Shown one piece after another: positions 1 to 64,000 of a stretch of DNA of 64,000 bases. The DNA is from Pempheris klunzingeri. Lineage: Eukaryota; Chordata; Actinopteri; Acropomatiformes; Pempheridae. The DNA is taken from contig NC_092027.1 in the NCBI RefSeq assembly GCF_042242105.1, forward strand, positions 13,944,721 through 14,008,720, read 5' to 3'. Position numbers and translations under genes: made by a program. The notes beneath the pieces were generated by a model, which was not told where the DNA came from, did not search any database, and was given only the letters and a program-made list of their open reading frames with translations. Position 1 is the first letter of the stretch, and every line of letters begins with the position of its first letter.

Positions 1-1734
1 CTTGCAAAGGCTGGTGGTGACCTTTTATTGCATCTCTCTCTCTCTCATGTCTTTAACAAAAAGGCAAAGCAGCCACCAAAAACAAAAAAAAGTTGTAAAT
101 CTGCACATTTCAGGCACCAGAACCAGGGATTTGGCATTTTTGCTTGATAAATGACTTTAATTACTTTGTTAATGACTGATTAAAGTAGTTTATTAAATTC
201 CTCTCAACAGACTAATCAAAAATGAAATTTTTTTTCACTAAAAGTTAAAAGTGCATGTGGAGGTGAATTGACTTATCTTAAAACATTGTCAGTGTAACAT
301 TATCAATCCTGGCCAGATAAAAAGAAGGAAGATGTGAGTAAAATTCAAAATGATTTCTTGTCAATTCAGCTTTCCTCACATTTCCTCTAATTAAACTCAG
401 CATCACTATAGAGTCCAGGTCCAGTAAAGTAATGCTTTTTGCACATGTGGACATCTTGGTTTTCCGGCTTTTTGTGCCTGTTTGTGCCGTTTTAAGACAA
501 GGCGTCTTTATGTATCAACTCCTCAGCTCCACCAGTTCCCAGCAGTCCACGGGGAGCCATCTCACTGAATTGCAGGAAGCAAACGAAGAAAGAGGGAGAG
601 ATGAATGTAGGAGAGCGAGAGAGAGAGAGAGAGAGAACTGAGATGGTCTTTGTGGAGGAAGACCGTCTGATATTTATTCACTCAAAGGAGAAGAGACACT
701 TTTTTTGCTCAAGCTTGGGTTAATTTTTTTTGGAGGCAGAAGCAGGGATGCAGATCAAGGAGTGTGTGTGCATGTTTGGCTGTCTTTGTCTCTGTATCTG
801 TGTGCATGCATCTGTCGGTCTATGTGTGTTGAATAAGCATGAGGGTGAGCGTGTGTGTGTGTGCGTGCGCAAGCCCTCTGGGGTGGTGCTGAGAATCAGT
901 GTGCTGTTTTAGCGGGCTTAGCCGTGCAGCATGTTGAACAGGCTTGAACACGCTGAGAGGGAGAGAGAGAGAGAGAGAGAGATATTACCCCAACCACCCC
1001 ACTCTCATGTGCACATAAACACACACACACACAACAAAAAACACAGCAGCAGATTACTGCGATTAGTTCAGCACACACACATCTTTTCTCTCTTTTTTTC
1101 CCTCCTCTCTCACCAGAGATAAAGTCCCCAAGGTCAGAAGTGAACGAGTTATTCATCAGGGTGCTGTGTGTTTGTGTGTGTGGATTGCTGTGTCTATGAG
1201 TGTATGTGTTTGACTTTGTACGTGCCAGCGGGCAAACGCAGAGGGCATATGTTGAAGATGAAAATGGATATTTATCATCACAGAGAGCCGAGAGAGGGCG
1301 AGCGTAGGAGGAGAGGAGTAGCGGGAGGAAATGTAACCGCAGAGAAGGAGAAAATGAAAAACGGGGGGTGTAGCAAAGGGGGTGGACAAGGATAGTTTGG
1401 GATGGAGAGACTGAGAGGGGGAAATGGAAGGCACAAAAAAGACCAATAGCTGGTCAAGAGGGAGCTCTGCATCCACAGATTGAAGAGAAAAGGGGCCCAA
1501 AAAGAAATTGAAAATGAAAGTAAGTTAACAGGGTTTTGAAAAAGTGATAAGCTCAGTCAGACCTGCCTAAAAATATATCTTGAGAAAAATTGTGTTTTTA
1601 TTTCTAAAGAGAAGATAAGTTGATCAAATATTAATGCTGCGGCCTCTGCTCAGTCTTCTATAATTGATTTCTTTGCTCTCTGCTCAACAGAGCCATATTT
1701 GGGTCACACATTTTCTCAGGGAAAGGGTTTGACA

Positions 1735-2000
1735 CCACACACACACACATACAAAGTTGTACCTCTGTAGTTGTGAGTACACTTGCTGACACCCAAACTT
1801 TAACCATCACAACTAAATGCCAAACCCCAACCCGTCCTACAGCCTTAACTTAAACTTAATTCTAGCCTTCGCCCTAAAACCAAGACTTAACCCTCAGACA
1901 GCCCTTTGAAGTTGTGAGGGCGGCCAAAGCACTTTCCAAAAGCGCCCTTACTCCCAAGGTCTAAATCTCAAATTGGCTGCACAAGTCCACACACACACAC
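1735..2000. repeat. CA-flanked degenerate repeat
   Basis: A unit bounded by CA microsatellites on both sides. Its interior is rich in CCTAA/CTTAA-like words (for example CCCTAAAACC near 1873 and CTTAACCCT near 1887). Similar units starting with GTTGTGGGGACA occur widely in fish genomes, and a related unit lies at 50640-50870. Family assignment is from memory and uncertain. Confidence 0.35.
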
Positions 2001-2097
2001 ACCACAGCTCCTTCACACCACGACAATGGCTCATTACCCATCTGCCACGAGGGCTGTTTATATTTGGTTCTTACCCATTGAACACCTGCTGAGTCTC

Positions 2098-2110
2098 GCA
2101 TGCGCGCGCG

Positions 2111-2161
<51 letters not shown>
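2098..2161. repeat. CG/CA alternating tract (Z-DNA-prone)
   Basis: About 64 bases of strict purine-pyrimidine alternation: a GC-rich part (GCATGCGCGCGCGTGCGCGC) runs directly into a CA repeat of roughly 20 units. Confidence 0.85.
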
Positions 2162-2163
<2 letters not shown>

Positions 2164-3080
2164 TCTTACTGTCTCAGTTGTACATAGACTTACACTAACC
2201 TGATAAATTTCTGTTGTTTTTGAAGAATATGAATCAAGAGGGGAAAAAAACGGTTTCTCTTTTTAGGGATGTAAGTATTTACTACTAGTTTTCAGCAGGT
2301 TTAATAAAAAGCTAAGCAAAGTATTTTTCTATAACATTAAATATTCTGGACAAAACAAGCAGCCATTAAAGCTACTCACTAATGTATCAAAACTTTAACA
2401 CTAAAAAACTCTAAAATATAGAATATAATCTGCCTCATCAGGGCCGTGTGGTGCAGTTGGAAAAAATTTTACTGAGAGTGGCTGACAGCATAAGCAAGCG
2501 ACCCCAAACTCAAAGGAAAACATCAGAAAAATATCTGGCTCTTTGGCTGCTAAATGTTCCTGTATGTTCACCAGCTTGTTGCTGACTTTGTCGATCAGGT
2601 GCTGGAAAGATAGTGTGCAGTGGGTTTTTAGAGCTTTTGTCACTGAAAAACAGCTGCTTGTTGCAGCAAAAAATTATGCCATAAGACGGTGAGAGTAAGC
2701 CAAAGCTTTAAATTCGCAGGCTGGGAAATAAAACAATGACCTTGAAGAAGCTATAAGGCTCTGTGGAGCTAAAAGGGACACACACATGTAGTCATTTGAT
2801 CCTTTTTTGATCTAAAATTATTGATTGTCACTGCTTTAGAGATACTTCTATGAGAAAAGTCTATTCTATAAAATAAGTCTATGTGTAATGTGGCTGAACT
2901 AAAACCCTTCATCAGTATAATGTAAAATAGGGGAATTGGGTGAAGTAGGTGATATATTAAAACACTCTTTCATGTTACTTTCCACATCTTAATTCCACAT
3001 ATTTGTTGGATGCTTCACTTGGACCACTTTGGCAGTGAAGTCCTAGCCAAGTGACTTATGATATCTTTCCTGTGCTTCAG

Positions 3081-3652
3081 AAATGCTGTTGGATGACTTC
3101 CTGTTGACCTACCTGGTGTTCATGTCCACCCACGACCTCTGTCAGGCTCTGCTGGGACAATATCCTTACTGGCAAACACACACACACACATATGCGCGCA
3201 CACACACACACAGACATGTTCCTTCCACCCCCCCACATTGTCCATTGTTGCCTCCTTGACCCATCTCACCTACAGCAGTGCCCGCTGCAGGGGCCAGGAG
3301 GAGGGCAAAGATGCCCTCTTTAGGAAACGTAAGGTACTGCAGCTGGTGTCCCACTGGAGCAGGCTCTACAAGGACTTCCTCAAGGATGAGGAGCACGTCA
3401 GGAGCTTCATGAAGGTACGATACTACTCATCTTCATCACCACATCTGTTATGTTTTTTTTCTCTCTTCTCGCTCTTTGTCTAGTATCTGTGTTTTGATGA
3501 GTTTGATCCTCTGGTGTCCTTTCACACATGCCACTGAAGAAGTCCCATTCGACTCTCATTCATCTTGATATGTCTTTTTGTCTTGTTCTAAAATGGGATT
3601 GTCCTTCCTAAAACTCATGAAAGGACATCAAGCATTTTGTGGAGAGAACAGA

Positions 3653-3723
<71 letters not shown>

Positions 3724-6700
3724 TTTCCTGATCTTTTTGATTGCTGCAAGTCCTGCTAAACTTTCAGCTTTCACACACAGGGGAACCTTGTTGACATTTT
3801 TATCTCATCCTTCTGACAAGGTTAACTAATAAAAAGGAGGAGAAAAATATGGACACCACCATGGTGCATCATATAATGAATTAGGGGTATCATCATGATA
3901 TGTGGCAGCATGTTTGTCTTTCAGAGGCTAATACAAGAGAACCAGGAGAATTATTAACATCTGAATAATACAATATCTACACAGGACATCATGGGCACTG
4001 AAAACAACCACACACAGCGTCTTAGTGCCACATTATTATCACATTTCTCACGACAAATGCTCCTTGTATTGTATTGTTTTCCTGCTATATTCTTTTCACT
4101 GAATTAGATTTGACTCCCTTGACGTGACACTGACAGAGACAAAGAACATGATTGCGCGTGTAACTCATCCTCACGCTAAACCACAACAAACACCCACACA
4201 CATACACAATCACTAGTCACTTGTCCCTCAGTAACCTGGCGGCTCCATTGCTCAGTGCCGGGTTGCCATGGAAACCAAAGTGCGAGGGTTGGCATGGGTA
4301 TAATCTCATACGGAGTGCGTAACCCAGGTGATAGTTGCCTAGTAACAGAGGAATGAGAGGGGAATTGGGATGGGAGGCTATGGTGGGTCAATGACAGCGA
4401 TAAGCAGGTATGTGGAGGAGTGTGTGCGTGCGTGTGTGTGTGTGGATCCTTGCAAGTTGTTACTGTCACTGCCTCCTGAGCTTTCATGCTACTTACAAAT
4501 TCTCGGCCATGCACACACACAGTTAGACACTACAGAGCGTGCCTAGTCACCCATTTAAGTACAAGGTACAGAATTTGTCTGATGTTTCTTTACTGTAATC
4601 TACCTACGCAGCATAATCTACGCTTGATGATACTTGGTAAATGAGCTGCACAGACTGGTACTTGGTTTAAATCATCTTTATGTTGTCTGTCATACCGTAT
4701 CTTTCCTTCTATTTTTCCTTCTTGTCAGTGTCAGTGCCTACGTAAAGTAGCCTTTAATGACAGTGCCTGATAGTGAACCTTTTGGATTAACTTCCATAAG
4801 GACTGGTAGGGTTAAAGGTTTGGTAAGTATTTCTGTGGAGGCCGAGTATTAATGCTAAATGTGGTTCTGACCCTTTCTGATCATCAGTCAACAAGTGTTA
4901 AGATGAGGTTGTTGGTGTGACGTTATGGTCTTTGTTTCCTTCTCTCTCTCTCTGTCAGACTTTATACAGGTGTGTTTTAGAAGATCTGTATGAGTTCCCC
5001 ACGCTGGAGAAAGACCTGAAGGAGTTCCAGAAACTTCTCCGTCGCAGACAGTAGGTGTCTTTGTTTCTGCACAAGGACTTTGTTCTCTGTATTCAGTATA
5101 ACTGCCTGTCATTGTGTGTCTCTTTTTTTATTATTATTTTTTTTATTTTTCCATGCCTGCCTGCATCTGTCCTCACTGTTGTGCTTGTTTCTTTCTTGTA
5201 GCACTGTGGATGACTGCCCTCCAAACCAAAAGGTAAGCTAGAGAGAGGAGAAGACAATGTGCAGTAGTGTCCCATGAATTAAGTTAAAAAAAAAAGTTAA
5301 ACTGTAATAATTAAATCTGAACTATATTGGTGCTAATACAGATGCTACAGATGTTATCTCTATTCGGTGAAGTATAGATACAGTGTTATACTCTCTCTCT
5401 CTCTCTCTCTCTGTCAGAGTAAACAAATGTATCAGCAGTTTAGTTTGAAGGAAAACTGTGTGCAACTGCGGAGTCCCTCAACTGAGACTAGAGAGGGTGA
5501 GTAACAGACACAAACACATGCATGCACATACACACACAACACACTGCCCAGGACTGTACGCAATTATGCATAATGACAGTCTGTGAGTTTTGATTTCAAT
5601 TCACACAATGCAAATTGCTTAAATACAGCGTGTACATTTTTTTGTCTGCTTGAGTACTTAACAGAAATTACAGTACTTGATCAAGCCAAGTTCTTTTTTG
5701 CCTGCATCTGCTTCATTATAATTGAACAATATTTCAGTATTTTTGTTCTTGCCATTTACTGTGTTACATAAGCACATTTACAGCATATGTACATTCACTG
5801 GTCAATTAACCTTTTCCATGTATTTTCCAGTTATTTGTTGTGTGCACGTGAGCGCTGACTCCTACCTGAGTGTCCACGCACTCCCCTCAATGGAGGCCCG
5901 TGAGCTGGTAAGGATTGTGGGTGTGAAGATGGACAGAGCAGAAGAAGACATGGTGCTTGCTGTGGTGTCACACGCTGGAGGTACATGCACAAACACAAAA
6001 AAATCCATGCACAATATGTAGTCAACACATCAGCAGAAGTATTAAATTCCCTCTTGAAAATGCTTCCCTACACCAGCGGCTCCTGCCCTTTTTTTGTCTG
6101 AAGTAACATTACCTCTCACAGCCCTGTCAGACGATTTAGGTGCTCCCTCATCAACACTGTGCATCCAAATGTGTTGTTGTGAATGGATTATAAACTGGAT
6201 TTATAATCTTATTCAACACTATTTATTACATGTTACTTTTTCCTTAATATTTATTACTTTTAGCTATGTATTTTAACCATTTATTCATTACTTTGCTAAT
6301 TGGTTAGACTTACCTGCTAGCTAGTGTTCAATTGTTACATCTGACTCAATATGCAGGTTTTTTTTTATAATCTACTCCACTGTCCTTTCACATACCTTTG
6401 GCAACTTCAAAAGCACACCCTGCACCCTGCAAGTACCACTGGTTGGGAATCACTCTTGGCTCTAAATTATTATCGTCATCTCTCTCTCCTTCTCTCCCCT
6501 TTTCTTTATGTATTTGTGTCTGCAGAGCGGAGGGTGTTACAGCCCAGTGACTGTGTGTATTCAGAGTCTCTGACCCCACAGGGAAAGCTTGTGGCCTGTC
6601 GCAGGGATCTCACTGAGATCCTGGTATGTGAATGCACTTTTCTGTTTGTGCTTCTGTCTTTCTGTAACATTTCTGTAACTTTCTTTACATCTTTTAAATT

Positions 6701-9700
6701 TTTCAGAAGCATTGATACAGGCTACATATGCAGCTCCAGCAAACCACAAACCTCTCAAAGATATGATAATTTGGGCATTTGCTGTCTGTGATATTGTTGG
6801 CAGCCTCTGTATCATCTTCCGACTAAATCAGGCTTGAAAATGTCTATTATAATTCCCAAATGACACATTTTCACATTGTTATGATGAGTCATGTATTATA
6901 AGCAAGCTAGAAAGATTTAGTCTTTAAAGAGAGAAACGGTGTGAGCTACTGTTATTTTGTTGTTGCCCAAGCATAACAGTAGGATTGGTGCTGTAACTAC
7001 TGGGCTGGTAGGCAAGTAGTGTTTAGTTTTATTTAGCTCCTATTGTCTGCTAAGTCAATTGTTAGGATCAGTGGTTACAGGTCACTATATGACTTACAAT
7101 TCTGCATCTGAGTTGGACAATTGTTGTAGGACTCACCGCTCCTCTTTCAGCTTTTACTTCAGCTTGTATGTGCAGTATGCACTGTATTATTGTGTATACA
7201 TTGTTTTTATGTGTACTAACTGTCTTTTTTTGTGTGTGCAGCCTCCTTTAACGGACAGTGCTGAGCTAAGCAAGAGGCCAGTGCGACTCTTGGGTATTAA
7301 CACCTGGGATGTGGCAGCTGCTCTCACACACCTGGACTGGAGCCTCTTCAAATCCATCCACGAGGTATATACACACACACACACACACGCATGTGTGCAC
7401 ATAGTTCATAATTCATTTTCATGATAGAGATTGCTGGAACATAAGCATTAAAGATAGAAATGCTCTACAAGACTTGCTGGATCATGAGTACGGAAAGTCT
7501 TCTTGCAGCTGAGCGGAGGTCAGGAAGAGCTGAATATTTGTGAAAATGTGGAGGCTTAGCACCGATGAAGAGTGGCACTGTTATTATGGAATCAGATTTA
7601 TTTCAAAAGTTTCAAGCAAAACTTTTTTTTGAGCGACACGGCTGTGACCCGGAGGTTGTTCCCCTGTTTGCTTGAATTGACTCCTGGGGATCTATAAAGT
7701 TTTTTGAACTTTTTCTAATCACCAAGCGGGAGAAAGAATCTTTCATTCGCCATGCAAGGCATGCATGAAGAGGAAGCATAGGGGGGCATACAAGCAACTG
7801 CTTCAAGATTAAAGTAAGTACTAATCACTGTATGTAGTTTTTTATAAAACTTTATAGATCCCCAGGAGTCAATTCAAGCAAACAGGTGGCCCACGCGATA
7901 GGTTTGTGTCTGTAAAAGACAGTTATTTGTTTTCAAGAGACATTTTTTATTTTGAAGGTTATAATTTTTTGCTTGAGTTAATTTTTTTCTCTCTCAAATC
8001 CATTTATTTTGATTGACTTTTAATAAGTTTTGCTTGAAACTTTTGAAACAAATCTGATTCCATATGTTACGTGGATGGTATCTGTAGGAAACCTAGACTA
8101 TGTTTGCTGCTTGATACCTATTCTGTTTTTCTCTGCTTCATATGATAATAAATTGATTTAATTTAGATTTTGGATTGTTGGTTGGACAAAACAAATAGCA
8201 TTAAGATGTCATTGTGGGCTCTGAAAATGCGTAACTGGACATTCTTATAGACTAAGTTATTAATCAAATAACCGAAAAGGTAATGGAGAGGTGAACTGAT
8301 AATGAAAATAACAGTGAGGCACTAAGATCGTAGCTTGTCTTTCACTCACACTCCTCTCTCCTTCTGTCCACATGCAGCAGGAGCTGGTGTACCACACCCT
8401 CAGCCGTGCTCCAGGCACCACCCACACGGCGGCGCTCTCAGTCCTGCTCCAGCGCTGTAACGAGGTCCAGCAGTGGGTCATGTCCGAGGTGCTCATGTGT
8501 GTATCGCTCAACAAGAGAGTACAGCTGCTCAAGAAGTTCATCAAGATCGCAGCTCAGTAAGAGCACACACACACTCAGAAATATACACAGATTAAACTCC
8601 ATGTATGAAGCGCATCATGGTTTCTACGCATAGTGATCACTCTTTTTGTTTTACATTTTCACGTATGTGTAGTTGTAAAGCCCAAAGAAATTTGAACTCT
8701 GCGTTTGCCATCATCATGGGTCTGAACACAGCAGCTGTGAGCCGACTCAACCAAACCTGGGAGGTAAGAGTGTGTGTTGCTGCATTTAACGTATTTATAC
8801 ACCTGTATTTTAAATAAATTTCTAACCAACACTTTCCTTTCAGAAATGTCCGGGGAAGTTCAAGAAGCTTTTCTCTGAGTTGGAGCTCATCACGGTGAGA
8901 TTGAACACACAAAGACAGATGCAGAGCTTGAACTATGTTCTCTTTTGATGTGATGATCAAACCTTGAAATCTTTTCTTCTTTTCCTTTCACTCTGTTCTC
9001 CCTTTCTCCACCTTCTTCCCACCTTTCTTCAGGATCCATCTCTGAACCACAAAGCCTATAGGGAAGCCTTCAAGAGGATGAAACCTCCCAAGATCCCTTT
9101 CATGCCTCTTCTCCTGAAAGGTATCATCTCTAACCCGTTCTCACACACACACACACACACACCTACTTTATTGCTTTTGGTTGATAAAACCTTAATATAT
9201 TGGTCTCCTGCTCTTAGATATCACCTTTATCCACGAGGGGAATAAGACCTTTCATGACAACCTGGTCAACTTTGAGAAGCTGGTGAGTTAAGTTAGTTGT
9301 TTGAGATTCAAGATGTCAAACTGCAAAAACAGCATATTAAATGAGTGAGGCGATTGCTATACTGTCATCTAGTAGCAACTTTCGTAACAAGATGAGATGC
9401 ATCAACAGGTGATTAATGGACTGATCACATAAATTGTAAATGGGATATAACTGCAGTAACATATATAGCACTCTATTTCAAAGCACTTTACAATTTGCCT
9501 CTCATTCACTCGCACACTGGCAGCGAGCTACCACTGAGCGGGTTGGCCTAACCAGCATGAGTAATTTGGGGTTCAGTGTCTTACAGGAGGAGCTGGAGAT
9601 CCAACTGCCAACCCTGCAATTAGTGGACATCCAGCTCTACCTGCTGAGCCACAGCTGCTCCCATCATATGTTCATTTGACAATAATTAATCAGAGTAGCG

Positions 9701-11006
9701 TGCTGCCAAAAAGAAAAAAGAAAGAAAAAAACTTTCTGAATTTTGAGTTTTACAAGTTGGAAAAAGATGATGAGACTCACAGTCCAGTCCATCACAATCA
9801 GGAGCTGGTGTGTGAGAAAAAAAAAACTCTATGCTGCACTGCAGGTCAGACATGGACTGAAGTTGGTTGGATAACGACAAGTTGGACACACAATTTACCT
9901 GACAGAGTCTGCATCGAAAAAGCCAGAGAAATCCTGATATGTGTATTAGCCAATCAGCTGAAAGCAAAGTGATCACTAGGTTAATCACTATGTATATTAA
10001 GAGAGAAAGAGAATTTAAAGCTTGCTTAAATTCCTTGTTGCCTTTATTAATACTGCATTGGAGATAATCTAACCTGTTTCAAGAGAGTTATTATGGGGTA
10101 CATTGGTCAAGTCTGAGAGTAGAAAACTGCCGCAGGAGACTGAGCTTGATGGAGGGGAGAGTCGGAGTGCTGTTGAGCGACTGAAAACATTTTGTTATAT
10201 AAGACAATTTCAGTGAGACCAGAAGTATCTTGCAAGAGTGACATATAATCTTACATGTTTGCAGTGATATTGCCATAAGAAAAATCAATGAATGTTCAGT
10301 AATTGACAGCTTAGGTAGCAGCTTTTAGATGTTACGTTGTTGTTTAGTGCTACGGAACATTATATATCCGCTGTAAAATATTAGATCGTGATGTTTGGTG
10401 TTGCACTGATGCAGCATGTCTTCTCCCAAACCAACAGCATATGATTGCAGACACAGTGAGAATGATTCGCCACTGTCAAAGCGACCAACCAGGTGAGTCT
10501 TCTCATTTCTGAGTGAATCCAGTTGGTGCAATGATCCCAACATCACAGATTATAAGATAGGTTTAGTTACAGGGGCTCTTTAAGCTTATTGTCTCCCCTC
10601 CAGTGACAAACTGCTAACGCGGGAGGAGGCATTGATGTTTGGATTGATTAATTGTGAGGAATCTATCGCCATCTGCAGCTGAGTTAGTGTCATGCACCTG
10701 TACCTGATTCTGTTGTCTCTCCCACTCAGTTTTCTTCTTTAGTTTCTAAGCAACCATTTCCAGACAGTCTTTTTGTCTCTTTATACGGCCATCATACAGT
10801 CTGTGTTTGTACAAATGTGTTTCTTCTTGTGTCCAGCAGAAAGCTCTTCTGCGTGACTAATACGTGCGATTTGTGTCTGTCTCTTAGGCAACGAGGTAAT
10901 CGGGGTCGACAGTGCGGAGGTGAGGGCGAGCGTTCAGTACCTGCACATAATCGACAATCAGCAGACGCTTTTCGAACTCTCACACAAACTGGAGCCACGT
11001 GCATAA
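3081..11006 (+). CDS. rapgef5: Rap guanine nucleotide exchange factor 5 (C-terminal 480 aa)
   Basis: RapGEF5 (MR-GEF) loads GTP onto Rap GTPases. Exons with consistent phases: 3081-3159, 3270-3414, 4959-5050, 5202-5232, 5418-5496, 5831-5980, 6526-6623, 7242-7364, 8378-8556, 8673-8763, 8844-8894, 9033-9120, 9218-9282, 10438-10492, 10888-11006 (stop TAA 11004-11006). Domain order: RasGEF N-terminal module ([19 protein letters not shown], then [12 protein letters not shown]), a Ras-association-like region (exons 5831-6623), then the CDC25 catalytic domain ([65 protein letters not shown]). The end, [17 protein letters not shown], fits RAPGEF5 better than RAPGEF4, and the cdca7l-sp4-sp8 synteny agrees. 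Every intron is GT-AG except 3160-3269. The N-terminal exons (about 100 residues of the short human form) are not visible. Exon edges are read by eye and supported by phase. Confidence 0.93.
3160..3269 (+). other. rapgef5: AT-AC U12-type intron in rapgef5
   Basis: No GT donor follows the exon ending GGGACA at 3159. The next bases, ATATCCTTA (3160-3168), are a perfect U12 5' splice site. TCCTTGAC (3253-3260) matches the U12 branch-site consensus, and the AC at 3268-3269 lies 9-10 bases past the branch A. Splicing there gives LLG-HYS across the junction, in frame and matching the HYS I recall in human RAPGEF5. GT-AG or GC-AG alternatives fit worse. The 110-bp intron also contains a CA microsatellite (about 3175-3212). 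Confidence 0.85.
3655..3722 (+). repeat. (GT)34 microsatellite
   Basis: An uninterrupted GT run in a rapgef5 intron. The cysteine/valine reading frame through it is an artefact. Confidence 0.97.
7587..8062. mobile_element. Foldback/MITE-like element in rapgef5 intron
   Basis: The ends are inverted repeats of about 37 bases (TGGAATCAGATTT at the left; its complement at 8025-8062, with one mismatch in the first 15). The inner arms 7663-7703 and 7846-7886 are perfect 41-bp inverted copies. The element is flanked by TA on both sides (7585-7586, 8063-8064), as expected for a Tc1/mariner-type target duplication. No transposase frame is present, so it is non-autonomous. It sits in the intron between the exons ending 7364 and starting 8378. 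Confidence 0.72.
9460..9665 (+). repeat. Teleost interspersed repeat
   Basis: The sequence runs through words typical of a very common fish repeat: AAGCACTTTACAATTTGCCT, CTCATTCACTCGCACACTGG, TTTGGGGTTCAGTGTCTT and CTACCTGCTGAGCCACAGCT. Recognised from memory; the frame through it is not a gene. It lies in the rapgef5 intron before 10438. Confidence 0.6.
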
Positions 11007-11071
11007 ACAGGCACGCACACACACACACGCACGCACACACACATGCACACACACACACGAATGCACACACG

Positions 11072-11106
<35 letters not shown>

Positions 11107-11357
11107 CTTGACGGACACACAAACAAACAACGTCCCGGACACAGCACAGTGGAAATGCTAGCACCAAGTACGTGTGACATGGAGGACGCTTTGTACAGCA
11201 AAATGTCACACATTCACACAGACACAGCAACAAAATCACACTACCAGCAGTGGTGCCAAGTGGACAATAAGGTGCCATGTGTTCTGACAGAAACCCATGA
11301 AGACCTAGAGCTGCTTGTTCTCTAAAGGCTTTATGACACTGAACATGTGTTAATAAA
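11007..11357 (+). other. rapgef5: Probable rapgef5 3' UTR
   Basis: It begins directly after the stop codon and contains CA-rich microsatellites (about 11011-11105). The first AATAAA is at 11352-11357; further AATAAA words at 11881-11886 and 12346-12351 could give longer 3' ends. The reading frames here are CA-repeat artefacts. Confidence 0.5.
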
Positions 11358-13800
11358 TGATTTCTAAGGTCCGTACACGCTCTGTGAACTGACTACAGGA
11401 AGAGATTCTACGCAGTAAGACAGAGATTTGCCAAACAGAGAGAGAGAGAGAGGAGAGGAGGCTGTAATTAGTTTGTACAGTATCTATTGGAGTGAATATG
11501 CCTTTGTTTTGTTCTTGTGATGAGCTTTTGGTTATTTATGAGCCTGCTCAGCAGGTGGAATGTGTCTTTATTTCAAAGTCTTGTCACCCTCTCGAAGGTC
11601 AACGAGGACTTGATGGCCTCATCACCATTTCAGTTACAAACAGGTTTTGTTTGTAACCTGCTCCATCTATGCTCTCATATGATTTCATCTGAGTGTCACA
11701 TACCTGCCTCATAATGCATGTACACCCAGGATACATGCCATAGTTATTTAGGTGTATGATGTGGAGCTTTTTTGGTTATTGTGTGGTAGCTTATAATATA
11801 ACACAAGCAGCAGCCAGTTCACTTAACACCTGAACTTTTTTCACTGAGGTTCTGTCTTTTCACTAAAAGCCTCGGTGAACAATAAAAGGTGCACCGTTTA
11901 ATCGTGTTGTGTATCTGGCACGTTAAGGAAGCATTGTGAGAGGTTTTTATCGACTGACTGTGACGTTTGAAACACTAACGCTCACCTGAACGTACCAGAA
12001 ACACTGTTGTTGAATAAGTGATAAGTGGTTTTGGTTCTCCTTGTTTTCCTGTTATTAGTCCTGGTTGACTTTTATCCAAACACTCCTCATGCACTCTTCT
12101 CTATGACGTTTTTGTGTGAATAGATAATGATAATTTTACATTGTAAATAATATGGACCTATACAAATTTCAATGCCAAATGTCATATTGAGTCCTGCAGC
12201 ATAGATGTACTGTAGGGGTCTTGGAGTTTTTGGAGTCATCGGTGTCTTTTTTTTTTTTTTTTATTAATCAGAGAATTGGATTTCCTTGAGTGAGCCCTGG
12301 AATGACGTCTTGTCTGTGATCATTTAAAGCAGATCTGACTCCCAGAATAAATGCTTTCTGACATGACGGCTGATTTCAAGTTACAAGATGGCATCCAACT
12401 CACCTCGGATTGCTATGGAAACACAACTCCATCATAGAGCCATTTTTCTTTTTTAGTCCTTGAGTTGTGTTGTGCTAACAGATAAGTCAAAGCACTGCAC
12501 CACAGACCTTTGTTAAGAAATAGCTTTATTCGACATTTTGACATCGATGATACTTGCTTATTGACTGAAAAGATCACTTAATTCAGAAGTGGTCCTGTGT
12601 TAACTGTCTGTGAAAACAAACATGGGGTTTGGACAGAATAATAGAAGCACAAGGTCACAGACTTTCTCCGTTGTATATGTAATAAGACTGATAGGATTTT
12701 TACAGCTTTGGTTCACCTATTGATTAAAGTTACGACTCTAACATCGGTTCTCATTATTGTGGCCCCCCACCTACATATTGGCTGAAAAAAAAAAATCAAA
12801 TAAATCCTCAATTTCTGACTTCTTACTGTTGACACAGCTGTTACATGTGAAAAACATGTCTTTGTTATTTAAATCACAGAGCCAGCCTGTCGGCTTGTTA
12901 ATACACACATCGCTTTGGCTCAATCTGTCGTCACCAGGAAACATAATGCAGCATGTAATGAGGGGAATTCATCAGAAATTAGAAGTAGTGATGATGATAG
13001 ACGCAAGTGAAGACATGAACAATACACCCATTAGAACCACAAGTCTGTCAAAGTGTTTGTGTTATTTTGTCCTTGCCCTGTATCTTTTCCAGCTACTTCA
13101 CTGGTACATTTCTACTGAGAAGGCGAGATTCCTAAACGTTACGTAGCGATGCATGTCTTGCATTGTTTGGGTAGTAACAAAACAGGGGGGGTAAAGTGCA
13201 ATACAGTAGAAATGTTTTTGCCACAAGTGTTCCAACACAAAGCCTTGCAGAACACAGAGCTGCTTTCTGCTGCACGTCACAATGAATCAAATGGACAAGG
13301 GTGGACTGTGATTTCACAAACAGTTTTAGTGCCAAAAACATCTTTGGTTCTCTTGAAGACTCGCTTTTAAACATAACTCTTGTGTTATTAGCAGCTCAGT
13401 AATCGCCTGTGCTTTAACTTTAGCCTGTTGTTACCAACACTTCCTGTAGATGCTCTGACACAGAATGTGGAGCCAGTTTTGCAGACCCCGTTAGAGTCAC
13501 CCATGTTGATTAACTCAACATAATTTCACATTCAGTGTCATTGAAAGGCCTTGTGGAATCATTTTTACTATCAAACTGTACATGACGCACACATGCACAA
13601 ACACACCTGCTCATTGTGTTCAAAGAGCAGAATAATTGTGCTACACTAGTTATTTATTGTAATATATTGTTTATTTAAGTATTCTTGAGGTGGCAAGAGT
13701 TCATGTGCCAAGTTCAGAGGTTCAACAATGTGAAAGAGCAGTCTCGAGAGGAAACGATGTCTGCGGTTTGAAGCTGCAATGCTGGAATGTAAAAGTACTT
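11358..13800. other. Intergenic; left edge of lectin duplications
   Basis: No gene is seen. About 12030-12380 resembles 23460-23790 (shared words include AATGTCATATTGAGTCCTGC versus AAATGTCACATTGAGTCCTG, then a shared TGATTTCCTTGA-type stretch), so the duplicated lectin neighbourhood reaches this far left. The 129-codon frame at 12757-13146 has no recognisable domain and no supporting context. Confidence 0.5.
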
Positions 13801-13802
13801 GT

Positions 13803-14047
13803 TGTTGTGTTTAGTGGCCACTTGAGGGCAGCAGAGGAGTAAGTCAGTGTGATGATGTTCGTCTCTTTCCTCTGGTGTCAAACTCTGCAATGGACAGGAG
13901 ACCAACAGGAAGGTGTATTTACTGTTTTGTCGGCCGCTGTCACAACTGTGTAAAGTTATGTTTTTTAGGCAATGTTGTTTAAAACCTGTTTGCATGTTTC
14001 AAAGAAAAACACAAAGTTCACAATGCAAGAGAGGACACGTTGAAGGC
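13803..14047 (+). repeat. Duplicated block A (copy 1 of 2)
   Basis: About 240 bp, nearly identical to 22130-22362. Shared words include TGGACAGGAGACCAACAGGA and AGGTGTATTTACTGTTT, ending in AAGAGAGGACACGTTGAA-like sequence. Here it lies upstream of the lectin at 14480; in the other copy it abuts a truncated lectin, so the block duplicated together with lectin genes. Confidence 0.85.
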
Positions 14048-14479
14048 TTTGTACTACTGTAATATTGTTGATGTAAATATATGCCCATGTTTAGTATGTT
14101 GTTATTATTTATCTGTTGTAAATGGAAAAAAAATAGTCAACCACAAAGCAATACGTCTCCCCTCGTGTCCCCTCAACCTTCTGACAGCTGAAGCCACATG
14201 TCTTTTCTAAAGCTACATTTTACTATGTCAAAATTTGACTGAACTGAATAAATTATAGGTTTTATGTGACATCTCTGGGTGAGCTTGTGGTCTTTATTGG
14301 CTTATGTTCAGATACTGTGTAGTTGTGTACAACTGAAAGAGTTTGCTAAGTGGATTTGACCAATGATAACACAGTGAAAGCACCCTCTCTGGAACAGAGA
14401 AAAGAAAATCACTTTCCACTGTCTCTGCTAGATTCACATCCAGCAGTGTAGATCATGTACTGGAGTTTTGGACACCAAC

Positions 14480-15016
14480 ATGCTCTTGTTCCTCTTCTTG
14501 TTTGGTCTGGCTCTGGGCGCCGTATCTCCCCCAGATGACTGTGAAGTGAATCTACAGCTCGGCAACTGTGACATGTTCTGGTATGATTTCAACTCTATCC
14601 ACAGTCTGGAGGAACCGAAATTCGTCAAGTCCCTGATCAAGAACTTTGACCCTGCTGAGGGATGGACCCGGATCGGGCTCAGTGACACCCAGAAGGAAAG
14701 AGGATGGATGTGGTCTGATGGGTCTGCTGTCAAATTTGTCTTTTGGGGTGCAGGACAGCCAGACGACAGTGGAAATAATGAAGACTGTGTCCACAGCAAC
14801 TTTGATACAGATTTAAAATGGAACGACCACCAGTGTTCCCAAACATTTACTTTTGTTTGTGCATCTCGCAGAATTTGTCCTTGGCTACAAAAAGGGTTTT
14901 GTCTGATTCAACTCTTGACTTTCCACCTTTTGCTCTATGCATTAAGACTGCATGCTAAAATTACAAAAGTGCAAGTGCACACTCAGAAATCATCTCATTA
15001 TCTTTCATTTTCATGA
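14480..15016 (+). pseudogene. C-type lectin copy with internal deletion and lost stop
   Basis: It starts with the family signal peptide (MLLFLFLFGLALGAVS) and keeps the second half of the C-type lectin domain: WSDGSAVKFVFWGAGQPDD, WNDHQC, FVCASRRICP. Compared with the copy at 25234 it lacks 84 bases in frame, removing 28 residues (GRCFKY...GANLV) that include two conserved cysteines and the first helix. WIGL is changed to RIGL. The family stop TAG after ICP is TGG here, so the frame runs about 46 residues into former 3' UTR before TGA at 15014-15016. The domain cannot fold normally. Transcription is possible, since the upstream region (14280-14479) is homologous to the promoters of the intact copies but lacks their ATAAAAG box. 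Confidence 0.8.
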
Positions 15017-15035
15017 ATGTTGCTCACTATAATAA

Positions 15036-15038
15036 TTC

Positions 15039-15109
<71 letters not shown>

Positions 15110-15121
15110 CACACACACATA
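15036..15121. repeat. AT/AC microsatellite at Tc1 insertion
   Basis: Mixed (AC)n and (AT)n tracts immediately left of the Tc1 element, with another AT tract on its right (16724-16743). The element inserted at a TA within a simple repeat. Confidence 0.85.
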
Positions 15122-16723
15122 CAGGTGCTGGTCATATAATTAGAATATCATGAAAAAGTTGATTTATTTCAGTAATTCCATTCAAAAAGTGAAATTTGTA
15201 TATTATATTCATTCATTACACACAGACTGATATATTTCAAGTGTTTATTTCTTTTAATTTTGATGATTATAACTGACAACTAATGAAAAACCCAAATTCA
15301 GTATCTCAGAAAATTTGAATATTGTGGAAAGGTTCAATATTGAAGACACCTGGTGCCACACTCTAATCAGCTAATTAACTCAAAACACCTGCAAAGGCCT
15401 TTAAATGGTCTCTCAGTCTAGTTCTGTAGGCTACACAATCATGGGGAAGACTGCTGACCTGACAGTTGTCCAAAAGATGACCATTGACACCTTGCACAAG
15501 GAGGGCAAGACACAAAAGGTCATTGCTAAAGAGGCTGGCTGTTCACAGAGCTCTGTGTCCAAGCACATTAATAGAGAGGCGAAGGGAAGGAAAAGATGTG
15601 GTAGAAAAAAGCGTACAAGCAATAGCGATAACCGCAACCTGGAGAGGATTGTGAAACAAAACCCATTCAAAAATGTGGGGGAGATTCACAAAGAGTGGAC
15701 TGCAGCTGGAGTCAGTGCTTCAAGAACCACCACGCACAGACGTATGCAAGACATGGGTTTCAGCTGTCGCATTCCTTGTGTCAAGCCACTCTTGAACAAC
15801 AGACAGCGTCACAAGCGTCTCGCCTGGGTTAAAGACAAAAAGGACTGGACTGCTGCTGAGTGGTCCAAAGTTATGTTCTCTGATGAAAGTAAATTTTGCA
15901 TGTCCTTTGGAAATCAAGGTCCCAGAGTCTGGAGGAAGAGAGGAGAGGCACAGAATCCACGTTGCTTGAAGTCGAGTGTAAAGTTTCCACAGTCAGTGAT
16001 GGTTTGGGGTGCCATGTCATCTGCTGGTGTTGGTCCACTGTGTTTTCTTAGGTCCAAGGTCAACGCAGCCGTCTACCAGGAAGTTTTTGAGCACTTCATG
16101 CTTCCTGCTGCTGACCAACTTTATGGAGATGCAGATTTCATTTTCCAACAGGACTTGGCACCTGCACACAGTGCCAAAGCTACCAGTACCTGGTTTAAGG
16201 ACCAGTTCTTAATTGACTAGCAAACTCGCCTGACCTTAATCCCATAGAAAATCTATGGGGTATTGTGAAGAGGAAAATGCGATACGCCAGACCCAACAAT
16301 GCAGAAGAGCTGAAGGCCACTATCAGAGCAACCTGGGCTCTCATAACACCTGAGCAGTGCCAAAGACTGATCGACTCCATGCCACGCCGCATTGCTGCAG
16401 TAATTCAGGCCAAAGGAGCCCCAACTAAGTATTGAGTGCTGTACATGCTCATACTTTTCATGTTCATACCTTTCAGTTGGCCAACTTTTCTAGAAATCTT
16501 TTTTTTGTATCAGTCTTAAGTAATATTCTAATTTTCTGAGATACTGAATTTGAGTTTTTCATTAGTTGTCAGTTATAATCATCAAAAGTAAAAGAAATAA
16601 ACACTTGAAATATATCAGTCTGTGTGTAATGAATGAATATAATATACAAATTTCACTTTTTGAATGGAATTACTGAAATAAATCAACTTTTTCATGATAT
16701 TCTAATTATATGACCAGCACCTG
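15122..16723 (+). mobile_element. Tc1-like transposon, copy 1
   Basis: A 1602-bp element starting CAGGTGCTGGTCATATAATT and ending in its inverted complement, with terminal inverted repeats of about 205 bp and TA on both sides (15120-15121, 16724-16725). It carries one transposase frame on the + strand, now broken. Length, TA target and long inverted repeats are typical of fish Tc1 elements. It lies downstream of the 14.5-kb lectin copy. Confidence 0.95.
15441..16435 (+). pseudogene. Tc1 transposase, frameshifted
   Basis: The frame opens at ATG 15441 (MGKTADLTVVQKMTIDTL). The helix-turn-helix region (KVIAKEAGCSQSSVSKH) and paired-like domain are followed by the catalytic region with the first Asp (MFSDESKF) and second Asp (FQQDLAPAHSAK). 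Near 16203-16218 a short deletion shifts the frame and a TAG ends it at 16218-16220. The rest, including the DD34E glutamate region and the ending GAPTKY (stop 16433-16435), continues in another frame. The copy cannot make a full transposase. Confidence 0.92.
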
Positions 16724-16743
16724 TATGTATATATATATATATA

Positions 16744-17445
16744 ATTTCAATGGCGTGTCAAAGAAAATATTTCTATCTCTATTCTCTCCCTCTATTTCTA
16801 TTTTTTTTCCTCATTGGCCCACAGAAAATTGTATAGATGTAAAAAAAAGTAATGTAACAGTTGACAATAATATGGGTTCATATATGAATCAAAGATTGTT
16901 GATGATGATCATTTTTATCTCCACAAGTCCAAAATATGTTCACTGTGGTAACTTAGCTAAGTTAACGCAGGATGTGGTTTGTCTTGGACTTACTGAGATA
17001 TCTCTCATTTCACATTGCACAAATGTTTTATTCCATATATGTAGAATATGTAAAGCTGTTATGGACACAATATTGAAAGACATGAAGTAATGGGAAGAGA
17101 ATGATGAAGATGTTTGCGATGAATGTATTCTCGCCTCCTATTCTCCTTTACTGCATGAACAACACACAACAAAACTGATCTCAATAGATCCCTTCTGTGT
17201 ACTAAGTGTAAATTGACAGCTGGATTGTGCATGCTTTGCTTTGGCGAAAAGCAAATGAAAAGCTCAGTGCCAAAATAAAGGGACTTGGTCCAAAGGTTGA
17301 AGGGCTGAAAGCTTCCCGGCATTTCTACTGAACAAATACCAGAGATGGATTTGCCTGTTTCAAATAACCATTGAGGGATAGTGTAGAGTATAATATAATC
17401 TATCTATCTATCGATAATTATAGCTTTAATGTGACATCCCCACGT
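16744..17445. other. Spacer in lectin array
   Basis: No gene seen. The part around 17230-17360 (ACTTGGTCCAAAG, GAAGCTTCC, ATTTCTA...GAACA words) recurs in diverged form near 21120-21290 and 24245-24380, showing it belongs to the duplicated lectin unit. Confidence 0.45.
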
Positions 17446-17609
17446 TTGCCAAGTGCCTTGGACCAATGATAACACACCAACCGTGCAAACACCCTCCCTG
17501 ATGCAGATAAAAGAAAGTGGCCTTTCAACTGTTTCTGCAAGATTCTCAATCTCACCCATCAGTGCAGATCACTTACTCCAAAGACTCTGACAGAGACTCT
17601 GACACCAAC
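17446..17609 (+). promoter_or_regulatory. Lectin promoter and 5' UTR
   Basis: Contains a CCAAT box (17463-17467) and a TATA-like ATAAAAG (17507-17513) about 100 bases before the ATG. The same block, nearly base for base, precedes the other intact lectin (25070-25233). No intron signal lies between the TATA-like box and the start codon. Confidence 0.65.
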
Positions 17610-18095
17610 ATGCTCTTGTTCCTCTTCTTACTTGGTCTGGCTCTGGGCGCCGTGTCTCCTTCAGATGACCGTCAAGTGAGGCTGCTGCGCGGCAACTGTC
17701 CCATGTTTTGGTTCAACTTCAACGGCCGCTGCTTCAAGTACGTCGCCACACGTATGACCTGGGCTGATGCAGAGCTCCACTGTGTGTCAGAGGGAGCCAA
17801 CCTGGTGTCTATCCACAGTCTGGAGGAACAGAAATTCGTCAAAACCCTGATCAAGAACTTTGACCACGCTGAGGGACGGACCTGGGTCGGGCTCAGTGAC
17901 ATCCACAAAGAAGGCAAATGGATGTGGTCTGATGGCTGTGCTGTCAAATTTGTCTTTTGGAGTGCAGGAGAGCCAAACAATCAGGGAGGGGAAAACTGTG
18001 TGGAGAACAACTTTGGCACACATCTGAAGTGGAATGATGTCCGGTGTGCTTCAGTTTTTCCCTCTGTTTGCGCATCTCGTGTAACCTGTCCTTAA
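17610..18095 (+). CDS. Secreted C-type lectin, EPN type (nattectin/ladderlectin-like)
   Basis: A complete single-exon gene of 161 residues: signal peptide (residues 1 to about 16, MLLFLFLLGLALGAVS), then one C-type lectin domain. Conserved cysteines at 30, 41, 58, 130, 146 and 154; WVGLSD at 92-97. The calcium/sugar site is complete: E121-P122-N123, E129 and W141-N142-D143. EPN normally favours mannose-type sugars in this superfamily. Small secreted fish lectins of this kind bind microbial or cell-surface sugars. Start chosen at ATG 17610 because it opens a clear signal peptide; the in-frame extension upstream begins at GTG and would bury it. An extra Cys110 (TCT to TGT-type change; Ser in the paralogs) may affect folding. 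The 3' region has AATAAA near 18175. Type II antifreeze proteins are relatives, but the intact sugar site favours a lectin. Confidence 0.88.
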   Translation: MLLFLFLLGLALGAVSPSDDRQVRLLRGNCPMFWFNFNGRCFKYVATRMTWADAELHCVSEGANLVSIHSLEEQKFVKTLIKNFDHAEGRTWVGLSDIHKEGKWMWSDGCAVKFVFWSAGEPNNQGGENCVENNFGTHLKWNDVRCASVFPSVCASRVTCP

Positions 18096-18593
18096 CAACT
18101 GAGACAGTTGCATATTGTAATTCTGATTAAACCTGGTCGCTGTTGCTCTGTAATGACACGTTAGACCTGCATAATAAAGAAACTAATCAGCACTTTTATG
18201 TTTGTGTACAGAAGTCATTTCATTCAAAGGAAATACTTTAAAAAACTCTATCTCAAAGTTTAGAATTGTTTAGATTTCGAAGAAAAGTAATTAACATTTA
18301 ACATTTACTTGAATTGATATTTAACATACATGCTGTTGTTCTGGTCCACATATCACCAACCAGACTAGTGCACTTTTAACTGCTTTTTTTTTTTAGAGGC
18401 CATCTAAAACATCCCCTCGGAGCCATATACATCTAAGCTGCTGGAAAAACTCCTTGTCTTTTCTGTCTTTGTAGGAATATGTGTAGTTTACTATTTAACT
18501 GGATCCACAAAAAACTACTACCACCATAACACAGTGGTGTCAGAGTTTTCCAGTGAAAAGAAAAGTGTATATATACACACACACACACACACA
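18096..18593. other. Lectin 3' UTR and spacer
   Basis: After the stop comes a family 3' UTR motif (GAGACAGTT...AACCTGGTC...GTTGCTCTG) also seen after the other copies, then AATAAA near 18175. From about 18240 to the Tc1 end I see nothing coding. A CA microsatellite (18575-18596) touches the transposon. Confidence 0.5.
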
Positions 18594-20137
18594 CACGTGC
18601 ATCTCAAAAAAATTAAATATCGTGAAAAAGTTAATTCATTTATATAATTCAATTCAAAAAGGGAAACCCATATACTATATAGATTACACACAAAATGAAA
18701 TATTTCAAGCCTTTATTTGTTTTAATTGTAATGATTGTGGCTTACAACTCATAAAAACCCCAAATTCAGTATCTCAGAAAATTAGAATATTACATAAAGC
18801 CAATTAAAAAAATATATATACAGAAATGTCGCCCTTCTGAAAAGTACGTTCATGTGTGCAATCAATACTTGGTTGGGGTTCCTTTTGCTTGAATTACTGC
18901 ATCAATGCGGCGTGGCATGGAGGCGATCAGTCTGTGGCACTGCTGAGGTGTTGTGGAAGCCCAGGTTGCTTTGATAGTGGCCTTCAGCTCGTCTGCATTG
19001 TTGGGTCTGGTGTCTGCCATCTTCTTCTTGATAATACCCCATAGATTCTCTATGGGGTTCAGGTCAGGGGAGTTTGCTGGCTGATCAAGCACACTAATAC
19101 CATGCTCAATAAACCAGGTTTTGGTAGTTTTGGCAGTGTGGGCAGGTGCCAAGTCCTGCTGGAAAAGAAAATCGGCATCTCCATTAAGCTTGTCAGCTGA
19201 TGGAAGCATGAAGTGCTCTAAAAGTTCCTGGTAGACGGCTGCATTGACTTTGATCTTGATAAAACACAAAGGACCGACACCAGCAGATGACATGGCTCCC
19301 CAAATGATCACTGACTGTGGAAATTTCACACTGGACTTCAAGCAACTTGGATTCTGTGCCTCTCCACTCTTCCTCCAGACTCTGCGACCTTGATTTCCAA
19401 ATGAAATGCAAAATGTACTTTCAGTCCGGCAACAGTCCTGTTCTTTTTCTCCTTGGCCCAGGAGAGACGCCTGTGACATTGTCTCTGGTTCAGGAGTGGC
19501 TTGACTTGAGGAATGCAACATTTGTAGCCCATGTCCAGGACACGTCTGTGTGTGGTGGCTCTTGATGCACTGACTCCAGCCTCAGTCCACTCCTTGTGAA
19601 GCTCCCCTTCTTGAATTCTTGAATCGGCTTTGCTTGACAGTCTTCTCAAGGCTGCGGTCATTCCTGTTGCTCGTGCACCTTTTCCGACCACAATTTTTCC
19701 TTCCACTCAACTTTCTATGAATGTGCTTGGATACCGCACTCTGTGAACAGCCAGCTTCTTAAGCAATTACCTTCTGTGGCTTACCCTCCTTGTGGAGAGT
19801 GTCAATGACTGTGTAGCATACTGAACCAGACTGAGAGGCCTTTTAATGGCTCAGGAAACTTTTGCAGGTGTTTTGAATGAATTACTTGATCAGAGTGTGA
19901 CAGTGTGAGCCTACAATATTGAACTTTTTCACAATATTCTAATTTTCTGAGATACTGAATTTGGGGTTTTTATGAGTTGTAAGCCACAATCATCACAATT
20001 AAAACAAATAAAGGCTTGAAATATTTCATTTTGTGTGTAATGAATCTATATAGTGTATGAGTTTCACTTTTTGAATTGAATTACAGAAATACAGAATTAA
20101 CTTTTTCATGATATTCTAATTTTTTGAGATGCACCTG
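18594..20137 (-). mobile_element. Tc1-like transposon, copy 2
   Basis: A 1544-bp element of a second Tc1 family. The right end reads GAGATGCACCTG followed by TA, and the left end begins CACGTGCATCTC (CAGGTG expected). Inverted repeats are about 205 bp. The transposase region runs on the - strand, opposite to copy 1. The left TA duplication is no longer visible, having merged with or mutated into a CA repeat. Confidence 0.92.
18862..19830 (-). pseudogene. Tc1 transposase, frame-broken, catalytic region deleted
   Basis: The - strand reading ends IQAKGTPTKY with TGA at 18862-18864. The C-terminal part keeps the second Asp (FQQDLAPAHTAK) and the Glu region (SPDLNPIENLWG). The N-terminal part (GELHKEWTEAGVSASRATTH, LSWAKEKKN) is in a different frame. 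Around 19415-19440 the segment that normally holds FSDES with the first catalytic Asp is missing. The 5' third (19710-19830) contains stops. It is dead and older looking than copy 1. Confidence 0.9.
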
Positions 20138-20252
20138 TATATTAAAAAAAAGATGTTCATGGGTTGAAGCTGCAATGCTGGAAAGTAAACATACTTGTTT
20201 TTTTTATTTTGTGAACCATAAAGTGAAGCTACTGTGTGCCAGCTGTTCCAGT

Positions 20253-20600
20253 CATGAGTGCATCGCCACACGTATGACCTGGGCTGGTGCAGAGCTCCAC
20301 TGTGTGTCAGAGGGAGCCAACCTGGTGTCTAACCACAGTCTGGAGGAACACGAATTTGTCAGATCACTGATGGTATGTAGGACATGGATGTATGTAGGAG
20401 GCTGGAGGACATGAACATTGTGTGAACAAGTATGAAGCACTTAAATGGACTGACAACCAATGATCTTCAGTCCATCTCACATAAGCTGTCCTCAGTAACT
20501 GAGACAGTTACATACATCTGATTCAACCTGGTCACATGTTGCTCTGTTGAAATGCTTTATGTCTCGACAATAGCGGCATAAATGTACACTCTTATGCTTG
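20253..20600 (+). pseudogene. C-type lectin fragment
   Basis: Only the middle of the domain remains: CIATRMTWAGAELHCVSEG, then NLVSNHSLEEHEFVRSLM. It opens without signal peptide or start and breaks off near 20373. The sugar-binding half is gone; the sequence resumes around 20490 in the family 3' UTR (CTGAGACAGTTACATAC, TTCAACCTGGTCAC). It is a remnant of a tandem copy. Confidence 0.85.
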
Positions 20601-22112
20601 TCATTTCACTAACCTTCATTTTCATGGCTATTGGGTATTCTCACTGTTAACTCCACTGGCCGATCAAAGGGAATATTACAAAGGAAATATAATATACGTA
20701 TGTTACTTTTAATAATCTCAAAACAAAAGATATAGCAGAAAGTGGCAATGATTGGGGTCCAAGCAGTTTGGGAGCATTGGGATGTTTGTTTCTTATTTAA
20801 TTGTAAAGAAGCAAAACTCCAAGACCAAGACCAAAGAAAGATACACATGCAGGTTAATCTTTTTTTTGTTTTGCTTTTGGATATCTTCTCCAGCTCCAAT
20901 ACAATATAGGATATTGCTTTGACAACACATGAGCACAACTGATCCCAGTTTATCCCTTTTGTGTAAATAGACAGGACTTACTTGGTCCAAATATTTTTAA
21001 GACCTCAGCCACCTAAAAGGGCACCTTGGACTCAAATGTAAGCTTTGAGCTTTGAGAAAATGTTTAGACTAGGTGGATCCAGGAAAAACCTACTACTGTA
21101 ACAAGAGTTTTTAGTTTTTCCAATGAAAAGCTCAGTGCCAAAGTAAAGGGAACTGACAGCATCTTTATTTAGCCTCTGATGAATCCCTTGTGCTGTGATG
21201 GAAGTGACTCGGACCAAAGGATGAAGGGCACATTGGACTGGAAGCTTCCTGGAATTTCTATGGAACACATATTCAGCAGGGATCGTGTGTAAACTTTATT
21301 TGTTTTGTTCCCCTATATCTTAGGCTGGTTTTGTTTGACTGTGATAACACTGATAAGAATTGACCTTATGAAAATATCATTACATAGAAAAACAAACACT
21401 TAATCAAACACTCTCCTGAATGTTCAACAACTGTTGATGAAGAGGGAACATTTATTGCTTGTCTTTATTGCCATGTCCTTGTTCCAAGTCCTGGTTAATT
21501 TTTATCTGAACATCCGTTGTAATTATTTTCCCGAAAGACATTATTATTATAAGATATTATTTCCTTTAAAGATAGACTCTGATCCCTTGTTCCCACCCAC
21601 ACGCCCCTGAATGGAAATGCAGCCAGCTTTGTGGACACTGATTCTCCAACTAATTCAAATCAAAAGCATATTTAAGTACTTCATATTATGTGGATGTAAA
21701 TTCTAAAGACCTGAAAAAGTCTGTTTATTGTACAGAAGGTATTGCTTAAGGTTGTACATAATATTCCTGCTTTTCAGGAGTTATTTATGTCCACAAACAT
21801 GACATAAAACATCCAATATGATAGTGGAAGGGACTCGATCAAGAGGAACACACACATTGTTAGCCTCCTGTCTGATAAACCTGTACGTTCAAATAAGAGG
21901 AACTTGAGCTGAATGAGTTTTTATTCTTCTATTTTTCGAAGAGAAAACTTGCTAGGAGTACAAGTTTTCACCAACATTAGCTAACGTGAGCTACTGGTAA
22001 TACGGGACAAAGTCAGGCTGTAGTAGCAAAGAGACAACATTGTGTTATTCATTTTCTTATGGAACAGTTTTGCTTTAAAGATGCAGCTTGTTGTGTTCAA
22101 AGAGCACAAGAG
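20601..22112. other. Lectin-unit spacer (duplicated)
   Basis: No gene seen. About 21300-21600 matches 23140-23450 in diverged form (GTTTGACTGTGA, AAATATCATTA, GTTGATGAA-type words), and 21650-21830 matches 24420-24560 (AAGTACTTCAT, GGATGTAAATT, TGCTTTTCAGGAGT). These are spacer parts of the tandem lectin unit. Confidence 0.55.
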
Positions 22113-22156
22113 CTCCTCTGCTGTCCTCAAGTGGCCACTTGAGGACAGCAGAGGAG
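22113..22156. repeat. Perfect 44-bp palindrome
   Basis: Two 22-base arms meet with no loop (centre between 22134 and 22135, GTGG|CCAC). Only the right arm exists at the paralogous site near 13814, so the left arm is an inverted copy made at this block's junction. Confidence 0.95.
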
Positions 22157-22362
22157 TAAGTCAGTGTGATGACGTTCATCTCTGTGCTCTGGTGTCAAAC
22201 TCTGTAATGGACAGGAGACCAACAGGAAGGTGTATTTACTGTTTAATCAGCCGCTGTCATGATTGTAAAATTACATCATGACAACAATGTTGTTTGAAAC
22301 CTTTTTGCATGTTCAAACAAAAAAACACAAAGTTCACAATACAAGAGAGGACACGTTGAACG
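22130..22362 (+). repeat. Duplicated block A (copy 2 of 2)
   Basis: Nearly identical to 13803-14047. Its right end (...GGACACGTTGAACG) joins directly to a truncated lectin at 22363. Confidence 0.85.
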
Positions 22363-22631
22363 TCTGGAGGAACACAATTCTGTCAAATCCCTGATTAAGA
22401 ACTAAGAGAGGCACCTGGATCGGACTCAGTGACGTCCACAAGGAAGGAGGATGGACATGGTCTGATGGTTGCGCTGTCAAATTTGTCTTTTGGAGCTTGG
22501 GTCAACCAGATAACGCTGGAGAAAATGAACACTGTGTGATCAAAATCTATGGCACACATCTGAAATGGAACGACGTCCCATGTTCTTTAATTCCTCCCTC
22601 TGTTTGTGCGTCTCATATAGCCTGTCCTTAA
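22363..22631 (+). pseudogene. C-type lectin pseudogene (C-terminal half)
   Basis: It begins inside the domain at LEEHNSVKSLIKN and hits TAA (about 22402). The remaining frame reads GTWIGLSDVHKEGGWTWSDG, then VKFVFWSLGQPDNAGENEHC, LKWNDVPC and SVCASHIACP, with the family stop TAA near 22629. There is no signal peptide or first half, and a QPD sugar motif. A family 3' UTR with AATAAA near 22718 follows. Confidence 0.87.
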
Positions 22632-25069
22632 CAAATGAGATAGTTACATATTGTAAGTGTGATTCAACCTGGTCACTGTTCACTTGTTGCTCCGTTGGCA
22701 TGCATTTGTCCTCCACAATAAAGATATAAATAAAAACTTTTCTGTTTCTGTACTGACATCATTTCACTAACGTATATTTTCATTAATAAATTCATGCATT
22801 AACTTAACTTATTAACTTTATTAACTTATTTGGTGTGTGTGTGTATGTGTGTGTGTGTGTCGATATAGCCCTTCTTGGACCTTTTGAGATATGTATGATT
22901 AATTTCCCAATGAACAAAAGTTACATTTAATATTTTTAGCATTGCAAGAGAGCTGTAATGGGCATAATATTGAAATGCATGAAGTAATAGGAAGAGAACC
23001 TTCACAATGTTGCTGCGATCAAGATGTTTGGGAAGAATGCATTTGGACATTCCTGGCTTCCTGGTATTTCTATGGAACAGACATCATTCGACTGACCTGC
23101 ATCATAGTTTTAGTGAGGAATTGTGCATAAATCTTCCTGTTGTTCCCCTCTCTGTTATAGCTCAGCCCTGTTGTGTTTGACTGTGAAAATGTTGATTTTT
23201 ATTAATATGATCCAACAAAAATATCATTATGTAGAAAAATAAATACTACAGTTTTCCTGAACGTGCAAGAGTTCAACAACAGTTGATGAACAAGGAACAT
23301 CTATTGTTTGTCTTTATAATTATTTCCTTGTTTTCATTTTAGAATCATAGATAATTTTTTAATCAACAATTCCTTATCATTTTTCCCTGTATTATTTCCT
23401 CTAAAGGCAGACTCTGATCCCTTGTTGCCACCAGCTCGTCCCTGATTGGAAAATGTATTGCTTCTCTTTTACTTCCTTGTTTTAATTTGGTTAATTTTTA
23501 TCTCAACACTCCTACATGTTTCTCATTGGATTATGATATTTGTATTTCAATAGATAATAATCATTTTACATTGCTCTGTAAATAATATTGACCTTAACCT
23601 TTTTCAGTGACAAATGTCACATTGAGTCCTGCAGCATACGTTCTGTAGAACTCTTGCTTTGCTTAGAAGTCAGTGTCTTTTTTCACCACAGAGTTTGATT
23701 TCCTTGAATGAGTCCTGGCATGACTTCTGTCCTGTTTTCACGAAAAAGCAGATTTAACTCAGAGCAGAGATGCTTTTTGACATCATGATAACAAATTTCA
23801 TTCAACACACAAACAGTCATCAAGCACAAGGTGTCCTAATCTCATTTGATGCTGAGAAGACATGAAATAGATTGGACTTACTTAGTTAACGTCATGGAAA
23901 TGTTTGGTTTTGGGGACTTATATACTATTAGCCCTGCGGCTAGTGCACTGGTTAATGGCATAATGGCATATACAAACGCTTTCTCGTGTAATCTCTGTAC
24001 TTGGGGTCTCAGCAGTCTTCCCATTAATGCTATGATTGGCAACCTCAAGTCACACTGGTATGTTCTGTTCATATCATCTGTTATATTTTCTCCTGTGAGA
24101 ATTAAGCAGCTTACAGCGGCATATTGTACATTAAATGGTCATATTATCTGGCATAATCTATTATGTTCAATCCATCAGATCAGTGAGACAAACATACATG
24201 TTGATTAAGCCTGTGATTGACATTTTATGTCAAAAAAATTCCCACTGATGAATCACTTGTCCATCGATCTAAGTAACTTGGTCCAAACGGGAAAGAACAC
24301 ATTGGACTGAAAGGGTTCCTGGAACAGATATCAGAAGTAGATATGCCTGCATCATATAGTCATTTAGGGATTGTAAGTGAGCTTTCATTGATTGTCTTTT
24401 ACTTCCCTGTTTTCCTTTTAGTGCTTAAGTACTTCATGTCACATGGATGTAAATTGTAAAGAAGTGTCACTAAGCTAAGCTAATCGTTTTATTCTTGAGA
24501 TTCTTGCTTTTCAGGAGTCATTTATATCTACGAATATTACACAAAACCATTTAAGATCAATTATCAATAATGAGAAAAGATTGACATTGACTGAAACTAC
24601 ATACACATCTTTTGCTGAACAGCAGCCACTGTGGATACTAGAGACAGTTACAGGAAAGTACTTGATGCCAAACTGCTTTTTAGATAAATAGTAATTTAGC
24701 AATTAGCTAAAAAGACAAGCTTCTGTAACAATAGCACAAGTGGAGAAGAGTCAGCAACTGACTCTCCATGATACAGCTATATTTACCTGAAGTTTGCTAA
24801 CATTATCTAACGTCAGCCACCATGAGCTGATTATCACACCAGACCGAGTCAGGCTGTAATAGTGTGTTAAATTGAGCAACAATATGTTTTATTGCATCAT
24901 AGTTCAACTTTTCATTTGTAAGAGGAACATGGTCGCATTCCTTGTCTTCAAACTGACCCATTTTAAAGCTGATCAATCAATAAATTATAGCTTTTACATC
25001 TCAGGGTGAGCCAGTGGGCTTTTTTTGGCTTATGTTCAGATATGGTGTGGTTGTGTGACACGAAAGTGT
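22632..25069. other. Lectin-unit spacer
   Basis: No supported gene. It contains a GT microsatellite (22832-22860) and blocks shared with 12030-12380 (at 23460-23790), 21300-21600 (at 23140-23450), 17230-17360 (at 24245-24380) and 21650-21830 (at 24420-24560). The 120-codon frame at 23846-24208 shows no domain and is not supported. Confidence 0.5.
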
Positions 25070-25233
25070 TTGCCAAGTGCCTTGGACCAATGATAACACA
25101 CCAACCGTGCAAACACCCTCCCTGATGCAGATAAAAGAAAGTGGCCTTTCAACTGTTTCCGCAAGATTCTCAATCTCACCCATCAGTGCAGATCACTTAC
25201 TCCAAAGACTCTGACAGAGACTCTGACACCAAC
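25070..25233 (+). promoter_or_regulatory. Lectin promoter and 5' UTR
   Basis: CCAAT at 25087-25091 and ATAAAAG at 25131-25137. Nearly identical over about 164 bases to 17446-17609, which implies a recent duplication or gene conversion. Confidence 0.65.
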
Positions 25234-25722
25234 ATGCTCTTGTTCCTCTTCTTACTTGGTCTGGCTCTGGGCGCCGTGTCTCCTTCAGATGACCATCAAC
25301 TGAAGCTGCTGCGTGGCAACTGTCCCATGTTTTGGTACAATTTCAACGGCCGCTGCTTCAAGTACGTCGCCACACGTATGACCTGGGCTGATGCAGAGCT
25401 CCACTGTGTGTCAGAGGGAGCCAACCTGGTGTCTATCCACAGTCTGGAGGAACAGAAATTCGTCAAATCCCTGATCAAGAACTTTGACCCTGCTGAGGGA
25501 TGGACCTGGATCGGGCTCAGTGACACCCAGAAGGAAAGAGGATGGATGTGGTCTGATGGGTCTGCTGTCAAGTTTGTCTTTTGGAGCGCAGGACAGCCAG
25601 ACAACAGTGGAAATAATGAAGACTGTGTCCACAGCAACTTTGGCACAGATGTCAAATGGAACGACCACCAGTGTTCCCAAACATTTACTTTTGTTTGTGC
25701 ATCTCGCAGAATTTGTCCTTAG
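25234..25722 (+). CDS. Secreted C-type lectin, QPD type (nattectin/ladderlectin-like)
   Basis: A complete single-exon gene of 162 residues: signal peptide (1 to about 16) and one C-type lectin domain. Cysteines at 30, 41, 58, 131, 147 and 155; WIGLSD at 92-97. Sugar/calcium motif Q121-P122-D123 with E129 and W142-N143-D144. QPD is the galactose-type signature in this superfamily, so its ligand probably differs from that of the EPN paralog at 17610. The first half is almost identical to that paralog; the second half is almost identical to the broken copy at 14480, making this gene a mosaic. Stop TAG at 25720-25722. The start is the ATG that opens the signal peptide. Confidence 0.88.
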   Translation: MLLFLFLLGLALGAVSPSDDHQLKLLRGNCPMFWYNFNGRCFKYVATRMTWADAELHCVSEGANLVSIHSLEEQKFVKSLIKNFDPAEGWTWIGLSDTQKERGWMWSDGSAVKFVFWSAGQPDNSGNNEDCVHSNFGTDVKWNDHQCSQTFTFVCASRRICP

Positions 25723-25861
25723 CTACAAAAAGGGTTTTGTCTGTACCTGTTGTTCTATGCATTAAGACTGCATGCTAAAACTACTACTAAACCTTGGACT
25801 CGCATAAATTGAAGCTGCTGGAAAAACTTTTCTTTCTTTGTAAGAAAATGTGAAGTCTACT

Positions 25862-25879
25862 GTATCTATCTATCTATCC

Positions 25880-25956
<77 letters not shown>
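25862..25956. repeat. (ATCT)n microsatellite
   Basis: About 23 tetranucleotide units with one CCAT interruption near 25877, just downstream of the intact QPD lectin. Confidence 0.97.
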
Positions 25957-26029
25957 GTAACCATGCAGACGACCCTCTCCAAAGCATATTAAAGAAAGCA
26001 CTCTTTAACCATTTACATACACATAATAT

Positions 26030-26330
26030 CTTCAAAGCCCTGAACTTTGACCTCAAAGCAGGCAGATGGGTGTAGCCTGATGGTTGTGCCATTGACTCTT
26101 TTGGTATGCAGGAGAGCTAAACAATGTGGGAGGATACGAACACTGTGGACACACACATCATGGCAGTGTTTTGAGATGTAATGACACCAAGTGCTCTGAT
26201 ACTCTTCCCTCTGTCAGCGAATCTCACATAACCTGTCTTTAACAAGTGAGATAGTCACATATGTCTGATTCAACCTGGTCACTGTTCACCTGCTGCTCTG
26301 TTGACATTCATCAGGCCTCCACAATAAACA
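26030..26330 (+). pseudogene. Degraded C-type lectin relic
   Basis: Scattered family words remain: a WMWSDG-like segment with an in-frame TAG (around 26070), GGTATGCAGGAGAGCTAAACA corresponding to AGEPN with a stop, CCCTCTGTCAGCGAATCTCA for PSVCASH, then a clear family 3' UTR (GAGATAGTCACATA, TTCAACCTGGTCACTGTTCA) with AATAAA near 26322. It is the oldest-looking copy in the array. Confidence 0.78.
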
Positions 26331-26399
26331 TACACAATATGTAAAAATGTACACTTTATATGTCCAGGGGTTGATCAAAGGGAATACTTTCACATTTTA

Positions 26400-28740
26400 A
26401 AAAAAATGTAAAAATAATAATAGAAATAATACATAATAATTATCTACCTTCATTGTGAAAAATTAACATGTACTGTTAAGAGAATTAGAAGTGAAGACAT
26501 TTACAGTAAACATAATGACATTTCAAGATTCCTGTGCCCTGGAGGATTGTGCAGATTTACATTGTTGAGGTGTTAATCATGTCTCCTCCTGCTGTCCATC
26601 ATATGAGTGTTAAATTTGGGAACAACACAGGTTCAGTGGACAGAATCACAAGAACACTACGTACCCAGTAAGATATTTATACAGACATTTATGTACATCT
26701 CAAGATTTAGGAAATACCAGTTCTCATTTGTGATGAAACCCTGATAAGCCTCACTCTGGTGTGAGCTAGAGAAGCATAAAAGCTTCCTGTCTCTTGGGAG
26801 TCTTTATTATTTAGTTTAGTTAACATTAACACCTCCATAATGTAACTTTTTAAATATGAAGATTTGTTCAGCAAATCTTATGAAACGAATGATAATCAAG
26901 CTAGCATGGAGCTGCCTTGTTGTTCCAAATAGGACCTAGAAGAAGATACCAAAGTGTTTTCACTTGCTGAAAAAAGTCAAACAGCAAGGCACACATTTCC
27001 AGTTTTATTTGATTTGAGAGTTATTGGGAATTCTGTCAATCTGTATGTGCATATTTTATATTATATATTGTAAGATAAGGACAAAGGCAGTGAAAGGAAA
27101 ATATAGAAGAAGAGGAACTCTATTTCAATTTGAAAGACTTACTGTGGAGTTAAAGCCAAAGGGTCTAAGTTGTCAGTGGAGGGGAGGACAGAGCAATTTT
27201 GCAATGTGTGAACAGCTGCTTCTGTCTCATCTCAGCTGGTTTCTGCTGGCATGAACTGTGGTGAGAAGTGGTAAGCACTCCCTGTGCTAAATTGTGTGTG
27301 TGTGTGTGTGTACGTGTGTGTGTGTATAGAGGGAAGGTCAATGGTAGTTTAGACCCAGGGTGCAGCAATACGGTTTCCTGACGCTGCTAACCCCCATCAT
27401 TTTGCAGTCATCCTGACGAGTCATTTACCCAGCAGGTTTCTGGTGACTAAACAGCAGTGGAGGATGAAGAAGAAATAAGGGGAGTGAGATAAACAGATAG
27501 AACAGGCAGGCTGGGTCTAAAGCAGGTGCTGTGTAATAATCAGTCTGGCAGAGAAGCAGGGTTGTTGCCAGGCTTTTACAAATATATCATAACCCAAGTC
27601 CCCCTTCCTCTAGTTTTAGCTATATCGTCCTTATATTTCTATTTTCCAATGTGAACGTCTAAATTCACTTAATTCTCTGAGGTATATATTTCATCACTTC
27701 TTCTTGCCCTAAAAGCAGTGTGAATAAAATATGTTAAGCAAAAGTTTGACATTTTGAGAAATACTCTTGTTTGCTCTCATTATAGTATTCCACTGTGTAT
27801 GTATCTATATTACTGCATTTATTTTCCGAATAGAACAATGCAATGTAAGATACATTCTAAATATTTACTTATTTATTTTATCTTACAATTGTATAACCTT
27901 TCATATACAATGCAGAAAACTGACACAGCATGGCGTCTTAAAATAATAAATGTTGTGAAAATCATGATTTTGTCAATTTTGGTTTTCATTCATTAGTGTT
28001 ACAAGTTATTGGTGTGTGATTTTGAACACCTCTGTAATACTAATATATAATACATATCATTATAATACCCACATACACATAAATAATGATTATATAATAT
28101 AATAATTAATAATAATTTCCCCAAACATGGTAATGATAATGGACATGATAATGGAGGACTTTCAAGCTCTGGTTTATCTGCATTCACCATTAAAAGTTTG
28201 CTAAATAGTTTGCCAAATTACTGGCAGTCTACATTTGTCTGCACTGTATTTGTTCGGTGCACACTTACTGAAGCGAAAGACCCATACTGAACTACTAACC
28301 GTAGTTGCTGATGCATTACTGTGTAAGAATCACTTCAGTGTTGTACAAGGACATCATGCTGTTCTGAGAAATTGTGATGGGCATCTTTTCTTCCAATTTT
28401 TGATATTTATAAAAGATAAACGATCAGGCTCTGGAAAATTATTGGCAGACAAATTGATAATTAAAATAATCTCTTATTGCAGCACCAACTAACTACTGTA
28501 TATCATGTTTTTATAAACTGATGATATGCTGAATCTCAACTGTAAGATAATGAATGAATGTAGTGGAGCAATAGGTGCAATATTTGCTAGTAGAGTATCC
28601 TAGATATTGGCAGCATACAATTGAATATTTAAAGTACTAAAATTGACTTACGTACTTAATTACTTTCTACATAGAGCCACTGCTGAAAGTCTTTTTAAAT
28701 GCACAGATATTTGCCTACAGTACAATGGCAGACTAAGACC
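26400..28740. other. Intergenic, no gene seen
   Basis: AT-rich sequence between the lectin array and cdca7l. A GT microsatellite lies at about 27294-27325. Short frames (such as 28235-28492) have no recognisable domain. Confidence 0.55.
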
Positions 28741-29133
28741 TCCTTACAGCGTGGTGGGGGCGTGTTGCTCTCCCACGTAGTCACGCCCATATGTCGTTTT
28801 CGCGCGAAAGAATGGACTGCACCATTGTGAGTGCGGGAGGGGGGGCAGAAGAGAGACTGCTCCCAAACATAGAGAGAAACATCTTTATTAAAAAAGTGGA
28901 AGTAGGCGAAGGTTTTTTTTTTACAGTATATAGTCATTAGTGGGATCACAAAATTACAGTTATTGGGCTTAACTACAAATGTAAGTGTAAGTTTACCAAC
29001 ATCAAAACCCCTATTTTTGCAATAGCCGGACTTCTCTAGCGGTTAAGTTTTAAATCCACCTCTACTCATTGATTTTCATGTTATAAGACAAAACTTTCTG
29101 TTGGACGGAAATTTACCACGAAACGGAGATAAA
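28741..29133 (+). promoter_or_regulatory. cdca7l: cdca7l promoter with palindromic E2F site
   Basis: TTTCGCGCGAAA at 28798-28809 is a perfect 12-bp palindrome that fits two overlapping E2F sites. GC/GT-box words flank it (GGGGGCGTG near 28755, CACGCCC near 28782). It lies about 325 bases before the ATG. CDCA7-family genes are S-phase genes, so E2F control fits. The transcription start is not determined. Confidence 0.65.
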
Positions 29134-32100
29134 ATGACCCTCACGTCAAAGGTAAGCGCCATAGGGCTGTGTAAATGCAGTTCCTCTTTCCGTGTTGGTT
29201 TTTGTGGTTAAGAACAGGTCTCAATGAGGCAAAAAGAACACCATTGTTAACAGCTAACGTTAATGGCTCAGTCGGCCATTGAAAATAAACGTCCATATGT
29301 TTCTCCTGCGAATAAACTGGTGTTTGACTGCAGCTACTTCAGCTCTGTAACCCAGACTTCCTGCGATAATGTTATGTACTGAACACTATTTGTGAAACTT
29401 GTGTCTTTGTTTTGACGAGGTTAACAGGCTAGCTTACACGTGTTCGTGTTCAGGTGGTCGTTTTCGTTTTGGCGGAATACCCGAACGGTGAGCTAATGCT
29501 CAAAATTCAGGAGTGCAGGTTCAGTGTTTGGCCAAGGAGCTTGATCAGTGTGTCCAATCTCAGGGGTCCTCTTGTGGAAAGGTCAGAGGTCAGCACCCCT
29601 TCGGCTGCAGGGGATGGTTCAGCAGATATCAACAAGTGGTGCTTTAGACATCAACTGCACAGTTTTTTATTTAGATTTAGGGGCTTGAAAGCCAATCTTG
29701 CCCCTAAATAAATGCTTGTACACTGTTGTCATAAATGACAATGAAAGCACAACATTTTACCTCAGTATTCTGATAGGGGTCCTGGAGACCTTTGGCCCTC
29801 TTAAACACTTGAATAAACACACTTAACCTTGTTGTATCGGCTTCATATTTCATGATTTTACCTTAATTTTACAAGAATTGCTTATAAAGTTGATAATGAA
29901 CTGATGGCATCTTTATAAAGCTTTCTACTGAAAATAATGAGTTTTCAGACCCCTGCTGTAAAATCTGGTTGAATACAATGGATTTGTATATGGTCTATAT
30001 TTGTGATGGTGCGGGCAGTACTTTCAACACAGCAAAACCCCACGCAAATAGATATGCATATGCAGAGCCCGTATAACATAAAACTTTTGTGAAATAACTC
30101 GGGTGGATCGATATTTCCATATTTGCTCACCTTCATCAAATATGCAAGGCCATATTTACTTTTTAGATCAGAAGAAAGTAAAAAAAAAAAGGGATATGTG
30201 TATTGATTACATATACAGTATTAGGATCTGTGGGACCCCAAGCAATGAGGAAGCAAAGCCAATGTCAACAAAGCACAAAAAGTGTCAGTACAAGCTGTGT
30301 GGTGAAAGTCTTTGTTTCCACAGCATTTACTCAGTGACAGAGGATGTCCACTGAAAGAATGATGCTCCCTCTGGTGGAAAAAGTGAAAAGTTCATCTAAG
30401 AAATTGTGGCTGTGGCTTTAAAAGGGGCCCTGTGGAGTTTTCCAAACAAACAAACAAAAGTTGTAGTTATAGCCACTGTTACTCACCAAAATGCATTATT
30501 CGTATACTTGCGCTCTAGCTAACACCTTGAGGTTATTTCCTTCCTCACAAAACATTTGCAAAGCTGATTTTTAATTTATTTTAACCCATCTTTTACATCC
30601 ATGTTTACTAGCTTGAAGTCTTCTTCCCAGTCTTTGCTGGTGCATTGCAGTGTATCTTGGCATCAACAACAAGACTGGGACCCACTCATAGAAAAACATA
30701 GCTTACTAGAGGTCAAAAACTCCCCATCTGCAGCACCTTTACAGCTATAATTTACACATTCCTAGGAGAGCAACATATTCAGCCTTGTGCACAGAGAGTG
30801 CATTGTTGCCACAGTCACTAATATTTACTAGTTGAATTCGGACTTCTAGTTCTGAGTTGTGATGCCAACTCAGGACTTCTTGTAGAACATGTTGTCTGTT
30901 AATACTAGTTTAAAATGATGCTTGATATGTCTGCCAACAGGCTCCATGTTTCAAATCCATGTTTATAACTGCAGAGCTGGCTCGTCTGTTCAGCCAGTCG
31001 GACAGTGAAGAGGAATTTGAAGGTTTCAGTGAGGATGAGGAAGAAGAGTGCAGAGGCTTTTTTAACAAACGGCTTAAGACCAAGGTATGATACATTTATT
31101 GTTGACTGTATTATTTGATGAAAATGTCTGTGATGTGACAGTGAAAGCACAAGGCTAAATTTTTTTCTTCTCCAGACGGTTGAGTCAGAGGAGGACAGCG
31201 ATGTGGACACAGGCTTCTACTCTGATGGCGAGGAGGCCCCCCCACCAAAAAGGAGGAGTCTTTTAGTAGCCCTGAGGTGTGTTCCAATAAGTAAATAAGC
31301 AATGGGACACTTGGATCCACGTGTTGAAGTCTGCTCAGTTTGTTATAATGCAAATGCATTATGCACAAATACCATCTTTGAGCAATACCAGTTATGTCTA
31401 AATATCCCTTAGAGTTGCTAATATAAACAAAGTATCTGATTTATTTGCATAGTGGTTGGGAGGTGTCCTGTCTTTAGATATGTAGTATACACTGGAGTGC
31501 AGAGGCTTCAAATGCAGCATAAACCTTAACCCACATGATGTGTCTTTAACAGGCAAAGCTCACAACTGCTTGTCACTAGTACCACTGCACCCATTGATGA
31601 GGTTTAATTATTTGCGTCATATTTGACGCTTTGAACCCTGATCAGGCACAAATACAAAGATGCCAATATTTGTAGTTTGGTCAAAAAAAGCTTATTGTTT
31701 TTTTTTCTCCATTGTATTTGTTCTGTTACCTGTTGTTTTGTTGTGTTGATTCTGGAGTTACTGAAAAACAATCATATTTTAATCTTGCTCCTTAGGTTTC
31801 CTGTCAAAAGACTGTCTACCCCCAAACAGGAACTGCAAGAGAAAAAAGTAAAAAAGTCGGTCAGAGAAAGTCCCCCCCTGCAGAGAGGCAGACGAAGGCA
31901 GGGGATGAAGCAGCAGCAGCAGCTGCAGCAGCAGGATGAGAAAGAGGAAAAAGACGAGGAGGAGGAGGAGGAGGAGGAGGAAGAGGTCTTGTCTCAGAGC
32001 CTCAGGAAACGAGACAAGAACATCCAGGAAAACAAGGCCATGGTAATGAGTCCTTTTCAACTTTCTGTATTTTTTCCATATTCTGATAAACTGTGTGATC

Positions 32101-35100
32101 TGTATACTACAGTTTTATCTGTCCCTCCCTCGTCAGATGTCCTTTCACTCTGGTCTTCTCTGTTGTCTTTCAGCTGGCTAAGCTGTTTGCTGATCTGAGC
32201 ACCATGGATGACTTGGCTCAGTCCACCACCCCTCAAGTGAGTAAATGCACCAGATTCTCATAACTGTATAACAGAAAAACATGCACTTTAACATGCAAGT
32301 TAACCATCCATTTAAAGGCTATTGATCACCTTTCACAGTACATTACATTCATTTGGCCATTTCATTTAAAACAAGAATGATTTTATGGGCACTGATTTGC
32401 AGACATCATCATCTTTGATTTGTTTTTGCAGAAGAAGAAGCGAGCACTAGAGAAAGCAGCACCGCGTAAACGCAAGTTTGAACCAGAGATGGGGTCAGAA
32501 AGGAGGAACCCGTCCCGTAAGGCTCGTCCTCCTGAGAACTTTGCGGTGGAGGAAAAGAGCGAGCCACTCGCCCGCAAAGGCCCCAGGACTGTGGACATCA
32601 CGAGGCTGGTGGAGGTACAACAGGCAAAATGCATTTCATACTAGAGGTGCCATGATTTTACATGGACGATTACATTTTTTCATATTTATTCATATTTTGC
32701 AAACATTTTGAGAGACGCTCCAACAAAATTTTACAACTAGGAGCACTGCTACGTCTTGCCCTCCATTTTTTGTTACCATGGGGCAACACGGTTCTGAACC
32801 TTAATGATCTTCTGTTACTGCATGAAGGAGCAGAACACTGTTTCACGAACAGAGCATAGGCACGTAATTGGTGGACATGGATTCTACTTAAAAAAAAAAA
32901 AAAATGCTTTGCGCATGATGAACTAAACCCCACCCAAGGCGTAACGAGACAGCGAAGGCAGAAATAATCTTGGCAACAATTAAGAATATCAAATATCATC
33001 AGTCACTGGTAAAACAAACTGGAAGCTTTGCATTAAACTGTTCAAAGTTACACAGAAACATGATGTTTATGTATGTATGTACAGTGCTCGTATAGTTAAA
33101 TTTTTTTGTATATAGTAGCTCTTATGGTATGATTATTCTGTTGTGGCTGTTGTGCTGACATTAATGTAATGACCACATACCTTATGTTGGCATTTGTAAA
33201 TTTATTATTTGGTGGCGGTGTTAAACAATGCTTTTTAAGTAGTTTAACTAAATGTTTTTTTTTCTCTTAAAGCACTAGTTCACTGTATGACTTTGTCTAG
33301 GTATATCACACTTGATACCGTGAAGTCTATCTTTATAAAGAAAGGGACATAAAACCAATGATCTGTAGATCTGTACAAATAAAGGCTTGATAGTCAAACA
33401 ATGGCAATGCCATGAAATAAAATGTTTATATTGACAGTTAAATCCGATTATGCATTTGGAGAGTTGTGACAGCCCTACTTAACAGAGTGTGATGACCGTA
33501 TACACCGCTCCTATACCGGTCCAGTGTTTTTGTAATGCAATGATGTTAATAGGAAAGGGGAACTTGTGTGATATTAGAGGTTATTACTGAGGATTTCTTC
33601 ATCTGCCATCCATACCGTTGCTGCTGTACCACAGCAATTTTGCTTGTATACTGATAAACTTACAATCACATGCTTAATTTTGTGTTGGTGTTATGTGTCA
33701 TGTTAAATTTTGTATTTCAAACAGACTCATTCTCTATTTAGTCAGATGCTTTTTGATATTAAGAAGTTTAACATCTTCGGTGAAGTCATTTGTGCACTCA
33801 AAATACACTTTAGTCTCAACATGCATTCTACAAACGAATTTCAAAGAATAAATTGTATTTAAGAAAAAGTGCATGATTTTATGTATAAAAGTTTACATGA
33901 AAACCTAATTGGCCATCTGCTGGTTGTGATTGTTCAGGTGGACGAGGAACATGTCGGCGAGGGACGGAAAAAGAGGAAGAGCCACATTTTCAGGAGGAGC
34001 AAGTATGTGGTGAGGTCAGTCGACGACATCACCAAAGAAGACCTGGACAACATAGCTTACCGCAGCAAAGACAAGATCTGGGATAAGGACAACGTGAGTC
34101 ACATCAGGCGTTTACCCCCTTAGTGCTGTCATGATTGTACCACACTGTCAGGTTTCCTCGGTTGGTGCAGTTCTTCACTGTGTCTGTGTGTCTTTAATCC
34201 AGGGCAGCTCGTGTCACCAGTGTAGACAGAAGACTCTGGACACCAAGACAGTGTGTCGCAGTGGAGTCTGTGTGGGGGCCAAAGGTCAGTTCTGTGGGCC
34301 GTGCCTGAAGAACCGCTATGGAGAGGACGTACGCGCTGTGCTGCTCGACCCGGTCAGTACTAATACACACCTGTTAAACAGAAAACACTTCAGATGTGGT
34401 AATCTTTAGGTGAATGTGGTGTCTTCCGAGACAGAAAAAAGACAAATTTGAATGTCAAAAAATATTGTAAGTAACAAATGGATCACAAAACCATTTTATC
34501 TGCTTACAAGTAATGATCTCTTAATTAATTATTCATTTTGGATTTTGTAACTTTTATATATAAAAAGCTCATGCAAAGTCCAACTGAAGGGATGCATAAC
34601 AGCAAATAATGTGCAGGAATGTGAAAATATAGTCATTAACTGCTAGGCTAATAAAGCTGTCAGGCACAATGCTGATGAGCGTTAAAGCTTTGATATGCTG
34701 TCATGTTCATAAATGACTACAATAACATTTTGATTTTCTTTTTCATCTTTTACCCCTCTTTCTTTTGTGTTGTCTTGCTGTGTCTTTGAAACATTTCCCC
34801 TGTAAAAATGTGTAGTTACTGTGATTTTACATTTGGAAACAGTACATGATGTGTATGGGTTTTTTTATGGTTGCATTTTAAAATAACATATTTTAAGAGA
34901 GAATCAGAGGGGCTTTCAGATAAATACATTTTCTGTTATACTGATTGATATGTAGCTTGATCAAAGCTTTTATATTTTCTTTTGAAACACCAGCATCTTG
35001 CTGGAAATGGAAACCAAGTGCCCATTTTTCCTACAACAGCGCTTTGTTTTAAATAAAAGCTAAACCGAGTGGTCGGCAGAAGTAGTGAGAACCAACACAA

Positions 35101-36068
35101 AGGAAAGAGCACCACCTACAGAAATTTCAACTGAAATATTGGAAAATACAAGAAAAAATTTAGTAGCCTGTTAGCTGGTGTTTTAAAGCCACTTTTATTA
35201 ATGACAACTAAATCCTTTTATCCCTTTTTTCATAGTGTGTTCAGTTAACAGATATATTCATACATTGCGTTTTTCAGTCTCAGTAGACTTGGTTGTTTTT
35301 AGGCACGTCTCAATTGTGTCTTCGTCTTTTTGCAGTTGGAAGCCTCTTTTTTTTTTTTTTTTTTAGGTCAAGTATCAGTGCACAGTGGGGGACTTATTAC
35401 AGGGAAATGCAGTGCAAAGCACCAAATCAGTGGCACCACATCTAGTTTACATGAAGTGTTCACTTCCAAAAGCAGGCGATTTGAAAATGCTAAAAAGACT
35501 AAAGGTAGAAGGAACATAAAGCCTCAACATGAACTCACAATACAGTTGGTCACCCACATTAAATTTGGACCTTTTCTTTGCAGACGTGGTCGTGTCCCAT
35601 CTGCCGACAGATGTGCAACTGCAGCCTGTGTCGTAAGAAGGAGGGCCGTTGTGCCACCGGCATCCTGGTGGGACTGGCCCGCTACAACGGCCATGACAAT
35701 GTCCACGAGTATCTGGAGAGGTACATCCCTGTCGTTCTCATTGTACACGTAAATGTTCCAGACCTGAATGGGGTCTCCATAAAACTACCATGATGTGAAA
35801 GATTTAGGAATTTAATTAAGAACCTACATGTAGTCAGTGTAAAATAACTGTTGCGACTTAATTAGGAGAGTCTACAAGAATTTAACTAACTAGCGAATTA
35901 AGACTGACATTTTAGATTGAATTGTTTATAGATTAGTTGGAAAAATTAGCAACAGATGAGGACTGAGAATAATCCCTAGTTGCAGTTCTACTGAGAACTG
36001 TTCTTGTAGCAGATAGAGCTCATATCTTGTTTTGTCTCCATCACAGCATTCAGAAGGAGCTGAAGTAA
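29134..36068 (+). CDS. cdca7l: Cell division cycle-associated 7-like protein
   Basis: Complete, 406 residues. Exons: 29134-29151, 30941-31084, 31176-31276, 31796-32042, 32174-32236, 32432-32614, 33938-34093, 34203-34352, 35584-35720, 36047-36068; all phases agree and introns are GT-AG. The N-terminus has an LEDGF-binding-type motif EEEFEGF (residues 29-35). A charged middle with Gln and Glu runs follows (exon 4), then [15 protein letters not shown], as in CDCA7 proteins. The C-terminal zinc domain (residues about 305-396) has [49 protein letters not shown] and GRCATGIL. It ends YLESIQKELK. The family recruits the HELLS remodeller to chromatin and supports DNA-methylation maintenance; CDCA7L also binds MYC and PSIP1. 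The EEFEGF motif, the C-terminus and the synteny with rapgef5/sp4 favour cdca7l over cdca7. The ATG at 29134 is inferred from the splice to 30941. Confidence 0.92.
30418..30745 (+). repeat. Teleost interspersed repeat in cdca7l intron 1
   Basis: Starts GGGGCCCTGTGGAGTTTTCC and continues with words such as TTACTCACCAAAATGCATTA and GCGCTCTAGCTAACACCTTG. I recognise it as a common fish repeat; the name is not certain. Confidence 0.55.
35915..35990. repeat. Truncated teleost repeat (TTAGTTG-type)
   Basis: The words ATAGATTAGTTGGAAAAATT and AATAATCCCTAGTTGCAG correspond to the end of a fish repeat built around TCGATTA/TAGTTG words. Fuller copies lie at 40285-40552 and 46325-46440. Confidence 0.45.
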
Positions 36069-36511
36069 AGTCCAGAGAGAAGTCCGGGGAGGAGAATCTG
36101 CTCTTACAGCCGGTACCTGGAGCAGGCTCTCATGCTGCACAGTACTGTAGAACTCATTTTAATGCACACTTTTAGGTTTAGATCAACCTTTAATCAAACT
36201 AGAAGAACAAAAGCAAAATGATGTGTTTTTTTTCCTGTGTCACCTTAACGTAAGACACATACACTGTTAATATGTTTTATATATCCTGATTTAAGGCTGC
36301 ATAAGATGCAGGGATGTTTTTATTCTTTTAAAGTCAGTACTTTTGAGTTGTATATTTTCATTTGAATATTTCTACCCTTGTTCATTAGAGAAAATGTCAG
36401 GTATGGTTATTTTCTGTGTTAAAGATGCGAACAAGCTTTTTATACTAGCTACTTTTCTAAAAGTTAATAACTTTACAGCATTTTGTCAGTCCACTGTAAA
36501 TTTTTAATAAA
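36069..36511 (+). terminator. cdca7l: cdca7l 3' UTR and polyadenylation signal
   Basis: AATAAA at 36506-36511, about 440 bases after the stop, is the first canonical signal. Confidence 0.6.
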
Positions 36512-37702
36512 GAATGGCATTATCTAAATGATTTGCCATGTGATTTTTCATCTAGTTGTTGCAGTCTCTCATCTGTTGGATGCTTGTTTCAGCTCTAACA
36601 AATTGTACATTTAAGAGACGTGCATACAACTTTTATGCTGCTTTGTGTGTGTGTACCTGGTGTGATTTCCCCAGGTGAGTAGGGTCAGGTCCAGGTCAGC
36701 TGTGTGCTCCTGAGGTGATGTGGGAGCCAGTCAGCTGATTTCCTGTAATGACCAGGTACCATTGCTGCAGGGCAGAGGTCAACCTGGGGTCACTGGATCT
36801 TCACGAGGCTTCATTGTCATGCAGTCACAGTGAGAAATCATCTCAGTGAGAGACCATTTTATCATAACATTTGTCTACATTATTAATAATCTGTCCTCAG
36901 TGTCAGTCTTAGAGTGCACACTACAGATACATACAGATGTGCTGGAAAAAGTTTCAGCTCAAAGTTTAAGTTAAGCTTGTTGTTCTTAACATTTTGGTGT
37001 TGGATTTAATTAGCCTTACTTTCTTGGTCAAAATAGAACCCAGTATGTCATTCTCTAACATCAGTGAATTTATGGAGTCAAAACATTAAAAAACATGTTT
37101 TCTTATACTTAAAGAGCACATCACATTAAACTCCTTTTTACCTTCAAAACTCTACAAAAAATGCCCGAAGGTGCAGACGGAGGTTATACTTCACACTTTG
37201 ATCGCAGCTGTGTTACACTTGGGGTGTTTAAGATCACGTTTTCTGAAGCAGACAGTTTATTGGCTCATTATCCGTCCACACATACAAAAATAACTCAATC
37301 AGTCAAAGCAGCTGTGTGGTTTCGAGTGGTTAACAGATTGTGAGTGAATGGTCACAGGTTTGATCCTTGTAGCATCAATTTGGACTCCATTAGCAGCAGA
37401 AAGAATAATTGAGAACAGGAATCGTTCCCAAAGGAAGCACAGATACACTCCCCATCACTGATGTCACAACACAGCTGAGAGATTACCCAGTAATAAGGAG
37501 GTGGTAGGCGTTTTTGTGTGTGTGTTGAGGTCAAAGTGTGCCATGTGTTGATGTTTACTTACCATTGGTTTCTATCTGATTTGAGATACACAAATACCAG
37601 AGCATCAAAGGGGAATTTAAGACAGTTTTTATCACTTTATTGTCAAGTGTTATGCAGGCAAAGCAACTTTTCCGCTTGAAGTTGTCCTTTTTTTAAATTT
37701 TT
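36512..37702. other. Space between convergent cdca7l and sp4
   Basis: No gene seen. In human the large DNAH11 gene lies in this interval; nothing resembling it is present here. Only about 3.7 kb separates the two stop codons. Confidence 0.6.
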
Positions 37703-39767
37703 TTTATTGACATAACACGTTTGTACAAACCAGTTTTAAAAATATCAATAAACTGGAGCCTTTGAGGCTAACCTGGCAAAAAACCCATTATCAAATGTCA
37801 TGGAGACGAACAAACATCATTTAGAAAAAGATTTACAAATGAGATGTCACTACAAAATATCAAAGAAAAAAAAGTTGGTTGTCACACAAAATATTACCAA
37901 AAACATCTAAATTTGTTTGGTATCAATCTTTTCAGCTTTAAACAATAGTAACTTTTTTTTTTGCTTTCTTCTTCTTTTGTTATTTATTTTTCTCCAAAAA
38001 CACGTTATGGCGCAAAGAGAAGAAGAAGAAGAAATAAACAGCAATGGTCAGACATAGACAAATAAAACAGAAGCACAAAGAGTAAAGAAGAGAAGCAGCA
38101 CTACGGCAAAAAACTGAAACATGCTGTACACAACCTCAGAATCAACGCGCACAAATACAAGTCCAGCAAAAGGCAAATAGTACAAATCAAGGATAAATAA
38201 TAAATTAGCCGTACACACTGGGGTCCTGTGTGTTAACATATGGGGACTTTTTAAAACAATTGATAAATTCTATAAAATAAAAGCATCTTTTAATTTCAAA
38301 AAAGAATGTACGCACTGAACTAACACAGAGCAACACCACCAGAAAACATCTCATAATATCCACATAGCTAAATAGCCTGACCCACACCCACCGACAGCTC
38401 TCACCACTCTGTGTGACTTGACCTCTCTGTGCTGTGGTCCGCTCTCCTTGTCTTCCCCCGACAATGCAGGAGAGCCCCCATGTTTCTCCATCCCCTCGAC
38501 GCCGAGGTTCCCTCCGTACTACAGCTTGTGTTAAGGCAATTGTGGTACGTTGGTCACCCAGCAGGGTTAGAGGTGTAGAGGGTTCATCGCCGGAGCACAG
38601 AAAGCGAAAAGCAACACCAGTGGTCCTTTTACCGCGGTCCGACGAAACTGTCGTTACATCTACCAGGTACCATCTGATGGTAATCGATCACATAAAAATC
38701 ACAAACTCGCGCTGGATAGACTGCAGCTGTGATGTTAAAGCCACCCTGTAGTATCTGCAAAGTAACCGGCTTTGTTCAGACGACAGCACTGCTTTCAGAT
38801 GTTTTCCCTAACCTTAGAGCAAACTGGCTTGTTTTATTAACAGAGAAAACTTCCCCTGACAATGTAAACATGGTTTCACTAGGATTGTCATTATAGTATT
38901 GCTTTCACTACACAAACAAAGTTGTAGAAAGCTAGATTGTTTTTCTCTATAGAAACCTTTTTTTTTCTAATGGCCACTGCGCCTCAATAGGAATGCATTA
39001 TTTATAAATCTTTTTATATGTGCTTTTTTTCTACTCTTTTATTTCTTGTTTAGAATCAACCCTTCTCTTCTTCAATAACAGTTTATCTGTTGACTGGTCT
39101 CAAAGGAATCAACACCTGAATCTGATCTGAGGACTAAACCTGAACCATGAATAAAACTCAAATTAGGTAGATCCTTTCCACGACAGCATGGGAATACAAA
39201 CGCTCGTCATCCATACAGGTTCCACACACACACACTATCCCCAAGACTGACCCCGCCCCATCACTGCTCTCCAACAATCCTGTACCGTGATTGACCCTCA
39301 GCACTGTCTGACAGGTATGAAACAGGAACACAACTTTGTGCATAGAGTTAGATTCTGTTGCGATTAAGAAAATGTCTCTCGGTATCAGATGGTTTTAGAT
39401 TCAGCAGGTCCCCCTGTCTTGTGCTAATCTAGAGACTACTTACACTCCATTCCCCACCAGGCAAGGAATTATTATAGATTCATTTTATAAATGCCAAACT
39501 AATCTTTCATACGTTTAGGCTAAATTTTTGTTATTATATGTGTTAGTTTTTTTTTCTAAGATTGTGATGTTTTATAGTTCTCAGTGTCTGTTCATTGCAT
39601 GATCCTGTCGCTTTTGAGTCCCTTTTCACGAGAGAGCGACATTTTTAAAATGAAGTAAAAGTAAAAGTAAAAAAACAAGAAGAAAAAGTAGCCACCCTTA
39701 TAGTCCCTGCAAAGACTCCCAAAAAAACAGGAAGTCGGCCTTCCGCAAAGAGACAGGAGTCAGTTGC
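37703..39767 (-). other. sp4: Probable sp4 3' UTR
   Basis: On the - strand an AATAAA (plus-strand TTTATT, 37703-37708) could end the sp4 message about 2.06 kb after its stop; nearer or further signals are possible. No coding frame here has support. The 105-codon frame at 38434-38751 is likely chance. Confidence 0.4.
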
Positions 39768-42700
39768 CTATTCGAACTCCTCCTCTTCCTCCTCCTCTTC
39801 CTCCAGGTGATTAGAGGTGGTGGGTGTCGCAGGGTCAGAGTCACGCGAGAGGGTCGCCACAGCGACAATCTGAGGGGAAGCGCCCAGGCCTTCAGGGGTG
39901 TCTTCCTCCATGTCATCAGTGGTGATGATTGCCACCGCAGCTCCACCCTTCTTGTTCTGGTGGGTCTTGATGTGCTTGGAGAGGTGGTCGCTGCGCATGA
40001 AGCGTTTGGAGCATTCGGGACACTCAAAACGCTTTTCTCCTAGAGGGGAGGAGACACAGAATTACAGAGAAATAAATCAAGAAAGAACCCCTGGTTTTCA
40101 ACAAATACTCCCCAGTTGTGTAAAAAAAATCTGCTTTGGTTGGTTCTCAGAGCTCTGTTAGTAAACGGCTGAGGAATGGGCAAGAAATTATATTATTTGA
40201 ATAAAGTAGAAGTGGTAGCTATGTTGTAAATTATGAAAATCCAAACTACTTTAAATAAAGGATTTGAAGGGAGTTTGTATTAGAGCTGAAACGATAAGTT
40301 GATCGAAAGCAAAATAATCAGCTGCTGTTGTCATTTTTCAAGCAAAAAATTGTGAAAAAAATTCCCCAAATTCTCTAGTTCCAGATGGTTTCCTGCTTTT
40401 CTTTGTCATACATCTCTGCAGACTGAATATCTCTGACTCTGGCTCAAACAAAACATTTGAAAATGACATCTGTGAAGTTGTGAGGGGCATTTTTTTAAAA
40501 TTATATTTCATGTACCAAAATTAATTGATGATGGAAATGATTGTTGGTTAGAGTTCTTTGTGAATTCAGTATAAAGACAAAATACTGCCAAAAGTCAAAC
40601 CCTACCAATGAGACTAGGGTGACCCATATCACCAGTCTACGTATGTGTTTCCTACCTGTGTGTGTTCTCCGGTGTCTCTGCAGCTCGTCGCTCCTGGTGA
40701 ACCTCTTGCCACAGAAGATCCAGTTACAGACGAACGGCCTCTCGCCAGTGTGCCAGCGCAGGTGGGCCCTCAGGTGGGACGTCTTGCCGTACACCTTCCC
40801 ACAGCCCTCCATGTGGCAGATGTGCTGCTTCTTCTTTGTGGGATCCCCGCTGTTCCTGCAACACACACACAGAAGTGAGCTGGAGGGTGTGTGTGCGTGC
40901 GCGCATGTGTGTTTAGTAAAAGCCATCAGGACATAAAACAAATGGGAAGGTTTTTATTATCCTAAAGATAATTTCCACAGGCAATTCTAAAATATTTGAA
41001 CAGTAAACAAGCTCTGTTCTATGAAGTTCACATAGTCAGACTTTTACAAAATGGATTCAGTGATTATTCTAGCAAAGTTGAATACATTTGACTGAATATT
41101 CTCAGTGTATGTTTTGGGTGCCAGCTCCTCATTACAATGTGAAGCTCTTGGTGGTGAGAGGTCGGATCTCTCACTTTAGGGTACAAGCTGCACTGTTTTC
41201 TGACCATCTGTCAAACCAGTTCTCCCACCATGTCATCAATAATTTTGGAATAATCATAAAAACCAAAGTTAGTTCCCCTGTTTTTTCTTAGCTCAGTGAG
41301 AACTGTGGATGGGGAGAAAAAGTTAGGAGTTAAGAATTTTCTGCCCAAAGGCTGTTTCGTTGTGAAATACTACATAACAACTATACATGTATTGTTGCCT
41401 AGTGCAGGTTTTTCAAAAATGTACATTATGTGTGTTTAATTTGTCTAAACCGACTGTATCTTAAAAGCAAATAGAATAAATGTCCCTTCAAAAAAAAGAG
41501 AGACAAACCCAGTAATTGCCCATGTGACAACATGTTTCATTCTTGTTTTTTCCTTCTGCACCCATACAGGGTGCTCTGTGTTTCTCATGTGTTCATACCT
41601 CCCTTCTCCATCCCTGCAGTTTGGACAAGAGCAGGCAACACGACGAAGCCTCTTACTGGGCGGCCCCTCCTGGTCGGAAGAACTTTGTACGGAGCCCAGC
41701 TGGTCTGGACTCATCGATGAGCCTGATGCCACGTTCCCAACAGTGACCGTCACGGGAGAGGACTGAACTTTGACCCCATCCTGACCCTGTGGCTGACCTG
41801 AAAGGTGATTGAAAATTACAAGCGTTACATTCTCTGCTGGGTAGTAGAAAATATGACTTTTGAGAAAGCTGAAAAAGTAAGATTTTGAGTACAGTGTCGC
41901 ACACACAATTCAACTGCGCCAGCAGGGCATTCAACTTTGAATGGTATATGTATGAAGTAGTGTGCCACACTATTGGAGATTAGAACTGGAAAGGCATTAG
42001 AGCGTCATATTTTCTCAAACTAATAATGCTTCCTCTGCCCAACGACACGGCTTCAACCAGACTTTTGTTGTGAGTACTAACAATGGACCAGTCTACACAT
42101 TCACACAGTCACTCTTGGTTCTTTCTTACCCTGTAGACCAGTTATGGTGAGGGGAACACCCTGCACCTGAACTCCAGCAGTGCCCAGCCCTGCGATGCTG
42201 ACCGTCTGTACCCCAGACCCAGGGTTGATCTGGGCTGCGCTCAGCGTCAGGGGAGCTCCACTCAGGGAGACCAGCCCTCCACTCCCCACTGTCGTCCCAC
42301 CGGCCACCGGGGCAAGTGTTAGCTGCTGCGGCACAGCCGTTCCGAGGCCGCCCTGCAGGGAGACTCCACCGGGCAGCTGCAATGTTTGCCAGGTGATCTG
42401 CCCAGAGGGAGACAGGGTTGGGGTACGAATGAGGACCTGGGCTGGGTTCTGGAAGGCCTGGATGGGCTGCAGGGTTTGTCCTGGGGCCAGCTGGAGGGTC
42501 TGGATGTGCTGAGGTTGCTGCTGACCCTGAGCCTGAGCCTGACTCTGAGGCTGCAGCTGGATCTGTTGCACCAACTGGTGCCCCACTTGGCCCACAATCA
42601 CCTGCTGAATGGCTCCTGCTGTATCTGTCTGGTTCTGCAGCCCGTTGGCCTGGTTCTGGCTTTGAGAGTCTGCCTCACTGCTCTGCACTTGGGTGTCAGC

Positions 42701-45072
42701 TGGTGCTCCCTCTGATACAGCAGAAATCACTTGTGTCCCATCAGATACGCTGTCACCTTCGGCTATTGCCATTGTTGAAACTGTTGATGCTGTAGCAGGA
42801 GCTGCCCCAGACACTGTTGTCACCAGCTGGTTGCCATTGGCAACAGAGAATGTGCCATCTGCAGATTGGATGAGCTGCACGGCCCCGCCCCCTCCAACAT
42901 TATTTATCACAGGCAAAGCCAGGGTCATGCCACCGAGGTTTATGGGTACAGTGGTCATAACAGGAGTCTGGGAGCCCTGCAGAGTCTGCAGCTGCAGTGG
43001 GAAAGACTGTGCGGGGCGGATCTGCAGCGGGACCGTCTGATTGGCTGTACTTGTCAGGATGGCCTGCTGGTTGGCTGGCTGGAGGATAGCCTGGGTCTGG
43101 CTCGGACTCTGGGTCTGGATGAGCTGTACCTGCTCCGGTAGAGCCCCGATGGAGGCTGTCTGAGCTGGGCTGATGTGAATCTGCTGTCCATCTGCAGTCT
43201 GCAGGTGAGGGATGACCTGATACTGGACCCCGCCCCCAGCATTGGGCAGGTTCTGAACCTGGATGATCTGGAACTGCTGCTGTTGCTGATTGGCCGCAAC
43301 ACTGTTGGTCCCACCTAATGGCTTCACCTGCACAACGGGAAAGGACCTGCGATATAGTTAAGGGGACAAACACTGACAGTTGACAAAAAAAACATTTACT
43401 GAAACCCACTAATTCCCCACCTTGCGCCCGCCAGGTGAGCTGTCATTAGCCAAGGTGGTGGCCACCGTCACAGCAACAGGTTGATTGGTGTTCTCTTTGG
43501 CCATAGTAGGCGCTGCTGTAATGATCTGCCAGCCGTTCCCTGTGAACTGAGCTGGGACCAGTTCCAGCTGCTGAGGCACCAGGGCCTGACCTCCAGCTGT
43601 GTCCACCACTATCTGACCTTGGAGCTGGCCTGCCTGCAGCTGGATCTGACCAGCCTGGACCTGGATCGGTTGGGCCCCCACCTGGGCCTGGGCCCCCTCC
43701 GCTCCCCCCTGCCCTCCGATCTTACTGCAGGTGGCCGCTAGCAGAGCCAACGGAGAGGGCTGGGAGGAATCCTGGAGGAGACAGGGTAGGAGGGAGGGCA
43801 AAGGACGGGCGGAAGGGAGGGGCAGAGAGAGAAACTGTTAAACAAGAGTGACGAGGGAAGGAGGAAACAGAAACACACACAGAGAGCTCATATACATACA
43901 CAAACAAGAAAGTACAACATGTGACTAAAAGAAAGAGCCAGAAGGGATGGGCAGGTAACATTATGCACACTCACACAATGAACAATCTGAAGCAAAGAGG
44001 AGAAAGAGAAAAAGAGCGAGGGGTGGGGAAATACATGGTGAAGAAAAAAGAAACTGAGTGAAAGAGAGAGAGAGAGCTGTCAGTGGAAGTGGGCGGTATT
44101 ACAGGAAGCGAGTGGGTGGGTGTGTGAGAACCACATTTCTCTTTTCTCAGAACAGTGGAAGAAAATGCCGCCTTCTCTCCCCCTCTCTCTCCTCCCTTTC
44201 AAAGGAACTAGGTCGCAGGCAAATTTTTAATGCCATACACCTCTCCAGACTGCAGAGAAACAGTCTAGGTTCTGTAACAAACATATTAGCAAGGAATAAT
44301 ATAGCAACAATGCCTGTCATGCATGTTTCACAACAACAATGCACTTAAGAATAACTGTCTGGCTGAAATTAATCTCCAAGACATACACAACCTATGAAAA
44401 GCAGCTAAAAATAGAAGTTGCACAGTTGAAAAGCCACATACCAACGCTGCAGGTCTTTAAAATAAATCCATACGCAGAATTAAACCAGTCTGACTCTAAT
44501 TCAAACAGACAATTCAAAAGTGCAGTGGTGGAAGTGTGACAGCCATATAAGCCTATTCAAGAGGCTCTGGGCTGGCTCTCAGCAGGGCTGCACAGAAGCA
44601 GGAAGTGGAATTCACCAGAGAAACGCCCCCAGAGGTGTATGGCTGGCTGGGAGGGAGTAAGTGCATTTTTGGCCTACAGGCAAAGCAAAAGTAATGAACT
44701 ACATTAAACTCTTATTTCATTTCTTTTACCTGCGATCCAGAACTTTTCCCCTTTTTAGATGCTTTCCCTCCTTCAGATCCAGATGATTCCTTCTTCGAGT
44801 CTGCGAAAACAGTGAGAATATTTCCAGTTATATCATCACAGGAGTATTTCTGAGAAGTACAAAGTCCCAGGTTGAGGGACAGTCATGCAGACGCTATGTG
44901 GCCTAAATAAAATCTGATCATAATGCAGATATGGCACAACAAAGGTGATCAATAAAGAAAGAGCAGAAACCAGTAACCTCATCATCAATATCAAAGGGGC
45001 TTGGAGCCTCCTATCTGTCAGGCAGAGAGAGAGGGGTGGAGACGGAGAGGGGGGAGGGTACCTACCACTCAT
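39768..45072 (-). CDS. sp4: Sp4 zinc-finger transcription factor
   Basis: Complete, 765 residues, 7 coding exons (- strand): 45066-45072, 44730-44800, 43421-43771, 42130-43327, 41599-41797, 40656-40855, 39768-40039. The phases join cleanly. Features: N-terminus MSDSKKE; Sp box [14 protein letters not shown]; long Gln/Thr/Val-rich activation regions (exons 43421-43771 and 42130-43327); buttonhead box [10 protein letters not shown]; three C2H2 fingers ([57 protein letters not shown]) with the KHA/RER/RHK contact residues for GC boxes. The tail THQNKKGG...[12 protein letters not shown]...FE is of SP4 type (human ends NMEEF), not SP1 or SP3. The glutamate run near the end is longer than in human. 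Human SP4 is 784 residues. It is transcribed towards cdca7l and away from sp8. Confidence 0.96.
40285..40552. repeat. Teleost repeat in sp4 last intron
   Basis: Begins TTAGAGCTGAAACGATAAGT and continues through AATTCTCTAGTTCCAG, ACTGAATATCTCTGACT and CAAAACATTTGAAAATGACA, which match in order a common fish repeat with TCGATTA-rich ends. The copy is diverged. Confidence 0.6.
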
Positions 45073-45830
45073 AACGCATTAATATACCGAGAGGGAGAGG
45101 GTGTAGTTCACGGTAGAAGGCCGGCCGGGTACAGAGGCGGAGGACGGCCTATATGTTCGGCGCTGGGCCGTGGCGGATCTGCCCGTCCGACGAAACCACC
45201 CACCGGCCAGGAAGGGCGGTGCCAAGCGCAGGCACAATCAAGCAGCGCCAAATAACGGAGATAACGGAGAACACGGTGACCGTCCCCGGCCCGTCGGCCC
45301 CCTCGCAGCCCCGCCGTAGGTCCCTTTCAGCGGAGAGCCAGTCCATAAACGAGCAAATTAGCGCTTGTCAGAATGATATCCACAGAGAAGTTGACGGTGT
45401 GTGACCGTACAGGCCCACCCACTTCCATTTAAGCATCAGGACAACACCCTCTCCGCTGCTCCTGCCTGTCGCCGCCGTTCCTCTCGCCGCACGACGTGAG
45501 GACGCCTCGTCGCCGTCCGTCGTGCACCGAAAACAAACCGTCACCAGTGTTTGTATTTTACGCGTATTCCCTTTTTTTCGTGCACAATTGGTTTTTTAAG
45601 GGGTTGATACGGGGAGATAGCTGTGGCTTTTGTGGGCGGACGCGCTCCTCCCACATATTCAGATTGGACGACGGAGCTCGGCGTGCGAGGGTCGAGATGG
45701 GAGTTGTATTTTGGTGAGGCCTCGCCTTCTTGAACTGGATTGGGCGACGGGGACTACAACTCCCATGATGCTCCGGCGCGTCGGACGGGTTGGAGCCGCG
45801 GTAGTCATGTTGGTGTGAGAGCGAGAGGGA
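45073..45830 (-). promoter_or_regulatory. sp4: CpG-rich sp4 promoter region
   Basis: CpG-dense sequence just upstream of the 7-base coding exon. It includes GGCCGGCCGGG-like and CCCGCCGTAGG words, inverted CCAAT boxes (ATTGG at 45663-45667 and 45738-45742) and two opposed ZNF143-type motifs (45697-45708 and 45753-45771). The transcription start is not determined. sp4 runs left from here; antisense transcription to the right is possible. Confidence 0.6.
45697..45771. promoter_or_regulatory. Pair of inverted ZNF143-type motifs
   Basis: ACTACAACTCCCATGATGC on the + strand at 45753-45771 and TACAACTCCCAT on the - strand at 45697-45708 match the ACTACAATTCCCA core bound by ZNF143/THAP11 at CpG-island promoters. 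An inverted CCAAT box (ATTGG, 45738-45742) lies between them. Confidence 0.55.
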
Positions 45831-45880
45831 AGGGCGGTGACTTCTGTGCTGTGGGGGGTTGGGCGAACGGGAAAGGGAGG

Positions 45881-45893
45881 TGTGTGTGTGTGT

Positions 45894-45937
<44 letters not shown>
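45881..45937 (+). repeat. (TG)n microsatellite
   Basis: About 28 units with one CTG interruption near 45898. Confidence 0.95.
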
Positions 45938-45942
<5 letters not shown>

Positions 45943-46059
45943 CCACTTTCTGTACTCGGTGGTGACACAGGGCGACAGCTCTGGTGGAAAAAAAAAAAAA
46001 AAGAGAAGCAGTGGATCTGATGTGTCTTATAGTTTCATTGCTATGAAAAGTAAATAACA

Positions 46060-47760
46060 AAGAACTTCACAATGTGGTAATGTTGCTAATATGCTGAAAT
46101 ACTTGTATTTTCTTCCCCTTTATTATATTTTCCTTTCATCAGTCCCTGTTGCACTTGTCCCCATGACCATGCAACAAATGCCTTATTTTCAATGTTTGCT
46201 GGTTCCATCCCAACAAATATGAAGATGTACTGCCTTTTCTCAGTCAGAATAATTGTAGATGTAATATTTTTGAATGCATTGCAGCAAAAAAGAAGATAGT
46301 TTTGGGATATGTTTTGTATGAGCTTAATAATCAGTCAACCAACAGAGTGTTAGCAACTATTTTGATCATTTTTAAAGCAAATGTGCCCAAAAAATCACTG
46401 GTTCCAGCTCCTCAACTGTCAATATTTGCTGCTCTTCTTTTTCTTCTTTTCTCTTTGCCCACAATAATTGGCTATACAAATGACTTTTACTAATACTTAA
46501 TAAATGTATTTGTGGAAGATTCAGCTAAGAGTTGACTCATGGCTACTTAGCAGAAGAAGAGCAGCAGAGGATGTAACTGATAAAAGTCATTAGTTGCGGT
46601 AGCAGCAATCACAGAGAAGTTTCTTGTTTGTGTAGCAGTCTGGAACAGAAGTCACGTCTCCCACCCACACGGCAAAACCTCTTTCAGTCTACCAAAGGGA
46701 AATTAGCTGTTCAGTTCATCTATGCAAACAGAGCTACATGCTTGCGTGGTCGGCCTGTGTGGCCCCAGACTGGGGCTTCTCCTGCCCAGTTTGTCCACTC
46801 CTTCAGAGAAACCCTCTCTGAGCGAGGAGTGACTTTAGCCGAGTGGAGTCACAGCCCTGGTTCGCCGAGCAGAAAACATCATTAGCGGGCATCCAACTGA
46901 GGATATGCCCCTGGCACACGAGGGGAAACATTTAGGCGTATAGGCTGTAATTCTCTGTCTCACCAAGATGCACCCAGTCACATTAACACTAAGTCAGGAT
47001 GATGCACAAAGTTGGTCAGTTCTCATATAGGTTTCAACAATCCTTTGTGATACCTCAAATGATTTAGTGAGTTTAAAAGCTGACTTTTCCTCACCAGAGG
47101 CCTAAAAAGAAAAATTACTGTGTTGAACATGGCTGCTGGTCTGCTCCTGTGTTTTCTCTGATTCTTTTTGGTCATGACACCACTAGTACTCTGCACATGT
47201 TTTCACAGCTGAACTACACACACACACACACACACACCTGGGGTGGCCCAGAAAAATACACACACACACACACACACATGGACTGTAATTACTGCGGAAG
47301 CCAAGTGCCTTGTTCCCGCCCCCTGGGCCACTCGGCAGGGCGTTGCTAGGCAACGGGGTCTGGTCTGAAGAGGGGTTGTTGTCTGTGTGTGTGTGTGTGT
47401 CTGTGTGTGTGTGTGTGTGTGTGGTGATGGAGGGGTGGGAGACAAGGCCATAGTCTGTTATAGATAACTACACTTGCACATAAGAAAGCACATTTTCAAT
47501 ATCCAGTGCTTTAGTGCCTCACTGAATAGTAAGGAATTAATTCAACATCCTTGATAAAACATTTGACCTTTGGTGATCGCACTAAAGGACAAAAGTCCTC
47601 GAGGGGCTCTACAAATGTAGGGTCAGCTTTAGCATCAGGACATGCTTAAATATGAATAGCTAATTTATGAATATTCCAACAGTGTGGAGAAAACAAATGT
47701 GGTTGTAATACTTTCCAGCTCCTGCCACTAGATAGCGCCATATACCAGATAGGTACACTC
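46060..47760. other. Intergenic, no gene seen
   Basis: A diverged copy of the TCGATTA-type fish repeat lies at about 46325-46440 (AATAATCAGTCAACCAACAG, GCAACTATTTTGATCATTTT). 46540-46940 is unusually GC-balanced unique sequence without a good frame. CA/GT repeats occur at 47217-47277 and 47382-47422. A CTCF-like word (CCACTAGATAGCGCC) is at 47725-47739. Confidence 0.45.
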
Positions 47761-47779
47761 ATCGTGCAGGTGTGAGATA

Positions 47780-48350
47780 CTCCCACCTGCACCTTTTTTT
47801 CCAAGTATTCAGAAAGTTTATTATGTCAAAGCAGAAATGCTACAGTGTAAAAACACTCTGTTACAAGGAAACCTTCTGCAGCTAAAGAATAGAAGTTCAT
47901 GGCTCCATCGTGTTCATAGAAGCAGAGATGCATACAATACATATTTGTTTTGACTTCAGCACACCCATTTAGGGTTGGAAACTTATCCCTAGTCAGTGTT
48001 TCACTGACAGTAGATGGAGCAGTCCCAGCACAGACCCTAAGCAATGTACCACTGTGGACGGTGGAAAAGCAGCAGAAAAATCCCCTAAAAAGAGCCCACT
48101 TTAAATAAAAATCAGTGTATATCTAGAATATTTTCACTGCTTTACATTGCCATCTGACAGCCCTTTCGACCAGGAGCTGAGCCCACTCTGTCTTTCTTTT
48201 TGTTGACTTCAAAACCACCAGACTTCATTGACTTCTGCCTGCTCGTCCAAACTGGGGACAAACTGACCCCAATCTACTGTAGGTAATACTCTGGATTATT
48301 TGAAGCCAAGCTGTATGAGGTACTTATCCATAGTCAAAGTATCCCTTTAA
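47780..48350. repeat. Probable teleost interspersed repeat
   Basis: Words such as TTACATTGCCATCTGACAGC, CCAGGAGCTGAGCCCACTCT, CAAACTGGGGACAAACTGAC and AGTCAAAGTATCCC look like a fish repeat I recognise in part. There is no protein signal. Low certainty. Confidence 0.4.
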
Positions 48351-50639
48351 TAACAAAAATAGTGAGCGAGCACAAGTCTAACAACTTAAAAACTGCATGT
48401 TACAATTCGGGAATGTGCAAGAGCAAATGAAAAGAGAGTAAATTAAATCAGAATTGTGAGCTTCTCAGACATTTTGAGCACAAAGTGAGTGGAGTGGGGT
48501 TCACGTGTTCTCTTTAAAGCTCTGAACTCTCAGTTTTGGCAGGTTGTAGGTCTTACTTGCAGAGAGCAGAGCAAAACGCTGTGGATTTAACTTTGAAAAT
48601 TAATTGTCACCCTGATGCGTGAACTGGCCAAAGTAGTTGAAATATAGAAAAATATGAGAGCAAATTCCAAACTGAACATATAATTGGGCTGATCTGTGTA
48701 TTTTTTAAAAATGTTTTACTATCTTGACATGGAGATTGATCAAAGCTGGGACATGTTTTGTGCCCAGTCAATAGTGTTTTTATTAATAAACGTCCTTGTC
48801 AGGCCAAATCAAAGCAAAATAATCCTTCAGACATAAAGCTGCCCCTCTAAGCAATAGAACATCAAACTGACGGATCTGATATGTGGCTTGGAGGTGATTG
48901 CGTTGTCCACCTTACCTGCAGATGTCTCATGCACACGAGGCTGTGTGTGTGCACAGGAATGTAAGGCTGAAACACTGCATCTATGCGTGAGCATGTTGGC
49001 ATGTGTGAGTCAGCGCATGCTTGCGTGCAGTGATGTGTTTTTGTGTGAAATCCCCGAGCTTTCTACACACACATGTATGCATTAGGTGTGCATTTGTCAC
49101 ACGAGGCCTCGGCGTCAGGATGTCTCCCTTTCCTAAGGTTAAGTGTAAAGACAGAGAGATTTATGACTTGTACCATGAGTTAATGTTTTGGCAGATGCCT
49201 CTGTTCATACTGTAGTTGTGTGTGTGTATATGCAGACCTGGAGAACTTGTTGACAAGTGACAACAGACATGTATCATGTAACTTTCTTGTAACAAGCTGT
49301 GATGATGGATGGATGGATGGATGGATGGATAGATGGATAGATAGATAGATCAGACAGTCATTCTTTACTCATCCTTTACTCACAGTAAGTGTGAATGAGA
49401 AAAGGTGATATCACTGCTTTGCTGTCGCTCTACTGGTATTACACTACAGCAGAAGCACAGACAAATACGTAACACACACACACAGTTTTGGATGATTAAG
49501 AAACTGTAGCTATAAATGTTAATTGTTTCCCCGCTCTCTATCTATGAAGTCTGACAAGATGTATCCTGGCGTGATAAAAGATCTTTTTCTGTTCTTAATC
49601 CTGGAAACATGACACATCACATTGCACTGAACTGGACTTGCATGAAGCTCTGTGGAAGTCGGCAGAGTCTCATTTTAATGACAGATGAATGATTGATGCT
49701 TCCTGATGTCTGGATCAAGTGGAAAACAACTGGTGTGTCTCAGAGGGCACCGTGCCAGTTTTTCAGGGTGTGGGAGGGCTGCGTGCCTAACCAACAACAA
49801 GGTACACCCTCATCAAGGTGATTTTCCTTTTCTCTGTGGTTAAGCACACGTTACAGTATGATTTCAATAAGTGCATCACTGAAAAGTTCAAGGTTTTCTA
49901 GCCAAGGTTCAAAGTTTAGGTCAGGTTTTTCAACCTCCAACCCCTTGAAACAAAGCCGCATCTACTTGTGAGCACATTTTATTTTCAGTACATGTCCCAT
50001 TCACTTGTTTTCATACCCACCCTCATAAACAAATGAATAAGTTGTCTGTGTCTTGAACTAGTAAATATGTTACTAGGAATCTTCTGCAGACTCTGGCCTG
50101 AGGTTAAAGTATCCAGTTAATTCACAGGAAAAAAAGCAACTATTGGAGAAAAATCTGGGAAAAAAATAATTTTGTGTTACAGAAATGTATTTATTCTACA
50201 TCTCAGATTTGCATCGGAACTACCTTTGGGTTCCTAACACATGGCAATGCACTCCAAAAATTCTCTTTAAATAAAATGAGCATTGTATTCTACAAAAAAT
50301 CGCCCTAATAGCTGATAACTGATATCTGATTGAATTTATTGGCTGTTACTGGGATTGATTCGCATTTACACTTTGCTCAAAACAAGTCAAGTCTACCATC
50401 ACCTTTGACCAACAAGAATTTAAACCTTGTTTGGGCTCAATCAAATATTGCAACACAGATGTGAATGATAAGTTATGAGCTCTCCTGACGGACATTTTCC
50501 AAAATATAGAAAACAGTTTTGTTACATCAGATCCTTGCTGTTACACAAGGATCTGCTGTTATGTCTCTGTTGTTAATGTTACAAGATTCACTCATAAGGA
50601 TGACGGGTGTGTCTTTGTGTGTGTCTGCATGTGTGTGTG
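48351..50639. other. Intergenic, no gene seen
   Basis: Contains a GGAT/GATA tetranucleotide tract (about 49303-49350) and a compact MEIS/PBX-HOX-like word pair at 49679-49698. Nothing coding is supported. Confidence 0.45.
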
Positions 50640-50870
50640 TTGTGGATATGTATTATTCATGTTGTGGGGACATAGCCTAGATCTGTTTACACTGTCACTT
50701 TGTGGAGACTCACCTTCCTTTTGGTAACAAAGTGCAAGTCCCTGTAACATAAGTCATTAAACTTTACAGTGAAGACTTGGTTTAAGGTTAGAGCAAGGCA
50801 AGTATTGCTTATGGTTAGTCTCCAGTAAATTAATATAAGTCAAAGTAATGTTGTCTGAAGTGATGAAAAG
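50640..50870. repeat. GTTGTGGGGACA-type teleost repeat
   Basis: Starts after a GT run with GTTGTGGGGACATAGCC and includes TTTAAGGTTAGAGCAAGGCA. It resembles the degenerate unit at 1735-2000 in opposite orientation. Confidence 0.4.
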
Positions 50871-50989
50871 ACGATTCTGTGTGTGTGTAAATGCGTCTGC
50901 CAACAGGATACAAATTTGACAGATTCTGTCAGTGCCCAAAAGTGTCTGGTGCTTTATTGTCTGGAATAATAATCCTTTTACTTGAGAAT

Positions 50990-56220
<5,231 letters not shown>

Positions 56221-56224
56221 GATT

Positions 56225-56520
56225 TAAAGCAACAGCTTGGAAATAAGCTTATTTGCTTTCTTGCAAGTTAGATATCAAGATCGATGCCATTCTCATAACC
56301 GTCTGTAAGTGGTTAGCTTAGCTTAGCATAGACTGGAAGCAAGGGGAAATGGCTAGCCTGGCTCTATATATTTCATTTTATTAATCCGGGAAAAAATTAA
56401 TGAAAGTGTCAAAACAATAAAACAATGATTGCGGTTTTATGTGCCGAACTATTTCTTTACTGAGAGCAGGGACTTCCTGGAGTCTCAGCAGGTTGCCTGG
56501 CAACCTGATGGTGATGAAAA
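56225..56520 (+). repeat. Teleost repeat (GGTTAGCTTAGCTTAGCATA type)
   Basis: In order: GTTAGCTTAGCTTAGCATAG, GGGAAATGGCTAGCCTGGCT, TTATGTGCCGAACTATTTCT, GACTTCCTGGAGTCTC and AGGTTGCCTGGCAACCT. I recognise this as a very common fish repeat. Confidence 0.72.
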
Positions 56521-57823
56521 GACTGGAGGAACATATAAGACATGTTTAAATATCATATGCTGAGCTGTAAAGGAACATACCACTGTATTTGCGATTAATA
56601 TCTCCTTAATTAGTTTGTAAGTAAGTAGGAAAGCAAATTTTCAAGAGCAGAGTGTCACAAAGTGCTTCATAATTAAGAACAAAAAGAGAGAGAGAGAGAG
56701 AGAAATGAGGTAACAGACCAAATATGCTTTTAGCCCTTTATTGGGCAAGGCACCATATTTGGTAACTTAAGTAGGAGTTCAAAATGCCGTGGCAGTAGAA
56801 CTACGAGATTTCTCCAAGCCAATCAGCGACAATCAGGCTACATGACAGACCGGCAAGAAACCATATATGGTAACTTCATTGACCTTGATTTTCACCATAA
56901 CATTAAATATTTTTTTGAAAAACTCACAAAAGAAAAAAAGTCTTGTAATGACCACCAGTAATGGTCTAGGGTTGAAATTTTGAACTTCTAAGTGTTTCAA
57001 TGAGTGCCCTATAAAGGCTTAAGAAGAGAAAAATGCCAAACTTTATTTTCTTGTAGACAAATTTTAAATGCATGTTGTACAGTTTGAAAGTTTTGGATGT
57101 ACTTCTTTTACAGTCATGCAGCAATTGGTTTCCATTCATTTCTGTTGGATAGAAAAACTCAGTTAGTAGAAAGTTACTTGAGTTGTGTAACCTTGAGTCT
57201 GTGGTGTAACATATAAATGATTTGTTGTAAATAACCAAAAGAAAAGTATTAAATACCCTGATCTGGCCTTTAAAGGTGTTTGTGTTTTCATGCAGGTCGG
57301 CGTTGATCAGAGCAGATGTCAAAGATGGCTAACTGACGGTGAAACACCAAGAAAGCAGGTAAGAGAGGAAAATGGTGGGACCAAGGTGAGTAGGAGGAGG
57401 AGGAAGGAGGTAAATATGTGTGACCAGAGATGATGCTCTTCAGACTAACTCGTCACCTCATAGCTGCTGTGGGTTTGGTAAAAAAGCACACTGTCTGTAA
57501 GGCAACTGAGGCAACAGGGTTCAGCACAAGTGTATAAAAGCTATTGATCCGCAATCAACACACACACGCCCCGTCTGAAACGTCTAAGATAAAGCCACCT
57601 CACAAACGGCAACAGCATCTGAAGGAATCAATGGAGACTCCTCCCTCAGAGGCATCTCGTTAATATCTTGGCGTGCAGAACGGCTGCGCGGCATAAATCA
57701 GCAACTTTATTGTCAGTAGTTAACAGAGACAAGACGAAAGTTGATGGAGGAGCAGAGAAACTCATAACGCAAGCAGCTTTGGTGAAGGCGCTTGTTAAAA
57801 AGATACCACTTTGCAGCATGAGC

Positions 57824-57859
<36 letters not shown>

Positions 57860-60800
57860 GAGAGACACAATTAGAGCTTTTCATCCACTCCAGTTACTAA
57901 TCACAGTCTCATTCTCTCTCACCCTGCATAATTCCCCCCCTCGACTTTATAAATCTTTCCTCTCTCTCCACCTCTTCCTCTCTTTCTGAGGGCAGAGACA
58001 GCAGATGTGTTGGCAGGTTAAATGACCTCTGTGATGTATGACTTAACAAACCCCAGGCATCCATCAACCCTTACCTAAGTGTGTGTATGTGTGTGTGAGT
58101 GTGAGTGTGTGTGTGTGGAACATGGAGAGAGAGAGAGAGAGAGAGAAAGGGAGAGATGCTACTCATAAAGTGCAATTTCATTTCACCTTCAGCCCGAACT
58201 TGTGCCTCTCCTCTCTTCATCCATGAATCCATCCCCTCATTTCATGAATGAGTGTGTCCTCTGGTGTATGTAGATGTGCTGTATACATGAATGTGAATGA
58301 AGCGCTTCAACAGTATAATTACATTGGCCAGGATTCCCTCTGTCTGCTGCATAGATAGACTGATGAGAGATGCCCTCTCTGACCCCTGTGTGTGTGTGTG
58401 TGTTAGAGGCACACAGACACACACTCAATTGAGTTAAACTTCCATAGATTTTATGGGGGGATTTGGAGAAACAGGTCTCTTGGCTGAAAAATATTTATTT
58501 GCATGCCACAACCAAGGAGAAGCCATGAGACCACTCGCATGTTTTGTTTTGTTGTTTTCTGTAATCTTAACATGCTCATAAAGCGTGATTTTAGAGGAGG
58601 AGAATTTGCCAGGCAGTGTGCACAAGATACTTATAGCAAAATAGACTGAGAGTGTGTGTTTGCATGAGAAAAAGGGATTTCAGTGCTTATTGATCCTGTA
58701 TTGTAAGTGCGGATAAAAGGGGATCTTTTAAAACGCTAAATGTGAAAGTTTTCATGGCAGCAACCCGAATACGTTTTCCCCGCTCTGCTGCCACAGTCGT
58801 CCATCAGCTCTGTGCTGACAGATGGCGGACGTGCCCTCTTCACGCAGTAATTACAGGAAGCCAAGGAGGAGCTGCTCCAGGCACATCCTGGCACACTGCT
58901 CACCTGGACGACTGTTTACCTCTCAGTTTGTTTTAGGGGTTGAGTTTAAAGGGCATCAAAAAGGCAAATTCAGGTCGGAAATACTCCAGAGATTAAGTGG
59001 CAAATAAAAAGATGGGCAAAGCATTATGCCATGGCAGCATTTATCATGAGGCACAACAACCACTAAAAAACACTAAAACACACAAAACACGTTTCCTCTG
59101 GTGATTGTTATACTCTGGAACATTGTATGATGTCTGTAGTTTTGTTTCAAACTACAAAAGACTACAACAAAAAATTTAAAATTTTGATTTTATAATAACT
59201 ATCAGTTTGATAATTAATATATTACTTAATAAATAACAACAAAAAAACACATGTAAAAGTGAAATAAACATTGAGACATATTTTGGATTGCACATCTAGC
59301 TGTCGTTTGAGTTTCTGTGAACATTCTGAACTTAAACCAACTACAGCTGCCTTTCTCCAACAAAAGATAATACTTTAGGTAGAGTGTCATAGATTCACTA
59401 AATGAAATTAACATGGTGATACTGTTGGTCACGCTTCACAGAAGATCCATCGAAATTGTAACTGTAAAATGTAAATCTGAGCTATTTTCATTCATTCATT
59501 TCTGTCAGTACGGACTGAACTATTGTGTGTTTCTGCTGCTGTTATTAAAGGCCTTAAAAAGAAGGTCATTGTGATACACCACGTGAAGCTCTATGCACCG
59601 ATGATTGTGATTTCACTGGCCATATTATAGTGTACAGATGGACAATGGAGAAGCGGACTACTCTGCAGGAGAGATCTGGCAAGTTGCTCTCAGTGTTTGG
59701 ATACTTCTGTGAAAACTTTATTAATCAAAATCTATTGTAACCAACTAGATTCAAGCTGATCACATCTGTACTGTTTGAAAACATTTTACAGCCATATGTC
59801 AAGTCCACCGTCAACAATTCATATTCAATAGATTAAATAGAACAGAATAAATTGATTCTTCCCTCTGGATCAAAGTGACTATATTCCTCACAATATTAGT
59901 TCACAACAAAAGTACCGCTGCTGTTTGAGCACAATAACAAGAGGAAGCATGAGGCATGAATCTACACAGCTACAACATTGTTACAAATGCACCACAGGGC
60001 TGCAGAATCCTGCAAACTATTTGCTGGTCTTCTTTCTTTTACACAAATTGATTGGCTTACCCCCTGGCTGTGATGAATATTTTTTGTGTCATGTTTAGCA
60101 GCTTGTCTTTTGACTCACTGATTCTCCTGCTAATTGTCCCAGCAGGGCAGCTGACCAAGATGGCTGCCCTGCCCCCTGGATCACTCTGACTATACTCCAC
60201 CAACAAAAGAGGAGTTGAGGAAAACACCAAGGAGAAATAAAATACTACACCCATCCCTCTCCCCGAGCCGTGCCAGATCTTTATTTCACTCTTTTCTCTC
60301 TGCTTTTTCTGTTTCGGCGACCACAAAGCGACTGGAAAGCACACGACAATCTTTTTTTGTTGACGTTCGATGGCGCGAGATAATGTGGTCATTATCATCG
60401 CTAAAGGAACAGGTTGGGGCTCAGACAGGGTTTCACTGGGGGCCTTTAAAGCACACACACACTTTCAGTGTGGGAAAAGAATGCACCTAATAGAGGGACA
60501 GCTGTTTGGGTAGCTTGTGAGGATGGCAAGATGGCCTACTGTAAACTCCACCTGTGCATACGGCCATGCCTCAGGCTGTGGGGCCCATCAGTGTGGGAGT
60601 CTGTGATTTTCCACTGGGAGGTGTGTATTATTGTGTGGGGCCTCCCAAAATGACACCCAAATAGATCCGTAATAGACCACATTTTATTGTGATATTGTCA
60701 TAAGGAATTGTTATATCCCAAACTCAAATTTTCAGATGGGTTAAAAACTACAGTGGACAGTGTTCTTCAAAGGCACAGAGCAGTAACTACAGAAGCTGTG

Positions 60801-62519
60801 AAGAGGCGTCTGAACAAATCTAAAGGTTGTAATTCCTTCATTTCATAACTTTTTAGGCAGATTATTTCATGCCAGGGTGACTAGGCCTGCTGCACTTTGT
60901 CTTTAAATAGTATTCACAGAATGCGATTGTAAAATGCAGCATCTATAAGCAAAATGTTCCCTCAGCTTGTTCCAGAAAATAAACTAATAAGAAATAATTC
61001 ATGTCTTTGCTTATAATTGCTACGTGTCTTTCCTCACTACCAATACTATTCAAACTGAAATCAATACAATAAACTGATTTACAACTTACTTACATTGAAT
61101 TGTGTGATTTAAAGGTAGCTTACCACAGCAAATGGAATTGTTTCCACTCAAGTCAAAGGCTGAGATAGCATCTGTACCAAGAGTTGTTAAGCTAGTTAGC
61201 TTTAGCAGGTTTCTCTGTCCTGACTTCATTTAGCTGTGGCATCATTTGGCAATGTGAAATAAAGTGCATTACCCAGATGTCGGCTCATCAAAGTGGTTAG
61301 TTTCTATTTACAGATATCAGCTAGATATTTTCTAAATTCACTTTTGGCTAAACCAGATAGCTTTCATTTGATGTGGTCCGCTTGCTTTCGCTGTGTAGTT
61401 GACCAGCTGTCTGTGCCAGCTTTTAAAGCCCACACAATAAAATGAATAAAATCATATCTAAACCACTTTACACAAATACAGACGAGAGGGGGAAAAAAAA
61501 TTATCCCGAAGTGTAACATTAATGCAAGTGTATTGCAGACATAAGCAGACAATAACCTTCATGGCTTAGTATGGATATTTTTGTCCACTAACCTGCTGAG
61601 TGTAACATCTTTTTAAAAAGGCATGAGGGTTAAATATGCCTTGTTTTAGCCACTAAAGCTAATTTAGAATAATGTACGTGATCTGTGATCTTACCCATCT
61701 TTATATGTTTTGAAAAATATCTTCTATACGTTTTTTTTAAAGAATAAAATCGTATTGCATCGCATTACCAAAATGAGTCTTGTGCTGAGTGGATGAAGAA
61801 TGTGATTAACTTTTCCCTCTATGTGTGTCCAGCTGACTTCATCCAGTCTGATCATTGAACGAGAGATGAAGAAAGGGCAGGGAAGCAGTTAATACCAGAC
61901 AAATGAAGGGAATGGATTAAATCCTGCTGTTTTATTAAATTTGAAATTCAAATGAAATGCTCCCTCTCTGGTTTTGCTCATATATTAAGAGGCAGAGGAT
62001 TTTTCTGGGTTATTTCCAGCTTGTGTGTCATCATATTGGTTAACCATCCATGATTTAAGACTAGGATTATCTATTTACCTTGTCCAGAAATAAAGGTTTG
62101 GCCTCACAGCACACACAGTCTGAGTCTGAGCTTGGGTGTGTATTCAAATGATCTATAAAATTTACAAAAGGAAGAGGATTTTTTTCCTTCTTTCTTTCTT
62201 TTTTTTTGAAAGCCAACATTTGTTTTGTGGCAAATGAGATGAAATTGCGGAGGCAGTAGTGGTGTCCTCCCCTCCCTCCCCCAGGGCTGACTGGATACGC
62301 CCCAGGGACAGGATAGGATGGACTGGGCCAACCTCCCATTCATCAGTCTCTCCCTCCTCACTGCTTCACAGCATCGGGCTCAAACAAAGCTTCTCTGCAT
62401 GACACATCAGACCAGCTTACTTTACAGCATTTACCTTTACCTAAAAACATACTAAATCTTAATTAACTCCTCTGTCCCCAAGGTGCCCCTCTATCTGTAA
62501 AGTGCTGTTGCTTTTGAAG
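56521..62519. other. Intergenic upstream of sp8, no gene seen
   Basis: Non-coding. GA and GT simple repeats (56688-56703, 57826-57855, 58125-58146, 58387-58403). A YY1-type word (AAGATGGCTGCC, 60157-60168) directly abuts a CTCF-like core on the - strand (60168-60179). Short frames have no domain. Confidence 0.4.
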
Positions 62520-62800
62520 GTTATCTGATGTTGACTTTTTTGTTGGTGAACTTCTGCATATATGAATTCAATTGATTACTACAGTGTCCTACAGGGGCCT
62601 TGCATTTAGCCTGCCAGGCTGTATGACCTTTGAGCTCTCTAAATAGGTAAATAAATAATATGTGATAAAATTATTAGCATATAAATAATTTGCCAATAAA
62701 ACTGCTAATTATTTATTGACCAAATGATGACTTGCACAGCCACTAAATTATTTATTTTATTGTGCATTTAAAGTTTATTATTAAAATAATAAGCTTTTCT
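62520..62800. promoter_or_regulatory. Candidate conserved enhancer near sp8
   Basis: AT-rich but low in simple repeats, and dense in homeodomain/forkhead-like words (CTAATTATTT, TTATTGACC, ATTATTAGC, CAATTGATTA). It lies 0.4-0.65 kb before sp8. Composition resembles developmental enhancers; conservation was not tested. Confidence 0.3.
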
Positions 62801-62942
62801 GATTTGGTCAAACAGCTTCTCTAAATTTACTGTCTTTAACTTTATTTTGCCTCCCACTTGTTGCAGTTTGGATCGAGCCACTAGCCTGACCTTACCTTTG
62901 AAAAATGTACGACGACCTCAAGCTTAAATGTTTAGACGCTGG

Positions 62943-63030
62943 CTGAGCTGCTCTCTGATTGGTTCCCCACTCTGAGCTGCTCTCTGATTGGTTCCCCACT
63001 CTGAGCTGCTCTCTGATTGGTCCCTGTACT
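62943..63030 (+). promoter_or_regulatory. sp8: Three 29-bp tandem units with inverted CCAAT boxes
   Basis: Units 62943-62971, 62972-63000 and 63001-63030; the first two are identical and the third is diverged at its end. Each carries CTCTGATTGGT, an inverted CCAAT box, with ATTGG at 62958-62962, 62987-62991 and 63016-63020. They end about 150 bases before the sp8 ATG, a normal position for NF-Y sites. Confidence 0.8.
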
Positions 63031-63099
63031 CTCAGCGGCACTTCAAAGCCACGAAGAAGCTACAACTATCCAAGCAGTCAGAGAGGAAACACAGATTCA

Positions 63100-63105
63100 T
63101 CAGAC

Positions 63106-63143
<38 letters not shown>
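63100..63143 (+). repeat. sp8: (CA)n in sp8 5' UTR
   Basis: A CA run ending about 33 bases before the sp8 start codon, so probably transcribed into the 5' UTR. Confidence 0.9.
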
Positions 63144-63148
<5 letters not shown>

Positions 63149-63176
63149 GTCAGCCGAAGACACCAGAGCACGGACC

Positions 63177-64000
63177 ATGGCTGCTACACTGTTAGGGGTA
63201 AGTTCACATTTCTATTTATTTCCTGAAACGTATCAAGTTGCTAAAATATTGGTTTAATATGGTTATAAAAGCGTAAAGGGTTTAGTTTATATGTGGTGTT
63301 CAGGGAACACAGTTAACTTCGTACTTTACGGTATTTTCTCTGCTGTAGAGTTGCTGTTATGAATAATATTCAAAATATTGCCTAATAATAAACTGATAAT
63401 CTACATATACGATTCCTACAGTTTTACCGTCAGCAGCTGTTTTCACTGGTCAGTTTTCTGACCTCTGTTGTCTTCAGTGGTCGCGACAGCAGGTGAAGGC
63501 TGATACCGCTGTTGGAAGCAAGATAAATGCCTGTAAAAGTGGAAAGAAAGTGGCGCATAGTTGAGCTTTTGCTTTTAAAAACCATCTAAAGCCCTCATTT
63601 AGAAATGACATTAACACAAGTGTTCATTTTTTTGGTATTTGTTTTGTAATATGAAGAAGTTTAGCATCTTAGTGCCGTGCTCTTCACTGACTAAACACCT
63701 GAATGTGCTCCTCCGTGTCTCTGATTGATCCAAGTAAAACTTAAACCATGTCACATTATTCATGTACATGACTTGAGCTTATGCGCGTCTTTACGCACAC
63801 CATGTTCAGCCATGACTCTGCCAGTATGCCTGAGTGCCAGCGTAATGTTTGTGTGCTCCCCACAGGAGGAGCCCCGGCTGGGCAGCACCCCGCTTGCCAT
63901 GCTGGCTGCCACCTGCAGCAGAATCGGTGACCCCAGCTCCTCCTGCTCCCCTGCTCTTTCCGATGGAGCCCCGGGACTTGTCAAGGGCTTCCACCCGTGG
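63177..64000 (+). CDS. sp8: Sp8 transcription factor, first two coding exons (partial)
   Basis: Coding exon 1 is 63177-63197 (MAATLLG; start in the strong context ACCATGG) and ends at GTAAGT. Exon 2 starts at 63866 after CCCCACAG and runs off the window. The joined frame is 52 residues and includes EEPRLGSTPLAMLAATCSRI, the Sp box, and ends LVKGFHPW. This is the characteristic SP8/SP9 N-terminus; EEPRLGSTPLAM and the sp4 neighbour favour SP8 over SP9. Sp8 is a GC-box zinc-finger factor needed for limb/fin outgrowth and forebrain patterning. The zinc fingers lie beyond the window, so only the N-terminus is seen. Confidence 0.9.

Follow-up and report, generated by a model that had tools for sequence, protein, structure and literature searches.

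Gene conversion within a pair of sugar-binding paralogs has been described for SIGLEC11 and SIGLEC16(P) in primates (PMC5701461). There, the tract covers the upstream region together with the exon that encodes the sugar-binding domain. The donor in humans was a non-functional copy, and the converted gene may have altered expression (PMC5701461). Conversion of a lectin ligand-binding region is already known from this pair, and the case presented here is of the same kind in a different lectin superfamily. The SIGLECs are Ig-type lectins with introns, comprise one pair, were compared across several primates and had their glycan binding tested (PMC5701461), whereas the fish array considered below consists of intronless C-type lectins, involves two partners, is drawn from one genome and has a direction of transfer that could run either way.

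Secreted single-domain C-type lectins are also represented by the AFP-like or group VII-like soluble lectins of fish (PMC514892). Their description reports two near-identical AFP-like loci in tandem in Fugu and places the introns of the AFP-like C-type lectin domain (CTLD) upstream of C1, downstream of WIGL, and between C2 and C3 (PMC514892). The AFP-like genes of Fugu and sea raven carry introns inside the domain, according to this source (PMC514892), in contrast to copies B and C of the present array, whose coding sequences have none. A further likeness is found in the hybrid KIR and Ly49 genes, which reflect recombination in the immune receptor clusters of NK cells; KIR and Ly49 are multi-exon receptors, with largely unequal crossing-over and with population data. 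In partial coverage of the literature on conversion, intronless or single-exon genes and tandem duplication in C-type lectins, neither a swap of this kind in fish nor this array was encountered in titles and abstract openings.

Six lectin units in tandem

The window, which is the whole 64,000-nucleotide stretch analysed here (C16:13944721-14008720), derives from the 646-Mb genome of Pempheris klunzingeri, assembled in 439 contigs; its type of lectin and its Tc1-like transposons are in keeping with a bony fish. Between 14.2 and 26.4 kb of the window reside six C-type lectin units, all on the + strand, in the order A, B, D, E, C, F. Just two of them, B and C, are intact; either one comprises a single open frame with a coding sequence that lacks introns, and this organization may point to a retrogene founder. 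In four other lectins of the genome that were inspected, most or all of the domain is contained in one open frame and no start codon was found near the domain, which suggests apparent upstream exons. A separate CTLD cluster on C11 includes two loci approximately 236 kb apart (L006, C11:26114471, and L007, C11:25878217), whose open frames differ by one residue and which display an apparent splice acceptor ahead of the domain.

Copy C (25234 to 25722, + strand) encodes 162 aa and contains a single CTLD with QPD and WND motifs and seven cysteines, preceded by a hydrophobic N-terminus that was judged by eye to be a putative signal peptide. C is therefore predicted to be a secreted single-CTLD protein. 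The Pfam Lectin_C model (PF00059) matches C at 2e-24 (86.8 bits, against a cut-off of 22.6), and 2py2, a type II antifreeze protein from herring, is the highest-ranking single-domain chain (E 1.4e-28) among the best 60 of 254 matches to solved structures. A structure prediction for C from a two-sequence alignment reached a mean pLDDT of 35.6 and is not usable. Approximately 100 bp ahead of the ATG is a TATA-like segment, GATAAAAG (25130 to 25137, + strand), a putative promoter element that is identical in B and reads GAGAAAAG at the same position in A.

The second intact unit, copy B, spans 17444 to 18095 (+ strand) with its 5′ region; its coding sequence (17610-18095) encodes 161 aa with EPN and WND motifs and matches Lectin_C at 8e-22 (78.4 bits, same cut-off of 22.6). 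Copy A (14247 to 15016, + strand; ATG at 14480) carries QPD and is broken. It displays an 84-bp in-frame deletion after 14593, through which 28 aa of the domain are gone, and TGG at the stop codon position, so that the frame extends to 15016; the Lectin_C match is nonetheless retained at 8e-14 (52.7 bits, above the 22.6 cut-off). Exon skipping was considered, by reasoning only, as the origin of this deletion. The right edge of the deletion fits none of the three AFP-like intron positions (PMC514892), and upstream non-coding DNA is common to A and C, which led to the dismissal of a retrocopy made from a skipped transcript.

The three remaining units are incomplete. Copy D is a fragment (20225 to 20625, + strand) in which 115 bp are 92% identical to C and 91% to B, and an 80-bp 3′ part is 77.5% identical to B. 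That a broken copy should be 92% like C over these 115 bp (20257-20371 of the window) suggests another possible conversion patch. Copy E (22362 to 22790, + strand) consists of a second half only, with QPD, and groups with B and F, apart from A and C, in an unrooted tree. The DNA immediately 5′ of E (22130-22360) is 87% identical to 13813-14044, upstream of A; a deletion may have fused the two parts of this locus, or E may be one more patch. Copy F (26043 to 26340, + strand) is a decayed second-half remnant downstream of C. It was considered as the displaced original 3′ half of C; F is approximately 71% identical to B and the 5′ half of C is 98% identical to B, so the ages are incompatible and this reading was dropped. 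Two Tc1/mariner-like elements lie between lectin units, 77% alike and in opposite orientation: one at 15096-16743 of the window, with inverted terminal repeats (15102-15323 and 16522-16743, 96%) and an HTH_Tnp_Tc3_2 match, and the other at 18589-20140, with a DDE_3 match.

Against the whole genome, the C protein yielded at least 79 matches at E values up to 0.001, with 150 of 215 candidates scored; among the matches listed, all close relatives of C are in the window, followed at 41% identity by a lectin on C8. DNA searches with the whole gene and with its first half gave no match outside the window, in an assembly that may be incomplete and by a method that skips very common words. These same searches revealed no further full copy that could provide an outgroup for the first half of the gene, and the C8 lectin, at 41% protein identity, was judged too distant to serve as its root.

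Change of partner within copy C

Aligned base by base with A and B, copy C changes its closest relative partway through the coding sequence. The initial annotation had described approximately 25070-25470 as nearly identical to 17446-17850, and the alignment bears this out: the B-like tract (25068 to 25490, + strand), which spans the promoter region, 5′ UTR, signal peptide and N-half of the domain, matches B 17444-17866 at 414 of 423 positions. From about 25475 onward C had been likened to the broken copy at 14640-14900, including the start of the 3′ UTR, and here too the likeness holds. The A-like tract (25491 to 25784, + strand), which spans the second half with QPD and WND, the stop codon and the first 62 bp of the 3′ UTR, matches A at 280 of 294 positions, the partner stretch in A being 14594-14964; approximately 18 bp of 3′ UTR are present in A and absent from C. 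The baseline between A and B themselves is far lower, at 260/312 in the B-like stretch (~17% different) and 196/283 in the A-like stretch (~31%).

Pairwise identity accordingly shifts along the gene. C matches B at 165/166 positions in the promoter and 5′ UTR (25068-25233), 108/114 in the first 38 codons, 84/84 at 25348-25431 and 57/59 at 25432-25490, and then at 175/229 at 25491-25722. The corresponding values against A are 109/139 in the promoter and 5′ UTR and 95/114 in the first 38 codons; 25348-25431 is deleted in A, and identity then stands at 57/59 at 25432-25490, 222/232 at 25491-25722 and 58/62 into the 3′ UTR, to 25784.

At 109 sites C agrees with one partner only, 53 times with B and 56 times with A, in an order that runs from mostly B to mostly A. 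Across 25068-25347, 45 of 48 such sites side with B and 3 with A; across 25491-25725, 6 of 57 side with B and 51 with A (Fisher 2e-19). None of 200,000 permutations was as extreme as the observed maximum descent of 47, and none of 20,000 reached the MaxChi value of 76. A two-partition model (lnL -358.8) gains 50.6 over a single partition (-409.4), with its best break at 25467/25468 and a 2-lnL interval of 25465 to 25490 (+ strand), in keeping with the suggestion that the breakpoint falls just before the sugar-binding loop. Because A lacks 25348-25431 and 25432-25490 is nearly the same in all three copies, the switch is more safely placed within 25341-25490. Mosaic similarity with one main switch is thus present in C.

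The switch is not entirely clean, given the 3 A-siding sites before it and the 6 B-siding sites after it. The history is nevertheless more complex than one break, as indicated by clustered B-C differences and by a three-part model in which the middle part (25341-25599) diverges little and which improves on the two-part model by 13.7 lnL. Six of the nine B-C differences fall within 47 bp (25295-25341; scan p 0.004, at a width set after seeing the data). They comprise two silent changes and four replacements, three of which precede the first Cys while the fourth follows it; selection or a separate small patch are possible readings of the cluster.

The tree of the second half was built from A, B, C, E and F. 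A and C form a clade in 100% of 200 bootstraps, and trees that instead join B with C or A with B are 67.6 lnL worse (AU below 1e-40). Among 285 second-half columns, with E as the reference, 172 are constant and 36 unite A and C against B and E; in 23 only B differs, in 7 only A, in 2 only C and in 30 only E, one column unites A and B against C and E, 11 unite A and C with E different again, and 3 are three-state. The 36 columns are likely to represent changes shared and derived in A and C. The first half is available in A, B and C only, since the D sequence there amounts to 115 bp, mostly where A is deleted. With three sequences distances alone can be compared, so that of the separate trees envisaged for the two halves one was obtained, for the second, and the first was assessed through distances.

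Two explanations that dispense with exchange between loci bear on this pattern. Uneven selection along the gene could in principle create such likeness, and the middle stretch (25432-25490) is indeed similar in all three copies (A-B 55/59). Constraint, however, cannot explain why C sides with B in 5′ non-coding DNA and with A in the 3′ UTR, and silent B-C divergence jumps from a dS of 0.03-0.08 before the switch to 0.50 after it. The reciprocal switch of partner refutes this reading, which retains next to no probability. Tandem repeats are also prone to assembly chimeras, and C might have been joined from reads of A and B. Yet C differs from both at scattered sites, and is therefore more than a join of their sequences; it has substitutions of its own (9/423 and 14/294 relative to its partners), a length difference and its own flanks, which makes an artefact highly improbable. 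Exon shuffling at the breakpoint was examined as well, given that an exon appears to end near the same place in some intron-bearing CTLD genes of this genome (four loci by eye, one doubtful); the array is intronless, and the correspondence was left as a coincidence.

Flanking sequences and direction of transfer

The initial annotation had proposed gene conversion or unequal crossing-over. A recombinant history of three tandem paralogs is upheld by the above, and the flanks distinguish between the two processes. Upstream of the B-like tract, the flank of C (24979 to 25067, + strand) is approximately 80% identical to A 14247-14346, the baseline paralog level (80% in an alignment of C 24979-25073), and B, by eye, is missing approximately 65 bp relative to this flank. 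Downstream (25785 to 25861, + strand), the likeness to A has ended, with 31/71 matches after 25784; instead, following a register jump, C 25792-25861 is 73% identical to the distal flank of B (18415-18492). The downstream flank of A aligns loosely, by eye, with those of B and E. Outside the tracts, C is approximately 73-83% like its partners, and near-identity is bounded by baseline divergence at both sides, the upstream end of the B-like tract being visible only through the gap in B.

High identity that is bounded at both ends favours gene conversion over simple unequal crossing-over, and with baseline flanks on both sides of the 717-bp body, C does not resemble a segment recently duplicated from either A or B. 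The duplication product of unequal crossing-over between B-like and A-like units would join a 5′ B part to a 3′ A part, as in C, but such a hybrid unit would bring its flanks with it, B-like upstream and A-like downstream at 95-98%, whereas those of C are at baseline. C also lies outside the A-B interval, so that crossing-over would need later replacement of the flanks, and it is accordingly quite improbable as the origin of C. Overall, this is a genuine recombination mosaic, which gene conversion in a tandem array very probably produced. At three of the tract ends the copies also differ in length (84 bp gone in A, ~65 bp gone upstream in B, and the register jump downstream in C), and the true ends are therefore partly hidden. 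Ends at such heterologies would fit conversion that stops where pairing fails, in either direction.

We favour, with a probability of about 0.6, the reading in which the body of C was overwritten by conversion from B-like and A-like copies, with C as the recipient. Approximately 420 bp, from the 5′ region to the N-half, would have been copied into C from B or a B-like copy, and approximately 300-350 bp, comprising the sugar-binding half and the beginning of the 3′ UTR, from A or a copy resembling it. The two transfers may have happened separately, or a single repair may have switched template within the near-identical stretch at 25432-25490. C would then be an apparently functional gene for a secreted C-type lectin, seated at an old locus in the six-unit array.

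The identities themselves fit C as recipient of both tracts, as donor of both, or a mixture of the two; a recipient C is plausible. As a donor, C would have overwritten the 5′ half of B in one event and the 3′ half of A in another, making A and B the mosaics. The same identities are then expected; the B tract starts at the gap in B and the A tract at the 84-bp deletion, which resembles imperfect patching, and with no outgroup for the first half a donation by C to both copies would likewise appear as two tracts. This arrangement, however, requires two independent events from one donor, and it is in C that the register jumps where the A/C tract ends on its 3′ side, whereas the downstream flank of A can still be aligned, loosely and by eye, with those of B and E. 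Neither counterpoint is strong, and a donor C is best regarded as possible but on the unlikely side.

The substitutions bear on the timing of the exchanges. Changes found in C only are similarly frequent in the two halves (4/253 in the first and 2-4/229 in the second, p 0.69-1.0), which is compatible with one time of origin. Divergence is lower between B and C (9/423) than between A and C (14/294; p 0.055, and p 0.02 for promoter against 3′ UTR), a hint that the two exchanges differ in age or that A has evolved faster. A and C differ at 12 coding positions within 25432-25722. Relative to B, A accounts for five amino-acid changes (six sites), the lost stop and one silent change, and C for two silent changes; the last two sites belong to codon 140, where all three copies differ and the residue is changed only in C. 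If the shared half had one ancestor, the damage to A there, including the lost stop, would be later than the sharing and C would look constrained, although few sites are involved. The shared tract includes neither the 84-bp deletion nor the altered TATA-like box of A, so it offers no means of dating them.

Ligand preference and expression

The distal half of the domain in C, with QPD, WND and the final cysteines, lies within the A-like tract, such that the disulphides of the domain, as expected from the CTLD fold, would join B-type and A-type halves. B has EPN and WND at the corresponding positions. EPN is usually associated with a preference for mannose and QPD with one for galactose (PMC7080814); another source gives the preference in reverse (PMC5646163). 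Judged from the motifs, a change in ligand preference from mannose-type (EPN) to galactose-type (QPD) is plausible. Between B and C, dN/dS over the second half of the domain is 0.45, which does not indicate overall positive selection there.

A swap of the specificity module behind a shared promoter had been put forward for this gene. The sharing of the 5′ region, TATA-like box included, is borne out by its near-identity in B and C, from which similar expression is predicted and the expression of C would follow that of B; the swap itself takes the form of QPD against EPN and depends on the motif rule. At the other end of the gene, B, E and F have AATAAA near the stop codon. No AATAAA occurs within 25715-26100 downstream of C, where CATAAA at 25803 and ATTAAA at 25988 are found instead, and the A-type 3′ end may have deprived C of the usual poly(A) signal.

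Conceivably, the array operates as a cassette system, in which intronless units, some of them broken, store alternative sugar-binding halves. Conversion would place one such half after another behind a single active promoter, and galactose-type and mannose-type forms would vary among individuals or species. D, in its 115-bp and 80-bp parts, and the middle stretch common to A, B and C likewise have a patchy look; the idea is nonetheless improbable. At present, the locus is a clear example of ordinary exchange in a tandem array. It is also a compact and testable instance from nature where the ligand module of one lectin may, through conversion, have come under the control region of a second; if this were confirmed across species, it would show how innate lectin clusters of fish can change specificity with expression unchanged.
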